Assembly (NCBI GenBank): GCA_013152085.1
Contig: JAADHC010000022.1
Coordinates: 1 to 64,000 of the forward strand
Direction of reading: 5' to 3'
Origin: Chlorobiota bacterium
GTDB taxonomy: Bacteria > Bacteroidota > Bacteroidia > Bacteroidales > VadinHA17
DNA length: 64,000 bases
The notes beneath the pieces were generated by a model that made no database searches, was not told the DNA's origin, and was given only the letters and a program-made list of their open reading frames with translations. Positions within the stretch are counted from its first letter, which is position 1, and each line of letters starts with the position of its first letter. Made by a program: the position numbers and the translations under genes. Positions 1-64,000 of this stretch are shown here, piece after piece.

Positions 1-100
1 TTTTGGCCAGCCCGGGATGTATGCTGCGGGCAATCTCCAGTCCCGTAACCCCTTCAGGATATTCCCTTACGGAATGATCCGGAAATGTAATTTTGATCAT
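1..100 (-). CDS. thrS: Threonyl-tRNA synthetase, N-terminal fragment (runs off the window)
   Basis: Reading from the ATG at 100 toward base 1 gives 33 codons beginning [20 protein letters not shown]. This is the start of a TGS domain as found at the N-terminus of bacterial ThrRS, which charges tRNA-Thr in the cytoplasm. Only the first part of the TGS domain is in the window; the editing and catalytic domains lie outside. The gene is divergent from the peptidase gene that starts at 270. The identification rests on similarity of these 33 residues to the family start, which is distinctive but short. Confidence 0.85.
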
Positions 101-134
101 AAATAACGCATAGTTTGTTTTGTCAGACAATTTG

Positions 135-142
135 CAAAGATA
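135..142 (-). promoter_or_regulatory. Candidate -7 element of thrS promoter
   Basis: On the minus strand these bases read TATCTTTG, an exact match to the Bacteroidota -7 consensus TAnnTTTG, 34 bases upstream of the thrS ATG. No TTTG is seen at the matching -33 position, so this is a partial match only. Confidence 0.45.
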
Positions 143-269
143 AGGATTTCTCCCGATGCTTTCGGGTACGGGTTAAACAAACGTTAAATAAGGCTGAAAA
201 TTTGCTCCTTCAATGAGGATTCTGCAAATTTACGCGTCAAAAAAATCTTTAACACAAATCTACAGCATA

Positions 270-2438
270 ATGAAATTGCGTATTCAAAGCTTCCTGATGT
301 TTCTTCTGGTTCCATTAACCATGGCCTGGGGAGAAGATTATAAACAGATCACCCTCGAAGATATCTTCCGTGAAGGTACCTTCAAGACAACATCAATCTA
401 CGGTTTGCGCTCGATGAACGATGGCGAACACTACACAACTTCCGATTCCGGGAAATATGTGATCAAATTCAGGTACAAAACCGGAAATGCAGTGGATACC
501 GTTTTTAATCTGGATAAAATCGGGACGCCACCTTTTACCGGTTTTTCCGCTTATGCTTTCAGTCCTGAAGAACACTTTATACTTTTTACCACCGGACGTG
601 AGCGTATTTACCGGCGCTCCTATATCGCTGATTTTTATATTTACGAAATAGCAACCGGTAAACTGACCAAACTTTCAGAAAACGGAAAGCTGACGCTTCC
701 TGACTTTTCACCTGACGAAAAATTCATTGCCTTTGTCCGCAACAACAACCTCTTTCTTTTCAATATGAAAACAAAGCACGAGAAACAACTTACGGATGAT
801 GGTAAGTTTAACCATATTATCAACGGTACAACCGACTGGGTTTATGAGGAGGAATTCTCCCTGACCAAAGGATTTTACTGGTCCCCGGACAGTCGCCGTC
901 TTGCCTACTACCGTTTTGATGAAAGCCGTGTAAAACTATTCAATATGACGCGGTATGACCGTAAATTATATCCTGAAAATTATGCTTTCAAATATCCCAA
1001 AGCCGGGGAGGAAAATTCCATCGTAGAGATATTCGTTTACGATCTGGCTTCAGGCCGTAAAAGTAAAATGGATACGGGGGAAGAAGATGATCAGTACATC
1101 CCGGCCATACAATGGACAAAAAACAAACTGGCGGTGATCCGTATGAACCGCCTGCAGAACCGTGTTGATATCCTCCTGGCAGATCCGGTTTCGGGGGAAA
1201 CAAGTGTCCTCTACACCGAAAATAATAAAAAGTATATTGAAGAACTGGCCGGAAATTACCTTACATTCCTGGATAACGGGAAACATTTTGTGATCAACAG
1301 TGAGATGGACGGCTTTAACCACCTCTATCTTTTTGACATGACCGGGAGAATGGTGAAACAGCTTACCTCCGGTCAATGGGATGTGGACCGCCTTGTCGGG
1401 ATTGACCAGAAAAAAGGGAAAGTTTATTACACATCTTCAGAAGAATCCCCTTTACAACGGGCATTGTATGTTGTAGGGCTTGACGGAAAGAACAAACGGA
1501 AACTCTCCGCAAAATCCGGGACAAACCGGGCCGTTTTCAGTGCCACGTATAAGTACTATATCAACTACTTTTCTTCGGCTACCCAGCCACTTCTGGTAAC
1601 CTTGCATACTTCAGGCGGTAAGGGGATACGTGTGCTCGCCGAAAATAGTGATGTGCTTGAGAAAGCCGGAAAAACCGGCGTGGGTTCGAAGGAGTTCTTT
1701 CAGTTTACCACTACGGAAGGGGTGACATTGAACGGCTATATGATCAAACCGCCCGGTTTTGATCCGCATAAAAAATACCCTGTCTTTATGTATGTTTACG
1801 GAGGACCAGGTTCGCAAACCGTACTGGACAGGTGGAGTTTCGGTTGGAATGAACTGATCGCTCAGCGCGGATATATTGTGGTTTCTGTGGATAACCGCGG
1901 TACGGGTGCCCGGGGAGAAGCTTTTAAAAAGATCACTTACGGGGAACTTGGTAAATATGAAACTGCCGACCAGATTGAGGCTGCCCGGTATCTGGGAAAT
2001 CTGCCTTTTGTTGATGCTTCACGTATCGGAATTTTTGGCTGGAGTTACGGCGGGTTTATGGCTGCATCCTGCCTTTTTAAAGGCCATGATGTCTTTAAAA
2101 TGGGTATTGCCGTAGCCCCGGTAACCAGTTGGCGTTTTTATGATACCATTTATACCGAAAGATATATGGGGCTTCCCCAGGACAATGCCGAAGGGTATGA
2201 CGATAACAGCCCGATCAATTTCGCAGATATGCTGGAAGGAAAATTCCTGTTGATCCATGGTACAGCCGATGATAATGTCCATTTCCAGAATTCCATCGAA
2301 CTGATCAATGCCCTGATTGAAGCAGAAAAAGCTTTCGATATGAAAATCTATCCGGATAAGGCACATGGCATATCAGGCAGGAATTATCACTTCCATGTTT
2401 ACAAATCCATGACGGATTTTATCATGGAGAATCTTTAG
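270..2438 (+). CDS. Dipeptidyl peptidase IV family serine peptidase (S9B)
   Basis: This is an exported peptidase of family S9B, expected to remove N-terminal Xaa-Pro or Xaa-Ala dipeptides from peptides in the periplasm. The protein has 722 residues from the chosen ATG. Residues 1-22 form a signal peptide, about 80-480 a DPP-IV beta-propeller, and about 500-722 the alpha/beta hydrolase domain. The nucleophile is Ser592 in GWSYGGFM. The triad is completed by the Asp in GTADDN and the His in DKAHGI. A start 57 bases upstream (213) is open, but it would put a polar extension ahead of the signal peptide, so 270 is preferred. The size matches bacterial DPP-IV. Its neighbours give no pathway context beyond peptide use. 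Confidence 0.93.
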   Translation: MKLRIQSFLMFLLVPLTMAWGEDYKQITLEDIFREGTFKTTSIYGLRSMNDGEHYTTSDSGKYVIKFRYKTGNAVDTVFNLDKIGTPPFTGFSAYAFSPEEHFILFTTGRERIYRRSYIADFYIYEIATGKLTKLSENGKLTLPDFSPDEKFIAFVRNNNLFLFNMKTKHEKQLTDDGKFNHIINGTTDWVYEEEFSLTKGFYWSPDSRRLAYYRFDESRVKLFNMTRYDRKLYPENYAFKYPKAGEENSIVEIFVYDLASGRKSKMDTGEEDDQYIPAIQWTKNKLAVIRMNRLQNRVDILLADPVSGETSVLYTENNKKYIEELAGNYLTFLDNGKHFVINSEMDGFNHLYLFDMTGRMVKQLTSGQWDVDRLVGIDQKKGKVYYTSSEESPLQRALYVVGLDGKNKRKLSAKSGTNRAVFSATYKYYINYFSSATQPLLVTLHTSGGKGIRVLAENSDVLEKAGKTGVGSKEFFQFTTTEGVTLNGYMIKPPGFDPHKKYPVFMYVYGGPGSQTVLDRWSFGWNELIAQRGYIVVSVDNRGTGARGEAFKKITYGELGKYETADQIEAARYLGNLPFVDASRIGIFGWSYGGFMAASCLFKGHDVFKMGIAVAPVTSWRFYDTIYTERYMGLPQDNAEGYDDNSPINFADMLEGKFLLIHGTADDNVHFQNSIELINALIEAEKAFDMKIYPDKAHGISGRNYHFHVYKSMTDFIMENL

Positions 2439-2483
2439 TGATATTTCATATTATTCTTTAACCAAATAAAACCAAATTAAAAA

Positions 2484-3608
2484 ATGAGTGATGCAAAAGT
2501 TGTCGAAAAAGTCGAGCCGCCGAAAGAGCGGATTGTATCAGTGGATGCCCTGCGTGGTTTTGATATGTTCTGGATTGTCGGGGGCAGTTATTTCTTTACG
2601 GTCATTTTTACGGCCACCGGCGGAAAACTGAAAGACTGGCTGGTGCCCCAGTTCGATCATGCTGCCTGGCAGGGATTTCATTTCTATGACCTGATCTTTC
2701 CCCTCTTTGTTTTTGTGGTGGGTATGTCTGTGGTATTTTCCCTGGGAAGACTGGTGAAGACCAAAGGCAAATCAGCAGCGTACAAACGGTTGATCCGCCG
2801 CTTTGTGATCCTTTATCTCCTGGGGATCATCTATTACGGCGGGATCAGTAAAGGAATCGAAGGAGTCCGCCTGTTGGGTGTGCTGCAACGTCTCGCCCTG
2901 ACTTACCTGTTCGCAGGCATCCTGTTTATCCACCTTGACCTTCGCGGGATGATCATCGCCTTCTTTACCATATTGCTTGCTTACTGGGCTTTTCTTTCTT
3001 TTGTCCCGGTTCCGGGTGTGGGACATGTTTCCTTTGCCGAAGGAGAGAACTGGACCAACTGGATCGATATCCATTATCTTCCTTTCTTTAAATGGGACGG
3101 ACAATGGGACCCCGAAGGGATTCTCAGTACCCTTCCGGCCATAGGTTCGGCCATGCTGGGGGTGTTTGCATCGCTGATCCTTCTGGATAAAAAAACCGAA
3201 CCCATGAAAAAAGTATGGATATATGTTGGCGGTGGCGTGGTGATGGTTATCCTCGGATACCTTTGGGGTTTGCAGTTTCCGGTGATCAAGAAAATATGGA
3301 CATCTTCCTATGTCCTTGTAGCCGGCGGGTACAGCCTGATCCTTTTGGGATCATTTTATTACATTATGGATGTAAAGAAAATCCGGAAATGGGCTCAGCC
3401 CTTTGTCTGGATCGGTATGAATCCGATTACCATATACCTGGCTATGGCCTGGGTGAACTTCAGGAAAATAGCTGCTGCCATTGGCGGAGGAGAAGGATTC
3501 TGGCACAACAATCCGTTTGGATCTGTCCTGACCGTAACCGTTTTTATCCTTTTGGTGTTCGGTTTTGTCGGTTATCTTCATAAAAAGAAAATCTTTATAC
3601 GTATCTGA
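2484..3608 (+). CDS. HGSNAT-like multipass membrane acyltransferase (COG4299, NagX/DUF5009 type)
   Basis: The 374-residue protein has about ten hydrophobic segments. Its N-terminal motif RIVSVDALRGFDMF is typical of proteins related to heparan-alpha-glucosaminide N-acetyltransferase. A His in DHAAWQGFHFYDLIFP falls where the family has the histidine thought to carry the acetyl group. The human relative moves acetyl from cytosolic acetyl-CoA to amino sugars across a membrane. In bacteria the substrate is usually unknown and an amino-sugar role is inferred. The gene follows the DPP-IV gene by 45 bases on the same strand and may be cotranscribed. The family assignment is strong; the substrate is unknown. 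Confidence 0.85.
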   Translation: MSDAKVVEKVEPPKERIVSVDALRGFDMFWIVGGSYFFTVIFTATGGKLKDWLVPQFDHAAWQGFHFYDLIFPLFVFVVGMSVVFSLGRLVKTKGKSAAYKRLIRRFVILYLLGIIYYGGISKGIEGVRLLGVLQRLALTYLFAGILFIHLDLRGMIIAFFTILLAYWAFLSFVPVPGVGHVSFAEGENWTNWIDIHYLPFFKWDGQWDPEGILSTLPAIGSAMLGVFASLILLDKKTEPMKKVWIYVGGGVVMVILGYLWGLQFPVIKKIWTSSYVLVAGGYSLILLGSFYYIMDVKKIRKWAQPFVWIGMNPITIYLAMAWVNFRKIAAAIGGGEGFWHNNPFGSVLTVTVFILLVFGFVGYLHKKKIFIRI

Positions 3609-3745
3609 TTTAGAAAACTATTGTTGCATTATCGAAGTGTCCGGAAGGCTGTTTTGTCTTTATTGCAATTTTGACGGGTAAGTAGGGTCGAAGAAGGAAA
3701 AAGTCGAATGGGTCTAAAGGGTTAAAGAGTTTACATATTCTAAAT

Positions 3746-3838
3746 CCTCGCGACCCTTCGTGCCATCGCGTCCTGGCGGTGACTGTTAAATTCTTGTTTT
3801 AACCGCGAAGGCGGAAAGACGCAAGGGTACGCAAAGGT
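3746..3838. repeat. Imperfect inverted repeat, dispersed family
   Basis: The left arm (3746-3781, from CCTCGCGACCC) is roughly the reverse complement of the right arm (3801-3838, from AACCGCGAAGGCGGAAAGAC), with a 19-base AT-rich spacer. A related arm occurs in reverse orientation at 12455-12490. The arms are diverged, so any RNA hairpin would be interrupted. Function is unknown. Confidence 0.6.
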
Positions 3839-4090
3839 CAATGATACGCTTTCTCCTTTTAGTGAGGGGGAATTAGGATGAACTGAAAAGTAGAAGAAGT
3901 CGAATGGATCAAGAGGTCAGTAGGTGTAAAAAGTTCGAATAGGTCAAATAGGTGCGTGTATTTGGGGATTAAGTAGTCATTAAACAGTTATTCCGTTTGT
4001 ATCCGGTTAACCTGCTATTCCGGATCCCGGAATTTCACCTTCCATCCTACTACCATTCTCACATTGGCTTAACGAAGGGAAATGTCCATT

Positions 4091-4139
4091 GAATGACAGT
4101 GAGCGGAGCGAACGAAGGACATGAGTGAAACGAAGAATA
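4091..4139 (+). repeat. Dispersed repeat, copy A (GAATGAC..GTGAGCG..AGCGAACGAA)
   Basis: This stretch aligns over its whole length, with one gap and scattered mismatches, to 43330-43380. Its first half also aligns to 22811-22838. It ends about 79 bases upstream of the lipoprotein ATG at 4217. An ATG inside the repeat at 4121 opens the same frame as the lipoprotein, but it is unlikely to be the natural start. Confidence 0.65.
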
Positions 4140-4216
4140 AATGTTTACCAAACCGGTTCTCAAATCTTTGGCATTACATTTGCATTTTCAATAACAGACC
4201 ATTAAATCTTACCATC

Positions 4217-4894
4217 ATGAAACGATTTTCCATACTTCTGATCATCATAGCCGGAATCCTTACTTCATGTGAAATCCATCCGTCGGCAGGCTTTTTTGCT
4301 TCGGATGAGGAAGTGGAAACAGGCGACCAGGTGTATTTTACCAACAGTTCGCTCAATGCTGTAACCTATGAGTGGAATTTCGGTGACGGAACGATTTCCA
4401 ATGACCCCAACCCTGTCCATAGTTATGATGTAACCGGAACTTTTACCGTAACACTCACGGCTTGGTCGAAAACCGATGCCTCGGATCAGGCCTTTATGGA
4501 TATTACCGTCTATTATCCGACAACACTGCAGGTTGAGGTGCTGGAATATTACGATGAGTATGCTGTCGAAAATGCCAGTGTGATCCTTTACCCGACCTAT
4601 GATGACTGGGTGAACCAGACCAATTCCCTGATTGAAGGTTTTACCAATGCCAACGGGATCGTGATCTTTACCAAACTCGACCCGGTACGATATTACCTGG
4701 ATGTCTGGGAGCAGAACCACAACAACTATACCCTGGCCAGTGAGGATATCGGTTTTATTGAAACGCCCGTTCTGGCACCACACGAAATCAACTATTTTAC
4801 AGCCTGGGTCGATTATGTCCCCTCCAAAGGCGGTGAACGCAGCCGGACTCTGGTGATTAAAAAGCTGGAACGAAAGTATTCTGAGAAGCGGTAG
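4217..4894 (+). CDS. PKD-domain lipoprotein
   Basis: The 225-residue protein has a lipoprotein signal peptide ending in ILTSC, so it is probably anchored in a membrane and may be surface-exposed. Residues about 27-105 form a PKD domain with the hallmark YEWNFGDG and a closing TFTVTLTA strand. The rest (about 110-200) resembles a carboxypeptidase-regulatory or transthyretin-like beta-sandwich with the pattern NANGIVIFTKLDP. No catalytic residues are apparent; a binding or structural role is inferred. The start at 4217 places the signal peptide at the N-terminus. The longer frame from 4121 begins inside a repeat and adds 32 unrelated residues. Confidence 0.8.
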   Translation: MKRFSILLIIIAGILTSCEIHPSAGFFASDEEVETGDQVYFTNSSLNAVTYEWNFGDGTISNDPNPVHSYDVTGTFTVTLTAWSKTDASDQAFMDITVYYPTTLQVEVLEYYDEYAVENASVILYPTYDDWVNQTNSLIEGFTNANGIVIFTKLDPVRYYLDVWEQNHNNYTLASEDIGFIETPVLAPHEINYFTAWVDYVPSKGGERSRTLVIKKLERKYSEKR

Positions 4895-5062
4895 TTCTGC
4901 GGATCATTTAAAGCGGACATATCTTTCGATTTCATCGTTTTCCCGGATTTGGCTGTATCGTAATGATTTCAGGTATACAATATTGTTTAGTACTCAAAAT
5001 ATCCTGAATTATGGGTTTATTAGTGGAATCAGGTTAAATTATAAAGAGAAATCCCGTTTTTT
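4895..5062. other. Upstream region of the his operon, no gene seen
   Basis: This AT-rich spacer separates the PKD lipoprotein stop from the his promoter. No gene or clear terminator was recognised. Confidence 0.5.
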
Positions 5063-5095
5063 TTTGCAGTTATGAATAATTTTCTTTTACCTTTG
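5063..5095 (+). promoter_or_regulatory. his operon promoter (Bacteroidota type)
   Basis: TTTG at 5063-5066 is followed after exactly 21 bases by TACCTTTG at 5088-5095. This matches the Bacteroidota consensus (TTTG near -33, TAnnTTTG near -7). Transcription would begin near 5100-5103, just ahead of the leader peptide ATG at 5114. Confidence 0.75.
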
Positions 5096-5113
5096 TAGCC
5101 AAAGTATTGAACT

Positions 5114-5167
5114 ATGAACATATACCGTCATCATCATCATTTTATGTTTCGCTTTGCGGCGAGGTGA
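5114..5167 (+). CDS. hisL: Histidine operon leader peptide
   Basis: A 17-codon reading frame encodes MNIYRHHHHFMFRFAAR with four consecutive CAT (His) codons at 5129-5140. It lies between the his promoter and a terminator in front of hisG. Such frames act as sensors: a ribosome short of charged tRNA-His stalls on the His codons and changes folding of the downstream RNA. The peptide itself probably has no function. The run of His codons, the position and the adjacent alternative hairpins together make this a confident call, although the frame is very short. Confidence 0.85.
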   Translation: MNIYRHHHHFMFRFAAR

Positions 5168-5227
5168 TGGTGGTGTATGGATAAAAAATATCTTTATGTT
5201 AACAAGCCCGCCAAAGCGGGCTTTTTT
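5129..5227 (+). promoter_or_regulatory. Histidine attenuator with competing antiterminator and terminator
   Basis: Three segments can compete. The His codons (5129-5140) can pair without interruption, using G-U pairs, with GTGATGGTGGTG at 5164-5175. The end of the leader frame, GCTTTGCGGCGAGG (5151-5164), can pair with CCCGCCAAAGC (5207-5217) in 11 base pairs broken by two small bulges. The second partner overlaps the 5' arm, the loop and the first bases of the 3' arm of the terminator (5204-5223), so the two are mutually exclusive. A ribosome stalled at His codons would leave 5151-5164 free and allow read-through. A ribosome at the stop codon (5165) would cover it and allow termination. Pairings were found by eye; no folding energy was computed. 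Confidence 0.75.
5204..5227 (+). terminator. Intrinsic terminator of the his leader
   Basis: An 8-bp perfect stem (AAGCCCGC at 5204-5211 with GCGGGCTT at 5216-5223) and a four-base loop run into TTTTTT. It ends 13 bases before the hisG ATG, so it can only serve to control entry into the operon. Confidence 0.85.
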
Positions 5228-5240
5228 ATTTTTATAAAAT

Positions 5241-6104
5241 ATGAAAACAGGTATATTACGATTAGCGGTACAAAAATCGGGACGTCTGCGTGACGGGTCG
5301 CTCAGGCTGTTGAAGGAAACAGGTATTAAACTGGACAACGGGCAGGACCAGCTCAGGGTGAGAACACCAAACTTTCCGCTCGAAATTCTATTCCTGCGAA
5401 ATTCAGATATCCCTAATTATGTCCGTGACGGGGTAGCCGATATTGCCATTGTCGGTGAGAACCTGGTGTCTGAAAAAGGCGAAGATCTGAAGATACAACT
5501 CAAACTGGGTTTCGCCCGCTGCCGGTTGTCGCTGGCGGTCCCCAAAGCGGTGGATTATCCCGGACCGGAATTCTGGGAAGGAAAACGGATTGCCACATCC
5601 TATCCCTCCAGCCTCAGGAAATTCCTGGATGAGCATAACATCAATGCTGCCATCCATGAGATCTCAGGGTCGGTTGAGATAGCCCCCAATATCGGCCTGG
5701 CAGATGGTATCTGTGACCTGGTAAGTTCCGGCAGTACCCTGTTTCAGAACCGGCTGAAAGAGGTAGAGAAAATCCTGGACTCCGAAGCTGTCCTGGTATC
5801 GGGACAACATCTCGTGCCGGAGAAACAGGAAATCCTCGATAAACTTTTATTCAGGTTACAGGCTGTACTGGCTGCCTCGAGCAACAAATACATTCTGCTG
5901 AATGCCCCGAATGACCGGCTGGAGGAAATTACCGGGATCCTGCCCGGGATGAAAAGCCCGACTATCATGCCGCTGGGCCTGAGGGGCTGGAGTTCGGTAC
6001 ATTCGGTCATCGGGGAGGAAGATTTCTGGAACGTTATTGACCGGCTCAAGGATGCCGGAGCACAGGGAATTCTGGTGGTGCCCATCGAAAAAATGGTACG
6101 GTAA
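5241..6104 (+). CDS. hisG: ATP phosphoribosyltransferase, long form
   Basis: HisG joins ATP and PRPP in the first, committed step of histidine synthesis in the cytoplasm. At 287 residues it is the long form. Residues about 1-210 form the periplasmic-binding-protein-like catalytic domain, with the start MKTGILRLAVQKSGRL and the PRPP-loop region DLVSSGSTL. About 215-287 form the C-terminal ACT-like regulatory domain (TIMPLGLRGWSSVHSVI), which binds histidine for feedback inhibition. The long form does not need HisZ, and none is seen. It is the first gene of an eight-gene operon and follows the leader terminator by 13 bases. Its stop overlaps the hisD start (TAATG). Confidence 0.96.
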   Translation: MKTGILRLAVQKSGRLRDGSLRLLKETGIKLDNGQDQLRVRTPNFPLEILFLRNSDIPNYVRDGVADIAIVGENLVSEKGEDLKIQLKLGFARCRLSLAVPKAVDYPGPEFWEGKRIATSYPSSLRKFLDEHNINAAIHEISGSVEIAPNIGLADGICDLVSSGSTLFQNRLKEVEKILDSEAVLVSGQHLVPEKQEILDKLLFRLQAVLAASSNKYILLNAPNDRLEEITGILPGMKSPTIMPLGLRGWSSVHSVIGEEDFWNVIDRLKDAGAQGILVVPIEKMVR

Positions 6105-7396
6105 TGAAAATAGTTGAATATCCGTTAAAATCACAATGGGATAGCCTTTTCAGCAGACCTGTCTTTTCACAGGTGCCGCTTGAAAAAACAGTCAGGCGCA
6201 TCTTCCGGGCAGTGGCCTCGGAGGGTGATAAAGCGGTATTGCGTTTTGGAAAGGAATTCGACCGGTATTCCGGAACCCGATTGGAAGTATCTTCCGCGGC
6301 ATGGAACGAACAGGTGTGCAATGTGGATTCGGATTTGAAAGCAGCCATTGACAGGGCGGCAGTCAACATACGCCGGTTTCATGAAGCCCAACTCCGGCAT
6401 GAGAAAAAGATCGAGACAGAACCCGGTGTGATCTGCCGCCGTGAAATCCGTCCCATCGACAGGGTGGGGTTGTATATTCCCGGAGGTTCGGCACCACTTT
6501 TTTCCACGGTCTTAATGCTGGGAATTCCGGCATCCGTCGCCGGTTGCCGGGAATTATATGTATGCACACCTCCGGATCAGGATGGTAAGGTGAGACCTGA
6601 AATCCTGTATGCAGCCAAAGTTGCCGGTATCCAGCGGATTTTCAGGGCAGGAGGTATTCAGGCAATCGCAGCCATGAATTATGGTACCGAAAGCATACCG
6701 CCTGCCGATAAAATATTCGGACCGGGAAATCAGTATGTTACGGCTGCAAAGCAATATGCACAGTACCTGGGGACTGCCATTGATTTGCCTGCAGGCCCAT
6801 CCGAGGTACTTGTCATTGCCGATGAAACAGCCCGCCCACGATGGCTGGCGGCAGACCTGCTTTCTCAGGCTGAGCACGGTCCTGACAGCCAGGTGATCCT
6901 GATCACCTGGAATAAAGAACTGATCCGTTATGTTCAGACAGAAATTGAAGATTTATTGCCACAGATCCCCCGCAGGGAAATTGCACGGAAGGCTCTGCAA
7001 CATGCCCGCATGATTCTGTGCAGGGATGCAGGGGAAGCTGTTGCGATGGCTAATGCCTATGCTCCGGAGCATCTTATTCTTGCCGTAATTGATCCGGAGA
7101 GGCTTCTGAACAACATCCGGCATGCCGGATCGGTCTTTCTGGGACATTTTACCCCGGAAAGTGCCGGCGATTATGCTTCCGGTACCAACCACACTCTTCC
7201 CACCCGGGGCTTTGCCCGCGTGTATGGTGGCGTATCCACAGAGAACTTTATTAAAATGATGACCATTCAGGAAATTTCCCGGGATGGGTTGAAAAGCCTT
7301 GGGCCGGTGATTGAAACCATGGCCGGAGCCGAGAAACTTATCGCGCACAAACTGGCGGTTTCGGTACGGCTGGAAAATGAAAATACTTCAGGATGA
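6104..7396 (+). CDS. hisD: Histidinol dehydrogenase
   Basis: HisD oxidises L-histidinol to L-histidine in two NAD-dependent steps, the last reactions of the pathway. The 430-residue length is normal. The family pattern is clear: the IPGGSAPLFSTVLML nucleotide-binding stretch, the GPGNQYVTAAKQ motif, the zinc-site region LLSQAEHGPDSQ, and the C-terminal active-site region ESAGDYASGTNHTLPT. Its start overlaps the hisG stop by one base, and its stop overlaps the hisC ATG by four bases, so translation is probably coupled along the operon. Confidence 0.96.
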   Translation: MKIVEYPLKSQWDSLFSRPVFSQVPLEKTVRRIFRAVASEGDKAVLRFGKEFDRYSGTRLEVSSAAWNEQVCNVDSDLKAAIDRAAVNIRRFHEAQLRHEKKIETEPGVICRREIRPIDRVGLYIPGGSAPLFSTVLMLGIPASVAGCRELYVCTPPDQDGKVRPEILYAAKVAGIQRIFRAGGIQAIAAMNYGTESIPPADKIFGPGNQYVTAAKQYAQYLGTAIDLPAGPSEVLVIADETARPRWLAADLLSQAEHGPDSQVILITWNKELIRYVQTEIEDLLPQIPRREIARKALQHARMILCRDAGEAVAMANAYAPEHLILAVIDPERLLNNIRHAGSVFLGHFTPESAGDYASGTNHTLPTRGFARVYGGVSTENFIKMMTIQEISRDGLKSLGPVIETMAGAEKLIAHKLAVSVRLENENTSG

Positions 7397-8484
7397 AACG
7401 ATCCATAAAAGATATTGTACGTTTAAATATCCGGAATCTCCGGCCGTACACCTCGGCAAGGGATGATTTTTACGGTGGCGCGGAAATCTGGCTCGATGCC
7501 AACGAAAATCCGTATGACCCCTTACCAGAAGACGTAAAAGAAAGCAAAGGGAATCCCCGTATTGCACAACTTAACCGGTACCCGGACCCGTATCAGCGTA
7601 TCCTGAAAGAGAAAATTGCCCGTGTAAAAAGCCTCCGACCCGAACAGATTTTTCTGGGAAACGGCAGTGATGAGATCCTTGACCTGCTGTTTCGTACGTT
7701 TTGTGAGCCCGGGAAAGATGAGGTAGTAATCATGCCGCCTACTTACGGAATGTACCGTGTGCTGGCAGATATACATCCGGCAAAGATCAGGGAAATCCCC
7801 CTCGATCCGGCTTTTCAACCCGATGTACAGGCAATCAGGCAACAGACAGGCAGAAGTACCAAAATCATCTTTATCTGCTCTCCTAATAACCCGACGGGAA
7901 ATGCCGTTGATCCTGAACGATTAAAGGATATCATGGCATTTTTTGACGGGCTGGTCGTTGTGGATGAGGCGTATATTGACTTCTCACCCGGAAAATCAAT
8001 TTTGCCGCTGTTGTCAGCATATGAAAACCTGATCATCCTGCAGACCTTCAGTAAAGCGCGGGGACTGGCAGGGATACGCCTGGGTATGGCATTTGCCCAT
8101 CCTGAAGTGTTATCCTGGCTGAACAGGGTAAAGCTTCCTTACAATGTGAACAGGCTTTCCATTACCAAAGCTGCCGAAGCGGTGGAATCGGATAATGCCT
8201 TTGATGCTGTTGGAGCGATTCTCCGTGAAAAAAAGGAAATGTTCGTATTCCTGGAGGATTTACCGTCAGTGCAACAGGTTTATCCTTCGGATGCGAATTT
8301 TATTCTGGTTTGTGTCAGGAATCCTGAAAAGCTTTATACCTTTCTTATTGAAAAAGGAATCGTGGTACGTTTGCGCAGCGGAATCCCCGGGTGTGGGAAA
8401 GCGATCCGGATTACGATCGGGACACATGAAGAAATGCAGCGACTGAAAGAGATCTGGCGGGAATTTGATCAGAAAATGATATAA
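7393..8484 (+). CDS. hisC: Histidinol-phosphate aminotransferase
   Basis: HisC transfers an amino group from glutamate to imidazole-acetol phosphate, giving histidinol phosphate. It is a PLP enzyme of fold type I with 363 residues. Visible marks are the N-terminal LDANENPYDP, the cofactor loop GNGSDEIL, CSPNNPTGN, the DEAYIDF aspartate motif, and the PLP-binding lysine in FSKARGLAGIRLG. The order hisD-hisC-hisB and the four-base ATGA overlap with hisD support the specific assignment over other class I/II aminotransferases. Confidence 0.95.
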   Translation: MKRSIKDIVRLNIRNLRPYTSARDDFYGGAEIWLDANENPYDPLPEDVKESKGNPRIAQLNRYPDPYQRILKEKIARVKSLRPEQIFLGNGSDEILDLLFRTFCEPGKDEVVIMPPTYGMYRVLADIHPAKIREIPLDPAFQPDVQAIRQQTGRSTKIIFICSPNNPTGNAVDPERLKDIMAFFDGLVVVDEAYIDFSPGKSILPLLSAYENLIILQTFSKARGLAGIRLGMAFAHPEVLSWLNRVKLPYNVNRLSITKAAEAVESDNAFDAVGAILREKKEMFVFLEDLPSVQQVYPSDANFILVCVRNPEKLYTFLIEKGIVVRLRSGIPGCGKAIRITIGTHEEMQRLKEIWREFDQKMI

Positions 8485-8499
8485 AATAAACAATATAAA

Positions 8500-9639
8500 A
8501 TGAAGAAAATACTGTTCATTGACCGGGACGGGACACTGGTAAAAGAACCGGATGATTACCAGCTGGATGATTTCGGTAAACTTGAATTTTATCCCGGGGC
8601 CATTTCATGGCTTGCCCGTATCGCAGACGAACTCGATTTTCTCCTGGTGATGGTAACCAACCAGGATGGCCTGGGGACAGACAGTTTTCCCGAAACGGAA
8701 TTTTGGCCCGTTCACAATCTCATCCTGAAAACTTTTGAAAATGAGGGAGTTACATTTGAAAATGTGATCATTGACAGGACATTTCCCGAAGACAATGCGC
8801 CCACGCGCAAACCGGGTACTGACTTGTTGCAGGATTATATGGCGGGGGACTATGACCTGACCGGATCGTTTGTGATCGGAGACCGGATTACCGATGTCAT
8901 TCTGGCACACAATCTGGGTGCCCGGGCCATCTGGCTGGATGACGGTACGGCACCGGGTGGAAATGAAACCGTATGGAACCACGAGAACCTGAAGAAGGCT
9001 GTTGTATTGAAAACCACTTCATGGAAGGATATCTACACCTTTCTCCGGGCGACCGGACGTCAGGTAACCCTGTCAAGAAAAACACATGAAACAATGGTGA
9101 ACCTGACCCTTTCGCTTTCGGGTACAGGCAAAGCCGAAATCCGTACGGGACTCGGTTTCTTCGACCACATGCTCGGGCAACTGGCGTTTCACGGCGGGAT
9201 GGATCTGACGCTGGATGTTAAGGGCGATCTGCAAGTGGATGAACATCACACCATCGAAGATACTGCCATCACACTTGGACAGGCCGTACGGCAGGTAGCA
9301 GATCACATCCCTGCGATAAACCGGTATGGTTTTGTCGTACCTATGGACGACAGTGTGGCTTCGGTAGCCGTGGATATGGGTGGGAGAAGTTATCTGCAGT
9401 GGGAAGTGGATTTTTCCCGCGAACGGATCGGTGATGTGCCTACGGAAATGTTCAAACATTTTTTCAGATCGTTTGCGGATGCTTCCGGATGTACCATCCG
9501 CATTGAAGCTGCGGGTGAAAATGAACATCATAAGGCCGAAGCTGTTTTCAAGGCTTTCGCACGTGCCCTGTCCGGAGCATTGGCTTTAAAGGAAAATAAC
9601 CATGGCATTTCAACAAAAGGAGCGGAACAATGGCAATAG
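8500..9639 (+). CDS. hisB: Bifunctional histidinol-phosphatase / imidazoleglycerol-phosphate dehydratase
   Basis: HisB here is a fusion of 379 residues that carries out two steps. Residues 1 to about 165 are a HAD-family histidinol-phosphatase with the nucleophile motif FIDRDGTL, the lysine region RKPGTDLL and GDRITD. About 185-379 are the imidazoleglycerol-phosphate dehydratase, with the metal-binding histidines in FDHMLGQLAFHG, DEHHTIED and NEHHKAEA. The fused form is also known from enterobacteria, and it explains why no separate phosphatase gene is in the operon. It follows hisC by 15 bases, and its end overlaps the hisH start by ten bases. Confidence 0.95.
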   Translation: MKKILFIDRDGTLVKEPDDYQLDDFGKLEFYPGAISWLARIADELDFLLVMVTNQDGLGTDSFPETEFWPVHNLILKTFENEGVTFENVIIDRTFPEDNAPTRKPGTDLLQDYMAGDYDLTGSFVIGDRITDVILAHNLGARAIWLDDGTAPGGNETVWNHENLKKAVVLKTTSWKDIYTFLRATGRQVTLSRKTHETMVNLTLSLSGTGKAEIRTGLGFFDHMLGQLAFHGGMDLTLDVKGDLQVDEHHTIEDTAITLGQAVRQVADHIPAINRYGFVVPMDDSVASVAVDMGGRSYLQWEVDFSRERIGDVPTEMFKHFFRSFADASGCTIRIEAAGENEHHKAEAVFKAFARALSGALALKENNHGISTKGAEQWQ

Positions 9640-10232
9640 TTGCTGTAGTGGATTATGGTGCCGGGAACAGCCGGTCGGTTTTGTATGCTTTGCAACGCTT
9701 AAGTGTTGATGCGGTTTTTACTGCCGATCCTGATACCATCCGCAGGGCGGACAAGGTGATCTTTCCCGGTGTGGGGAATGCCGGCAGCGCTATGAAAAAA
9801 CTTAAAAATACCGGCCTGGATACGGTGATTCCCGGCCTTCAACAACCGGTACTCGGTGTGTGCCTCGGACTGCAACTGATGTGCCGCCATACTACTGAAG
9901 AGGATACCCGCGGAATGGGAATCTTTGATTCCGGGGTTACCCATTTTGCTTCACAGGCGGAGCGGATGTCCGGACTGAAAATTCCACACATGGGCTGGAA
10001 TGTGGTTGATGGGAATAAAGGGCATTTGCTTTCCGGGATCCCGGAGAATAGTTATTTTTATTTTGTGCACGGTTATTTTGCAGAAGTAAGCAGATGGACA
10101 ACCGGTACTACTGATTACGGTTTGATATTTTCTTCGGTTATGGAAAAGGACAACTTTTTCGCCACCCAGTTTCACCCGGAAAAATCGGGCGATTCAGGTG
10201 AAGCGGTATTAAAAAACTTTTTAGCCTTATGA
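9630..10232 (+). CDS. hisH: Imidazole glycerol phosphate synthase, glutamine amidotransferase subunit
   Basis: HisH hydrolyses glutamine and passes ammonia to HisF. The 200-residue protein is a class I amidotransferase. The catalytic Cys is in GVCLGLQLMC and the His-Glu pair is in FHPEKSG, with the oxyanion-region motif PGVGNAGSAM nearer the start. The gene overlaps hisB by ten bases and hisA by four, as expected for coordinated translation. Confidence 0.95.
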   Translation: MAIVAVVDYGAGNSRSVLYALQRLSVDAVFTADPDTIRRADKVIFPGVGNAGSAMKKLKNTGLDTVIPGLQQPVLGVCLGLQLMCRHTTEEDTRGMGIFDSGVTHFASQAERMSGLKIPHMGWNVVDGNKGHLLSGIPENSYFYFVHGYFAEVSRWTTGTTDYGLIFSSVMEKDNFFATQFHPEKSGDSGEAVLKNFLAL

Positions 10233-10948
10233 TCGAAATCTTTCCGGCCATTGATCTGATTGACGGGAAAACGGTGCGTCTGCGCGAAGGCAGATTCAGT
10301 GATAAAACCGTGTATGGATCAGAACCTGTGGAAATCGCAAAAAAGTACGCAAAATCGGGATACCGGAACCTGCACCTGGTTGATCTGGATGGCGCCCGTA
10401 CCGGCAGGATCAGGCATCTTGAGATTTTACGGGAAATTACGGAAAATACCGGCCTGCACGTGGATTTCGGAGGAGGAGTACGTACGGATGATGACGTGCA
10501 CAAAATACTGAATGCCGGAGCCAGGCAGGTAAATGTTGGCAGTATTGCTGTCAGGGAGCCTCTCCTCCTGAAACAATGGATCACTACCTTCGGAATTGAC
10601 CGATTCATCGCTTCGGTCGACCTGAGGAATGAAGTGCCTGCAGTATATGGCTGGCAGCAGGAGTCGGATATTTCCTGGCAAACGGTTATACAAAACCTGG
10701 AGGATCTGGGAATAACCTTTTTTTCTGTGACGGCGATCCGCCGGGATGGAAAGATGAAAGGGGCGGATATTGAACTATACCGTAAAATACGCGCTGCGTT
10801 TCCGGAAATTTCACTGATTGCCAGTGGTGGTGTCAGTTCAGTGGATGAAATCCGTATCCTGGATGCCATGGGAATGTACGGGGTAATTGTGGGGAAGGCT
10901 TTACTGGATGGGAAAATGGATATAAATGAACTAAAAGAATATTTGTGA
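10229..10948 (+). CDS. hisA: ProFAR isomerase
   Basis: HisA opens the ribose ring of ProFAR to give PRFAR, the substrate of HisF. The 239-residue sequence is a beta-alpha barrel with two phosphate-binding halves. The N-terminal catalytic Asp lies in [14 protein letters not shown], the middle has [12 protein letters not shown], and the second phosphate site is IASGGVSS. The gene lies between hisH and hisF with short overlaps on both sides. The arrangement and motifs rule out its close relative HisF. Confidence 0.95.
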
Positions 10949-11706
10949 TGTTAACTTTCCGGATCATACCCTGCCTGGATGTCCGTGACGGACGAACGGT
11001 GAAAGGCGTGAATTTCCTGAACCTTGCCGATGCCGGCGACCCGGTCGAACTGGCTGCCACTTACCGGGATGAGGGTGCCGATGAACTGGTCTTTCTTGAC
11101 ATCACGGCAACTCATGAACGGCGGAAAACATTGTTGTTTCTTGTAAAAAAAGTGGCGGAAAAACTGAACATCCCCTTTACCGTGGGCGGCGGTATAAGTA
11201 CGGTGGAGGATGTCGGGGCATTGCTGCAGGCCGGTGCGGATAAGATCTCCGTGAACTCTGCCGCAGTGTGCAGCCCCGAACTGATCAGCGAACTGGCCTG
11301 GCATTTCGGCAGCCAGTGTGTGGTGGTTGCCGTGGATGCCAAGAAAACATCCGGAGGAGCCTGGCAGGTCTTTACAGCCGGCGGCAGGACACCCACCGAC
11401 CGCGAACTCTTTTCGTGGGTGAGAGAGGCAGAAGAGCGAGGTGCCGGAGAGATCCTTTTTACATCCATGGACCATGACGGTACACGGAAAGGATATGCCA
11501 ATGAAGCTCTCGCCAGGATCTCAGAAACCCTGAACATCCCGGTAATTGCTTCCGGCGGTGCCGGCAAACCTGAAGATTTTTACAATGCCTGGAAAAAAGG
11601 GAAAGCCGACGCTGCCCTGGCAGCAGGATTGTTTCATTATAAAGAACTTTCTATTAATACCCTGAAAGAATACCTGCGTTCAAGGAACGTACCGGTACGG
11701 ATTTAA
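10948..11706 (+). CDS. hisF: Imidazole glycerol phosphate synthase, cyclase subunit
   Basis: HisF uses ammonia from HisH to convert PRFAR to imidazole glycerol phosphate and AICAR. The 252-residue barrel starts [20 protein letters not shown], with the first catalytic Asp in CLDV. The second is in [11 protein letters not shown], and phosphate sites appear in VGGGIST and [11 protein letters not shown]. The ATG at 10948 overlaps the hisA stop by one base (TGATG). An in-frame GTG one codon earlier is possible, but the ATG fits the family start. Confidence 0.95.
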
Positions 11707-11718
11707 AACAAACAGATA

Positions 11719-12321
11719 ATGGATTTGAATTTTGAAAAAAACAATGGTCTGATCCCGGCGATTATCCAGGATGCAAACACCCGCCGGGTGTTGATGATGG
11801 GTTACATGAACCGTGAGGCCTGGGAGAAAACACAGTCCGGGAAGCTGGTCACCTTTTACAGCCGCAGCCGGAAAACCCTGTGGACCAAAGGGGAAACCAG
11901 CGGGAATTTCCTGCATTTTGTTGATGCGAAACCCGATTGTGATCACGATACCCTGCTTATCCGTGCGATTCCCGACGGTCCGGTTTGCCACATGGGAACG
12001 GATACCTGCTGGGGGGAGGAAAACATACAAACACCGGGTGACTTCTTAAAGGATCTGGAAGATTTGTTAAAAGAAAGAAAAACGAATCGTCCCGTGGGTT
12101 CCTATACGGTAAAACTGTTTGATGCAGGTATTAAAAAGATTGCCCAGAAGGTGGGCGAGGAGGCTGTGGAAACCATCCTCGAAGCCGAAAACGGTACCGA
12201 TGAACGTTTCCTGAGCGAAGCCGCCGACCTGCTATACCATCTCTTAACCCTTCTTGTGGCGAAAGAACTGAGCCTGAATGATCTGGTGGAGGAACTGGAA
12301 AGGAGAAGGAGAGAGGGGTAA
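11719..12321 (+). CDS. hisIE: Phosphoribosyl-AMP cyclohydrolase / phosphoribosyl-ATP pyrophosphatase
   Basis: This fusion performs the second and third pathway steps. Residues about 1-105 are the HisI cyclohydrolase, with SRKTLWTKGETSGN and the zinc ligands in DCDHDTLL and CHMGTDTCW. Residues about 110-200 are the HisE pyrophosphatase, an all-alpha MazG-like domain with the metal-binding GEEAVETILEA and DLLYHLL. It is the last gene of the operon, 12 bases after hisF. No clear terminator follows; the sequence passes into low-complexity purine repeats. Confidence 0.95.
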   Translation: MDLNFEKNNGLIPAIIQDANTRRVLMMGYMNREAWEKTQSGKLVTFYSRSRKTLWTKGETSGNFLHFVDAKPDCDHDTLLIRAIPDGPVCHMGTDTCWGEENIQTPGDFLKDLEDLLKERKTNRPVGSYTVKLFDAGIKKIAQKVGEEAVETILEAENGTDERFLSEAADLLYHLLTLLVAKELSLNDLVEELERRRREG

Positions 12322-12402
12322 GGATAAAGTAAAAAGTAAAAAGGAAAAAGTAAAAAGTGATTTGCCTTGTATTAGATCCTCCTGAAACCAGGTTCGAGGA
12401 AA

Positions 12403-12490
12403 ACCGCAAGGGCTCAATGTTGCGAAGATGCGCCAGGAAAGCACATTCCGGTATCCTCGCGTTACTTTGCGTCATAGCGTCTTTTCGGCG
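12403..12490. repeat. Imperfect inverted repeat related to 3746-3838
   Basis: The right part (12455-12490, CCTCGCGTTACTTTGCGTCA and on) is the reverse complement of the AACCGC...GACGCAA...ACGCAAAGG type arm seen at 3801-3838. The left part (12403-12440, from AACCGCAAGGGC) resembles a diverged second arm. Function is unknown; it looks like a dispersed palindromic intergenic element. Confidence 0.5.
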
Positions 12491-12627
12491 AGCAAGTTTG
12501 CAACTGATCCCGCATGAACACAGACGGTACGAGGTTGCGCGATGAGACATGTGAGAGGAGGATGGTTTTTGAAGTTCAAAGATTAATGCCCGAAGGTTGA
12601 AGCTTAACGTAACCGGATCAGGTCTGA

Positions 12628-12771
12628 CAGGTTGTGCTTGACATTCTTGATGCCCTGAATTTTCTTCATACCCGGGCATTGGTTCATACCGATATCAAAC
12701 CGGCTAACATAATCCTGCAGGATCGGGGGAAAGAGATATTCCATGCTCTCCTCATTGATCCCGGCGAAATG
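12628..12771 (+). pseudogene. Relic of a Hanks-type Ser/Thr protein kinase
   Basis: In this frame 48 codons contain VHTDIKPANIIL. That fits the kinase catalytic loop HxDxKPxN, preceded by LDALNFLHTR as in the helix before the loop. It is followed by HALLIDPGE, which resembles the magnesium-binding LIDFGE with Phe changed to Pro. A TGA stands just upstream (12625), and the resemblance ends where the heptamer repeat begins. No glycine-rich loop or C-lobe is present nearby. It can only be a fragment and is unlikely to make a functional kinase. The evidence is motif-based; a profile search was not possible. Confidence 0.5.
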
Positions 12772-12791
12772 CCCTTTTATCACACTTCCTT

Positions 12792-12854
12792 CATCCTTCA
12801 TCCTTCATCGTTCATCCTTCATCGTTCATCGTTCATCCTTCATCGTTCATCCTT
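12792..12854. repeat. Heptamer tandem repeat CATCCTT/CATCGTT, nine units
   Basis: Nine contiguous 7-base units follow one another, five CATCCTT and four CATCGTT. The array overlaps the last codons and the stop of the minus-strand peptidase gene (12840-15008), whose final KDER and TGA are written by the first two units in its reading direction. Confidence 0.9.
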
Positions 12855-15008
12855 CAAAAGGTGTCTGATCAGAAAATCTGCTGTGGATTCATCTACCAGC
12901 ACCTGGTTCGAATGCAGCAGGAAATGATGGGTGTCATCAACGATCGTCAGTGTTTCCATGGGAACATTGCGTTTGAGCAGGCGTTGGACCAGGTCGGTGG
13001 AATGCACAAAATTTACATTCCGGTCATCATCCGCATGAATGATCAATACCGGGGAAGTCCAGGTTTTAACGTAAGCATTGGGAGAAGACAACCATGTAAC
13101 CCGGGCCGCTTTTTCGGCATCGGGAGCCTTTTCGTATCGATGCGGATAGAGATAGTTTTGTACCCGACCCATACTGCGATCGTGGACGCCTGATATATCC
13201 ACCCCTGCTGCAAAGATATCGGAGTTGCGTGCCAGGGCCATTGCCGTCAGATATCCGCCGTATGACCCTCCGTAGATTCCGATCCTGGATCCGTCAACAA
13301 AAGGCTGGGTTGCCAGCCATTCCCCTGCTGCCTTGATATCCTGATATTCCGAAGCTCCGCGCGGACCGGCATGTTTGGGATGATGAAAATGGTAACCGTA
13401 TCCAATTCCGAGCCGGTAGTTAACAGACAAGACGACAAAACCCTTGTTCACAAGGTATTGATTGACGGCATAAGCATTGGAGTAGTAGGAGGAATAGTGC
13501 CAGCCGAGTAGCATCTGTCTTGGCGGTCCCCCATGTACAAAGATTACCGCCGGTTTTTTCTTTGTCCCTCCCTTTGGAACAAACAGATCGGCATGTACTT
13601 CTGTGCCGTCAGGTGCGTTAAAGATTACCTGTGTCGGGGTAATCAATGATTTCGTAGGGTAATCCTCAGGAATAAGATCTGCTCCCAACAGCGATGTTTT
13701 ATGATCTGCCAGGTTCATAACTGCCGGAAGGGGAGGACGCTTTGCTGTGGCGCTGATGTAAATCATCGACTTCCCGTCTCCGGTAATAAACGGGGTCCAC
13801 TCCAGTCCGGTACCGGGTGTTATTATTTCCATATCTGCTTTGTCTACCGAAACCCTTACGATATGTCGCCGTTCCAGGTCGAGAGGATCCGGACCGGTAT
13901 TTCCGGCAAACACCAGTTGTTTTCCGTCTGCACTTATGGAAATGTATTCTGCCATGAAATTTCCGGGCGTGAGCAACAGGGCTTTCCCTCCGTTTTCAGG
14001 TATCGAGTAGAGGTGTGGCCAGCCATCCTGATAGGAAAGGAAAACTATCCGTCCGGCACCCCAGTGGAGATTGCTGCGCCCCTGCGTGGTAGGATAAGAC
14101 CCTTCGGGCGTATCCGGCGATTTCCACACAATCCGTGCGTTGCCTGTCCGGATGTCTGCGGTCAGGATTTTCCATGGATTTGGTTCGGGACTGAGAATGG
14201 AGTCCGGGGCTCCGCCTTCTCCTGCCATCCGGACAAAAGCCACTTTCTTACTGTCCGGCGACCAGCGTGGAATGTTATCATAGGTAAAGGCCGGATCAAG
14301 CCAGACAATGGGTTTATCCTGCCCGGAAAAGATACCGATAAAAGCATGATCGTTCCGGTACGACCGGAATGCCAGCTTTTTGCCGTCAGGACTCCAGCGG
14401 GGATATCCATTACGCCCCCGTGCATTAAACAATTGGCCCGGTTTTGATGATCCGTCTATGGGAACGCCCCAGAGCTGTCCTTTCCTGACAAAAATAACGC
14501 TGTCGGAAAGGGGAGAAATAACAGGGGAGGTGCCTTCCCCAAGCAGGATGGGATCTCCCCCGGAGAAAGGGATACTCCAAATCTGTACTTTCGGTGGTTC
14601 TGGCAGGTGGCGCGGATTTACCGGCAGCGCATCATCCCAGTTGGCTCCGAAATCACCGCCACGGATATAAACACACCACTTTCCGTCAGCAGAAAGTTTT
14701 ACACTACTAAGTTCCTGCCCTTCATCCTCGAGGTATGGAGTGAGGCGGCGCGGAGTGAATTCAGGACCTTCAGCTACATAAATATTCCGCAGTCCGTTGA
14801 AATTGATCGTCCATGCTACATGAGACCCGGTAGCAGCCACTGTCATTCCCGAAGGAAAAGGGAAACTGAGTACCTGCTTCATGGTAAAGGATTTGCCACG
14901 GGCAGAAAGATTACCGGGGGAGAATATCCACAGAAGTCCAAGAAACAACAGGGCCGGAAAATAAATCCTGTGCCTGTCAGGTTGATGATGAATTGATGTT
15001 GTTTTCAT
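12840..15008 (-). CDS. Secreted S9 family serine peptidase (acylaminoacyl/prolyl oligopeptidase type)
   Basis: The 722-residue protein has a signal peptide (about residues 1-36, ending SARG). A beta-propeller of PD40/WD40-like repeats with recurring WSPDGKK and ISADGKQ strands spans about 40-430. The C-terminal alpha/beta hydrolase spans about 450-722. The catalytic Ser582 is in GGSYGGYL, the Asp in IHADDDRN, and the His in DDTHHFLL. It probably cleaves short peptides in the periplasm. It is related to the 270-2438 peptidase only at the level of the S9 superfamily. The last four codons and the stop lie inside a heptamer repeat, which suggests that the original C-terminus was replaced or trimmed when the repeat arose. 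Confidence 0.92.
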   Translation of the reverse strand: MKTTSIHHQPDRHRIYFPALLFLGLLWIFSPGNLSARGKSFTMKQVLSFPFPSGMTVAATGSHVAWTINFNGLRNIYVAEGPEFTPRRLTPYLEDEGQELSSVKLSADGKWCVYIRGGDFGANWDDALPVNPRHLPEPPKVQIWSIPFSGGDPILLGEGTSPVISPLSDSVIFVRKGQLWGVPIDGSSKPGQLFNARGRNGYPRWSPDGKKLAFRSYRNDHAFIGIFSGQDKPIVWLDPAFTYDNIPRWSPDSKKVAFVRMAGEGGAPDSILSPEPNPWKILTADIRTGNARIVWKSPDTPEGSYPTTQGRSNLHWGAGRIVFLSYQDGWPHLYSIPENGGKALLLTPGNFMAEYISISADGKQLVFAGNTGPDPLDLERRHIVRVSVDKADMEIITPGTGLEWTPFITGDGKSMIYISATAKRPPLPAVMNLADHKTSLLGADLIPEDYPTKSLITPTQVIFNAPDGTEVHADLFVPKGGTKKKPAVIFVHGGPPRQMLLGWHYSSYYSNAYAVNQYLVNKGFVVLSVNYRLGIGYGYHFHHPKHAGPRGASEYQDIKAAGEWLATQPFVDGSRIGIYGGSYGGYLTAMALARNSDIFAAGVDISGVHDRSMGRVQNYLYPHRYEKAPDAEKAARVTWLSSPNAYVKTWTSPVLIIHADDDRNVNFVHSTDLVQRLLKRNVPMETLTIVDDTHHFLLHSNQVLVDESTADFLIRHLLKDER

Positions 15009-15039
15009 GATAAGATCAGTGATTAAATGAATATCGTGA

Positions 15040-15116
15040 ATAAAATTATAATTAATATGTATTATAATATATATTATAATGAAGAATATAATATATATTT
15101 AAATATGTATATTATA
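15040..15116. repeat. Very AT-rich tract with a 20-bp perfect palindrome
   Basis: The tract upstream of the S9 peptidase start is almost wholly A and T, with repeated TATTATA and ATATAT units. Bases 15061-15080 (ATTATAATATATATTATAAT) equal their own reverse complement. It lies between the barrel-protein stop and the peptidase promoter region and could be a regulator site or a bendable spacer. No function can be assigned. Confidence 0.6.
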
Positions 15117-15187
15117 GAAGCAGGTTCCATACATTACTTATTTGTTTCTACCTTCATACTTTCCTCAGAACTATAAACGATCCCTCT

Positions 15188-16567
15188 TTAAAACAGATAA
15201 TTCAACCCGATATAAATTCCGGTGGTCCCGTCCTGCGGATCGAGGGCTTTCCCGAAATCGAAGGAGATAATAAAGTTTTCGTTCATAGCCACCCGTAGCC
15301 CGCCGCCGACACTGGAATGCAGCGATTCTTTTTTATTGGAAAAATAATCACTCATCTCCTCATCCGGTGCCAGGATCACCCCGGAAGTATTCACATCTAC
15401 CTTTTGAACGACCATCCCTCCATCCCAGAAAGCATTCAGGGCGAGGTAAAGGTTCTGGTTCAGGAACCGTGTATGGACAAATTTCCATCTCAGCTCGGCA
15501 TTTCCGTAAACAAATCCCTTTCCTACGATCCTGTCCCTCAGGATACCCCGCAATGTTTTCGCGCCCCCAAGGCCCTCTGAATAGGCTCCTTTCATAAATG
15601 TGGTCATCATCAGCGGATAGGAATAAAACGGGACTTTCCCGCCGAGTGTTCCCTGATAGGCCAGGCGATAGGCAAAGGAAAGATCTCGCTTGATGAGGGT
15701 GAAATACTGCCGGTGTATAATGGCAAATTTGGTATGGCCGAAGGATCCGTTGCCCAGGAATCCGGGGGCTGTCTGGATGACTGCTTCAGTCCATATGCCT
15801 TTCATCGGGTTGGGTTCATTATCGCGGCTGTCATAGGAAATCCCGGCTTTAAGATAATTCAGCCAGCCTCCGTCTTTTTCTTCCGGGCTGATGATACCCC
15901 AGTTTACATACTTATCGTAGAGTACATCAGTATCGGGAAGTTTTTTATCATCCGCTTTCCCTTTGTTAAGTTTTGCCAGGTCTATGGGACCGGCCTGGAT
16001 ATTATATAAGGCAAGACCGGCAACGCCCCAGAAATTACTGTTTCCCAACTGTTTCTGCAAATCAACTTTGATCCGTAACATTTTCCGGTCGTATGCATAA
16101 AACATGCGGGTATGGTAGTTTACCATATCCTGATCATCCACCCATGAGGGGTTATAGGATGATTCATACCCGTTAAATCCGAAAAAATCCATCTTTTGGT
16201 CAGTAAGAAAACTCAGGTCGAAAGTCGTACGGATTCCTTTCAGGAGCTGGTCCGAATCATAGAAAAAACGATTAATTCCGCTTCCTTTGGTAAATCGGGA
16301 TACCTCAAAGTAGAGCGAATGATTATACCGGGGATAACGGCTCCCGTTACCGTAATCATACAGGTTCACTAAGGCCCCGTACTGAAATCCGAGGTCGGAA
16401 TCAAAAGTGATCGTGGGCAGGGCTCCGAAGTTCCAGCCGGTTTTTGTTTCTGAAAGTTCTGTAGTTTTTTTTCCGGTATCCTGGGCGTAAAGGATGATGG
16501 AAAATAACCCCAGCCATAATATAAAGGCAAATTTAATCGGTAAATGGTTAATCTCTTTCATATTCAT
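15188..16567 (-). CDS. BamA/TamA-like (Omp85 superfamily) outer-membrane beta-barrel
   Basis: The 459-residue protein has a signal peptide (to about residue 29, LYAQD). It then shows alternating amphipathic strands and ends in GIYIGLNYLF, with the terminal Phe used for barrel assembly. The region GGAKTLRGILRDRIVGKGFVYGNAELRWKF resembles the Omp85 surface-antigen pattern. POTRA domains are missing, so it is not BamA itself. Bacteroidota carry many such short barrels of unknown substrate. It lies downstream of the SusC1 promoter region in divergent orientation. Confidence 0.8.
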   Translation of the reverse strand: MNMKEINHLPIKFAFILWLGLFSIILYAQDTGKKTTELSETKTGWNFGALPTITFDSDLGFQYGALVNLYDYGNGSRYPRYNHSLYFEVSRFTKGSGINRFFYDSDQLLKGIRTTFDLSFLTDQKMDFFGFNGYESSYNPSWVDDQDMVNYHTRMFYAYDRKMLRIKVDLQKQLGNSNFWGVAGLALYNIQAGPIDLAKLNKGKADDKKLPDTDVLYDKYVNWGIISPEEKDGGWLNYLKAGISYDSRDNEPNPMKGIWTEAVIQTAPGFLGNGSFGHTKFAIIHRQYFTLIKRDLSFAYRLAYQGTLGGKVPFYSYPLMMTTFMKGAYSEGLGGAKTLRGILRDRIVGKGFVYGNAELRWKFVHTRFLNQNLYLALNAFWDGGMVVQKVDVNTSGVILAPDEEMSDYFSNKKESLHSSVGGGLRVAMNENFIISFDFGKALDPQDGTTGIYIGLNYLF

Positions 16568-16892
16568 AAGGTTTGTATTATTTATAGTTTAACAAGGTTT
16601 TTTTTTGATGAACATCTTCTGGCAGGTGATAAAAGTATAAAAATATCTATTCGGGATGAAATTTTGCATAATTATTCGAAAACGTTTGCAAAAGTTATAT
16701 TTAGTTCTATATATTTGTACTAACAGTATTTTTAACCTTATAAAAGTAGTTGTTCTTATTAATTTATACCTCTATGATATCCTCAGTCTGGGTTGTCTGA
16801 CCGGAAGAATAAATTTATGTTAATTTTCTGAGAAGACAACAGCAGATCTTATTTGAATTAAACCTTTTTTATTAACCTAAATCTTTATTACT
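16568..16892. other. Divergent promoter region between the barrel gene and SusC1
   Basis: The 325 bases are AT-rich and hold the SusC1 promoter at 16685-16717. That leaves an untranslated leader of about 170 bases before the SusC1 ATG, long enough for a regulatory RNA structure, but none was recognised by eye. No gene is seen. Confidence 0.55.
16685..16717 (+). promoter_or_regulatory. SusC1 promoter (Bacteroidota type)
   Basis: TTTG at 16685-16688, a 21-base spacer and TATATTTG at 16710-16717 match the Bacteroidota consensus, with the same spacing as the his promoter. Confidence 0.65.
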
Positions 16893-19800
16893 ATGAGGAA
16901 AATTTTCACGTTTTTTTCTTTTGTGCTTATTATGTCCCTGGCATTTCAGGGTCTGGCTCAGGAGAGAACGGTTACCGGAACGGTAACTGCCGCCGATGAT
17001 GGCAGTCCGTTACCCGGTGTGACTGTGTTGCTTAAGGGTACCACTACCGGTACCATTACAGGGAATGACGGGACTTACAGCCTGTCCGTACCCTCTTCGG
17101 GAGCAACACTGGTATTTTCGTTTGTCGGGTATGTTACTCAGGAAATCGCAGTGGGCAACCAGGCAACGATCAATGTTACACTTCAACAGGAAGTAAAGCG
17201 GCTTTCCGAAGTAGTGGTGATCGGTTACGGTACCACCAGCAGGGAAGCGATTACCGGATCGGTCTCGGAGATAGAATCGGCGAAATTTCAACAGATCCCC
17301 GCTGCTACTTTTCAGCAGGCGCTACAGGGAAATGTTGCCGGTATGCAGGTGAACAGTCTTGACGGACAGCCCGGTTCCAACCAGCAGATTCGTATCCGTG
17401 GTATCGGTTCCATTACAGCTTCCAGCACACCTTTGTATGTCGTTGACGGAATTCCGGTAACCTCCGGAACGATTGCGCAGACCGACTTTGGTAACGGTGG
17501 TCGCAGTTCGAATGTGATGACCGCCCTGAACCCTAACGACATTGAAAGTGTTACCGTTTTAAAAGATGCTTCTGCAACGGCCATTTACGGCTCACGGGGC
17601 GCTAACGGTGTGATCCTGATCACAACCAAACAAGGGAAAGCAGGTCAGTCGAAGATTAATTTCAACTCCCAGGTGGGTTTCAGTGATGCTGCCTATAAAG
17701 GCTTGATGAAGCCCCTGACTGCGGAGCAATATACCGAACTTTTCATGGAAGGGTATATCAACCGCGGGTTTACTCCCCAGGAGGCTCAGGATCAGTTTGA
17801 TACCGATTATCCCACTCCGGCCCATACCAACTGGATTGACGCCATCACGCGTACCGGTATCACGCAACAATATGACCTGAGTGCAAGTGGTGGTACGGAT
17901 AAAGTCACTTACTATGCTTCTGCCGGATATTTTGACCAGCAGGGCTACCTTATCGGTACGGACTTTAAACGGTTTTCTTCCCGTCTGAATCTTACCGCAA
18001 AATTAAATGACCGCGTTACCCTGACCAATAACCTGACTGCTGCCTATACGGACGAAAATGGCGTAACCGATGGTACACGCTGGGCAAACCCCATGTACAA
18101 CGGCTACCTTCTCGCTCCCGTTATCCCGATAAAAGACGAGGAAGGCAGATATTATGCTGACCACAAAACTTTTTTTATGGGGGGCAATAACCCGGTTGGA
18201 AAATTGAGTGGTGATGATGAGCGTTGGATGAAAACCACCAGGGTGATTGACAATATCTCGGTCGGTTATGACATTATTGATAACCTTACCTTTAAAACGG
18301 CCTGGAGTTTCGACCTGATCGGTATCCGCGAATTTATATATCGTAATGGCCGGTATGGTGACGGGAGACGTCATGGCGGAGATGCCCAGGAATCATCCAC
18401 AAATCATCTCAACTGGATCGGAACCCAGACCCTGGAATACAGCAGGACCTTTGGTGGGAAGCACAGCTTTAACGGATTATTGGGTTATGAAGCACAGAAA
18501 GCGGATCAGCGGATGGTATATGCCTATGCCCAGACTTTCCCCAATCCCACACTGCGTACCCTGGCCAGTGCTGCCAACCCGACAACAACCTCCTCAACGG
18601 GTACCATGTATTCGTTTGAATCGGTATTTTCCAGATTCTCGTATGATTATGATAGAAAGTACTTCCTGACGGTCAGTATGCGCCGTGACGGGTCATCCCG
18701 TTTTGGCGTGAACAAACGGTATGGTAATTTCTGGTCTGTCGGTGCAGCCTATCAGCTTTCGAAGGAATCCTTCATGGAAAATCTGGGCTTTATTAATGAT
18801 CTGAAACTGCATGTCAGTTACGGGATTACCGGTAATGCCAGTATCGGAAACTTTGACCACATGGGTTTGTATGGCTTCGGTCAGGATTATAACGGGGTTC
18901 CCGGAAGTGCACCTTCCAGTATCGGAAACCCGAATCTGACATGGGAAACACAATCTACGATGGAATTCGGCTTTGATTTCGGCCTCTTTAACCGGATCAA
19001 TGGAACCGTGGTTTATTATAACCGTGAAAACTCAGACCTGATCCTGAACCGTCCGATTTCCATGACCACCGGATTTGGTTCCAATATTCAGAATGTTGCT
19101 GACATGCAAAACCGGGGCCTTGAAATTACTCTCGATGCCGATGTGGTTAAAACCAATGACCTGCTTTGGACATTCGGTGGCAACTTCAGTACGCTGAAGA
19201 ATGAAATTGTCAAGCTCGACGAACCGATCCTTAGTGATCCTTTCCGGAGGGAACAAGGTCGTGATTACTATGAGTTCTGGATGTGGCACTGGGCCGGTGT
19301 TGACCCGGCCAATGGTGATCCGCTGTGGTATACAGATGAAACCGAATCGGCAACCACAAACAATGTCAGTGAGGCCGAACGTTATTATGATGGACGCTCC
19401 GCCACGCCTTCATTCTTTGGCGCTGTCAATTCTACACTCACCTGGAAAGGATTTACCCTGGATGCCCAGTTAACCTTTACCTGGGATAAATGGCTTTATG
19501 ATGCCTCGGCCTGGGTTATTACGGGTGACGGCAGGTTTACGCCGAGAAGTACGGTTCAGCGTACCTATTATAACCGCTGGACTACGCCCGGACAGGAAGC
19601 TTCTTTCCCGAAATTTATCTGGGGGGGGAACCAGTCCAGTAACCAGCGGAACCAGACCCGGTACCTGCTTGACGATACCTATATGAGATTGCGCAATCTG
19701 TCGCTTTCCTATAACATCCCGCAGAAATTACTCTCCAGGGCAAATATGAAATCCCTGCGTGTGTATGTAAGGGGCACAAACCTGTGGACCTGGGTCCGGG

Positions 19801-19904
19801 ACAAGGATCTTTACCTTGACCCGGAACAGTCTGTAAGTGGTTTTGTGAACAGTGTTCAGCCGAACCTGAAAACCATATCGTTTGGCCTGGATTTCGGCTT
19901 GTAA
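16893..19904 (+). CDS. SusC/RagA-family TonB-linked outer-membrane transporter (SusC1)
   Basis: At 1003 residues this is a typical SusC-type transporter that imports oligomeric nutrients with a SusD partner, driven by TonB. Residues 1-22 form a signal peptide. About 25-100 are a carboxypeptidase-regulatory-like domain (VTGTVTAADDGSPLPGVTVL). A TonB-box-like VVVIGYGT precedes the plug domain (about 115-230, ending VDGIP and YGSRGANGVILITTK), and the rest is the 22-strand barrel. The SusD gene follows after 36 bases. No glycosidase or regulator lies beside it, so the substrate is unknown. The nearby histidine degradation genes and S9 peptidases make peptides a reasonable guess, no more. Confidence 0.93.
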   Translation: MRKIFTFFSFVLIMSLAFQGLAQERTVTGTVTAADDGSPLPGVTVLLKGTTTGTITGNDGTYSLSVPSSGATLVFSFVGYVTQEIAVGNQATINVTLQQEVKRLSEVVVIGYGTTSREAITGSVSEIESAKFQQIPAATFQQALQGNVAGMQVNSLDGQPGSNQQIRIRGIGSITASSTPLYVVDGIPVTSGTIAQTDFGNGGRSSNVMTALNPNDIESVTVLKDASATAIYGSRGANGVILITTKQGKAGQSKINFNSQVGFSDAAYKGLMKPLTAEQYTELFMEGYINRGFTPQEAQDQFDTDYPTPAHTNWIDAITRTGITQQYDLSASGGTDKVTYYASAGYFDQQGYLIGTDFKRFSSRLNLTAKLNDRVTLTNNLTAAYTDENGVTDGTRWANPMYNGYLLAPVIPIKDEEGRYYADHKTFFMGGNNPVGKLSGDDERWMKTTRVIDNISVGYDIIDNLTFKTAWSFDLIGIREFIYRNGRYGDGRRHGGDAQESSTNHLNWIGTQTLEYSRTFGGKHSFNGLLGYEAQKADQRMVYAYAQTFPNPTLRTLASAANPTTTSSTGTMYSFESVFSRFSYDYDRKYFLTVSMRRDGSSRFGVNKRYGNFWSVGAAYQLSKESFMENLGFINDLKLHVSYGITGNASIGNFDHMGLYGFGQDYNGVPGSAPSSIGNPNLTWETQSTMEFGFDFGLFNRINGTVVYYNRENSDLILNRPISMTTGFGSNIQNVADMQNRGLEITLDADVVKTNDLLWTFGGNFSTLKNEIVKLDEPILSDPFRREQGRDYYEFWMWHWAGVDPANGDPLWYTDETESATTNNVSEAERYYDGRSATPSFFGAVNSTLTWKGFTLDAQLTFTWDKWLYDASAWVITGDGRFTPRSTVQRTYYNRWTTPGQEASFPKFIWGGNQSSNQRNQTRYLLDDTYMRLRNLSLSYNIPQKLLSRANMKSLRVYVRGTNLWTWVRDKDLYLDPEQSVSGFVNSVQPNLKTISFGLDFGL

Positions 19905-19940
19905 TTTTTGACACACACTTAACCTTGAAATTTATAAAAA

Positions 19941-21356
19941 ATGAAAAATATATTTAAAATCTCGATTAAGGCCTTACTTCTGCTGGGATTTGTTTTTATC
20001 ACTTCCTGTGGTAAAGATTTTCTTGATCTGAAACCCCAGCAGTCTGTTGACACCGAGTCAGCGTTACAAACGCTGGACGATTTTAAGGCCGCCATAACCG
20101 GTGTCTATGACCAAATGCAAAATGCCAACTATTACGGCCGCTATTTTGTCCTGTTACCCGATATCATGTCGGAGGATGTAAAGCAGAATGCCAGTGCCAA
20201 CAGGGCTAAAGAATGGGCTGAATATAATGGTACGGCTACCGATTTTATACCGGAAAACCTGTGGAGTAATTTCTACCAGGTAGTTGACCGGGCAAACCGG
20301 ATCATCAATAAGGATATTGAGGTTCCGGGTGCCGTCAAAGACGAATATGACCAGATCAAGGGCGAAGCCCTGGCTTTGCGTGCACTGACTTTCTTTGACC
20401 TCTGCCGTATTTATGCCCAGCATTATACTTATACGGCAGATGCTTCACATCCCGGGATTCCGATCGTCACCGAAATTGATCCTTCACTAAAGCCTGCCAG
20501 GAACACCGTGAAAGAGGTGTACGACCAGGTGATCAAGGATATGAATGATGCCATTCCGTTAATGAAAGTGAATCCGGGCAGTGATGTAACGCTATCCCAG
20601 ACAGCCGTTAAAGCTTTGCTGGCACGGGTCTATCTTTATAAGGAAGACTGGGCCAATGCGGCTGCCATGGCCGATGCTGTAATCAGCAGCGGGGATTATA
20701 CTCTGGCTACCAATGCCAATTACCTGGATGTGTTTAATACGACGGATCCTTCGTCTGTGGAAAATATTTTTGAAATATCCATGATTCCTACGGATAATAA
20801 TGGTTCGAATGCTTTGGGTGGCATGTACCTGAATACGGGCTATGGTGACTACCTGCCTTCACGGGATTTGTATGATACCATTCCCGACGGTGATGTGCGT
20901 AAACAACTCTTTTCCATTGACAATACCCTCAGTGGAATTTATGACAGTATACGCGTTGCCAAGTATCCCGATGTCAACGGGTATAATAATACAAAGGTTA
21001 TCCGTTTATCCGAGATCTACCTCATCCGTGCCGAAGCCAATTATCATTTGGGTAATGAAGCTGCTGCACAGGCTGATGTTACACTGATCCGCCAGCGCGG
21101 CCTGCCTTCGGCACCGGCCGTAACTACGACAGGTCAGGCTCTGCTTGATGATATTCTTCACGAACGAAGAATTGAACTTTGCTATGAAGGCCAGCGTCTC
21201 TGGGATCTGACACGATACAAGAAGGGCGTGCACAGGGTCAAGCAATGTACTTCGGTAGTTTGTGATATTCCCTATCCGAGCGATCGTTTTGTCCTGCCTA
21301 TCCCGCAGGCTGAAATAGATGTGAACCCGAATATCGTACAGAATTCCGGATATTAA
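19941..21356 (+). CDS. SusD/RagB-family nutrient-binding lipoprotein (SusD1)
   Basis: The 471-residue surface lipoprotein has a signal peptide ending ITSCGKDFLDL, with the lipid-bearing Cys and the SusD hallmark FLDLKPQ. TPR-like helices follow (IKGEALALRALTFFDLCRIY, VKALLARVYLYKEDWANA). The C-terminal SusD pattern is ILHERRIELCYEGQRLWDL. It binds substrate as a lid over the SusC1 barrel. It is the second gene of the pair and is followed by an intrinsic terminator at 21376-21407. Confidence 0.93.
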   Translation: MKNIFKISIKALLLLGFVFITSCGKDFLDLKPQQSVDTESALQTLDDFKAAITGVYDQMQNANYYGRYFVLLPDIMSEDVKQNASANRAKEWAEYNGTATDFIPENLWSNFYQVVDRANRIINKDIEVPGAVKDEYDQIKGEALALRALTFFDLCRIYAQHYTYTADASHPGIPIVTEIDPSLKPARNTVKEVYDQVIKDMNDAIPLMKVNPGSDVTLSQTAVKALLARVYLYKEDWANAAAMADAVISSGDYTLATNANYLDVFNTTDPSSVENIFEISMIPTDNNGSNALGGMYLNTGYGDYLPSRDLYDTIPDGDVRKQLFSIDNTLSGIYDSIRVAKYPDVNGYNNTKVIRLSEIYLIRAEANYHLGNEAAAQADVTLIRQRGLPSAPAVTTTGQALLDDILHERRIELCYEGQRLWDLTRYKKGVHRVKQCTSVVCDIPYPSDRFVLPIPQAEIDVNPNIVQNSGY

Positions 21357-21375
21357 TCCCGGAATGTATTCTTTT

Positions 21376-21407
21376 AAAAAGCTGTCCGGTTTCCGGGCAG
21401 CTTTTTT
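21376..21407 (+). terminator. Intrinsic terminator after SusD1
   Basis: A stem of AAAAAGCTG-T-CCGG with CCGG-G-CAGCTTTTTT (one G-T pair) has a three-base loop and a T-run, 20 bases after the SusD1 stop. It closes the SusCD1 transcript before hutI. Confidence 0.85.
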
Positions 21408-21465
21408 GTTTCTGTAAAACGGTATGGAGTATTTTCTTAATTTCGCATGACTAACCGCTACTTTA

Positions 21466-22701
21466 ATGTCAAAGACTCTTATAAAAAATATAGGCAGTAT
21501 CCTGGCAGCATTTTCCGGTGATGTCAGGAAGGTTTCCGGAAAAAAAATGAAGAATCTTCCCGGTGTGGATGATGCCTTTGTCCTGATCGAGGGAGCAAAG
21601 ATCCGGTATACCGGACAAATGAAGAATGCTCCGGAAACTGCAGAACAGGTTATCGATGCAAAAAGAGGATTTGTGCTACCGGCTTTTTGTGATTCTCATA
21701 CCCACCTGGTATATGCCGGCAGTCGTGAACAGGAATTCCGTGACCGGGTCATGGGTCTTTCCTATGAGGAAATTGCCCGCAGGGGCGGAGGGATCCTGAA
21801 TTCGGTGAAACGGCTCCACAAAATCTCCGAACAGCAATTATATGAGGAAAGTCTCCCAAGGGTGCATGAAATCATAAATCAGGGGACCGGAGCAGTGGAA
21901 ATCAAAAGCGGTTACGGCCTGAATACGGCAGATGAACTGAAGATGCTCCGGGTGATACGCCGCCTGAAAGAGTCAACCCCGCTGACCGTCAGGGCAACAT
22001 TCCTGGGAGCGCATGCTTTCCCTGCAGGGTATAAAAATGATCCTGACAGTTATGTTGATCTTATTATCAGCGAGATGATTCCTGTTGTTGCCGGCGAAGG
22101 ACTTGCCGATTTTATAGATGTTTTTTGCGACCGGGGGTTTTTTACTCCGGATCAAACCGCGCGTATTCTCGAAGCGGGGATGAAACATGGGCTGCAGCCC
22201 AAAATCCATGCAAATGAACTGGACTTTTCCGGCGGTGTGCAGGTGGGAGTGCAGCACCATGCCCTTTCCGTTGATCATCTGGAATATGTTGGTGACGAGG
22301 AAATCAGTGTACTGAAAAATTCAAATACAATCCCTGTGGCTCTTCCCGGAGCTTCCTTCTTTCTCGGACTACCTTATGCCCCCGCAAGGAAAATGATGGA
22401 TAGCGGATTGCCTTTGGCGATCGCATCTGATTTTAATCCCGGTTCATCTCCATCCGGAAATATGAAACTGATGATGTCCCTGGCCTGCACCCATATGAGA
22501 ATGCTTCCGGAAGAGGCTCTGATCGCATCAACGCTAAACGGCGCATATGCTATGGGGATATCTGATGAATTGGGAAGCATTGTCCCGGGTAAAAAAGCCA
22601 ACCTGATCATCACCAAACCCATCCCTTCTCTTGCCTATATCCCTTATGCATATGGCAGTGATATAATATATAAGGTGATGATTGAGGGGAGGGAGGTATA
22701 G
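21466..22701 (+). CDS. hutI: Imidazolonepropionase
   Basis: HutI opens 4-imidazolone-5-propanoate to N-formimino-glutamate, the third step of histidine degradation. The 411-residue amidohydrolase shows the metal ligands in CDSHTHLVYAG. Further family marks are GAHAFPAGYK, KIHANELDFSGG, the DHLEY motif, and the active-site region ASDFNPGSSPSGNM. It is followed on the same strand by the formiminotransferase-cyclodeaminase that uses its product. The first two enzymes, histidine ammonia-lyase and urocanase, are not in this window. Confidence 0.95.
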   Translation: MSKTLIKNIGSILAAFSGDVRKVSGKKMKNLPGVDDAFVLIEGAKIRYTGQMKNAPETAEQVIDAKRGFVLPAFCDSHTHLVYAGSREQEFRDRVMGLSYEEIARRGGGILNSVKRLHKISEQQLYEESLPRVHEIINQGTGAVEIKSGYGLNTADELKMLRVIRRLKESTPLTVRATFLGAHAFPAGYKNDPDSYVDLIISEMIPVVAGEGLADFIDVFCDRGFFTPDQTARILEAGMKHGLQPKIHANELDFSGGVQVGVQHHALSVDHLEYVGDEEISVLKNSNTIPVALPGASFFLGLPYAPARKMMDSGLPLAIASDFNPGSSPSGNMKLMMSLACTHMRMLPEEALIASTLNGAYAMGISDELGSIVPGKKANLIITKPIPSLAYIPYAYGSDIIYKVMIEGREV

Positions 22702-22810
22702 TGAAGGTTGAAAGCAAAGAAGGATACCGTTGGCTTTATCCGCCGGGATGTCGCAAAGCGACGGAGAGGTTCTGTTTTGAGCCCAGCGAACAACAGGAAG
22801 CAATTGACTA

Positions 22811-22838
22811 AATGACGTGAGCCATAACGAACAAATCC
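22811..22838 (+). repeat. Dispersed repeat, short diverged copy C
   Basis: The pattern AATGAC, GTGAGC, then CGAACAAAT aligns with copies at 4091 and 43330, with one gap and several mismatches. It lies 43 bases upstream of the ftcD start. The 180-base gap between hutI and ftcD also holds a small GTCGCAAAGCGAC hairpin near 22749. No gene is seen there. Confidence 0.45.
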
Positions 22839-22881
22839 GGAAAAACAATATCTTTGAGACGGAAAACCGAAATGACGCATT

Positions 22882-24582
22882 ATGGCACAGAATCAAATCA
22901 TCGAATGTGTTCCCAATTTCAGTGAGGGCAGGGATCTTACACGCATAAAGCAGATTACGGATGAAATTGAAAAGGTGGAGGGAGTACGCCTGCTTGATGT
23001 TGATCCCGGCAAAGCTACAAATCGAACGGTAGTTACCATGGCCGGCGATCCGGAAGCGGTAATCGAAGCCGCTTTCAGGGCTGTGAAGAAAGCAGCAGAG
23101 GTTATTAATATGCGATATCATCACGGTGAACATCCGCGTATGGGTGCCACCGATGTCTGTCCCCTGGTACCCGTAGCCAATATTACCATGGAAGAGACTG
23201 TCGAATATGCCAGGAAACTGGCCAAACGTATCGGGAAAGAACTGGACATTCCGGTGTATTGTTACGAATATGCTGCATTTACCGAAGAACGCAGGAACCT
23301 GGCTACCGTCCGGGCCGGCGAATATGAAGGTCTGAAGGAAAAGCTGGCCGATCCCCGATGGAAACCCGATTTTGGTCCGGCCGCATTTAATGCCCAGGCG
23401 GGTGCTACGGTTGTGGGTGCCCGTGATTTCCTCGTTGCGTACAATATCAATCTGAATACTACCTCTACACGCCGTGCCAATGCCATTGCTTTTGATGTGC
23501 GTGAGCGGGGACGTGTAAAACGCGAAGGAGATCCGGTAACAGGGAAGATTGTAAAAGATGAAAACGGTAACCCGGTGATGATCCCGGGAACACTGAAAAG
23601 CGTAAAAGCCATTGGCTGGTATATTGAAGAATATGGTATTGCCCAGATTTCCATAAACCTGACAAATCTGAATGTCACCCCGCTCCATATTGCTTTTGAT
23701 GAAATCTGCCGGAAAGCCGATGCCCGTGGTGTGCGCGTAACCGGATCGGAGCTGGTAGGGCTGATCCCTTTGAAATCCATGATTGATGCCGGGCGGTACT
23801 TTTTAAGAAAACAAAAACGATCCGCAGGTTTGCCGGACAGCGAACTCATCCGCATTGCCGTGAAATCGCTGGGGCTGGATGAACTTTATCCGTTTAAGCC
23901 GGAGGAAAAGATCATTGAATATGTGCTGGCCGGAAAACCGGAAAAACAACTGGCTGATCTGTCCCTGAGGGATTTTATGTATGAAACTTCTTCGGAATCG
24001 CCGGCACCGGGTGGCGGATCGATTGCTGCTTATATGGGTGCCCTGGGTGCTGCTCTCGGGACGATGGTCGCCAACCTTTCATCCCATAAACGGGGATGGG
24101 ACGACAGGTGGGAGGTGTTTTCCGACTGGGCCGAGAAAGGAATTGCCATACAGAAGGAATTATTACGTCTGGTGGATGAGGATACCAAAGCATTTAACCG
24201 GATCATGGAGGCCTGCCAACTTCCGAAAGGGGATGAAGCCGTGAAAAAGGCCAGGGATGAAGCCATTCGTGAAGCTACGTGGCAGGCAATACTTGTGCCA
24301 TTTGCTGTTATGGAAACCGTTGCCGGGGCTTTACCCTTGCTGGAAGCCATGACAACAGAGGGAAATCCGAATTCGGTATCTGATGCAGGTGTGGGGGCTT
24401 TGGCGGTCAAAGCTTGTGTCTCCGGGGCTTTTCTGAATGTGAAAATCAATGCTTCCGGAGCGGGAAAGGATAAGCGTATTCCTGAACTCATCGAAAAAGC
24501 TGATAAACTGCATAATTTCATCCTGGAGTCAGCAGAGAAAATCTTTAAAAATACCCTTGGGAAAATTGAAATCCGGCCATAG
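22882..24582 (+). CDS. ftcD: Glutamate formimidoyltransferase / formimidoyl-THF cyclodeaminase
   Basis: This 566-residue fusion moves the formimino group from formiminoglutamate to tetrahydrofolate and then releases ammonia, giving methenyl-THF and glutamate. Residues 1 to about 330 are the formiminotransferase N and C subdomains, with the catalytic His region MRYHHGEHPRMGATDVCPLV. About 365-566 are the cyclodeaminase, with the folate-binding SESPAPGGGSIAAYMGAL and an all-alpha fold. The same two-domain arrangement occurs in the animal enzyme. It probably forms a degradation unit with hutI, 180 bases upstream. Confidence 0.94.
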   Translation: MAQNQIIECVPNFSEGRDLTRIKQITDEIEKVEGVRLLDVDPGKATNRTVVTMAGDPEAVIEAAFRAVKKAAEVINMRYHHGEHPRMGATDVCPLVPVANITMEETVEYARKLAKRIGKELDIPVYCYEYAAFTEERRNLATVRAGEYEGLKEKLADPRWKPDFGPAAFNAQAGATVVGARDFLVAYNINLNTTSTRRANAIAFDVRERGRVKREGDPVTGKIVKDENGNPVMIPGTLKSVKAIGWYIEEYGIAQISINLTNLNVTPLHIAFDEICRKADARGVRVTGSELVGLIPLKSMIDAGRYFLRKQKRSAGLPDSELIRIAVKSLGLDELYPFKPEEKIIEYVLAGKPEKQLADLSLRDFMYETSSESPAPGGGSIAAYMGALGAALGTMVANLSSHKRGWDDRWEVFSDWAEKGIAIQKELLRLVDEDTKAFNRIMEACQLPKGDEAVKKARDEAIREATWQAILVPFAVMETVAGALPLLEAMTTEGNPNSVSDAGVGALAVKACVSGAFLNVKINASGAGKDKRIPELIEKADKLHNFILESAEKIFKNTLGKIEIRP

Positions 24583-24730
24583 GAAGTCAAGGTTGACACA
24601 AATATATTTTATTCCGGATTCAATATCCGACAGTCCTGAAATCAGTTAATTATTCTAATGACTACTTAAAAGATAATTAGATAGTTAAGTCATTTACTCC
24701 TCCTTTACCCCCCTTTTTTATAACAAATAC

Positions 24731-24762
24731 TTTGAATAATGGAAAAATAATACATAATTTTG
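24731..24762 (+). promoter_or_regulatory. SusC2 promoter (Bacteroidota type)
   Basis: TTTG at 24731-24734, a 20-base spacer and TAATTTTG at 24755-24762 lie 40 bases before the SusC2 ATG. Confidence 0.65.
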
Positions 24763-24802
24763 AATGAATTAACCTATTTACATAAACCTAAACTATTCTT
24801 TT

Positions 24803-27800
24803 ATGAAAAAACCTGTTACTCTCTTAGTTTTGTTTTTGTTTGCGTTGACCCAGATCTGGGCACAGCAAAAAACAATTACAGGTACGGTAACCAGTGCAGA
24901 TGATGGACAATCGTTGCCCGGGGTTAATGTGGTTGTTTTAGGGACAACCGTTGGAACCATTACGGATGTAGACGGTGTTTATCATCTAACGGTGCCTGCA
25001 GATGCTACGACCCTTGAATTCAAGTTTGTAGGGATGAAAACTTATCAAGTAGATATTGGTGACAAAACAACCATTGATGTCTCCATGGAACAGGATGTTC
25101 TTGGTATCAGTGAAGTGATTGTTACCGGTTTGGGCACAAGTCGCACAAAAAAGGCGCTTGGCTATTCGGTTCAGGATGTAAAAGGAGATGATCTGGCTAC
25201 AGCTATCGAGCCCAATGTGGTAAATTCCCTGCAGGGTCGCTTGTCCGGTGTGCAAATTTCCAACTCTTCGGGGAGTGTTACTTCCGGAGCGAGAGTTGTT
25301 ATCAGAGGAATGAGTACTTTAACCGGAAACAACCAGCCGCTTTGGGTGGTTGACGGTGTTCCGATTATGAACACATATACTAGCAGCGGAGCCTATGGAG
25401 ATGTTGATTACGGGAATGCAGCTTCCGACATTAATCCTTCGGACATTGAAAGTATCAGTGTCCTGAAAGGTGCCAACGCTGCGGCACTTTACGGTTCAAG
25501 AGCCGTGAATGGTGTGATTCTGGTAACCACAAAAAGTGGAAAGCTGAGACCCGGATTAAAAAAAGGCCTGGGCGTTACGCTTGAATCCAATTTCATGTGG
25601 AGTAATCCTTTACTCCTTCCCGAATATCAGAACCTTTACGGACAAGGTTCCGGAGGAGAGTTTGCTTATGTAGACGGTAACTATGGCGGCACCAATGACG
25701 GTGTGGATGAAAGCTGGGGGCCTCCGCTCGATCAGGGTCTGATGATCCCGCAGTTTGACAGCCCTTATGATCCTGTAACAGGTGTTCGTACACCTACTCC
25801 CTGGATTTCTCACCCCAATAATGTTAAAGACGTTTTTGTTACGGGTTTAAATGCTACCAATACCCTTTCATTACAAGGTTCTGATGAAAAAGCCGATTTC
25901 AGATTATCATTCAGTAATCAGAAAGTTACCGGTATTGTGCCTAACACTGACCTGGCAAAAAACAATGTTACCCTTAGTGCAGGTTTAAATGTCACTGAAA
26001 AGATTAGGGTTTCAGGTAACTTTAGCTATATTAATAATAAAAGTGGGAATATTATGCGAGGCGGTTATAGTGGAGGGAATATTTTACAGAGCCTCAGTCA
26101 GTGGTTTGGTCGACAGGTAGATACAAAGGTCCTGAAGGACAGATGGGAAGAGACGGATCCTGTAACGGGTTTACCCTTTAACTGGAATCACAGTTATCAC
26201 AACAATCCTTATTTCGTGCTGAATAAAGCCACCCACTCCAGGGACAGAAACAGGATGCTTGGCAATATTAATCTTTCCTGGGATTTTACACCTTTCCTGA
26301 GTTTTAAAGGTATGGTTGGTAACGATTATTACAGTGAAGCCAGGGAAAATCGCAGGCCGATGGGTTGGGTCGGTGACCCGCTCGGCGGGTTCGATACCAA
26401 TCTTACTTCGCGAAATCAGTTGGATGCCCGGGGTACGTTGAATTTCAATAAAACATTTGGCGATCTGAGCGTATTGGCTACTGCCGGTGGTGAGTATACC
26501 CATTACAATTATTTATACCATTCCACCAATGTACCTGACCTGATCGTTCCCGACCTTTACTCGGTAAGCAACTCTGCTGCTGCTGCAACTACGGGATTAT
26601 CCGAGAGACATACTGAGTTACAAAGTATTTTCGGTCAGGTTAATATCGGGTTCAAGAATTATTTATTCCTTGATCTTACCGGGCGGAACGACTGGTCATC
26701 TACGCTGCCTCTGGATAACAATTCCTATTTTTATCCTTCTGCTTCTTTGGGATTTGTTGTTACGGAAGCGCTTGGAATACAGTCCACGGCACTATCTTAC
26801 CTGAAATTACGTGCCAGTTATGCTGAAGTCGGGGGAACTGCCGATGCCTATGCTTTGCAGGGAACATACAATGCCGGTGAACCTTTTAATGGCAATCCTT
26901 CTCTTACTTATACCAATACAATGCCACCGGTAGGTCTTTTGCCTCAGGCCAAAAAATCTATTGAATTGGGTTTCGAGTCTAAATTCCTGCAAAACAGGGT
27001 TGGACTGGATTTTACTTATTATAAGGAAAATACCATCAACCAGATCATGAGTATTGATGTTTCGAGAACCACAGGATTCAACACCCAGACCATTAATGCC
27101 GGGAACCTGCAAAACATCGGTACTGAGATTACCCTGTGGGCTACACCGGTCAAGTCCAAAGATTTTTCCTGGAATCTCTCGGTGAACTGGTCGAAGAATG
27201 ATAATAAAGTGGTTGAACTGTATGGCGATATGAAGGATATGACCCTCTTTTATATGTCATGGGGTACTTATGCCAAAGCCCGGTTGGGAGAACCCTATGG
27301 TCAGATTATGGCTTATGACTTTGTAAGGGAAAATGCTACTACCCATTACAAGGATGCCGATAATACCGTAGTCGATTATATCGAATATTCGGGGCGGCCG
27401 GTTGTATCTACATCCGGTAATTATATTAAAACACCCTACCGTACTTTAAAGGGGAATGTGATGCCTGACTGGTTTGGAGGCGTGAACAATGCTTTCAATT
27501 TTAAAGGTGTTAATTTCAGTTTCCTGATTGACTTCCGTAAAGGAGGCCAGCAATTCTCTGTAACCGACTGGTTCGGACATTATGCCGGGGTGCTGGCAGG
27601 GACGGCAGGGATCAATCCCAATGGCAAAAATGTCCGAGAAGATGTCGCCAACGGTGGCGGAGTGCTGGTTGAGGATGCGGTTTACGGCCGTTTGGATACC
27701 GATGGGAATGTAGTTTATACCGATGCTACCGGTGCTGACGTTTCCGCACCTGTTTCCAATACATCTTATGTAAATGCCGAAGATTTCTACCATAATTATT

Positions 27801-28063
27801 GGGGGAAACCGGCACTTTCCATATTTGATGCAAGTTTCGTGAAATTACGTGAAGTTATTTTGGGTTATACCTTCCATAATGTCACACCGTGGATCTCAGG
27901 CATCAATGCTTCCATTGTGGGTCGTAACCTCTGGTTGATCCACAGCAATATTCCCGATGTTGATCCTGAAAATGCTTTTAGCGCAGGAAACACCCAGGGT
28001 GTAAACAGTAATCCTATTCCTTCTACCAGGACCATGGGATTTAACCTGAGGGTAACCTTTTAG
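24803..28063 (+). CDS. SusC/RagA-family TonB-linked outer-membrane transporter (SusC2)
   Basis: The 1086-residue protein has a signal peptide (to about residue 21, IWAQQ). A carboxypeptidase-regulatory-like domain follows (ITGTVTSADDGQSLPGVNVV, about 24-98). Then come a TonB-box-like stretch VIVTGLGT, a plug (about 110-235, WVVDGVPIMN and YGSRAVNGVILVTTK), and a large barrel ending MGFNLRVTF. It has its own promoter and is paired with the SusD2 gene starting 33 bases downstream. Its close SusC relatives usually partner the SusD-like_2 family, as here. The substrate is not indicated by any neighbouring enzyme. Confidence 0.92.
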   Translation: MKKPVTLLVLFLFALTQIWAQQKTITGTVTSADDGQSLPGVNVVVLGTTVGTITDVDGVYHLTVPADATTLEFKFVGMKTYQVDIGDKTTIDVSMEQDVLGISEVIVTGLGTSRTKKALGYSVQDVKGDDLATAIEPNVVNSLQGRLSGVQISNSSGSVTSGARVVIRGMSTLTGNNQPLWVVDGVPIMNTYTSSGAYGDVDYGNAASDINPSDIESISVLKGANAAALYGSRAVNGVILVTTKSGKLRPGLKKGLGVTLESNFMWSNPLLLPEYQNLYGQGSGGEFAYVDGNYGGTNDGVDESWGPPLDQGLMIPQFDSPYDPVTGVRTPTPWISHPNNVKDVFVTGLNATNTLSLQGSDEKADFRLSFSNQKVTGIVPNTDLAKNNVTLSAGLNVTEKIRVSGNFSYINNKSGNIMRGGYSGGNILQSLSQWFGRQVDTKVLKDRWEETDPVTGLPFNWNHSYHNNPYFVLNKATHSRDRNRMLGNINLSWDFTPFLSFKGMVGNDYYSEARENRRPMGWVGDPLGGFDTNLTSRNQLDARGTLNFNKTFGDLSVLATAGGEYTHYNYLYHSTNVPDLIVPDLYSVSNSAAAATTGLSERHTELQSIFGQVNIGFKNYLFLDLTGRNDWSSTLPLDNNSYFYPSASLGFVVTEALGIQSTALSYLKLRASYAEVGGTADAYALQGTYNAGEPFNGNPSLTYTNTMPPVGLLPQAKKSIELGFESKFLQNRVGLDFTYYKENTINQIMSIDVSRTTGFNTQTINAGNLQNIGTEITLWATPVKSKDFSWNLSVNWSKNDNKVVELYGDMKDMTLFYMSWGTYAKARLGEPYGQIMAYDFVRENATTHYKDADNTVVDYIEYSGRPVVSTSGNYIKTPYRTLKGNVMPDWFGGVNNAFNFKGVNFSFLIDFRKGGQQFSVTDWFGHYAGVLAGTAGINPNGKNVREDVANGGGVLVEDAVYGRLDTDGNVVYTDATGADVSAPVSNTSYVNAEDFYHNYWGKPALSIFDASFVKLREVILGYTFHNVTPWISGINASIVGRNLWLIHSNIPDVDPENAFSAGNTQGVNSNPIPSTRTMGFNLRVTF

Positions 28064-28096
28064 TTGTTTAAGTATAACGATATAAATTATAAGAAT

Positions 28097-29725
28097 ATGA
28101 AATACTTCATAAAATTTAACAAGGTTCTCCTCCCGATGGTATTGATCCTGACTTTTGGATCCTGTACTAAAAATTACGAGGAGATTAATACAAATCCCAA
28201 TGACCCGACAGATGTACCTGGTAAAAATATCTTTACCAATGTGGTGATTAATTCTGTCGGTACTGAATTAGGTGGCTGGATTCAACACACTTACCTCGGA
28301 AACTGGTCGCAGCAATGGTGTAAAGTTCAGTATATTGATGAAGACCGTTACCAGACCAGAGACATGACCGGATATTTTGAAGGACCCTATAGGGGTACCC
28401 TGATGGACCTTCAGATTATTATTGATAAGGCTCAGCAGGATATTGATGACGGACATGAAGTGACTAATAACCAGACTTTATTAGCTGCTGCCAAGATCAT
28501 GCGGGTCTGGATATTTGATTATCTTACCGACATTTTTGGTGATTTGCCTTATTCAGAGGCTTTACAAGGTCTGAAAAAAGACGGAATAACAACGCCCAAG
28601 TATGATACACAGGAAAGTATTTATACTTCTTTTTTCAATGAACTGGAAGAAGCCAATACACTGCTGGATCTAAGTACCGCCACTTCTTTTGGAAGTGCCG
28701 ATTTGTTGTTTAACGGTGATCCCGCTCAATGGAAAAAGTTTGGCAACTCGCTTAGACTGAGGTTGCTGGATCGTGTCGCCGGGACACCCTGGTCTTTTAC
28801 CTACAATATGGTGGGAGGAGGTCAGGTGACTACCGATGCAGGACCGGCTGCTTATGCAAATGCCGATGCGGATATTGCTATGATCCTTGGCAATTCTTCC
28901 AAGTATCCCATTATGGAAAGCAATGCTGATAATGCCAAACTGGTCTATCCGGGAATCCCTTACCGGAATCCTATTTTTAATGCACTTTACAGCCGTACAG
29001 ACCAGGCCATAAGTGAAACAATGGTGAACTGGTTACTGGCAAGAAACGATCCGCGGTTACCCGTTTATGCACAGACAACCGTGGCAAGTGATACTTCTTC
29101 CTGGCCCCAGTATTATGGGTTCCAGAACGGAAGCGATAAAGCTTCTGCTTTCTTTCCGCAAATCTCTCTTCTGGGTACAGCTATTGCTTATGATGAAAAC
29201 GCACCTTTATATATACTTACGTATGACGAAATAGAATTCATCATTGCTGAGTATCAGATGCGCAATAACCAGGATGCCGCAGCCCGGACTGCTTATGAAG
29301 CCGGAATTACCGCATCCATGGACCGGTGGGGCGCTGATGTGGGGACTTATCTTTCTGATCCCGCTGTTGACTGGAGTACAGCTGCAACTCCTGGTGAAAA
29401 ATATCAGCGTATTTGTGAACAACGGTGGGCTGCTATCTTCGGTCAGGGTGTGCAGGCCTATAACCTGGTGCGCAGGACAGGTTTCCCTGAAAGGATTTTT
29501 GAATATGAACTTGCCGGAACAAACTACCCCGGTTTGGGTCTTCCTGTCAGGATTACCTATTCACTTAATGAGGAAGTTTATAATACAATGAATTTGCAGG
29601 AGGCTAAAACCCGGCAGAATGTTGAAACATCAAACGAAGGTATGTTCAGTACCAGCGGTACTTCAAGCCAGCTGTGGTGGCATACCCGTAAAAACCCTAT
29701 TCCTACGGTTACTGATCCGCAGTAA
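28097..29725 (+). CDS. SusD/RagB-like lipoprotein, SusD-like_2 subgroup (SusD2)
   Basis: The protein has 542 residues from the ATG at 28097. An upstream frame opens with TTG at 28064 and would bury the signal peptide, so it is not preferred. The signal peptide ends TFGSC, giving a lipid-bearing Cys, and is followed by YEEINTNPNDPTDV, a mark of this SusD subgroup. Later marks are the helical AAAKIMRVWIFDYLTDIFGDLPYSEA, written here only to show the region near residue 130, and the C-terminal ICEQRWAAIFGQG. It would serve as binding lid for SusC2. An intrinsic terminator follows at 29744. Confidence 0.9.
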   Translation: MKYFIKFNKVLLPMVLILTFGSCTKNYEEINTNPNDPTDVPGKNIFTNVVINSVGTELGGWIQHTYLGNWSQQWCKVQYIDEDRYQTRDMTGYFEGPYRGTLMDLQIIIDKAQQDIDDGHEVTNNQTLLAAAKIMRVWIFDYLTDIFGDLPYSEALQGLKKDGITTPKYDTQESIYTSFFNELEEANTLLDLSTATSFGSADLLFNGDPAQWKKFGNSLRLRLLDRVAGTPWSFTYNMVGGGQVTTDAGPAAYANADADIAMILGNSSKYPIMESNADNAKLVYPGIPYRNPIFNALYSRTDQAISETMVNWLLARNDPRLPVYAQTTVASDTSSWPQYYGFQNGSDKASAFFPQISLLGTAIAYDENAPLYILTYDEIEFIIAEYQMRNNQDAAARTAYEAGITASMDRWGADVGTYLSDPAVDWSTAATPGEKYQRICEQRWAAIFGQGVQAYNLVRRTGFPERIFEYELAGTNYPGLGLPVRITYSLNEEVYNTMNLQEAKTRQNVETSNEGMFSTSGTSSQLWWHTRKNPIPTVTDPQ

Positions 29726-29743
29726 CATCGGTGTTGAATAAAT

Positions 29744-29773
29744 AAAAAAGCCATCCGCGAGGATGGCTTTTTT
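29744..29773 (+). terminator. Intrinsic terminator after SusD2
   Basis: GCCATCC (29750-29756), loop GCGA and GGATGGC (29761-29767), flanked by A6 and T6, form a perfect 13-bp stem ending in a T-run, 18 bases after the SusD2 stop. Confidence 0.9.
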
Positions 29774-29855
29774 ATTACATGTTTTTTTTATATCTTGAAG
29801 TCATCAATTTACATTAAGAATCAAAAAAACCGGGAAAATAAAAGTTTAAATAAGC

Positions 29856-30536
29856 ATGAAAATCTTAATTTCATTCTTTGTTGTCTTTACTGCATTTTTT
29901 ATTCATACGAATATTTACGGGCAGGAAGAGTGTAAAGTCCTGATGACGCCAGTCTCCCTTCATTACCAGGGAGACTGTAAAAAAGGATTGGCGGATGGAA
30001 AAGGAGAAGCTTATGGTGTCGATTATTATCAGGGAGAATTTAAAAAGGGTTGGCCCGACGGACAAGGAACTTATAAATGGTCTACCGGGGAAATATACAA
30101 AGGAGAATGGAAAAAAGGAAAAAGAAATGGAATGGGTTCTTATTCCTTTAAACTGCAGGGTAAAGACACTACAATTGTCGGGAAATGGTTAAAAGATAAA
30201 TTCATAGGCTCTGATCGTAGGGAAAATGATTATGTAATAACCTATAAAAACAATATTGGCCGTATTACGGTAACACGTATTGGTGACGGGAATGAAGTCA
30301 GGTTAAAGTTTCTCCGTCACGGGGGAGAAGTTCCCGTGTCAAATTTGCTTCTTTACGGGGATTCTGGCACCGTAATGAATGAATGGTCTTTTCAGGGTTT
30401 TGATAATGTGGATTTTCCCTTTATAGCAAAAATCACCTTTTCAGTATTGAATGATTTTGGAGCTGCTTCACTATTCTGTGAACTCAGAATACAAATCAAT
30501 AAACCGGGACACTACCAGGTTTATATTTTTCCTTAA
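29856..30536 (+). CDS. Exported MORN-repeat protein
   Basis: The 226-residue protein has a signal peptide (to about residue 22, NIYGQ). At residues about 34-100 it has three to four MORN-like repeats of the form YxGExKxGxxDGxGxY (for example YQGEFKKGWPDGQGTY and YKGEWKKGKRNGMGSY). The remaining part is a predicted beta-rich domain without recognised motifs. MORN repeats form an elongated sheet and often mediate contacts. The function here is unknown. It stands alone between the SusCD2 terminator and the SusCD3 promoter and need not belong to either locus. Confidence 0.8.
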   Translation: MKILISFFVVFTAFFIHTNIYGQEECKVLMTPVSLHYQGDCKKGLADGKGEAYGVDYYQGEFKKGWPDGQGTYKWSTGEIYKGEWKKGKRNGMGSYSFKLQGKDTTIVGKWLKDKFIGSDRRENDYVITYKNNIGRITVTRIGDGNEVRLKFLRHGGEVPVSNLLLYGDSGTVMNEWSFQGFDNVDFPFIAKITFSVLNDFGAASLFCELRIQINKPGHYQVYIFP

Positions 30537-30853
30537 AAAGGTTGCTTGCTTTGGCGTTACCTGTTTATCTTATTTTTCTTACAGAATGAGTTTAACTTTC
30601 CGGAAAAGGATTCTTACAGGTACTTTATCCTGGAACTGTATAAATATTTGATCCTTAACTGATAGAAAATAATATATACTATTCTGAAACGTATATTTAT
30701 ACACTATTATCCGTTCTTCCAATATGATATATCAACGGTTACTTGTCCTGTATCACCTATAAATAAATGGTTTGATTTGTTTTTTTTAAAAAAAAACGTT
30801 TATTTTGGTCTACCTTTTTAACAATTAATTAATTAAACCTAAAATTTTAGTCT
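30537..30853. other. Intergenic stretch before SusC3, no gene seen
   Basis: The 317 bases are AT-rich with long T and A runs near 30780-30800 and contain the SusC3 promoter candidate. No gene, RNA or repeat family was recognised. Confidence 0.55.
30776..30808 (+). promoter_or_regulatory. SusC3 promoter candidate
   Basis: TTTG at 30776-30779 is followed after 21 bases by TATTTTGG at 30801-30808, which has one mismatch to TAnnTTTG. The spacing equals that of the his and SusC1 promoters. Confidence 0.45.
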
Positions 30854-33800
30854 ATGAAAAAACTTACGGCTTTTTTCGCATTTCTGGTGTTTGTAGGCTT
30901 ACAGCTGACACAGGCACAGACCCAGACGATTACTGGTACTGTTACCGGTTCTGATGACGGGTCGGCCCTTCCGGGGGTTACAGTCGTAGTGAAAGGGAAC
31001 ATTCAGTATGGTACCGTCACGGATTTCGACGGGAAATACACGCTGAACGCTCCCGCCGATGCTACGGTGCTTGTGTTCAGTTTCGTAGGTATGAAAACTC
31101 AGGATGTGAGTATCGACGGAAGGTCGGAGATCGACGTGGTTCTTGAACCAGACGTATTTGGTCTCGACGAAGTTGTTGTTTCTGGTGTTGCCTCAGGAAC
31201 GCCGAAGAAAAAATTGTCGGTTTCCGTTGCAACTGTTAGTGAAAAGGAATTGAAGGAAGTACCCGCTACCTCTGCTGCTACGGCATTACAGGGCAAAGTT
31301 GCAGGTGTGACCGTTGTTCAGGCAACAGGAACCCCCGGTAGCGCTGCTTCTATCCGTCTCCGGGGTGCTACCCAATTCCGGGGAAGCTCTGCACCGCTGA
31401 TTATCGTCGACGGTGTACAACTCGAAGGTACCCTCGCCGACATTAACGTGGATGATATTGCCACCATGGAGGTGGTAAAAGGTGCTGCGGCATCTGCACT
31501 CTATGGCTCCCGTGCAGGAAACGGAGTTATTGTGATTTCTACAAAACGCGGTAAAGGACTGGCCAAAAACGAAACCGTGGTTACCTATCGCGGCGAATAT
31601 GGTAAATCCGACATTGCCCATCTCATGGATGTGTCTACACATCACTTCTACAAACTGAAGGATGACTGGGCAAGCGAAAACCGTTATACCAAGTATGCCG
31701 GTACGGTGATCTACGGAGATTCGGCCAATCACACCAACACCGACAGTATCGGAATCCTGCTGGCCGGTAGCCGTCAGATTGACGATGACCACTACATGGA
31801 CAACCCCTTTGGTGTGGTTCACAACCACCTGAAAGAGTTCTATACCGGTGGTGATTTCTATACCAACTACATCTCTGTTCAGTCGAATCTCGAGAAGACC
31901 AACTTCATGATCTCTTACGAGAACTCCGAACAACAGGGTGTTGTCTTCGACGCAGGCGGTTATAACCGTCAGAATTTCAGGGTGAACATTGACCACCGGT
32001 TTTCGGACAAGTTTTCCTTTAATACCAGTAACCTGATTATCTCGACAAAAACCGATAACAGTAATCTGGACTTTTTCTCCCTGATGCAGTTGCAGCCGGA
32101 TATGAACCTGAATGCCGCCAACCCGGACGGAACACCATACAGGCTTAAAGTTGACCAGTTCGGGACGACGACTAATCCGCTCTATCCGATTGCCAACACC
32201 GATGACTACACCTATCGTTTCAGGTTGCTCTCCAGCTATAAATTTGCTTACAACCCCACGCCGTATCTGAAGTTTGATGTCCAGTATTCTTTTGAAAAGC
32301 AGGATATCAACCGTAATAGATATCAGCATGTAGGTTATCTGACACTGGGATCTTATGAAAGTGGCGGAAACAAGGGCTATATGAGAAAATGGTGGAGTAA
32401 TGAATTTGCCCAGACTTTTATGGCTACGGCCAATTTTAACAAGCAGTTCGGTGATATTACCACCAAAGCCAAACTTTCTTACCTTTTTGAGCAAGACCAG
32501 TGGAAAGGGTTCAATACCTGGGGTTATGATTTTGCCGTCCGGAACATTCCTGATTTTTCGGCCATCGACCAGGATAAGGTTGGAAATGCTTCCAATACGG
32601 GTGAATGGGTAGCTGAGAATATCTTCGGTATCCTGGATATTGACTACAAAGCCAAGTATATCGGTTCATTCCTCTATCGTTACGACGGTGCTTCACAATT
32701 TGGCGCCGAACAGCGGTGGCATCCCTACTTCCGTGTATCCGGTGCTTACCGTATCACCGAGGATGTTACCATTCCGGGTTTTGATGAATTGAAAATCCGC
32801 GCCGCTTACGGTACATCCGGTAGCCGTCCGCCGTGGGATGCCCAGTATGAAACCTATAACCTGAGCGGTGGTAACGTAACCAAAAATACATTGGGGAACA
32901 ATGAACTGAAACCTTCACTGATCAAGGAAATTGAAGTCGGTTTGAATGCCGAATTCCTCAAGAAGTTTGATTTTGAGATCGTTTACTCCAAAACCGATGC
33001 CGAAGACCAGTTCTGGCCCGTTCCGCTGCCTGCCAGTGCAGGGTATAAAACACAGTGGCAGAACATGGGAACGTTAAGTTCGAAATCACTTGAAGCTACC
33101 CTGAATGCGCGCCTGGTTTCCACCAGCAGCTTCAACTGGTCAGTTAATCTGAATTTCGACCGAATCCGTCAATGGGTATCCAAACTGGATGTGCCTCCGT
33201 TTACCATGGGCGCACGCGGAAACTCCACTTCACCCGGGACATACCGGATTGAAGAAGGAGGCGTTTTTGGTATGCTCTATGGCGAACGGTTCCTGCGTTC
33301 CTTGTCCGACCTGCCCGCCGGTGAAGATGCCAATGACTATACGATCAACAGTGACGGATATGTGATTCCGATAGGTACTGAAGGTACCCGTTTTGAAACC
33401 ATCGTAAGTGACAAGGATGCCGATGGCAAACCCGTCATCCAGAATATCGGCGATGCCAATCCGGATTTTCATGTCAACTTTACAAATACAATCACCGTTA
33501 AGGGCTTTACCTTGTACGTACTTCTCGACTGGAAACAGGGTGGTGACATTTACAACCTTACCAACCAGTGGATGTATCGTGACATGCGTTCTGCCGACCA
33601 GGATGTTTACGGACTTCCGGCCAATCAGAAAAAAGCCTATGACTATTATCAGTCTTTGTATAATGTAGCTGCTCCTTCTTCACATTTCGTTTATGACGGA
33701 ACTTATGTGAAGGTTCGTGAAGCTTCGATTTACTATACGATTGATAAGCAATTCTTTAATTTCTTCAAGCATTTGCGTATAGGGGTCCAGGGAAGGAACC

Positions 33801-33943
33801 TGTTTACCTTTACAAATTATAAAGGATTCGATCCTGAAATCGGTTCCACCGAAGGGTCCGGCGATGCCACGATCCAGGCATGGGATGAGTTCAGGTATCC
33901 GAACTTCCGTACAGTTACGGGTTCCATTGAGTTTAAATTCTAA
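30854..33943 (+). CDS. SusC/RagA-family TonB-linked outer-membrane transporter (SusC3)
   Basis: The 1029-residue protein has a signal peptide (to about residue 21, LTQAQ). The carboxypeptidase-regulatory-like domain (ITGTVTGSDDGSALPGVTVV, about 25-98), a TonB-box-like EVVVSGVA, the plug (about 110-230, IIVDGVQLEG and YGSRAGNGVIVISTKRG) and a barrel ending VTGSIEFKF follow in order. The SusD partner gene starts 27 bases downstream. Further downstream on the same strand are a lipoprotein and two arylsulfotransferase-like proteins, which may belong to the same uptake locus although a terminator intervenes. Confidence 0.92.
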   Translation: MKKLTAFFAFLVFVGLQLTQAQTQTITGTVTGSDDGSALPGVTVVVKGNIQYGTVTDFDGKYTLNAPADATVLVFSFVGMKTQDVSIDGRSEIDVVLEPDVFGLDEVVVSGVASGTPKKKLSVSVATVSEKELKEVPATSAATALQGKVAGVTVVQATGTPGSAASIRLRGATQFRGSSAPLIIVDGVQLEGTLADINVDDIATMEVVKGAAASALYGSRAGNGVIVISTKRGKGLAKNETVVTYRGEYGKSDIAHLMDVSTHHFYKLKDDWASENRYTKYAGTVIYGDSANHTNTDSIGILLAGSRQIDDDHYMDNPFGVVHNHLKEFYTGGDFYTNYISVQSNLEKTNFMISYENSEQQGVVFDAGGYNRQNFRVNIDHRFSDKFSFNTSNLIISTKTDNSNLDFFSLMQLQPDMNLNAANPDGTPYRLKVDQFGTTTNPLYPIANTDDYTYRFRLLSSYKFAYNPTPYLKFDVQYSFEKQDINRNRYQHVGYLTLGSYESGGNKGYMRKWWSNEFAQTFMATANFNKQFGDITTKAKLSYLFEQDQWKGFNTWGYDFAVRNIPDFSAIDQDKVGNASNTGEWVAENIFGILDIDYKAKYIGSFLYRYDGASQFGAEQRWHPYFRVSGAYRITEDVTIPGFDELKIRAAYGTSGSRPPWDAQYETYNLSGGNVTKNTLGNNELKPSLIKEIEVGLNAEFLKKFDFEIVYSKTDAEDQFWPVPLPASAGYKTQWQNMGTLSSKSLEATLNARLVSTSSFNWSVNLNFDRIRQWVSKLDVPPFTMGARGNSTSPGTYRIEEGGVFGMLYGERFLRSLSDLPAGEDANDYTINSDGYVIPIGTEGTRFETIVSDKDADGKPVIQNIGDANPDFHVNFTNTITVKGFTLYVLLDWKQGGDIYNLTNQWMYRDMRSADQDVYGLPANQKKAYDYYQSLYNVAAPSSHFVYDGTYVKVREASIYYTIDKQFFNFFKHLRIGVQGRNLFTFTNYKGFDPEIGSTEGSGDATIQAWDEFRYPNFRTVTGSIEFKF

Positions 33944-33970
33944 TTTGTGTAAACCTTAAACTTTGAAATT

Positions 33971-35509
33971 ATGAAGAACAGATTCGTAAAATTTGTATAT
34001 CTGGTGGTTGTCGGGTTTGGGTTGGTAACCTATAGCTGTGCCGATCTGAATGTGGAAAACCTCAATGACCCCGATACCAACGACGTGCTGGCGACCCCCT
34101 CCGACCTGATCAAACTGGCCGGTGGTGCTTACCGTGTGTGGAACAACGCCATTCAGGAATACAGCGGTCCCGGTTTGTCCATGTGTACCATGGCCGACCA
34201 GAACACATGTTCCTGGGGTAATGCCGCCATGAAAGACCTCTCTTCCGAACCCCGCGTGGGTTACAATAACGACATCACCTATTCTTATGCATATGTAAAC
34301 CGTGATTTCTGGAACAGTTCCTATTCCGCCCTTTCACAGGTAAATGATGTGCTGAGAAAAATCAATGGTGATGGCGTGAAGATCATAGATAACGGGCAGG
34401 ATGTAACCCAGATGGTAGCAGCCTGGTGTTATTTTATCCAGGGTGTCGTTCACGGTTATCTGGGACTGGTATTTGACCAGGCCAATATTATTGACTGGGA
34501 TACCGACCTTGCTACCCTTGAATTTTCAACTTATTCGGATGTGGCTGCTGCCGGTGTGGCTTTTCTTGACAAAGCCATTTCCACGATAGATGCAGCTCCG
34601 GATTTTACACTGCCTGCCCCTTTCATTCGCGGGTATGAGCTGAGTAAAGCTGAATTTCGTCAACTGGCCAACAGTTTTGCTGCCAGGATTCTGGCGTATA
34701 CACCCAGAAATGCCACACAGAATGCGGCTGTTGACTGGAGTAAGGTGCTGAGTTATGCCCAGAACGGAATTGACTATGATCTTTCCCCGGACACGGATGA
34801 TGCTACCTGGATTGACAACCTCAAAGGTTATGGTGTATATCCCGGATGGGTTCGTATTGATCACAGGATCATCAACCTGATGGATCATGACTACCCGTCA
34901 AGGTGGCCCAATGACAATAAGAGCTGGAATACACCCGACGGTAATGATCCCGGCGAAGCTGTTTCTGCTGATGCCCGTTTGGCTTCTGATTTTCAGTATT
35001 TATCAGATAACAACTTCCGTCCCGAGCGTGGTTTTTATCACTTCTCACACTATCGTTATGCACGTTGGGATGACTGGCTGCAGACCTGGCAGGGTCCTGC
35101 TCCGACATTCTGGAAGTGGGAAAATGATATGCTTATTGCCGAAGCTATGGTCCGTACGGGTGATGTTTCCGGTGCAACGGCCATCCTCAATGACCCCACC
35201 GGCGCCCGCAAGGCCCGCGGAGGTCTCGATGATGTCGCACCTGCCGGTGCCGATGAAGCGCTTACGATTATCTTTTACGAAAGAGATGTCGAACTGATCC
35301 TTTCCCAGGGCGGTACCGGCTTCTTTGATATGCGCAGAAGAGATATGCTGCAACGTGGTACCATTCTCCATTACCCGGTTCCGGCCGCTGAACTGGAGAT
35401 TATCGGTGTACCGAATTATACCATTTCCGGTGATCCCGACGGAGAAAATATTTCCAACGGCAGCTGGACAGGTTATGACGGTTTAACATCACCACCACCT
35501 GGTAAATAA
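33971..35509 (+). CDS. SusD/RagB-family nutrient-binding lipoprotein (SusD3)
   Basis: The 512-residue lipoprotein has a signal peptide ending TYSCADLNVENLNDPD, with the lipid-bearing Cys. SusD-like helical segments include SDLIKLAGGAYRVWNNAI and EFRQLANSFAARILAY, and the C-terminal pattern is IIFYERDVELILSQGGTGFFDMRRRD. The last resembles the ERRxEL...RWxDLRR region of the family. It pairs with SusC3. A strong hairpin terminator lies ten bases after its stop and before the next lipoprotein gene. Confidence 0.9.
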   Translation: MKNRFVKFVYLVVVGFGLVTYSCADLNVENLNDPDTNDVLATPSDLIKLAGGAYRVWNNAIQEYSGPGLSMCTMADQNTCSWGNAAMKDLSSEPRVGYNNDITYSYAYVNRDFWNSSYSALSQVNDVLRKINGDGVKIIDNGQDVTQMVAAWCYFIQGVVHGYLGLVFDQANIIDWDTDLATLEFSTYSDVAAAGVAFLDKAISTIDAAPDFTLPAPFIRGYELSKAEFRQLANSFAARILAYTPRNATQNAAVDWSKVLSYAQNGIDYDLSPDTDDATWIDNLKGYGVYPGWVRIDHRIINLMDHDYPSRWPNDNKSWNTPDGNDPGEAVSADARLASDFQYLSDNNFRPERGFYHFSHYRYARWDDWLQTWQGPAPTFWKWENDMLIAEAMVRTGDVSGATAILNDPTGARKARGGLDDVAPAGADEALTIIFYERDVELILSQGGTGFFDMRRRDMLQRGTILHYPVPAAELEIIGVPNYTISGDPDGENISNGSWTGYDGLTSPPPGK

Positions 35510-35518
35510 TGATATTAT

Positions 35519-35550
35519 CCTGGAGAGAGATCGCTCTCTCCAGGGTTTTT
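35519..35550 (+). terminator. Strong hairpin terminator between SusD3 and the next lipoprotein
   Basis: CCTGGAGAGAG (35519-35529) pairs perfectly with CTCTCTCCAGG (35534-35544) around a four-base loop, followed by G and five T. The gene at 35588 begins only 37 bases later, so partial read-through may set the ratio of SusCD3 to downstream genes. Confidence 0.8.
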
Positions 35551-35587
35551 CATGATTTTTGAGCTATTAATAATAAAAAATCACAAT

Positions 35588-36781
35588 ATGAAAAATAAAG
35601 TTCTTAGCATAATCAGTGTAACTGCAGTTGCTGCGCTCCTGTTGGCCGGATGTACCAAATCGGATATCGATAAGGCCCGGGAGGCTTACGACTTTAACAA
35701 TGTTATACCAAAGATTGTTGAACTCAATGTGCCGTCTTCATTCGAGATCGGCAGAACCTACACCGTTGATGTCCCTGCAAGAGGCGGGTCCGTTTTTACA
35801 TGGACGCTTATTAGCGGGGATGGAAGTTTTGTGGAACTCCCCGGTTTTGAAGGGAACGAGAATTCCTTTAAAAAAGGCCTGCAGCTGAATTCAAGTTCTG
35901 ATACTATTATTATCCTTAGTGTTCAGGAAACAACGGCAGGCGGGAAAACCGATGAGGTCGTGGATACCCTGACAAACAGTTCCGGCGATTTTACGCCCTT
36001 TACTGCCCGTCCTATCCTTGGATCATCATTGGCTCCGGTCGGTTTTTCACGTGACTACCAGGTTGCCTTATTCAATGAAAATGATAAGGCATTCTCCTCT
36101 TATGCCTGGGGAATAGAAGGCAGTGGCGCTTCTGTGAGCCCGGACAGCGATAACCCATGGATGGCTAAAGTTTCCTTTACTGAATCCGGGGTGGTTACCC
36201 TCTGGATGGTTGAAACCAACAGCCAGGGAATGGTCGCGGATACTTCTACCTATGATATCACCATCATTAACTACTGTGCGGTGGCTAACTTTAATGATTT
36301 TGCCGGCACCTATACCGGTTACGATCACAATGCCTATGGTATTAATGACGATAATGTAACCTTTACGGTTAAGGTGAAGGATAAAAAGAAACGTACCGTG
36401 ACCATCTCCGACGGTTTCTGGTATGCTTTGTATGGCCCGAATTACTGGGGTGAAACCGTAACCGGTGGTAACGCAGCGGTAGTAACCATAAATGTTGACG
36501 GAAGTATTACTTTCGAAAACCAGTTTGCTACCCAGACCGAAGATGCTTATGATTATTACATCGGACCCAGGTCTTCACCTGCATACTGGACCGGTTGTGA
36601 TGGTAAGATTGTTTTGGTAATTCCTTATCAGGGTTATTGGGATGATGGATATTCCGGAGGCTTTTCGGCTCAATTGTATGGTGAGAAGAGCCTTTCCAAA
36701 GGTGCTTTGTTAGAAAGGTCTTTTGTGCCTGATGATACACCTGCGATGACCAAGGATCTCCCGCCATTACCTCAGAAGTAA
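35588..36781 (+). CDS. Lipoprotein with Ig-like domains, paralogue of 41222-42052
   Basis: The protein has 397 residues from ATG 35588, with signal peptide MKNKVLSIISVTAVAALLLA and lipobox Cys in LAGCTKS. Two Ig/PKD-like beta-sandwich regions follow (about 45-130 and 135-225). A C-terminal domain (about 228-370) begins YCAVANFNDFAGTYTG and includes YWTGCDGKI. The same C-terminal pattern (FCVLTIDDFSGTWTG, then YWTGGDGSWAGCD) occurs in the lipoprotein at 41222, so the two are paralogues flanking the sulfotransferase-like pair. No enzyme motif is evident. By position it could be a SusE/F-like surface binder, which is an inference. Confidence 0.75.
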   Translation: MKNKVLSIISVTAVAALLLAGCTKSDIDKAREAYDFNNVIPKIVELNVPSSFEIGRTYTVDVPARGGSVFTWTLISGDGSFVELPGFEGNENSFKKGLQLNSSSDTIIILSVQETTAGGKTDEVVDTLTNSSGDFTPFTARPILGSSLAPVGFSRDYQVALFNENDKAFSSYAWGIEGSGASVSPDSDNPWMAKVSFTESGVVTLWMVETNSQGMVADTSTYDITIINYCAVANFNDFAGTYTGYDHNAYGINDDNVTFTVKVKDKKKRTVTISDGFWYALYGPNYWGETVTGGNAAVVTINVDGSITFENQFATQTEDAYDYYIGPRSSPAYWTGCDGKIVLVIPYQGYWDDGYSGGFSAQLYGEKSLSKGALLERSFVPDDTPAMTKDLPPLPQK

Positions 36782-36797
36782 TTTCTTAAGGTATCAG

Positions 36798-36837
36798 AAA
36801 AAAGGAGTTGAGGTGTTGCCTCTGCTCCTTTTTTTTT
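36798..36837 (+). terminator. Intrinsic terminator after the first Ig-like lipoprotein
   Basis: GGAG-tt-GAGG (36804-36813) pairs with CCTC-tg-CTCC (36819-36828) around a five-base loop, with an A-run before it and nine T after. The stem is interrupted by one T-T or T-G step. Confidence 0.75.
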
Positions 36838-36876
36838 ATTTTTACATTCACGTATTAAACAAAAACCATTTTACAG

Positions 36877-38925
36877 ATGTATTCCTTTGGTAAAAGATTA
36901 TTCCCCTTTTTGGTCGTATGGGTTGGACTGGCATTCATGAATCATACACTGGCGCAAACTACGGATTTCGATCGTTATTTTCCGGACATTACAATTACGA
37001 AATCCAATGATCCCGCACCCGGGTACTTTTTTCTGGCCACAAAGAAAACTTATGTGGATACGGCAGAAAACTATGTGGCTATCATTGATAACTATGGTAC
37101 ACCGGTATATTTCAGACTGGCTGACGGAAAAGCTGCAGGGATGCAGGTCAGGGAGGATGGAATTTATTTTAATGAGGGACAGCCAAAAAAATACTACCAC
37201 ATCGATTCGATGCTCATAAAGACCGATACGTTTAATACGGAAGGATATAAGCTCGACGGACATGATTTTGATATTGATTCGAACAGGCATGTCCTCCTGC
37301 TGGGTACTAACCTGGTAACCATGGATCTGACTTCCCTTGGTGGCCTTGCGGATGCAACGGTCAAAGATAAAGTGGTCCAGGAATTTGATGAGAACGGGAA
37401 CCTTCTTTTTACATGGAAAGCTTTGGATCATTTTGAAATTACCGATGCCAATGAAAATTCACCTTTTGTGGATTTTACAGCCAGTACCGTTGACTACCTG
37501 CATGCCAATTCACTTACTTTCGATTCGGATACCAGTTTTTTACTCTCGTGTCGTCATTTTGATGAAGTAACTAAGATTGACAGGCGTACCGGAGTAATTA
37601 TCTGGCGGCTTGGAGGGAAACATAATCAGTTTACTTTTGTCAATGATACGCTGAAATTTTCTCATCCCCATACCATTCGTAAACTCGATAATGGAAATAT
37701 CCTGATCTTTGATAACGGAAATTTTCATAATCCGCCAATCAGCAGTGTCATGGAATACAAACTGGATGAGCAGGCAATGACTGCTACACTGGTCAGACGA
37801 CAGTATCACGATCCGGAAATATTTGCCAATCATGCCGGAGGGGAGATGATGCTGGCTAATGGTAACCTGCTTGTATATTGGGGCGAGGAAACCCCTTCAT
37901 TTACCGAATACCATCCCGACGGATCGGTTGCGATAGAAATGGATTACTCTGCCCACAGCTTCAGTAACCGTGTGGCCAAATCCTCCTGGAGTCACAAGGT
38001 GTTCGAACCCATAACGGATAACGTGAATTTCGGTATGTGGGATGGTTATACGGAGAGCAATTATCTGCTTACCGTTCATAACAATACGGATTCGATCTTT
38101 ACGCTGACCGGGTATGCCACACATACGGATAATTTTTATATCCGGGATACCTTTCCGGTTGAAATTCCTGCACATGGTGATAAGGATATTACCGTTACTT
38201 TTTTCCCTGAAAATGCAAAAACAGGTTTTATCACGGATATACTGACCTTACAGGCTGATTATCCTCATATTTATATTGCCAGTCAGGTAAAACTAACGGG
38301 TAATAAAGAAGATACGCAGACTCCCGTAGTTACCATACAACCCGATACGGTTAATGTCCCCCTTACTGCTGTAATTCAGGTCGATTTCACTGAGCCGGTC
38401 CGGTTAACAAACGGTACAGACTTAAATTACCAGAATATTGACAGTTTATTTATCTTTAATAAAGGCGGGATAAACGGTGAAGCAGTTCCCTATAATGCCA
38501 ATATTAATACGGATAAAACGCACATAGAGATCATTCCGGCAGATTCGTTGCTTGCAAACCAGACCTATTATGTTTCACTGGACGCTGTTCTGGAAGATTA
38601 TTCGGGAAATAGTATCGCTCCGACCTCTGTTCAGTTCTCAACAGGTACTTCCATTACTGCTGTGGATTTGCTCGGGACTCATCCCTGTAGGGTCTTCCCC
38701 AATCCCGGCACAGGAATCTTTACGTTCATTTTTGATAACAACATTCCAAAAATGATGATCATCTATGATATTTCCGGTAAGGAAGTATATCGTGAAAAAG
38801 ATATCACAAGCCCGGTTTATCATTTGAATTTGACAAAACAGAAGCCAGGTATGTATTTTTTCCTGATACAGTCAAAGGGTCATGACATGCTGGATTCCGG
38901 AAAGATTGTTTTAAAGAGGGAGTAA
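36877..38925 (+). CDS. Arylsulfotransferase (ASST)-like exported protein with type IX sorting domain, copy 1
   Basis: The 682-residue protein has a signal peptide (to about residue 26, TLAQT). An ASST-like beta-propeller spans about 35-370, with TKIDRRTGVIIWRLGGK, FSHPHTIRKLDNGNILIFDNG (near 265-285) and LHANSLTFDSDTSFLLSCRH. A linker is followed by an SbsA-type Ig-like domain (about 480-590, VPLTAVIQVDFTEPVRL). The C-terminus (about 605-682, FPNPGTGIFTF and PGMYFFLIQ) is a type IX sorting domain, so the protein is probably placed at the cell surface. Family enzymes move sulfate between phenols without PAPS. Whether this member is active is unknown. A tandem paralogue follows after 24 bases. 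Confidence 0.85.
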   Translation: MYSFGKRLFPFLVVWVGLAFMNHTLAQTTDFDRYFPDITITKSNDPAPGYFFLATKKTYVDTAENYVAIIDNYGTPVYFRLADGKAAGMQVREDGIYFNEGQPKKYYHIDSMLIKTDTFNTEGYKLDGHDFDIDSNRHVLLLGTNLVTMDLTSLGGLADATVKDKVVQEFDENGNLLFTWKALDHFEITDANENSPFVDFTASTVDYLHANSLTFDSDTSFLLSCRHFDEVTKIDRRTGVIIWRLGGKHNQFTFVNDTLKFSHPHTIRKLDNGNILIFDNGNFHNPPISSVMEYKLDEQAMTATLVRRQYHDPEIFANHAGGEMMLANGNLLVYWGEETPSFTEYHPDGSVAIEMDYSAHSFSNRVAKSSWSHKVFEPITDNVNFGMWDGYTESNYLLTVHNNTDSIFTLTGYATHTDNFYIRDTFPVEIPAHGDKDITVTFFPENAKTGFITDILTLQADYPHIYIASQVKLTGNKEDTQTPVVTIQPDTVNVPLTAVIQVDFTEPVRLTNGTDLNYQNIDSLFIFNKGGINGEAVPYNANINTDKTHIEIIPADSLLANQTYYVSLDAVLEDYSGNSIAPTSVQFSTGTSITAVDLLGTHPCRVFPNPGTGIFTFIFDNNIPKMMIIYDISGKEVYREKDITSPVYHLNLTKQKPGMYFFLIQSKGHDMLDSGKIVLKRE

Positions 38926-38949
38926 AATATTTTAGATTCTTTTTTGATA

Positions 38950-41007
38950 ATGATGCCGTCTAAAAATGCAGGGGGAAAACTCGTCCTGGTGTTCTTGTTT
39001 TTCTTGTTTTTCGATCCATACAATATTTTTTCACAGAGCCAGACCGTCTCATCTTTTTTCCCGGATGTAACCATTAACGTATCCAATGATCCGTCTCCCG
39101 GGTATTTTTTCCTGGCTGCTCCGTTATCTATGGATACGTTACACGCAGCCTATCTTGCTGCCATTGATAATACAGGCATTCCATTATTCTTCAGAAGGAT
39201 GCCTTTTCCTGTCCTGGCCATGTCGCTTCAGCAGGACGGCAGGATCACCTATCTTTCATTGAAAACGGATTATTTATATTTCATGGATACCCTGCTTGAG
39301 GTTATTGACAGTATTACGACCGTGGGATACGATTTGAATTCCCACGATTATGCGGTTACAAACGACGGCCATATCTTCCTGTTGGGTATTGATATAAGAC
39401 ATAAGGATATGAGTCAGGTTGTTCCCGGAGGTGATCCGAATGCCACGGTACTGGATGCCGTAATCCAGGAATTTGATGAACAAAAGAACCTGGTTTTTTC
39501 CTGGAAAACTTCGGATCATTTCTCCGTTCTGGATGGCAATGAGAACTCCGATTTTGTCGATTTGACCGCAGGCATTGTGGATTATTGCCATGTGAATGCC
39601 ATTGCTGTTGATTCGGATACTTCGATACTGATCTCAAGCAGGCACATGGACGAAATTACCAAAATAGACCGGCGTACAGGTGATATTCTCTGGCGGCTGG
39701 GCGGGAAAAACAATATGTTTACATTTGTTAATGATACCCTGAAGTTTTCTCATCAGCACAGCATCAGAAAACTTGCCAACGGAAATATCCTTCTGTTTGA
39801 TAACGGAAACTTGCATAATCCGCCGGTATCCAGCGCCGTTGAATATGCTATTGATGAAAAGCAAATGACAGTTACGCTTGTGCGACGATTTAACCATCAT
39901 CCTCCGGTTTTTTCAACGTACATTGGCTCTACCGTCAGGATGAAAAACGGAAATACTGTGGTTGACTGGGGGAATGTTTCCCCTTCTCTGACAGAGTATC
40001 ATCCGGATGGCAGTGTGGCTCTTGATCTTGATTTTTCTGCACATAGTTATAGCCGGCAGGTATTTAAGTTTAACTGGCAACCCCGGGTTTTTTACACGGG
40101 CACTGATACGGTGGATTTTGGTATGTGGAATGGTATGGATACATTGAGAATGAACCTGCCTCTGCATAATAATCTCACGGATACACTCATGATTACCGGG
40201 GTATCGGTACTGGAGCGATCTTTTTTCGTGCTCGATTCTTTTCCGGTGAAAATATTGCCTGCCGGAAACAAAGATATTCACCTGGGCTTTTACCCTGCAG
40301 TTGTCGATTGGGGCTTGGTGAAAGATAAGCTGCTTATCTGTTCGGATAATGATACACAGCGCATTGCCCGGCAGGTAGTGCTTATCGGGCGAAAAGAAGA
40401 TACCACCCCGCCTCAGGTTTCTTTTACCCCGGATTCTGCCGGTGTTCCCCGTAATGCCGTTGTCCGTGCTGATTTTTCCGAACCGGTGCGGTTAAGCAGC
40501 AATACGGATCTTGATTATCAAAATGTGGATACCTTGTTTATCTTCAGGAAAGATAATGCCAACGGGGAACCGGTCCCCTTTGATGCCGTTGTCAGTACGG
40601 ATAAAATGCATGTTGTCGTCACTCCGGTCGATTCTCTTGAACCGGATCAGACGTATTATATAGCTCTGTATCATCCCCTTGAGGATTATTCGGGAAATGT
40701 CTTGTCGCCTGCTTCTGCTGCATTTTCTACCGGCGAAACCATTGCATCTTCCGGAAAACTTCACCGGGAACTGATCACTGTATTTCCCAATCCGGCTACC
40801 GGCCGGTTTACGCTTTACTTTCCAGATGCTTCCCGGCGTAAAGTGACGGTTTATTCCCTGACGGGGAAGGTGGTCTTTAAAAAACGGAATATTTTAACAG
40901 AAAATTATTCGTTTGACCTATCCGGCAGATTACCGGGCATGTATTTTATCCATATTGGTTCCCCGGACAACCTGGAAAATACCATACTCAGGATTATTTT
41001 GTTATAA
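38950..41007 (+). CDS. Arylsulfotransferase (ASST)-like exported protein with type IX sorting domain, copy 2
   Basis: The protein has 685 residues from ATG 38950, with a second ATG at the next codon; a TTG two codons earlier is also open. The layout is as in copy 1: signal peptide (to about residue 33, IFSQS), ASST-like propeller with TKIDRRTGDILWRLGGK and FSHQHSIRKLANGNILLFDNG, Ig-like domain (VPRNAVVRADFSEPVRL), and sorting domain (FPNPATGRFTLYF, PGMYFIHIG). Most shared motifs differ at only a few residues, which points to tandem duplication. The histidine in SHQH and those around YCHVNAI match conserved His positions of copy 1. The sulfate donor and acceptor are unknown. Confidence 0.85.
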   Translation: MMPSKNAGGKLVLVFLFFLFFDPYNIFSQSQTVSSFFPDVTINVSNDPSPGYFFLAAPLSMDTLHAAYLAAIDNTGIPLFFRRMPFPVLAMSLQQDGRITYLSLKTDYLYFMDTLLEVIDSITTVGYDLNSHDYAVTNDGHIFLLGIDIRHKDMSQVVPGGDPNATVLDAVIQEFDEQKNLVFSWKTSDHFSVLDGNENSDFVDLTAGIVDYCHVNAIAVDSDTSILISSRHMDEITKIDRRTGDILWRLGGKNNMFTFVNDTLKFSHQHSIRKLANGNILLFDNGNLHNPPVSSAVEYAIDEKQMTVTLVRRFNHHPPVFSTYIGSTVRMKNGNTVVDWGNVSPSLTEYHPDGSVALDLDFSAHSYSRQVFKFNWQPRVFYTGTDTVDFGMWNGMDTLRMNLPLHNNLTDTLMITGVSVLERSFFVLDSFPVKILPAGNKDIHLGFYPAVVDWGLVKDKLLICSDNDTQRIARQVVLIGRKEDTTPPQVSFTPDSAGVPRNAVVRADFSEPVRLSSNTDLDYQNVDTLFIFRKDNANGEPVPFDAVVSTDKMHVVVTPVDSLEPDQTYYIALYHPLEDYSGNVLSPASAAFSTGETIASSGKLHRELITVFPNPATGRFTLYFPDASRRKVTVYSLTGKVVFKKRNILTENYSFDLSGRLPGMYFIHIGSPDNLENTILRIILL

Positions 41008-41221
41008 GATTTATAAAGGGAAATAAAGATATTTTCCGGAAGTGCAGGCAGAAGCATTCCGGTATGTTTTTTGCATGTTTATTTATCCGGTAAAAATAAT
41101 CTGTTGAGATTTCTCAACGAATATTCCGGTATGCCGGATAACGATGATGATTTCAAATAAAGATAAATAGACTGTTATCGTTAAAATTTTCGTTAATATT
41201 GCGCCAAAATCCTGAAGACCT

Positions 41222-42052
41222 ATGAACCGAATCGTAAGTGGAATATTTTTGATCCTGATCCTGACGGCTGTTATGGCCGGTGGTTGTAAGAAGAATAAAG
41301 ACGAAAAACCTACAGAGGTCATTCCGAAAGTGCTGGATTTTGAAGGCCCCACGGATGTTATAGCTTCGGGTATGGAAGCGCTGGAGTATTCGGTGGCTTA
41401 CCGGGCGGGTTCCAGCTATGAATTTACATCCGAAGGATGGCCGGCACAGATATCCGTTCCGGATACTGCCTATCCCAACCGTATCAGGGTAATCTGGCAA
41501 CAGGCTGATCAGGATACTTCGGCACTGTTGATATGTGTTGAGACTTCAACTTCCGGGAATGTGTCTGAACCTGATACCCTGTTTATAAATATCCTGAGAT
41601 TCTGTGTGCTTACCATTGATGATTTCAGCGGAACATGGACCGGTTTGTCCAAAGGGGACAGTGAAGATACACTGACGGTCGAAATAGTTGTTGATCCGGG
41701 TGCCGGAGCGAATACTTTGCGGGTTAAACACATTTATGATACCGTGCCCGGGGGCGGGGAATACCTGCCACCCTTTATGCAGTCCCTGTTTAATGCCTGG
41801 GGTGAAAGATTCGTTCCCGTTAAAGGGAATGAAGGTGATGTGCTGCTTCACATAAATCTTTTGTCCGGCAAACTGATCATCGAAAATGATTACTGGGGTC
41901 AAACATTGCCCGGACCTTTTAATTACTGGACCGGCGGCGACGGATCGTGGGCAGGATGTGATACCTCCATGCATATTAATTTTGAATTATACTTGTCGAC
42001 AAATTTCAGTAAACCCAACATGACCGGGTCTATCGATCTGAAAAAACAATAA
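41222..42052 (+). CDS. Lipoprotein, shorter paralogue of 35588-36781
   Basis: The 276-residue lipoprotein has a signal peptide ending MAGGCKKNKDEK. One Ig-like region (about 40-125) precedes the C-terminal domain shared with the 35588 protein, starting FCVLTIDDFSGTWTG and containing YWTGGDGSWAGCD. It lacks one of the two Ig-like regions of the longer paralogue. Together the two lipoproteins bracket the arylsulfotransferase-like pair, which suggests a shared role at the cell surface, perhaps substrate binding. The function is unknown. The cysD promoter lies just downstream. Confidence 0.72.
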   Translation: MNRIVSGIFLILILTAVMAGGCKKNKDEKPTEVIPKVLDFEGPTDVIASGMEALEYSVAYRAGSSYEFTSEGWPAQISVPDTAYPNRIRVIWQQADQDTSALLICVETSTSGNVSEPDTLFINILRFCVLTIDDFSGTWTGLSKGDSEDTLTVEIVVDPGAGANTLRVKHIYDTVPGGGEYLPPFMQSLFNAWGERFVPVKGNEGDVLLHINLLSGKLIIENDYWGQTLPGPFNYWTGGDGSWAGCDTSMHINFELYLSTNFSKPNMTGSIDLKKQ

Positions 42053-42067
42053 CCTTTTTATTTCCGG

Positions 42068-42100
42068 AATTATGCAATTGAATTTTTCAATTGCATAATT
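42068..42100. promoter_or_regulatory. Perfect 15-bp palindrome at the cysD promoter
   Basis: AATTATGCAATTGAA (42068-42082) and TTCAATTGCATAATT (42086-42100) are exact reverse complements around TTT. The repeat ends six bases before the -7 element TAATTTTG (42106-42113) and covers the place where the -33 element should be. No T-run follows, so a terminator is less likely than an operator for a dimeric regulator. Confidence 0.6.
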
Positions 42101-42105
42101 TGGGT

Positions 42106-42113
42106 TAATTTTG
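42106..42113 (+). promoter_or_regulatory. cysD -7 promoter element
   Basis: TAATTTTG matches TAnnTTTG exactly and lies 24 bases before the cysD ATG. No TTTG stands at -33; that position is inside the palindrome, which suggests regulator dependence. Confidence 0.55.
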
Positions 42114-42137
42114 CGCTGAGTTTATCAAAGCCTTACC

Positions 42138-43043
42138 ATGGACGGATATCATCTGAATCATCTTAGAGAGCTGGAATCCGAATCGATTTACATCATTCGC
42201 GAAGTAGCTGCCCAGTTTGAAAATCCCACATTGCTCTTTTCCGGCGGAAAAGATTCAATCGTTATGTATTACCTTGCCCGGAAAGCATTCTGGCCTGCCA
42301 AAGTCCCTTTTCCGCTCATGCATATTGATACAGGACATAATTTTCAGGAAACCCTGGATTTCCGCGACCGGCTGATGGAAGAAACCGGTGGGAAATGTAT
42401 CGTCCGTTATGTCCAGGATACGATTAATCAGGGGAAAGTGGTGGAAGAAACCGGCCCCGAAGCCAGCCGAAATCTGTTGCAAACCGTAACGCTGCTGGAC
42501 GCTATTTCCGAACTGAAGTTTGATGCTGCCATGGGCGGAGGCAGAAGAGACGAAGAAAAAGCCCGCGCTAAAGAACGATTCTTTTCACACCGGGACATTT
42601 TTGGCCAGTGGGATCCGAAAAACCAGCGTCCCGAGCTGTGGAATATTTTTAACGGCCGTAAAAAACTGGGTGAGCATTTCCGGGTATTCCCCCTGAGTAA
42701 CTGGACAGAGATGGATGTCTGGCAATATATTTATATGGAAGATATTGACATTCCTTCCCTTTATTTTACGCATAAAAGGGAGGTTTTTAAACGTGACGGC
42801 GTGTGGCTTGCCAGAGCACCTTTTATACAACTTAAAGAAGGTGAAAAAATTGAGGTGAAAGACGTCCGTTGCCGCACCATCGGGGATATTACCTGTACGG
42901 GATTGACCCTTTCAAAAGCTGATAACCTCGAAGATATTATCCAGGAGGTGGCTACCACAAGAACCACCGAACGTGGCGGACGTGCCGACGATAAACGTTC
43001 CGAGGCCGCCATGGAAGACCGGAAGAAGGAAGGGTATTTTTAA
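42138..43043 (+). CDS. cysD: Sulfate adenylyltransferase small subunit
   Basis: CysD joins sulfate and ATP to give adenosine 5'-phosphosulfate, with energy from the GTPase subunit CysN. The 301-residue protein is a PP-loop ATP pyrophosphatase. Visible marks are the PP-loop SGGKDSIVM, MHIDTGHNFQETLDFRD, GGGRRDEEKARAKERFFSHR, and the C-terminal RCRTIGDITCTG and ERGGRADD. It is followed on the same strand by cysN, but with an unusual 390-base gap filled with repeats. Genes for APS kinase or APS/PAPS reductase are not in the window, so the use of the product (cysteine synthesis or sulfation) is not settled. Confidence 0.95.
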   Translation: MDGYHLNHLRELESESIYIIREVAAQFENPTLLFSGGKDSIVMYYLARKAFWPAKVPFPLMHIDTGHNFQETLDFRDRLMEETGGKCIVRYVQDTINQGKVVEETGPEASRNLLQTVTLLDAISELKFDAAMGGGRRDEEKARAKERFFSHRDIFGQWDPKNQRPELWNIFNGRKKLGEHFRVFPLSNWTEMDVWQYIYMEDIDIPSLYFTHKREVFKRDGVWLARAPFIQLKEGEKIEVKDVRCRTIGDITCTGLTLSKADNLEDIIQEVATTRTTERGGRADDKRSEAAMEDRKKEGYF

Positions 43044-43433
43044 AATTTGGAATTAGGTAATTAAATAGGTAATTAAATAGGTAGATAAATATCAGGTGAT
43101 TGTTGGAAATGTTGAAAGATACATTGTTAAGACGAGGGAGATTGCCTGCCTGACGGCAGACAGGCTTCTCCTGACGATTCACTGCGTTCATGTCAGGATC
43201 GCAATAACCCGACTTTGACAAAAAGAAATGAGAAGAGCGATGTACTTATTTTAGTTTTACAATATTATAACAGCAACCGGAGCTTACCTCCGCCAAGGCT
43301 ACGGCGGGCAAGGGGAGCAAGTGACCACAGAATGACGGTGAGCGACAGCGAACGAATGACATGTGCAAAGCGAATGAAAAATAGAGAGCGGCGAGAGCAA
43401 ATGATCTGAAAATAATGAACAAAAACAAATACC
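43044..43433. repeat. Repeat mosaic between cysD and cysN
   Basis: This 390-base gap within an otherwise conserved gene pair holds no gene. In order it carries three 12-base units TAGGTAATTAAA (43054-43089, the last diverged), a hairpin GCCTGCCTG/CAGACAGGC (43144-43165), a TCCTGAC/GTCAGGA pair (43169-43198), CCGCC/GGCGG (43290-43307), and dispersed repeat copy B (43330-43380). The parts look like accumulated intergenic elements. If cysD and cysN share a transcript, all of them are transcribed. Confidence 0.65.
43330..43380 (+). repeat. Dispersed repeat, copy B
   Basis: GAATGACGGTGAGCG, then AGCGAACGAATGACATG, aligns to copy A at 4091 over about 50 bases with one gap. It ends 53 bases before the cysN ATG. 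Confidence 0.65.
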
Positions 43434-44708
43434 ATGTCTGAAATCACCAGCGGATACCTGAATATGGAACTCTTGCGCTTTACCACGGCGGGAAGTGTGG
43501 ATGACGGAAAAAGTACATTGATCGGTCGCCTGCTGTATGACAGTAAGGCGATCTTCGAGGACCAGATGGAGGCGATCGAACGGGCCAGCGAACGTAGTGG
43601 CGGGGAAGAAGTAAACCTGGCCCTCCTGACCGACGGACTTCGTGCAGAGCGTGAACAGGGGATTACCATTGATGTAGCTTACCGTTATTTTGCCACACCC
43701 CGCCGGAAATTTATCATTGCCGATACTCCGGGGCATGTGCAGTATACCCGGAATATGGTTACCGGTGCTTCGACCGCCAATATGGCGCTGATCCTCGTGG
43801 ATGCCCGTAACGGTGTGCTGGAGCAAACCATACGCCATGCTTATATCGCTTCCCTGTTACAGATACCGCACATTGTTGTGTGTGTGAACAAAATGGACCT
43901 GATGGATTACAGCGAATCCGTTTTTAATGAAATCCAGCAACAATTCCGCGACCTGGCCGGGAAACTCGACGTTAAGGATGTCAGGTTTGTCCCGATCAGT
44001 GCCAAATATGGGGACAATGTTGTGGACCGGTCGAAAAATATGTCCTGGTACGAAGGTTCTACCCTGATTTACCTGCTCGAAACCATCCATATACGGAACG
44101 ATTATAACCATACCATTCAGCGTTTTCCCGTACAGTATGTTATCCGGCCCCAGAGTGACAAATACCATGACTTCAGGGGTTATGCCGGACGAATTGCCAG
44201 TGGTGTGTTTAAGACCGGCGACCGGGTGAAAATACTGCCATCAGGCCTGACATCACAGGTAAAAACCATTGAAATTATGGATAAAAAGCTGGATCAGGCT
44301 TATGCACCGCAGTCGGTTGTCATGACCCTCGAAGATGATATCGATATCAGCCGGGGAGATATGATCGTCGGGGAAAATAAATCTCCCGAAGTAAATCAGG
44401 ATGTGGATATTATGCTTTGCTGGCTTAATGAAAAACCCATGAACCTGGGCGGAAAATACTGGCTGAAACATACTACCAGCGATGTGCGATGTATGATCAC
44501 TGACCTGAAATATAAAATAGACATCAATTCCCTGAACAAGAATTATGACGATAAGGGTATCGGCTTGAACGAGATCGGACGTGTCAGCCTTAAAACCACC
44601 AAACCCTTATTATATGACGCTTACCACCTGAACAGGGTTACCGGCAGCCTTATCCTGATCGACGAAGCTACCAATAATACAGTCGGGGCCGGGATGATTA
44701 TAGAGTAA
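43434..44708 (+). CDS. cysN: Sulfate adenylyltransferase large subunit (GTPase)
   Basis: CysN is the EF-Tu-like GTPase that drives APS formation by CysD. The 424-residue protein has the G1 motif GSVDDGKSTL, the switch region EREQGITIDVAYRYF, DTPGH (G3) and NKMDL (G4), and two beta-barrel domains from about residue 225 on. The length is that of CysN alone. There is no fused CysC kinase domain, which is found in many other bacteria. It ends 61 bases from the convergent Nudix gene. Confidence 0.95.
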   Translation: MSEITSGYLNMELLRFTTAGSVDDGKSTLIGRLLYDSKAIFEDQMEAIERASERSGGEEVNLALLTDGLRAEREQGITIDVAYRYFATPRRKFIIADTPGHVQYTRNMVTGASTANMALILVDARNGVLEQTIRHAYIASLLQIPHIVVCVNKMDLMDYSESVFNEIQQQFRDLAGKLDVKDVRFVPISAKYGDNVVDRSKNMSWYEGSTLIYLLETIHIRNDYNHTIQRFPVQYVIRPQSDKYHDFRGYAGRIASGVFKTGDRVKILPSGLTSQVKTIEIMDKKLDQAYAPQSVVMTLEDDIDISRGDMIVGENKSPEVNQDVDIMLCWLNEKPMNLGGKYWLKHTTSDVRCMITDLKYKIDINSLNKNYDDKGIGLNEIGRVSLKTTKPLLYDAYHLNRVTGSLILIDEATNNTVGAGMIIE

Positions 44709-44769
44709 AAATACTATTAACAATCAGCTTATCTGTGGGCGTGTATGGCAACACGCTCTAACGGAAGTT

Positions 44770-45204
44770 TCATTTATCCGGAAGCATCGCCATTACATCC
44801 GCAATAATTTCTTCATGATCAAATGCCAGCGGGGGAAGTTCTGAAAAGTTGAACCACTTTGCTTCAGCTGCATCATCACCGTGAACGGGTTCTGTGTCAC
44901 ATTTGTTTACTATGGTAAGGAAGGCAGCAGAGATCGTACGTCCCCGGGGGTCACGATCCGGTTTGTCATACAATCCGATAAATCGGAACTTGTCTGCAAA
45001 GATGCCGGTTTCTTCAGCCAGCTCCCGTTTTACGGCCTCTGTTATGCGTTCCTCCGGTTCAAGAAAACCACCCGGAAGTGCCCACATACCACGGAAAGGT
45101 TCTCTGCCGCGTCTGATTAAAAGAATGTACAGGTCTTCATAACGTTCACACAGGACAACAGCATCTACGGTAAAAGCAGGTCGTGGATATTTATAGGTGT
45201 ACAT
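44770..45204 (-). CDS. Nudix hydrolase
   Basis: The 144-residue protein starts MYTYKYPRPAFTVDAVVLCE and carries a full Nudix box at about residues 44-66 (G, five residues, E, seven residues, RELAEETG). The metal-binding glutamates are therefore present. Proteins of this type in Bacteroidota are related to ADP-ribose pyrophosphatases and to NrtR-like Nudix domains, but no DNA-binding tail is present here. The substrate is unknown. It is the last of three closely packed minus-strand genes, one base after the small membrane protein. Confidence 0.88.
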   Translation of the reverse strand: MYTYKYPRPAFTVDAVVLCERYEDLYILLIRRGREPFRGMWALPGGFLEPEERITEAVKRELAEETGIFADKFRFIGLYDKPDRDPRGRTISAAFLTIVNKCDTEPVHGDDAAEAKWFNFSELPPLAFDHEEIIADVMAMLPDK

Positions 45205-45205
45205 A

Positions 45206-45379
45206 CTATCGATCGGCTTTAAAATAACGGTGACGGCGGTCGATCCTTTTTCTGCGGGTGCGGATTCTTATGAAAACATAAAGAATAAGCAGTACAGCCG
45301 TTACCGCCAGAAGAACCATTACCGGCCTGAAAGATCGGGCTAAAGCCTGAATATTGTTATGGGTTGTGTCAGGTATCAT
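45206..45379 (-). CDS. Small single-span membrane protein, 57 residues
   Basis: The frame begins with ATG at 45379 and encodes a polar N-terminus (MIPDTTHNNIQALARSFRP). One hydrophobic segment follows (about residues 21-37, VLLAVTAVLLILYVFI), then a strongly basic tail with RIRTRRKRIDRRHRY. It overlaps the end of the NlpC/P60 gene by 11 bases and stops one base before the Nudix start, so it is probably translated by coupling. The pattern fits an inner-membrane protein with the basic end in the cytoplasm. No family was recognised. The call rests on the reading frame, the tight packing and the membrane pattern. Confidence 0.6.
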   Translation of the reverse strand: MIPDTTHNNIQALARSFRPVMVLLAVTAVLLILYVFIRIRTRRKRIDRRHRYFKADR

Positions 45380-46166
45380 GAATCATACGTTTAATGATAC
45401 GTAATGTATGGCTGTATAAACGGGTTTCATGGTTGTAAATTCCCTGTGGATCCAGCGTGTCCATTCTTACCCCTCCTGAGGCGTGGATAATCTCATGATG
45501 TGCTGTTATGATACCCGTATGGCTAATATCTTCTTCCTTTCCGTTACTGAAAAAAGCCAGGTCTCCCGGAAGAACATCGTGAAGAAAATGAATATCCATA
45601 CCGGATTCGGCTTGTGTGGAAATATCCCTGGCCATGGCAACACCGGCAATGCGGAAAACGGTTTGTACCAAACCCGTTTCGTCGAATCCGGCCGATGAAA
45701 TCCCGCCCCAGAGGTAAGGAACCCCGATAAATGACCGGGCAACCCGAATAATGGTTTCCCGGATTTGTCGGACAGGGAATGGATTAACTTTTCCACCATC
45801 CAGGATCCACTTTTTTCCATTTACGAAGAATGTCTGATCCTGTTTTTCCCATTTTATAAGTCGTGTTCCTTCGTACAGTTGAAGCGGTGGAGTATCATTT
45901 CCGCCAGGTTTTGCAACAGCCCTTTGTGAAAGGATATTTTCGGGCAAAGGACCGGGCTGATCCGTAGCTCCGGCAATGCTGAAATATTTTTCTTCCAGCC
46001 AGCCGCTGTTTCCATCGTACAATACTTTTACCCGGTACCAATGCATAACCTGTTGCTCTATAACTACCGGTTCACCGAAAAAGATTTGTGAGATCATTTC
46101 GCTCCGGTGGGCAGGTTCTTTACGCAATGGAGCAAGAGATTGAATGATTATACCGTAATTACTCAT
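45369..46166 (-). CDS. SH3 / NlpC-P60 protein lacking the catalytic cysteine
   Basis: The 265-residue protein has bacterial SH3-like regions in its first half (about 1-125, including WYRVKVLYDGNSGWLEEKY) and an NlpC/P60 domain in the second (about 135-265). Members cleave peptides of the cell wall with a Cys-His pair in a GxDCSG context. Here the motif reads PYLWGGISSAGFDETGLVQ, with Glu163 where the nucleophilic Cys belongs. The His in EDISHTGIIT is kept. The codon is GAA, so one base change cannot explain it. No signal peptide is visible, so it may be cytoplasmic. It may bind rather than cut peptides. It heads a three-gene set. Confidence 0.8.
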   Translation of the reverse strand: MSNYGIIIQSLAPLRKEPAHRSEMISQIFFGEPVVIEQQVMHWYRVKVLYDGNSGWLEEKYFSIAGATDQPGPLPENILSQRAVAKPGGNDTPPLQLYEGTRLIKWEKQDQTFFVNGKKWILDGGKVNPFPVRQIRETIIRVARSFIGVPYLWGGISSAGFDETGLVQTVFRIAGVAMARDISTQAESGMDIHFLHDVLPGDLAFFSNGKEEDISHTGIITAHHEIIHASGGVRMDTLDPQGIYNHETRLYSHTLRIIKRMIHDT

Positions 46167-46350
46167 TTCCGGTTACCGCTTTAAAAAAAATATAAATAAC
46201 AGAGGTTCTCATATATTCTCATACATCAAAGGTAATAAATCCCGAACTTCAGGCTTCAATTTTCGAATAATTTGCAAATCCCGGTACTACAAAACCCTAC
46301 CATACCAAACTGTTTTTCGGGTAGCTAAACAGGGCTTTATAATTTTTTTC

Positions 46351-46358
46351 TAACTTTG
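46351..46358 (+). promoter_or_regulatory. Candidate -7 element for the PgpH-like gene
   Basis: TAACTTTG matches TAnnTTTG and lies 42 bases before the ATG at 46401. No -33 TTTG is seen at the usual distance. Confidence 0.4.
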
Positions 46359-46400
46359 GCGCAGTGAACCAACCGGTTCATTTTGTAAATTATCCGATCC

Positions 46401-48548
46401 ATGAAAGAGGTTATCAAATTTGTCCGTGAGCACAGTAAGGGTATTCTTCGCATCATCTACCTGCTGGCAACGATAGCCATTATTACATATATCTATCCCA
46501 GAGAGGGAAAATTCAGATATGAATTTCAGAAAGGGAAACCATGGTTACATGAAGATCTCTATGCTCCTTATGATTTTCCGGTATACAAAACTGATGTGGA
46601 GTTGCAGAAGGAGCGGGACAGTCTCCTGCAGGATTTCAAACCCTATTTTCGACTGGATACCAATATCAGGAATGTTCAGATAGCAAAGATGGATGAGGAT
46701 TTTACTTCCCGGTGGAAGCAGTATCTGAAACAAAAATATAAGATCAAAACCGAACCTGCCGGGAAAACATGGCGTGAAAGACGCCTGATCGCAGAAAAAA
46801 AACGGTTGGAAGGGGATATTTATAAATGGTTTCAGCAGATTTATGATCAGGGAGTTGTTCAGGTTCAGGATGTTTTTACCATGGACGAAAACCCTTCGGC
46901 AGAGGTGGTGATCCTCAGGGGAAATCTTGCTGAGGAAACCGATACGTCTCATATTTTTACGCTTCGTTCTGCTTATCTGTTCCTGCAGAATCATATTCAA
47001 GGGTATGATCTTTCTACCTATGCCGATCCTTCCGGGATTCATGATTTGCTTTCCAGCCTGGATCTGAATAGTTATGTCAGGGCTAATCTGGAATACGATC
47101 CCGAGACTTCTGAACGGGTCAGGGAAGATATGGTTTCCGGCCTCTCACTGACACGTGGGATGGTTCAGCAGGGAGAGCGTATAATCTCCAAAGGGGAGAT
47201 TGTGGACAGTCAGACCTTTCAAATCCTCGAGTCTCTGAAAATCGAATATGAAAAACGTGTAGGCAGTGCAGCCAACAGTGCCCTGCTGATCCTGGGCCAG
47301 GTAATCCTGATCGGTGTTCTCATGATTATGCTGTTCCTTTTCCTGATGTATTTCAGAAAACCGTTATTTGTCCATACCAAGGATTTGTTGTTCCTCTTTT
47401 TTATGATCATCCTGTTTGTGGGTATTTCCCGGTTGATCATTATGGCTCCATCGATTAGTTATTACGTTATTCCCCTGGCTATTGTGCCGATCATTATCCG
47501 GACATTCTATGATGCCCGGTTAGCCCTGTTTGTTCATTTGGTCATTGTTTTACTCGTGGGTTTTCTTGCTCCCAATTCGTATGAATTCGTTATTATGAAC
47601 ATGATCGCCGGACTTATGGCTATTTATTCCCTGACCAATATCTACCGCAGAAACAAGTTTATTATGGCTTCGGTGATGGCTTTTACCGGTTATGTTGTCG
47701 TCTTCTTTGCCAATACATTGGTACAGGAGGGAACTTTGCAAAATATGAACTGGACCAGTTACGTATGGTTTGCCGGAAATGGCTTCCTGGTCTTGCTTTC
47801 CTTCCCGCTGATCTATATTTTCGAAAAAACCTTTGGGTTTCTTTCCGATGCCACACTGGTTGAGTTGGCGGATACAAACCAGCCCCTGCTTCGGAAACTG
47901 GCTGAAAAAGCACCGGGGACCTTCCAGCATGTATTACAGGTTGCCAATCTTGCCGAAGAAGCCGCCAGGGTTATCGGTGGCCACCAATTGCTGATTCGTA
48001 CAGGAGCACTGTATCATGATCTTGGGAAGATGGAAGAACCGATTTATTTTATAGAGAATCAAACGGAAGGGTTTAACCCCCATGATCAGCTTTCTTTTAA
48101 GGAAAGTGCCGTAATCATCATCAGGCATGTAGAAAAAGGGATGGAGATTGCAGAAAAACACAATCTGCCCAGACAGATCATAGATTTTATACGTACACAC
48201 CATGGCACAACCAAGGTACAGTTTTTTTACAGGTCCTATATGAATAAATTTCCTGACGAAACGGTGGATGAAAACGACTTTACCTATCCCGGCCCTAAGC
48301 CTTTTACCAAAGAAACGGCTATTCTCATGATGGCCGACTCGGTTGAAGCTGCTTCCAGAAGCCTGAAGGAATATTCGGATACGCGCCTGGATCAGCTTGT
48401 TGAAGACATTATCGAAGAGCAGCTAAAAGATGGTCAGTTTGTTAATGCTCCCATTACATTTAAGGATATTTATATCACAAAGGAAATCTTTAAGAAAAGG
48501 CTGAAAACCATTTACCATGCCAGGATCGCCTATCCGGTAAAAAGATAA
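46401..48548 (+). CDS. 7TM-HD phosphohydrolase, PgpH family (putative c-di-AMP phosphodiesterase)
   Basis: The 715-residue membrane protein has one N-terminal span (about 15-33), an extracytoplasmic region (about 35-290, 7TMR-HDED type), seven spans (about 295-480), and a cytoplasmic HD domain (about 500-700). Metal-binding residues are visible in FQHVLQVANLAEEAA, ALYHDLGKM and FIRTHHGT. PgpH-type proteins degrade the second messenger c-di-AMP to pApA. Known activity in relatives supports that role, but it is inferred here. It converges with the lolA-like gene, leaving eight bases between stops. Confidence 0.88.
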   Translation: MKEVIKFVREHSKGILRIIYLLATIAIITYIYPREGKFRYEFQKGKPWLHEDLYAPYDFPVYKTDVELQKERDSLLQDFKPYFRLDTNIRNVQIAKMDEDFTSRWKQYLKQKYKIKTEPAGKTWRERRLIAEKKRLEGDIYKWFQQIYDQGVVQVQDVFTMDENPSAEVVILRGNLAEETDTSHIFTLRSAYLFLQNHIQGYDLSTYADPSGIHDLLSSLDLNSYVRANLEYDPETSERVREDMVSGLSLTRGMVQQGERIISKGEIVDSQTFQILESLKIEYEKRVGSAANSALLILGQVILIGVLMIMLFLFLMYFRKPLFVHTKDLLFLFFMIILFVGISRLIIMAPSISYYVIPLAIVPIIIRTFYDARLALFVHLVIVLLVGFLAPNSYEFVIMNMIAGLMAIYSLTNIYRRNKFIMASVMAFTGYVVVFFANTLVQEGTLQNMNWTSYVWFAGNGFLVLLSFPLIYIFEKTFGFLSDATLVELADTNQPLLRKLAEKAPGTFQHVLQVANLAEEAARVIGGHQLLIRTGALYHDLGKMEEPIYFIENQTEGFNPHDQLSFKESAVIIIRHVEKGMEIAEKHNLPRQIIDFIRTHHGTTKVQFFYRSYMNKFPDETVDENDFTYPGPKPFTKETAILMMADSVEAASRSLKEYSDTRLDQLVEDIIEEQLKDGQFVNAPITFKDIYITKEIFKKRLKTIYHARIAYPVKR

Positions 48549-48556
48549 TACCTGAA

Positions 48557-49216
48557 TTACATATCACGCAGATCAATGATCTCGGTGTCGGGATGATCTG
48601 CAGGATTAAAGGTGAAATATCCGGGAGAAACCTTGATGTTGGGTTCTGTCTTTTCAATACGGAGGATATAATGAGTGCCGTTCTTGCCGAAGTAGTGGGC
48701 AGAATGGAGGACCATTTGTTTCTCATCCACCTGCAGGCGGATACGGGAATAGCTTTCTGCCAGGTCAACAGGATAAAGATCAATGACAAGCAGTGATTTT
48801 CCGCCGACCGTTTGTTTATCTACATAATGATATTTAAACCTCTGTTTGAAGTTTGTAAAAAGTTGTCCCGGATCCGTGAAAAAAGAATGATCCTCGGGAT
48901 CGGGGTTGGTAATATTAACTTCATCAGCATCCGGAAGATAATTCCATAGGGTTTGCCCATCGAAGATAATTTCCGAGTCTTCGGTTTTTAACAGGTATTT
49001 CTTACCATATAAAACAAGGGATCCTTTGTAACTGCTTTCAGAATTGTCCTGAAGGTTTATGGTTGTGAAAGTGAAGGTGAGCCGGAAAGGTTCAATACTG
49101 TGTGTTTTTTCAGCTACGGCATCCAGATATTGCTCTGCTACAGGATCTTCCTGAGCCCGGGTTGTAAATATGCTCACAGTAGCCAGAATCATCCAAGCAA
49201 AGAGTCGTTTTTTCAT
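48557..49216 (-). CDS. LolA-like periplasmic lipoprotein carrier
   Basis: The 219-residue protein has a signal peptide (to about residue 21, TTRAQED) and the open half-barrel pattern of the LolA family, for example LTFTFTTINLQDNSE, KGSLVLYGKKYLL and IRLQVDEKQMVLHS. LolA carries lipoproteins from the inner to the outer membrane. It lies 22 bases downstream of ftsK on the same strand, a pairing common in this phylum. Because Bacteroidota often encode several LolA-like proteins, a role as the main carrier is likely but not certain. Confidence 0.82.
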   Translation of the reverse strand: MKKRLFAWMILATVSIFTTRAQEDPVAEQYLDAVAEKTHSIEPFRLTFTFTTINLQDNSESSYKGSLVLYGKKYLLKTEDSEIIFDGQTLWNYLPDADEVNITNPDPEDHSFFTDPGQLFTNFKQRFKYHYVDKQTVGGKSLLVIDLYPVDLAESYSRIRLQVDEKQMVLHSAHYFGKNGTHYILRIEKTEPNIKVSPGYFTFNPADHPDTEIIDLRDM

Positions 49217-49238
49217 TATTCCCGGTTTGATTATATGA

Positions 49239-51581
49239 TTACTGATCCAGATTGCGCAAAAACTGTTCCAGAGCGTATTCGTCAGGGATCAATACATGCC
49301 GGGCCTTGCTGCCTTCAAAGGGGCCGACGATGCCAGCTGTTTCAAGCTGGTCGATGATCCGTCCGGCACGGTTATATCCTATGGACAGTTTCCGCTGGAT
49401 GAGAGATGTAGAACCCTGCTGATGCAGGACTACAAGGCGGGCAGCTTCTTCAAATAACGAATCTTTCTGCCGTGGATCAAAGTCAGAGGGTTCACCGTTA
49501 TCCTCTGAACTGTATTCGGGAAGCATAAATGCGGTAGGATAACCCTGCTGTCCGGCGATGAATTCGGTAATACCGTCAATTTCGCCGGTATCGATAAAGG
49601 CACATTGAACACGAATCAGGTCGCTTCCGGAACTGATCAGCATGTCTCCACGACCGACAAGCTGGTTTGCTCCCGTGCTGTCCAGAATCGTTCTCGAATC
49701 GATCATTGAAGTAACCTTAAAAGCAATCCTTGCCGGGAAATTTGCTTTGATAACACCGGTGATAATGTTGGTTGTCGGTCTCTGGGTGGCAATAACCAGG
49801 TGAATACCGATAGCCCGTGCCAACTGTGCCAAACGTGCCAGGGGTGTTTCTACCTCACGTCCTGCGGTCATGATCAGGTCTGCAAATTCATCAATAATCA
49901 AAACAATATAAGGAAGATAACGATGCCCTTTTTCCGGATTCAGCCGGCGGCCGGTAAATTTCTCGTTGTATTCATGGATATTCCTTACATGTGCGGCCTT
50001 CAGGAGATCATACCGTTGATCCATCTCTATGGTCAGGGCATTGAGCGTATTGATTACTTTCTGTGTGTCTGTTATAATGGCTTCTTCGGTATCCGGAAGT
50101 CTGGCAAGGAAATGTTTTTCGAGTTTGGTATATAGAGTAAGTTCAACTTTTTTTGGGTCGATCAATACAAACTTTAATTCCGCAGGATGTTTCTTGTACA
50201 AAAGTGAGGTAATGATCGCATTCAGCCCGACAGATTTTCCCTGACCGGTAGCACCGGCAACCAGAAGGTGCGGCATCCTGACCAGATCGAAAATATATGC
50301 TTCATTTGATATTGTACGTCCTAATGCAACGGGTAGTTCAAACTTCGCTTCCTGAAACTTTTTAGAGGTAATCATTGACTTCAAAGACACAATCTCAGGA
50401 TGCTGGTTAGGGACTTCGATACCTATGGTTCCGCGACCCGGTATGGGAGCAATGATCCGTATGCCCAGGGCAGAAAGACTCAATGCGATGTCATCCTCCA
50501 GATTCTTGATTTTGGATATCCGGATACCGGGAGCAGGGACGATCTCATACAACGTGACGGTCGGGCCGATGGTGGCTTTGATCTTATCAATCTGGATTTT
50601 GTAATTTCCCAGGGTTTCGACAATTCTGTTTTTATTGCTGATCAGTTCTTCCTGGCTGACTTTGGAGTTTCCCGTTTCATGATCATGTAATAGCGATACC
50701 GGCGGAAACCGGTAACCGGAAAGATCAAGCTTGGGATCATATTTCTCCTGTTGAGATTTGATCTCCTTGTCAGATAACTGGTCTTCCTTACGGTTTTTTT
50801 GTTCAACCGTGAGAATTACATCGTCGTTGGATTCCGGGATTATCCTTTTTTCATTAAAGTCTGGTTTAACAGAGATTGTTTCAGGTTGAGGTTCGTTTCC
50901 GGGTTCAGTATATTCCGTATCCGGATGCACTTGTGAAAAGGGGACAGATCCTTCCACAACATCTGAAGTGTTTTTTTCCTTTTTAAGATGAAATCGGATA
51001 TGGAAAACCGGAATACGGAAAAAGAAAACAAAAAAAGTCAGTAAGAGCAGGAGAAGGAATAAGCCTGTTCCCAGTTTACCCAGAATGCCATTCAGCCACT
51101 GAATCATATAGAAACCATGTCCGCCACCCGGTCCGCTGCCCAACCATCCATGAAAACTGCCAAACAGATAAGCCAGAGATAAAGAACCCAAAATGGTAAA
51201 AATGGTCAGCAACCAGAAAACCTTTCCCGGAGGAGCCAGCCGAATCCGGAACATATGCAGACCCACATATATTAAAAACAAAGGGACAGAGAATGAGAAA
51301 ATGCCGAACCATTTATCCATAAATAACATCGAGAAGTATGCACCAAACTTTCCTGCCCAGTTTTCTACAATGATATCAGGTCGCGAGAGTACATGTGAAC
51401 TTTCAAAACTCTGGTCTGTTTTCCAGGTAAAAAAATACGAGATAAAAGCAAAAGTCAGGTAAATACCTAAAAGAATCAGGAATGTGGCTGTAATAAAACG
51501 TATCCTGTCATCGGTAAAAGGTTTGAAACCTTTTATTGAATGTGTCTTCTTTTTTGTAATGTTTTTCCGGGTTTGCTTCAT
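49239..51581 (-). CDS. ftsK: FtsK/SpoIIIE-type DNA translocase
   Basis: FtsK pumps chromosomal DNA through the closing septum and helps resolve dimers. The 780-residue protein has about four membrane spans in residues 25-200 and a charged linker (about 200-290). The alpha/beta motor spans about 300-690, with Walker A GATGQGKSVGLNAI, Walker B LIIDEFADL, and IATQRPTTNIITGVIKANFP. The C-terminal winged-helix gamma domain (about 715-780, STSLIQRKLSIGYNRAGRII) reads oriented DNA motifs. The length is normal for the phylum. It is followed by the lolA-like gene. Confidence 0.94.
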   Translation of the reverse strand: MKQTRKNITKKKTHSIKGFKPFTDDRIRFITATFLILLGIYLTFAFISYFFTWKTDQSFESSHVLSRPDIIVENWAGKFGAYFSMLFMDKWFGIFSFSVPLFLIYVGLHMFRIRLAPPGKVFWLLTIFTILGSLSLAYLFGSFHGWLGSGPGGGHGFYMIQWLNGILGKLGTGLFLLLLLLTFFVFFFRIPVFHIRFHLKKEKNTSDVVEGSVPFSQVHPDTEYTEPGNEPQPETISVKPDFNEKRIIPESNDDVILTVEQKNRKEDQLSDKEIKSQQEKYDPKLDLSGYRFPPVSLLHDHETGNSKVSQEELISNKNRIVETLGNYKIQIDKIKATIGPTVTLYEIVPAPGIRISKIKNLEDDIALSLSALGIRIIAPIPGRGTIGIEVPNQHPEIVSLKSMITSKKFQEAKFELPVALGRTISNEAYIFDLVRMPHLLVAGATGQGKSVGLNAIITSLLYKKHPAELKFVLIDPKKVELTLYTKLEKHFLARLPDTEEAIITDTQKVINTLNALTIEMDQRYDLLKAAHVRNIHEYNEKFTGRRLNPEKGHRYLPYIVLIIDEFADLIMTAGREVETPLARLAQLARAIGIHLVIATQRPTTNIITGVIKANFPARIAFKVTSMIDSRTILDSTGANQLVGRGDMLISSGSDLIRVQCAFIDTGEIDGITEFIAGQQGYPTAFMLPEYSSEDNGEPSDFDPRQKDSLFEEAARLVVLHQQGSTSLIQRKLSIGYNRAGRIIDQLETAGIVGPFEGSKARHVLIPDEYALEQFLRNLDQ

Positions 51582-51791
51582 AATGCAAATCTAATCAATC
51601 CCTCCGGGTTATAAAAACAGCATGGCCTGCTTTCAGGCGCAAAAGGTATGCTATTATGACCGGAGTACGACATAATAGTCCTTTGATATACAAATATTTA
51701 TATGTTATTCCGTTGTGAATTCCCGGTGTCTGCGTCTTTGTAGCTTTCAGCATTTTATTGTATACCTCCAGGGCACAAAGAAAAAGACAAA

Positions 51792-52478
51792 CTATTCCAT
51801 CAGTTTATCAAGAATTTCTTCCATTTGTTGCCGTGATATCCTTTGATATCCTTTTCTGGGTTCAAAATGGCCGTCATCAATATCTTTAAAATAGACACCC
51901 TCGGCCAACAGTTTCATTTTGAGTTTGCTGACATCAAGGTAAAATTCGAGAAGAATCCCGTTAATATCACTGTAAGGTGTTGCCCGGTTTGGGTTTTCGA
52001 CCTTTATGGCTGAAGTATAGTAAATAGGAATGGGAATATCCTGATCAGGTAATTTTACAAAGGCTTCTTTTGCTTCATAGCCACAAAGCTCCTTTGTACT
52101 GTTTACGTATTTTACATCCAGCTTCGCAATTGTTCCGAACCCTACGGCCGGTTCGTTAAAATCACCCTGGTAATAAAACTTTTTGTCCAGAATACTCAGA
52201 TAGGTGATATTGGTTTTTTTCCTTGCATTAATAATATTACTGATATTAAACAGACCGAAAAAACCGTCAATTTCCATATCAATATTGTCATCTTTAAACC
52301 GGACGATTAATTTTTTAGGCAAAAGATCTGTTGTGAACTTTTCAAGATCATTCTGGACGTAAGTTATATTGTAAACGATTTCGCCTTCCTGTTCCTGCTT
52401 AATCGATGATTTCTGACATGCCGATAGCCATAGCAATACAGCAAGAAGAAAAAGTATATGTCCTTCTTTTATGTTCAT
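51792..52478 (-). CDS. Lipoprotein of unknown function
   Basis: The protein has 228 residues from ATG 52478; a GTG three codons upstream also opens the frame. It has the signal peptide LFLLAVLLWLSAC with a lipobox Cys. The mature part is predicted to be beta-rich (EGEIVYNITYVQND, KLIVRFKDDNIDMEI, FYYQGDF, GILLEFYLDVSKLKMKLLA). This resembles GLPGLI- or LolA-like half-barrels, but no family could be fixed. It lies upstream of ftsK on the same strand with a 210-base gap and is divergent from the carbamate kinase gene. Confidence 0.75.
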   Translation of the reverse strand: MNIKEGHILFLLAVLLWLSACQKSSIKQEQEGEIVYNITYVQNDLEKFTTDLLPKKLIVRFKDDNIDMEIDGFFGLFNISNIINARKKTNITYLSILDKKFYYQGDFNEPAVGFGTIAKLDVKYVNSTKELCGYEAKEAFVKLPDQDIPIPIYYTSAIKVENPNRATPYSDINGILLEFYLDVSKLKMKLLAEGVYFKDIDDGHFEPRKGYQRISRQQMEEILDKLME

Positions 52479-52819
52479 ACTTGTCACGAAGATATTAAAG
52501 ATATAAAATTATCTCTAATACTTTCTTTTTTTTTTAGTCTAATAATAGTGCACTAAGGTTGCTTTGAAATTAAAAGATATCTGAGGAAAGTTATAAATTA
52601 ATGAATATTAACTATTTATCTTGTTATTTACCAAAGTTAAGTTTTTGTTATTGTTCCCTGATATATTTTATAAATTTAAACGGTTGAAATCATGGGCGTT
52701 GATTTGCCGGTTGGTTTTAACCTTCATCTGAAGCGGTGTGCCAAGTAACATAAATGCGGTATTATACTTTTTTCTGTCGAAGACGAAAAAATCTTAGTTT
52801 TGTAATTCATTAAAGGAAT
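52479..52819. other. Divergent AT-rich promoter region, no gene seen
   Basis: Between the lipoprotein and carbamate kinase starts this stretch carries CAAAGTTA at 52632-52639 (TAACTTTG on the minus strand, a -7 match for the lipoprotein) and TAGTTTTG at 52795-52802 for arcC. Nothing else was recognised. Confidence 0.5.
52795..52802 (+). promoter_or_regulatory. arcC -7 promoter element
   Basis: TAGTTTTG matches TAnnTTTG. A T-run without the G lies at the -33 distance (52768-52773). The arcC start codons at 52820 and 52829 follow closely. Confidence 0.5.
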
Positions 52820-52828
52820 ATGCTGTTT

Positions 52829-53788
52829 ATGGGAAAGCTGGCTGTTATTGCACTAGGCGGAAATGCATTGCTCAGGGATAATCAGGTAGGTACGATTGAG
52901 GAGCAGGAAAAAAATACTACTGAAACGCTTGAGAATATTATCTTTTTGCTGAAGGAGGGCTACAACCTCGTCATTACCCATGGAAACGGGCCACAGGTCG
53001 GAAATATCCTTATGCGTAACGATGCCGGAGAGCAGTTATATAACATTGCCCAGATGCCTCTTGATATTTGTGTGGCTGATTCACAGGGCGGGATCGGGTA
53101 CATGATCGAAAGAATGTTACATAATACCCTTCGAAAATACCGGATTAACCGGAAGGTTGTTACCCTGGTTACAGAGGTTATTGTAGATCCTGAAGATCCC
53201 GCCTTTATGAATCCCGAGAAACGGATCGGTAAGATTTATAAAAAGCCGGAAGCAGACAGGTTAGCAGCCCGAAAAGGATGGATATTCAAGAAAGAACTGA
53301 AGTCCGAAGGCGGATGGCGCAGGGTGGTTCCGTCTCCGGTACCCATAAAGGTACTGAATGCAGGCATTGTTGAAGAACTTGCCTGCCGCGGTCATATCGT
53401 AATTGCTGCAGGAGGAGGAGGGGTCCCCGTATATTACGACAACGAGGGAATGGTACGGACCGTCGAAGCGGTCATCGACAAAGACCTGGCATCGTCACGG
53501 CTGGCAACAACCATAGGTGCAAATGAGTTTTATATCCTTACCGATGTTCCATATGTTTATATTAATTATAAGAAACCTGATCAGGAAGTGAAAGAATTTC
53601 TTGACCGGGATGACTGTCTCTATTACCTGGAAAAAGGTATGTTCGGTTCGGGAAGCATGGCACCAAAGATTAAGGCTGCTGTGCATTTTGTCGAAAACGG
53701 AGGTATGAAGAGTGTTATTACCGAAGCAAAAAAACTGGAAGACATGAAATATGGCACCAAGATCACATTACATTACGAAAATCATTAA
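52829..53788 (+). CDS. arcC: Carbamate kinase
   Basis: Carbamate kinase makes ATP from carbamoyl phosphate and ADP, the energy-yielding last step of citrulline or arginine fermentation. The sequence starts [19 protein letters not shown]; an ATG three codons upstream (52820) is also possible. Family marks are the nucleotide-binding [38 protein letters not shown], and the C-terminal [18 protein letters not shown]. The 319-residue length is normal. It lies 11 bases before the ornithine carbamoyltransferase gene, which supplies carbamoyl phosphate. Confidence 0.94.
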
Positions 53789-53799
53789 ATATTCATACG

Positions 53800-54813
53800 A
53801 TGAAGAGTATTCTGTACGGAAAAAGTTTATTGAAATTACTGGATTTTACACCGGAAGAAATTACCTGGATACTTGAACTTTCAGCATCGCTGAAAAAAGC
53901 CAAGAAAGATGGTAGTGAAATACAAAATCTGAAAAGCAGGAATGTCGCATTGATATTCGAAAAAACATCTACCAGAACAAGATGTGCCTTCGAGGTGGCA
54001 GCGTATGATCAGGGTGCCGGTGTGACCTTTCTCGATCCCTCCGGTTCACAGATCGGGCATAAAGAGTCTATCCGTGATACAGCGAGGGTACTGGGACGGA
54101 TGTATGACGGCATTGAATATCGCGGGTTTGAACAAGAACGGGTTGAGTTGCTCTCACGTTATTCGGGAGTACCGGTTTGGAACGGACTGACCAATGAATT
54201 TCATCCCACACAGGTATTGGCGGATATGCTTACCATGACCGAACATTCCGGAAAGAATCTTTCGGATATCGCTTTCTGTTATCTGGGAGATGCGCGTAAT
54301 AATATGGGAAATTCACTGATGATCGGAGCTGCAAAAACGGGGATGGATTTTCGGGCGGCCGCACCTGCTGATGTTCAGCCTGATTCCGCCCTGGTAAAGC
54401 AGGCAAAAGATATTGCCGGAGAAACAGGAGCCGGCATTACGATTACAGATGATGTTAAACAGGCGGTTAAAGGTGTTGATTTTCTCTATACGGATGTGTG
54501 GGTATCCATGGGTGAACCCGCCGGGGTATGGGATGAACGGATCCGGTTGCTAAAACCCTATCAGATCAATCGAAAGGTCCTGGAATGGACCGGAAATCCG
54601 GGGGTAAAATTCCTGCATTGCCTGCCTTCTTTTCATAACCTCGATACTGCTGTTGGAAAAAAGGTCTTTGAACAGTTTGGCCTGGAAGCGATGGAAGTTA
54701 CCGATGATGTATTCGAATCTGAAGCATCTGTTGTCTTTGACGAAGCGGAAAACCGGTTGCATACGATTAAGGCGATCATGGTCGCCACGATGGCAGAAGA
54801 TGTTTTATTGTGA
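53800..54813 (+). CDS. arcB: Ornithine carbamoyltransferase
   Basis: The enzyme interconverts ornithine plus carbamoyl phosphate and citrulline plus phosphate. The 337-residue protein has the carbamoyl-phosphate site [27 protein letters not shown], the ornithine-side motif [10 protein letters not shown] and [11 protein letters not shown], part of the ornithine loop, appears in [12 protein letters not shown]. Pairing with arcC favours the catabolic direction (ArcB), but an anabolic ArgF role cannot be excluded from sequence. No arginine deiminase gene (arcA) is in the window. The residue pattern differs from the succinylornithine-specific enzymes used by some Bacteroidota. Confidence 0.9.
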
Positions 54814-54864
54814 CCCGGGAAAACTTCGTTGACTTAATGATGACCTAATGACCACCGGATTCCC

Positions 54865-55344
54865 TCAAAACAGCGCCTTGAAGAAATAAAAAGTCATGAT
54901 CCCGGATGCGATGAGTTTCAGTCCGATACCAATAAAAAAACCGAACAGGGCGCCAAGTCCGGCATGGAAAGATTTTTGAAAAGCTTCTCCTTTAAGACTT
55001 TCAGCAAGGACAGCGCCTACAAGTGGTCCAAGAATAATACCAACGGGTGGGAAAAAGAAGAGTCCGGCAATCAGCCCGATTGTTGCACCCCAGACACCAG
55101 CTCTTGAACCGCCCCATTTTTTAGTTCCCCAGACAGGTACAATGTAATCAAGAATGGTGACCACTACGGCGAGGCCGGCCATGATCAGCATAAAGGAAAG
55201 GGAAAAATGTCCCCACCGTGAGAAATTCAGCAGTAACAGTCCGATAAAACTAACGGGTGGGCCGGGAAGTACCGGGAGAACACAGCCCAGAAGTCCGATG
55301 ATTATGGAGAGAATACCGAAAGTCAGCAGGATATAGTCAACCAT
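54865..55344 (-). CDS. DUF456 family membrane protein
   Basis: The 159-residue protein has four to five hydrophobic segments with glycine-rich stretches. Examples are LLGCVLPVLPGPPVSFIGLLLL, described here as residues about 19-40, the motif DYIVPVWGTKKWGGSRAGVWG, and the GIILGPLVGAVLAE segment. This is the DUF456 pattern; the function is unknown. It is the last gene of a minus-strand set that starts with feoAB, ten bases after the OB-fold-like lipoprotein. A link to iron uptake is suggested only by position. Confidence 0.82.
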   Translation of the reverse strand: MVDYILLTFGILSIIIGLLGCVLPVLPGPPVSFIGLLLLNFSRWGHFSLSFMLIMAGLAVVVTILDYIVPVWGTKKWGGSRAGVWGATIGLIAGLFFFPPVGIILGPLVGAVLAESLKGEAFQKSFHAGLGALFGFFIGIGLKLIASGIMTFYFFKALF

Positions 55345-55354
55345 GGCAATTGTG

Positions 55355-55849
55355 TTACTCCGGTTGCAAATTTACCTTTTTGTTTTCGGCAGGTTCATAG
55401 AACCGGCAAACAATAAGGTATTTAGGGCTGATGACCGTTTTATTATTCTCCGGAAATTTAAGAGGCGTGCCACTGTTTCCTGCAATATTTGCCGAGGTAT
55501 CCGTGTCTTTGATAACCTTAAATAGCCCTTTGACCCGGATATTTTTTCCTTCGGTGTCAGCAGGAAAATCAGGCACATCCGTATCCAGAACAATCCGGAC
55601 TGTTGGAAGGTTCTCATTCCAGAAAAGCGTGGCTTGCCGCCGGTTACCCCGGATACCGGATATCCGGGCAACAACATCGACTACTCGTCCCTGGTATTCC
55701 TCCGGATGCACGAGCATATAGCTGAATGATACTTTTACAGCCGGGATATTTGTTCCATGTTCATACTGATCCTTATTTTGATGCTTGCATCCTGCTAAGA
55801 TCAAAAAGGTTATTACAAGTAAATGTCCGGCTTTTATGAACTGTCTCAT
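55355..55849 (-). CDS. Small lipoprotein, possible OB-fold
   Basis: The 164-residue protein has a signal peptide with lipobox LILAGCKH. A mature domain (about 38-150) shows strands in the order expected of an OB-fold: VSFSYMLVHPEEYQGRVVDV, then VARISGIRGN, and KNIRVKGLFKVIKD. Such folds bind oligonucleotides, sugars or metals. No family name could be assigned with confidence. It lies 54 bases after the Cys-rich gene and 10 bases before the DUF456 gene, within the feo set. Confidence 0.65.
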   Translation of the reverse strand: MRQFIKAGHLLVITFLILAGCKHQNKDQYEHGTNIPAVKVSFSYMLVHPEEYQGRVVDVVARISGIRGNRRQATLFWNENLPTVRIVLDTDVPDFPADTEGKNIRVKGLFKVIKDTDTSANIAGNSGTPLKFPENNKTVISPKYLIVCRFYEPAENKKVNLQPE

Positions 55850-55903
55850 TGCTTACCGCTTAATAACGAATACAAAAATAAAAAAAGGTTTTACAGCATC
55901 ATG

Positions 55904-56095
55904 CTATTTTTTATTCGTATGGAAACTTCCTGTAATTAATGGTTTCCTTTTATCCTGTGAAGATGTATGGCACGAGCAGGATGAACATCCGGATTCTTTA
56001 CGGATCATTCCCGAGTTAAAGGTACGGAAAAGTTTTAGTCCGATAAAAACAGTGGCGGAACCCAGGGCAATATATGTAAGAATATCCTGTATCAT
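55904..56095 (-). CDS. FeoB-associated Cys-rich membrane protein
   Basis: The 63-residue protein has one N-terminal membrane span (about residues 4-22) followed by the cysteine cluster SGCSSCSCHTS. This is the pattern of small proteins found next to feoB in many bacteria, sometimes treated as a stand-in for FeoC. It lies nine bases downstream of feoAB. A role in assembling or tuning the FeoB transporter is inferred from context. Confidence 0.85.
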   Translation of the reverse strand: MIQDILTYIALGSATVFIGLKLFRTFNSGMIRKESGCSSCSCHTSSQDKRKPLITGSFHTNKK

Positions 56096-56104
56096 ATCAT
56101 ATCG

Positions 56105-58543
56105 TTAAAAGAATAAACGGCCGGCCGTATGTATTATAAAAGCAACAATCCAGGCCAGTGCCGTTGTATAGGTTACGGCAAGTAGCGCCCATTTCCAGCT
56201 TCCGGATTCATGACCAATAGCTGTAATGGTAGCTATACATGGGAAATACAGCAAAATGAAGAAAATGAAACTTAAAGCGGTGATCTTATCAAATACGGAC
56301 TTTCCGGCATTTTTACCCTTTGTGAATTTATCCTGCTTTATTCTTTCAGCAAGCATATTGTCGGATATCCCTGTTCCATTATCTGATAAGTAAAGCACAC
56401 CCATTGTGCTAACGACAACTTCTTTTGCGGCAATCCCTGTCAATATGCTGACACTCATTTTCCAGTCAAAACCCAGCGGATGGAAAAAAGGCTCAATACC
56501 TTTTCCGATGCGGCCGATATAGCTGTTTTCAAGGGGAGATGTATATTTTTCAGAAGATGCTGATGTGGGCGTCATTTGCGATGAAGATATGATTTTGGCG
56601 GAAACCGTATCTTTTTTTTCAGTACGGGGAAAGTAACTTAATGCCCAGATGATCAAAGATGCAGCCAGGATAATATTTCCTATTTTTCGCAGGTATTGTT
56701 CCCCGTTATTCCACATATGTTTTAAAGTACTTCGCACTGTGGGCATCCTATATGGTGGCAATTCCATGACAAATGGGGCCTCTTCCTTACGGAAGAAAAA
56801 TTTCTTAAACAAACGGGCGATAATCGCTGCCAAGACTATCCCGGTGATATAAAGACTGAAAAGAACAATTCCGGGATTCTTAGGGAAAAATGCTGAGATG
56901 ATAAGTATATATACCGGCAACCGGGCACTGCATGACATTAACGGATTTATGAGCATAGTCAGAATCCTGTTATTATGGCTGGGAATCGTCCGGGTGGAGA
57001 GGATAGCCGGAACATTACATCCGAATCCCATCAGCAGTGGAATAAATGAACGGCCGTGAAGTCCTACCTTGTGCATGATCTTATCCATAATAAACGCGGC
57101 ACGTGCCATGTACCCTGAATCTTCCATAAAAGCAATAAAGAGGAAAAGTGTCAGAATATTAGGCAGGAAAATGATCACACTTCCCACGCCACCGATAATA
57201 CCATCGGTCAACAAGTCACGGAATGATCCGGGTGGAAGTATGTTGGTTGTTATGTGCGATAACCATCCGACCATATCCTGCAACCATATCACAGGATATT
57301 TCCCCAGTTCAAAAGTGGAATAAAAGGTGAAAAACATGAAGAAAAGAAAGATAGGATAACCCCAGAATTTGTGGGTGAGGATATTATCCAGTTGTTGTGT
57401 CCTCTCTCTTCTGTTTTTTTTGCTTTTACGATAGGTTTCTTTTAATGCACCTGAAATAAAACCATACCGGGCATCCGTAATCAGGGATTCTGTTTCTTCG
57501 TGATAAAGGTCCGTTAATCTTTTTATTTCTGCATCCGCAGTGGCTTTAATCTTTTTATAATTCTCCCATCTGGACAAACTGAATTGTGCTGCTTTGTCCT
57601 TTTCGAGCATTTTAATGGCATAAAAACGGCCGGAGATTTTATCCGTGAGTTTTTTGTTTTCCCGGATGACTTCCTGGATGGCCTGAACCGAGTTTTCAAT
57701 CTCAGTTCCGTAATTTATATATATCTGCCGCCGGCTTGGATTCCGGTCTTCATAAATATCGATAACCTTGCTGAAAAGTTGATACAAACCTTTCCCGCGG
57801 GTGGATACGGTAGGGATGATGGGAATGCCAATCATGTCACCCAAAACCTTATAATCAAACCGGTCATTTCTTTGAATAAGTTCGTCAAACATGTTCAGGG
57901 CGATAACCACCCGCATATCCATATCAATGAGCTGGGTTGTAAGAAAGAGATTCCGTTCGAGATTGGAGGCGTCCAGTACATTGATTACGATATCGGGCAT
58001 TTCTCCCAGCAAATATTTACGGACAAACAATTCTTCGGGGGTATATGCCGAAAGGGAATACGTTCCCGGCAGGTCCATCAGGTGCAAGGTGTATCCCTCA
58101 AATGAAAAAGCAGCAGATTTTGATTCGATAGTGACACCTCCGTAATTACCAACGTGTTCTTTGGAATGGGATGCATGATTAAACAGGGTTGTTTTCCCGC
58201 AATTAGGATTTCCTACCAGGGCTATGGAAATTTCCTTACTGCGGGCGATGGCCGTTTCAAGTAATGCTTCTTCGGAAAGTGTACCATTGAATTTATGTGG
58301 GGTGAGCTTTCTGGCTTCTTCTTCGGTAATGACTTCAATGAGCTGAGCTTCGCTACGCCGTAGCGATACATCATAACTCATAATCGAATATTCGATGGGG
58401 TCTTTTAGTGGGGCATTACGCAAAACGGTAATTTTTTTACCCCTGACAAAGCCCATTTCACCCATCCTGCGCCGGAAACTGTCTCTTCCGCGTACCTTAT
58501 AGATAATCCCTGATTCGTTATTCTGAAGATCAGAAAGATGCAT
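56105..58543 (-). CDS. feoB: FeoA-FeoB fusion ferrous iron transporter
   Basis: The 812-residue protein imports Fe(II) across the inner membrane. Residues 1-72 form a FeoA SH3-like domain (SFRRRMGEMGFVRGKKI). About 98-260 are the G domain with G1 GNPNCGKTTLFN, G3 DLPGTYSL and NMFDE. A helical GDI region follows to about 370. The membrane part has the paired Gate motifs GFGCNVPAI and GIAAKEVVVSTMGVLY. FeoA fused to FeoB is common in Bacteroidota. It is the first gene of a four-gene minus-strand set, and a -7 element lies just upstream. Confidence 0.95.
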   Translation of the reverse strand: MHLSDLQNNESGIIYKVRGRDSFRRRMGEMGFVRGKKITVLRNAPLKDPIEYSIMSYDVSLRRSEAQLIEVITEEEARKLTPHKFNGTLSEEALLETAIARSKEISIALVGNPNCGKTTLFNHASHSKEHVGNYGGVTIESKSAAFSFEGYTLHLMDLPGTYSLSAYTPEELFVRKYLLGEMPDIVINVLDASNLERNLFLTTQLIDMDMRVVIALNMFDELIQRNDRFDYKVLGDMIGIPIIPTVSTRGKGLYQLFSKVIDIYEDRNPSRRQIYINYGTEIENSVQAIQEVIRENKKLTDKISGRFYAIKMLEKDKAAQFSLSRWENYKKIKATADAEIKRLTDLYHEETESLITDARYGFISGALKETYRKSKKNRRERTQQLDNILTHKFWGYPIFLFFMFFTFYSTFELGKYPVIWLQDMVGWLSHITTNILPPGSFRDLLTDGIIGGVGSVIIFLPNILTLFLFIAFMEDSGYMARAAFIMDKIMHKVGLHGRSFIPLLMGFGCNVPAILSTRTIPSHNNRILTMLINPLMSCSARLPVYILIISAFFPKNPGIVLFSLYITGIVLAAIIARLFKKFFFRKEEAPFVMELPPYRMPTVRSTLKHMWNNGEQYLRKIGNIILAASLIIWALSYFPRTEKKDTVSAKIISSSQMTPTSASSEKYTSPLENSYIGRIGKGIEPFFHPLGFDWKMSVSILTGIAAKEVVVSTMGVLYLSDNGTGISDNMLAERIKQDKFTKGKNAGKSVFDKITALSFIFFILLYFPCIATITAIGHESGSWKWALLAVTYTTALAWIVAFIIHTAGRLFF

Positions 58544-58565
58544 TTCCCCGGGTTCTGTAACGCTG

Positions 58566-58573
58566 CAAAAGTA
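58566..58573 (-). promoter_or_regulatory. feoAB -7 promoter element
   Basis: On the minus strand these bases read TACTTTTG, an exact TAnnTTTG match, 22 bases before the feoAB ATG at 58543. No Fur-box-like palindrome was recognised. Confidence 0.5.
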
Positions 58574-58628
58574 GTGTCATTCCGGCATACAACCAATACC
58601 TAGTAATAGGGATTTTTCAATGATTTCG

Positions 58629-58636
58629 TAGCTTTG
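58629..58636 (+). promoter_or_regulatory. -7 element for the thiamine-binding protein gene
   Basis: TAGCTTTG matches TAnnTTTG and lies 23 bases before the ATG at 58660. No -33 TTTG is present at the usual spacing. Confidence 0.45.
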
Positions 58637-58659
58637 CCTCCGAATCATAAATTAAAAGG

Positions 58660-58974
58660 ATGAAAAGAGCTATGCATAATGTCAATATTTCGCTACAGGT
58701 TATACCCATATCAGCAGGTACCAATAGCTATGAACTGGTTGATCACGCCATCAGGGTAATCCGGAAATCCGGTATTGTACATCAGGTATGTCCTATGGAA
58801 ACGGTCATGGAAGGTGACTATGATAAAATCATGAAGATTATAAAACAAGCACATCAGGCTGTCCTGGATGCAGGCGCAAAAAAAGTGCTTTCAGTAATAA
58901 AGGTTGAGTTGTCTGCCTCAGCGGATGTCAGTATGAAAGCAAAAACCGCTCACTGGCAGAATCAAAAGGCATAA
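58660..58974 (+). CDS. MTH1187 family thiamine-binding protein (DUF77)
   Basis: The 104-residue protein shows the compact ferredoxin-like fold pattern of the family. A strand runs NVNISLQVIPISAG, followed by YELVDHAIRVIRKSGI, the METVMEGDYDKIM stretch and the closing KKVLSVIKVELS. Family members bind thiamine or related compounds; a storage or salvage role is inferred. An ATG three codons in is an alternative start. It is divergent from feoAB. No TPP riboswitch was recognised upstream; the leader is too short. Confidence 0.85.
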   Translation: MKRAMHNVNISLQVIPISAGTNSYELVDHAIRVIRKSGIVHQVCPMETVMEGDYDKIMKIIKQAHQAVLDAGAKKVLSVIKVELSASADVSMKAKTAHWQNQKA

Positions 58975-59060
58975 CCAGCCGCCTTCAATGTGAGTATAAG
59001 CTGAAAGGATATCGAATCTGCGGCATCCGATAGAAAATGTATAAATGTCAGAAAGAAAAG

Positions 59061-59510
59061 CTATCCCGTTTTGTCTTCCAGATCCTCAAACTCAACATTT
59101 GTAAAATCTTCAGTTACTGTTGCTTTTGCTTCTGCTTCAGCTTCAGCTCCTTCCTTTACTGGTTTTTGTACTGGAGTTTCAGTTTCGTTACTTACAGGAG
59201 CTTCCCGCCTGACCTCGTGTTCGACAACAGGTTGTTCCTGTGTGATAAAAGATACTACTTCGCTCAGGCCCTCGGAAAATTTTTCAAAATCTTCTTTATA
59301 TAAAAAGATCTTGTGTTTCTCATAAAATGGCTGGCCTTCCTTGCTAAAACGCTTCTTGCTTTCGGTAATGGTAAGGTAATACTCATTCCTGCGCGTGGCC
59401 TTTACATCGAAAAAATAGGTCCGCTTTCCGGCACGTACCGCTTTGGAAAAAATCTCCTCCCTTATCGGTTGTTCCCTGACCTCATTTTTCTCATTTCCGT
59501 CTTCCATCAT
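59061..59510 (-). CDS. PUR-alpha-like DNA/RNA-binding protein (DUF3276)
   Basis: The 149-residue protein has a PUR-like repeat (about residues 20-88), with EEIFSKAVRAGKRTYFFDVK and YYLTITESKKRF. An acidic, Ala/Glu-rich tail follows (about 95-149) that is probably disordered. DUF3276 proteins are a Bacteroidota family with a whirly, PUR-alpha-like fold that binds single-stranded nucleic acid. The regulatory targets are unknown. The gene stands alone, convergent with the thiamine-binding protein gene. Confidence 0.88.
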   Translation of the reverse strand: MMEDGNEKNEVREQPIREEIFSKAVRAGKRTYFFDVKATRRNEYYLTITESKKRFSKEGQPFYEKHKIFLYKEDFEKFSEGLSEVVSFITQEQPVVEHEVRREAPVSNETETPVQKPVKEGAEAEAEAKATVTEDFTNVEFEDLEDKTG

Positions 59511-59678
59511 GCTTGGTTTTTAGGTTTTTGGTTCATCATTGGATTCTCAAATGTATAAAATAATTTTTTAAATCACGTGAATCAGTGAAAAACATCATTC
59601 ATCAGGTGGTGAAAATAAACTGGTAAGCATAAGGTTTAATGATAGAAAAAAACCGCACAGTACTGAATAAAATTTATT

Positions 59679-59686
59679 TACCTTTG
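59679..59686 (+). promoter_or_regulatory. nusB -7 promoter element
   Basis: TACCTTTG, identical to the his -7 element, lies 20 bases before the nusB ATG. The -33 region has no TTTG at 20-22 bases. Confidence 0.5.
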
Positions 59687-59706
59687 CGCCGGTAATCAGT
59701 TACTAT

Positions 59707-60666
59707 ATGATTAGCAGACGACTTATTCGTATTAAGGTTCTTCAGATATTTTATGCTTATACCCAGAAACCGGGAACAAACCTGGCTCAGGCGGAAAAGG
59801 AATTGAATATCAGTCTGCAACGTACACTCTATCTTTATTATGCCCTGCTTCTCTTAATCTTCGACATGGTGGATTATGCATACTTGAAAATAGAAATTGC
59901 CAAAGTGAAGAAAATTCCTACCCGGGAGGACCTGAATCCGAACATGCGGTTTGTAAACAACCGTATCGTACGAATTTTACGCGAAAATCCTGCATTTAAA
60001 AATGCCTTGAATACTTCGAAAGTTTCCTGGGCAGATCATGAAAACCTGATCAAAAAACTTTATAACAGCCTGATTGAATCAACAGCATACCATGATTATA
60101 TGACTGCCGGTGAGGATTCATTACGTAATGATGCCGGCATCATTCAATATATCATAACAGACCTTTTTCCCGATTGTGAGGAGTTGGAGAGTGTTCTGGA
60201 GGAACAAAGTATTTACTGGAATGATGAACTTGAGTTTATTCTCTCGGTTTTGTACAAATTCGTAGACTTTTTATCCAGAAACAATCATGTACGGATTGCT
60301 CCGCCGGTATTGTTTCGAAATAAAGAGGATAAAACCTATGCGAACCAGTTACTTCATCAGTGTATCCTCCACTACCGGGAATATCTCAGGTGGATTGAGG
60401 AATCTGCTGAAAACTGGGATGTTGAGCGGATTGCGATCATGGATATCCTGATCATTACTCAGGGAATTGCCGAGGTGATTTATTTTTCCGATATTCCCAC
60501 ACGTGTTACCATAAATGAATATATAGAAATTGCAAAGTATTACAGTACCCCTAAAAGCGGGGTCTTTGTCAACGGAATACTTGACCGCATTGTCAATGAC
60601 CTTCGAAAAAAAAATATCATTAAAAAAACCGGGCGTGGTTTGATCGGTGAAAAGGAAATACCTTAA
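59707..60666 (+). CDS. nusB: Transcription antitermination factor NusB, long form
   Basis: NusB with NusE binds boxA RNA and supports antitermination in rRNA operons. The 319-residue protein starts ISRRLIRIKVLQIFYAYTQ, as NusB proteins do. The usual all-helical domain lies in the C-terminal part, with WDVERIAIMDILIITQGIAE and TRVTINEYIEIAKYYSTPKSG, written in part. Bacteroidota NusB has a long insertion or extension compared with about 140 residues elsewhere, and this protein fits that. It heads a plus-strand set with DUF1573, yajC, ybbR and coaE. Confidence 0.92.
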   Translation: MISRRLIRIKVLQIFYAYTQKPGTNLAQAEKELNISLQRTLYLYYALLLLIFDMVDYAYLKIEIAKVKKIPTREDLNPNMRFVNNRIVRILRENPAFKNALNTSKVSWADHENLIKKLYNSLIESTAYHDYMTAGEDSLRNDAGIIQYIITDLFPDCEELESVLEEQSIYWNDELEFILSVLYKFVDFLSRNNHVRIAPPVLFRNKEDKTYANQLLHQCILHYREYLRWIEESAENWDVERIAIMDILIITQGIAEVIYFSDIPTRVTINEYIEIAKYYSTPKSGVFVNGILDRIVNDLRKKNIIKKTGRGLIGEKEIP

Positions 60667-60724
60667 CAGGAACAGTTGTCCATGTGGTATTTTTCTTGTT
60701 ATTTTGTGGAATAAATGATTTGAA

Positions 60725-61153
60725 ATGGATATACGTTTTACTTTTTTACTTTTGGTTTTAATATTTACCGTTTCCTGCAGGAACCATCAGGGCATGGATA
60801 AGAATAATAAGATAACCGGTTCGGCGGATACGGGGAAAGCGATCATTACTTTTAATCATTATGAGCACGATTTCGGTATCATGACAGAAGGTGAAGCCCT
60901 TTCACACACATTCTTCTTTAAAAATACAGGTACCGGAAACCTGCTGATTCGGTCCGCTGCTACCTCATGCGGGTGTACGGTATCCAAATATGATAAAAAA
61001 CCCATTGCCCCCGGCGACAGCGGCCGGATGGAAGTGGTCTTTAACAGTACCGGTAAAATAGGAAAACAACGAAAAACCATCGCTGTACGGGCCAATACCA
61101 ACCCACAGGTTACTTTGTTAGCCATTTATGCAGATGTTCATGAGAAAGAATAA
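60725..61153 (+). CDS. DUF1573 lipoprotein
   Basis: The 142-residue protein has a signal peptide ending TVSCRNHQG and an Ig-like DUF1573 domain (about 38-140). The family signature appears as EHDFGIMTEGEALSHTFFFK, then ATSCGCTVSKYDKKPIAPGDS with its CGC motif. The fold is that of ASH/MSP-type beta-sandwich domains. The function is unknown. The position between nusB and yajC is frequent in Bacteroidota, and the gene is probably cotranscribed. Confidence 0.88.
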   Translation: MDIRFTFLLLVLIFTVSCRNHQGMDKNNKITGSADTGKAIITFNHYEHDFGIMTEGEALSHTFFFKNTGTGNLLIRSAATSCGCTVSKYDKKPIAPGDSGRMEVVFNSTGKIGKQRKTIAVRANTNPQVTLLAIYADVHEKE

Positions 61154-61173
61154 ATCACTTAAAATCAATAAAT

Positions 61174-61512
61174 ATGTTAAATCTTAGTATGCTCAATTTT
61201 ATTTTGCTGACAGCACAGCCACAGCAAGGCCAGAATCCGATGATGTCGCTTTTGTTTCTGGTGTTGATCATTGTTGTCTTTTATGCATTCATGATCCGGC
61301 CCCAGGTGAAAAGACAGAAAGAACTTAAAAACTACCGGGAAGCTCTTAAGAAGGGTGATAAAGTGATTACAACAGGTGGAATCTATGGTAAGATTACCGA
61401 TGTAAAGGATAATACCGTTACGGTAGAAGTGAGTGATAATCTCCGCCTGAAAATTGACAAAAGTGCCATTCTGAAGGATGCTTCAGACCTGAACAGCCAA
61501 CAAAGGAAATAG
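61174..61512 (+). CDS. yajC: Preprotein translocase accessory subunit YajC
   Basis: The 112-residue inner-membrane protein has one N-terminal span (about residues 22-40, LFLVLIIVVFYAFMI), followed by RPQVKRQKELKNYREALKKG and the GDKVITTGGIYGKI motif. YajC associates with SecDF and the Sec translocon. It lies 20 bases after the DUF1573 gene and 24 bases before ybbR. Two start codons are close (Met1 and Met5); the first is used here. Confidence 0.94.
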   Translation: MLNLSMLNFILLTAQPQQGQNPMMSLLFLVLIIVVFYAFMIRPQVKRQKELKNYREALKKGDKVITTGGIYGKITDVKDNTVTVEVSDNLRLKIDKSAILKDASDLNSQQRK

Positions 61513-61536
61513 CTTTTACAAACGAATGCTGATGTC

Positions 61537-62541
61537 TTGAAAGTTCCGGAAAAAATAGTACCTCCTTTTATCAGGAGAATAAAAAAGATCAGATTTGACC
61601 GGAACTTTTTTGTTTTTCTTTTTTTCCTGGTACTTGCATCTATTTTCTGGTTTTTTAATCAGTTAAGTAAAGATACACAGGCGGTTATATCTTATCCGGT
61701 GCGCTATGAAATTACTTTTCCTGACCAGATTCTTGTGAATAAATTGCCCGGAAAGCTTAAGTTCAGCCTGAAAGGAGATGGATATACCCTGCTTAAATAC
61801 ATTATTCAGCCTAAGATCAACCCTATCGTACTCAATGTGCAGAGTTATCCGCTTCGTCCTCTCCCCGGTGAGGATGAGGGGACCTATTACCTGTTGACAT
61901 CTTATATTCGCGGGGCCGTAAGTGACCAGCTTTCTCCGGAACTGAACCTGATCGGTATATCCCCGGATACGCTGGTTTTTGTCTTCGACAGCATTGTAAG
62001 AAAGAAATTACCTTTGATACCGGATATACAACTGAACCTCACGCGCCAGGTTATGCTTAAAGAACCTATGAAATTAACCCCTGATTCAATCATGGTTACC
62101 GGACCCGGCAGGGTTTTGGATACCCTGGACCAGGTAAAAACCGTTTCTTTACGGTTTGATGAAGTTGAAAAACCTTTTCATAAGGAGATCGCCCTCAGGG
62201 CCATGAATGATGTTTCTGTTAACCCGCGGAAAGTTTCTCTTGATGTTGAAGTGGAACAATTCACCGAAGCCTCGGTTGAAATACCACTTGCAGCATGGAA
62301 TGTCCCTGACAGTCTTGTCCTTAAAACATTCCCCTCAAAGGTAACCGTGCTTTTTCATGTAGTACTGAGCCGTTATAATCAGATTGGACCGGAATTATTT
62401 GATGCCGGAGTGGATTTCAATAATATTTCATCCTCAGGTACCGGAAAGATCAGGGTGGAATTGAGAAGAATCCCGGAAAATATAGAATCTGTAAGGATAA
62501 ACCCGGCAAGAGTAGATTATTTGATCGAAAAGAAACCGTGA
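61537..62541 (+). CDS. ybbR: YbbR-like domain protein
   Basis: The 334-residue protein has one N-terminal membrane span (about residues 24-42, FFVFLFFLVLASIFWFF). Several YbbR-like beta domains follow outside the membrane (for example IPDIQLNLTRQ, PDSIMVTGPGRVLDTLDQVK, and the closing SVRINPARVDYLI). YbbR proteins are linked to regulation of diadenylate cyclase in other bacteria. No cyclase gene lies beside it here. The likely start is TTG at 61537: no ATG stands in frame between the yajC stop and the membrane span. The stop overlaps the coaE GTG start by four bases. Confidence 0.82.
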   Translation: MKVPEKIVPPFIRRIKKIRFDRNFFVFLFFLVLASIFWFFNQLSKDTQAVISYPVRYEITFPDQILVNKLPGKLKFSLKGDGYTLLKYIIQPKINPIVLNVQSYPLRPLPGEDEGTYYLLTSYIRGAVSDQLSPELNLIGISPDTLVFVFDSIVRKKLPLIPDIQLNLTRQVMLKEPMKLTPDSIMVTGPGRVLDTLDQVKTVSLRFDEVEKPFHKEIALRAMNDVSVNPRKVSLDVEVEQFTEASVEIPLAAWNVPDSLVLKTFPSKVTVLFHVVLSRYNQIGPELFDAGVDFNNISSSGTGKIRVELRRIPENIESVRINPARVDYLIEKKP

Positions 62542-63161
62542 TTACTGTTGGCGTTACAGGTGGTATTGGTAGTGGTAAGTCACTGATTTGCCGGATATTT
62601 ACTGCGATGGATATCCCCGTTTACGAGGCCGACCGTCGTGCTGAAACGATTTTAAACGATGACCGGGATGTTCAACATGCCTTGTCCGGCCTGTTGGGAG
62701 AAAAAATATTCCGGGATGGAAAACCGGACAAAAGACTTATGGCGGATATCATCTTCCGGGATAAAGAGGTACTGAAGAAAGTGAACCGTATTATCCATCC
62801 AGCCGTACTTAACGATTTTATACTGTGGAAACGGCAGTACACGTTTTTACCTTATGTGATTCATGAAGCTGCCATTCTTTTTGAAAGTGGCGCAGACAAA
62901 ATCATGGATTTTGTTATTACGGTTTATGCCCCGGTTGATATGCGTATCCGACGCATCATGGAACGAGACGGTGTTACAGCTTCGGATGTAAGAATCCGTA
63001 TGAAAAATCAATGGAGCGAAAAAAAACGGCAGGAGAATGCAGATATTGTGGTTTATAATGATGAAAAACACCTTGTAATACCACAGGTTCTTTCCATCCA
63101 TAAAGCATTGGTGAAAAGAGCCGGTAATAAAATAACCGAAAATAAAAAATGGCAAGATTAG
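62538..63161 (+). CDS. coaE: Dephospho-CoA kinase
   Basis: CoaE phosphorylates dephospho-CoA, the last step of coenzyme A synthesis. The 207-residue protein begins at a GTG that overlaps the ybbR stop (GTGA). It has the P-loop TGGIGSGKSLICRI, the substrate motif YEADRRAE, IIHPAV and the lid-region arginines in DMRIRRIMERDG. The gene end overlaps the next gene by 13 bases. Confidence 0.94.
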   Translation: MITVGVTGGIGSGKSLICRIFTAMDIPVYEADRRAETILNDDRDVQHALSGLLGEKIFRDGKPDKRLMADIIFRDKEVLKKVNRIIHPAVLNDFILWKRQYTFLPYVIHEAAILFESGADKIMDFVITVYAPVDMRIRRIMERDGVTASDVRIRMKNQWSEKKRQENADIVVYNDEKHLVIPQVLSIHKALVKRAGNKITENKKWQD

Positions 63162-63865
63162 GAAAATGGATAGCCGGTGGCCTGGGATGGGCCTTTTTCG
63201 GCCCCCTGGGCGGAATCCTGGGTTTTGTACTCGGATCGCTTTTTGAAGAAAATAAGATCAAACCCGGTGACCCGAACAAAACCACACCGGCAGGTTTTAC
63301 CATGAGCCTGCTGGTATTACTGGCTGCAGTAATGAAAGCCGATGGTAAGGTCGTAAAATCTGAACTTGAGTATGTTAAAAAATACCTTATTCAGACCATG
63401 GGTGAGGAGCGTGCCAAAGAAGCATCCATTTATTTACGGGATATACTGAAACAGGAAATCCCGGTTCGGGATATTGCCATGCAAATTAAACAACATCTTG
63501 ATTATTCAAGCCGTTTGCAGTTATTACATTTGTTGTTCGGACTTTCTGCTGCCGACAATGTTTTTCATCCTTCCGAGGTGGATATGATTCGAAACATTGC
63601 AGGATTTCTTGGGATTTCTTCCCGGGATTTTGAATCCATACGGCATATGTTCCTTCCGGATACGGATGCAGCTTACCGGATACTGGGTGTCGAACGTACG
63701 GCTACAGATGAAGAGATAAAAAAAGCCTTTCGTACCATGGCTGTGAAGTATCATCCCGACAAGGTTAGCTATCTTGGTGAAGCTTATCAGAAAGTTGCAA
63801 AGGAAAAATTTCAGAAAATCAATGATGCTTATGCAACCATTAAGAAAGAGCGGGGGATGGCCTGA
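63149..63865 (+). CDS. TerB and J-domain protein (DjlA-like)
   Basis: The 238-residue protein starts with a glycine-rich, weakly hydrophobic stretch (about 5-30, GGLGWAFFGPLGGILGFVLG). A TerB-like helical domain follows (about 50-165), with MKADGKVVKSELEYVKKYL and DNVFHPSEVDMI. The C-terminal J domain (about 172-238) has the HPD motif in MAVKYHPDKVSYL, so it can stimulate a DnaK chaperone. The architecture matches DjlA-type co-chaperones. It is the last complete gene of the nusB-coaE set. Confidence 0.9.
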   Translation: MARLGKWIAGGLGWAFFGPLGGILGFVLGSLFEENKIKPGDPNKTTPAGFTMSLLVLLAAVMKADGKVVKSELEYVKKYLIQTMGEERAKEASIYLRDILKQEIPVRDIAMQIKQHLDYSSRLQLLHLLFGLSAADNVFHPSEVDMIRNIAGFLGISSRDFESIRHMFLPDTDAAYRILGVERTATDEEIKKAFRTMAVKYHPDKVSYLGEAYQKVAKEKFQKINDAYATIKKERGMA

Positions 63866-63923
63866 TTTTATCCCCGGGCCGGTTGTTTTATAACATGGTT
63901 GTTGCAGATTATATTTCTCATTT

Positions 63924-63931
63924 TATTTTTG
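63924..63931 (+). promoter_or_regulatory. -7 element for the DUF5606 gene
   Basis: TATTTTTG matches TAnnTTTG, 30 bases before the ATG at 63962. A GTTG at 63898-63901 stands near the -33 position. Confidence 0.45.
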
Positions 63932-63961
63932 TACAGGATTTTATTTAATAATTACAGGTAT

Positions 63962-64000
63962 ATGGAGTTTAAAGACATTATGGCAATATCAGGCAAACCC
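63962..64000 (+). CDS. DUF5606 protein, N-terminal fragment (runs off the window)
   Basis: The 13 codons encode MEFKDIMAISGKP, which matches the start of a small conserved Bacteroidota family (DUF5606), whose members begin with an IMAISGKPG-like stretch. The rest lies beyond the window. The call rests on this short but distinctive start and on its own promoter match. Confidence 0.65.
   Translation, partial: MEFKDIMAISGKP

Follow-up and report, generated by a model that had tools for sequence, protein, structure and literature searches.

A predicted histidine-sensing leader-peptide attenuator upstream of the his operon in Bacteroidota

In the enterobacterial his attenuator, which has seven His codons, a stalled ribosome favors antitermination, and lack of translation favors termination. 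For Bacteroidetes, the Bacteroid-trp RNA motif is, as its name indicates, associated with trp genes. This motif (RF01692) has been listed as a candidate cis-regulatory RNA of Bacteroidetes (PMC2864571), and RNA-seq of Flavobacterium psychrophilum gave clues of leader-peptide attenuation before amino-acid biosynthesis operons, with a main text that neither names histidine nor describes stems (PMC9723704). In Firmicutes, His leader peptides with a terminator and an antiterminator precede his operons, in a set limited to the Bacillus cereus group, Eubacteriales, and Erysipelotrichales, without Bacteroidota in the main text (PMC9413887). In a 2021 survey of his genes in Bacteroidota, attenuation is described only for enterobacteria (PMC8305728), and a survey of RNA regulons proposed an origin of amino-acid attenuators in gamma-proteobacteria (PMC3766115). 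The literature that we searched gives only hints of leader-peptide attenuation in Bacteroidota; no dedicated study of his attenuation in Bacteroides was found, and the two most relevant comparative papers lay outside this search. Vitreschak et al. in 2004 (FEMS) and Lopatovskaya et al. in 2010 reportedly list a few attenuators of Bacteroidetes/Chlorobi.

The window, i.e., the whole stretch of 64,000 nucleotides of DNA analyzed here, contains a complete hisGDCBHAF(IE) operon of eight genes that overlap or almost abut their neighbors. The elements ahead of this operon (Table 1) are predicted to form a histidine-sensing, ribosome-mediated transcription attenuator, a reading to which we assign a probability of about 93% and by which the operon would very probably be switched on only under histidine shortage. 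An earlier note on this DNA had described a 17-codon frame with four adjacent CAT codons, so that His accounts for 4/17 codons, and a consensus promoter composed of TTTG, 21 bases, and a second element; sequence and coordinates agree with both descriptions. From the promoter elements, the transcription start is expected at about 5101-5105. Transcripts that start downstream of 5227 had been named as one of the findings that would speak against attenuation, and a sequence scan of 5096-5240 detected no second TAnnTTTG element and no other -7 element.

Table 1. Positions of the attenuator components and of the his operon in the window
Feature	Position	Strand	Basis
Bacteroidota-type promoter: TTTG (-33) at 5063-5066, 21-base spacer, TACCTTTG (-7) at 5088-5095	5063..5095	+	Sequence and pattern
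Leader peptide gene, 17 codons, MNIYRHHHHFMFRFAAR and stop, no Shine-Dalgarno	5114..5167	+	Translation; counterparts at 146/173 hisG upstream regions
5' helix between leader codons (His run among them) and bases from the stop codon onward	5119..5179	+	MFE fold
Four regulatory His codons (CAT x4), predicted stall site	5129..5140	+	Sequence; antiterminator favored only with a ribosome here (model)
Antiterminator 5' strand, final leader codons up to the stop	5149..5165	+	14 pairs with 5206-5219
Intrinsic terminator, AAGCCCGC-CAAA-GCGGGCTT and T run	5204..5229	+	Sequence; fold -13.7 kcal/mol
Antiterminator 3' strand, shared with the terminator (5' arm, loop, and first 4 bases of the 3' arm)	5206..5219	+	Pairing
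hisG, long form with C-terminal regulatory domain	5241..6104	+	TIGR00070, TIGR03455
hisD, hisC, hisB (bifunctional), hisH, hisA, hisF, hisIE (remainder of the operon)	6104..12321	+	NCBIfam above cut-off

Past the operon, a tandem repeat (AAAGTAA, 4.7 copies) is found at 12326-12358, just behind hisIE. Between hisIE and the next gene, a protein kinase-like fragment (12634-12860, with HTDIKPANIIL) runs into a 10-copy repeat of the 7-bp unit TCCTTCA (12787-12856) and probably represents a gene in decay that carries a variable repeat. A further tandem repeat (TAGGTAATTAAA, 3.2 copies) is located at 43054-43091.

The terminator stem has 8 bp (5204-5211/5216-5223) and ends 17 bases ahead of the hisG ATG at 5241; the distance of 13 bases that had been given before is correct if counted from the T run, not from the stem. 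The antiterminator consists of 14 pairs, with 5149-5155, 5158-5161, and 5163-5165 facing 5206-5219; the two terminal pairs are U-G, and the 5' strand includes the first base of the stop codon. As this duplex occupies the 5' arm and the loop of the terminator together with four 3'-arm bases, it excludes terminator formation. The alternative pairing that had been proposed between the leader end and the terminator (5151-5164 with 5207-5217) is present and slightly longer, and the proposed pairing of the His codons with 5164-5175 (12 bases) corresponds to a 5' helix of 17 bp. The leader RNA folds with -41.1 kcal/mol, compared to -26.6 +/- 3.5 kcal/mol for shuffled sequences (z = -4.1), and 0/200 shuffles were as good. 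In terms of its predicted structures, the element can fairly be regarded as a complete attenuator.

To follow the folding as a function of the ribosome position, we made every base as far as the leading edge of the ribosome (A-site codon + 12 nt) unavailable for pairing and calculated pair probabilities from the partition function, which with its fixed +12 footprint is a crude model. In untranslated RNA, the 5' helix is predicted to sequester the antiterminator strand. The predicted probability of the terminator is about 0.95, whether the ribosome is absent or has reached the stop codon. For the finished transcript, the antitermination index is 0.44, 0.53, 0.45, and 0.70 when the A site holds His codon 1, 2, 3, or 4, respectively; for the nascent transcript (3' end at 5218-5220), the model gives an essentially complete antiterminator with the ribosome on the His codons. 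Once the ribosome edge moves beyond 5153, the finished terminator is restored. When 5141-5203 was shuffled, a switch at least as large was obtained in 16/1000 cases (p of about 0.017). Minimum free energy folding alone gives the same result for an edge at 5150, but an edge at 5143 lets a small hairpin (5149-5167) compete, which places the best stall site at the end of the His run. The folding check suggested in the earlier note came out as anticipated: the antiterminator is favored if bases are blocked as far as the last His codon, and the terminator is favored if they are blocked through the stop codon or not at all. In silico, the two structures are mutually exclusive, the antiterminator being favored with a ribosome on the His codons and disfavored with one at the stop codon.

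Given the components, the extent to which they are conserved, and the modeled switch, we infer that the leader is translated, that ribosomes stall on it in close coupling to RNA polymerase, and that termination occurs in the cell. Transcription would begin from the TTTG/TACCTTTG promoter, followed by translation initiation at the 17-codon leader. With ample His-tRNA, the ribosome would reach the UGA and cover the 5' strand of the antiterminator, the terminator stem (5204-5223) could form, and transcription would stop before hisG. With scarce His-tRNA, the ribosome would stall on the CAU run, disrupt the 5' helix, and leave 5149-5165 free for pairing with 5206-5219, which would prevent terminator formation and permit transcription of the operon. 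If there were no translation at all, the 5' helix would form and the terminator would win.

The duplex energy of the window antiterminator alone did not stand out against shuffled sequences when only the 5' arm and the loop of the terminator were considered (p = 0.37). Addition of the first five 3'-arm bases gave p = 0.055, a borderline value from an extension that was chosen after the first result; the value changed because antiterminators of this kind, as at GGTTTGCA-type terminators, extend through the loop into the 3' arm. The antiterminator duplex of the window, taken alone, is thus borderline, and it is among the relatives that the statistics become strong.

We looked for hisG in 149 genomes from the order and in 296 from the phylum, added named GTDB loci, and compared the upstream regions. 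The resulting sample comprises 173 non-redundant regions, mostly of Bacteroidota, and is skewed toward HisG proteins close to the query, with few genomes whose HisG is distant. A short ORF with at least four His codons in nine codons occurs in 132/173 regions but only in 4/865 shuffles, and with at least three His codons in nine the numbers are 150/173 and 49/865. An ATG-started His leader is found in 146/173 regions, leaving about 27 of the 173 without a recognizable one. The holders include Flavobacteriaceae (Mesonia, Salegentibacter, and Flavicella), Cyclobacteriaceae, Pontibacter, and many Bacteroidales. As these relatives share ancestry, the counts do not represent independent events, a concern that class-swap and shuffle tests lessen without removing it. 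The median leader has 18 codons in total, with 7 codons from the last His to the stop codon and 30 nt from there to the terminator; the corresponding distances in the window are 8 codons and 36 nt. The window element thereby shares the pattern of the Bacteroidota group, namely a His run followed by 4-8 codons, an antiterminator strand at the leader end, and a terminator about 30 nt past the stop codon. In 96/145 leaders, a -7 element is found no more than 45 nt from the leader ATG, compared to 10% of shuffled regions.

Among the leaders, His is encoded by 534 CAT and 123 CAC codons, with both types mixed in 73/134 leaders, so what is conserved is the amino acid and not a repeat in the DNA. An interpretation of the His run as a CAT microsatellite was rejected for the same mixed codon usage.

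The complementarity between the stretch behind the His run and the 5' arm of the terminator was compared with dinucleotide shuffles for 134 leader/terminator pairs. It was significant (p < 0.05) in 87/134 pairs (about 65%), with p <= 0.01 in 40/134, and 79/128 pairs remained significant when duplicate terminators were removed. In 83 of 84 cases that were significant by rounded p values, the strand lies within reach of a ribosome at the stop codon. None of the 15 GGTTTGCA-type terminators was significant with 5' arm and loop, as opposed to 7/15 with the first five 3'-arm bases. The terminator cores vary by lineage (CCGTYTGA, GGCTTRCC), and the leader ends change in step: mean duplex energies within a class are -13.3 (CCGTYTGA) and -15.7 kcal/mol (GGCTTRCC), compared to about -8.4 to -9.0 kcal/mol for swapped combinations, and own-class pairing is better in 64/66 leaders. 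In the model, the nascent antiterminator averages 0.90 over the 134 elements with the ribosome at the first His codon, 0.80 at the last His codon, and 0.34 at the stop codon, and the nearest relative of the same family (L028) shows the same predicted switch. In many relatives, the equilibrium model gives a completed terminator that is more stable than the antiterminator, and switching must therefore be kinetic in these cases. His codons, terminator, and competing stem are thus all kept in related genomes, as the earlier note had called for. Its view that the enterobacterial mechanism operates here is supported; it understated the breadth and overstated the surprise, as attenuation had already been suggested in the phylum (PMC9723704, PMC2864571).

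Leaders of this design are found in the same genome before other amino-acid operons, all on reverse strands and each 26-28 nt ahead of a terminator: MIYTTKHINWWWLYGIRITP at trpE (L180), the TTG-started MNRFVVHIILTVIILLSGHR at ilvD (L181), about half of which is Val/Ile/Leu, and MLFDFTYSYFYFRVRL at pheA (L184). The ilvD leader has an 11-bp antiterminator formed from the final codons and the stop codon, and flips almost perfectly in the model, with the antiterminator at codons 5-16 and a terminator probability of 0.99 at the stop codon. The pheA leader is predicted to flip between the stalled state and the stop codon, yet it also antiterminates without a ribosome, and the modeled switch of the trpE leader is weaker and purely nascent. 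Neither the trpE nor the pheA leader matches Rfam Bacteroid-trp or any other leader family, and homoserine dehydrogenase loci of this genome had no leader in the regions examined.

The window has one His attenuator, whereas six relatives have two His leaders in series before hisG, each with its own terminator (L012, L031, L039, L040, L045, and L053; in L039, the units lie at -352 to -8 relative to hisG). Most copies show the predicted difference between stalling and stop, which is unclear in both L012 copies and in the second L053 copy. Both tandem units appear to sense the same amino acid, unlike the published tandem attenuator of Salmonella mgtCBR, which reads two different signals (PMC3641672).

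In nine further regions (L013, L093, L123, L138, L162, L166, L167, L170, and L171), a His leader is present without a recognizable terminator. The first four of these and L107, with leaders that end in HHFHHSS before the stop codon, have no convincing intrinsic terminator, and in several of these five the stop codon lies within a short inverted repeat (ATTCCTC..GAGGAAT); they are possibly translational or Rho-dependent versions. The other five, together with L173, L175, and L176, have His leaders 52-102 nt from hisG, again with no recognizable terminator, and likely represent another variant. Translational or Rho-dependent His-leader versions thus probably exist in the phylum.

The nine terminator-less leaders would be in line with a leader that acts mainly on translation, by exposing or hiding the hisG start or by re-initiation, and not on termination. 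At the window, such an action is very improbable, as a strong terminator with a T run lies between leader and hisG, the switching stems do not include the hisG start, and it is the terminator that the alternative helices affect.

A second alternative is that a riboswitch, a T-box, or a protein-bound attenuator works the same terminator and that the short ORF is incidental. The 5' helix and the terminator do form without any ribosome, and T-boxes or HisR are known at some Gram-positive his operons (PMC9413887). However, no Rfam family was detected in the window at the gathering threshold, and no known T-box or metabolite riboswitch family matched the element. A permissive search (E <= 1) of the element gave only sub-threshold matches to Trp_leader (RF00513, 26.1 bits versus a threshold of 41) and Thr_leader, which are leader-peptide attenuators themselves; His_leader (RF00514) did not match the element at the gathering score or at E <= 1, and Bacteroid-trp (RF01692) matched neither the window nor the trpE leader of this genome. 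Since, in addition, the conserved part is the His run and the antiterminator strand is at the leader stop codon across lineages, we regard this alternative as very improbable. Least credible of all is a constitutive terminator with a chance His-rich ORF and an operon read from a downstream promoter or by leakage, as, despite the borderline duplex energy of the window, the leader is conserved in 146/173 regions, shuffles almost never yield such ORFs, no other -7 element exists up to 5240, and the switch has a p of about 0.017.

With ribosome-mediated attenuation as the preferred reading at the window, we lean toward the broader view that leader-peptide attenuation is an old default of amino-acid control across Bacteroidota (for His almost throughout; for Trp, Phe, and Ile/Val/Leu in this genome), using a compact antiterminator made of leader end and stop codon, with two serial His attenuators in some lineages. 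As such a switch works only if a ribosome closely follows RNA polymerase, close transcription-translation coupling would be implied at such operons, in a phylum that starts translation largely without Shine-Dalgarno pairing, and two attenuators in series would multiply the dynamic range of a response to one signal. This would explain the regulation of the his operon in a phylum whose his survey has only enterobacterial attenuation (PMC8305728). A coupling-dependent switch conserved throughout the phylum would make coupling in Bacteroidota directly testable, the rule that the leader end is the antiterminator could be used to look for His, Trp, Phe, and Ile/Val/Leu leaders missed by existing models, and the serial His attenuators would lend themselves to testing the effect of stacking on a response.

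Compared with known systems, the element resembles enterobacterial hisL (RF00514) in its leader with a run of His codons, followed by an intrinsic terminator and then hisG, but it has four His codons instead of seven, fewer segments, an antiterminator strand that consists of the leader's own final codons, and a Bacteroidota promoter without a Shine-Dalgarno sequence. The His attenuators of Firmicutes (PMC9413887) share the His leader with terminator and antiterminator outside Proteobacteria, and the attenuation suggested for F. psychrophilum (PMC9723704) concerns amino-acid biosynthesis operons of the same phylum. In its topology, the element is closest to the three-segment attenuators of the trp type: like the trp, phe, and ilv attenuators (RF00513), it has the pairings 1:2, 2:3, and 3:4, and a ribosome at the stop codon masks segment 2, whereas amino acid and operon differ and segment 2 lies mostly inside the ORF. 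It is a known kind of switch, and what is less ordinary is its phylum-wide conservation and the occurrence of serial His attenuators in six relatives.
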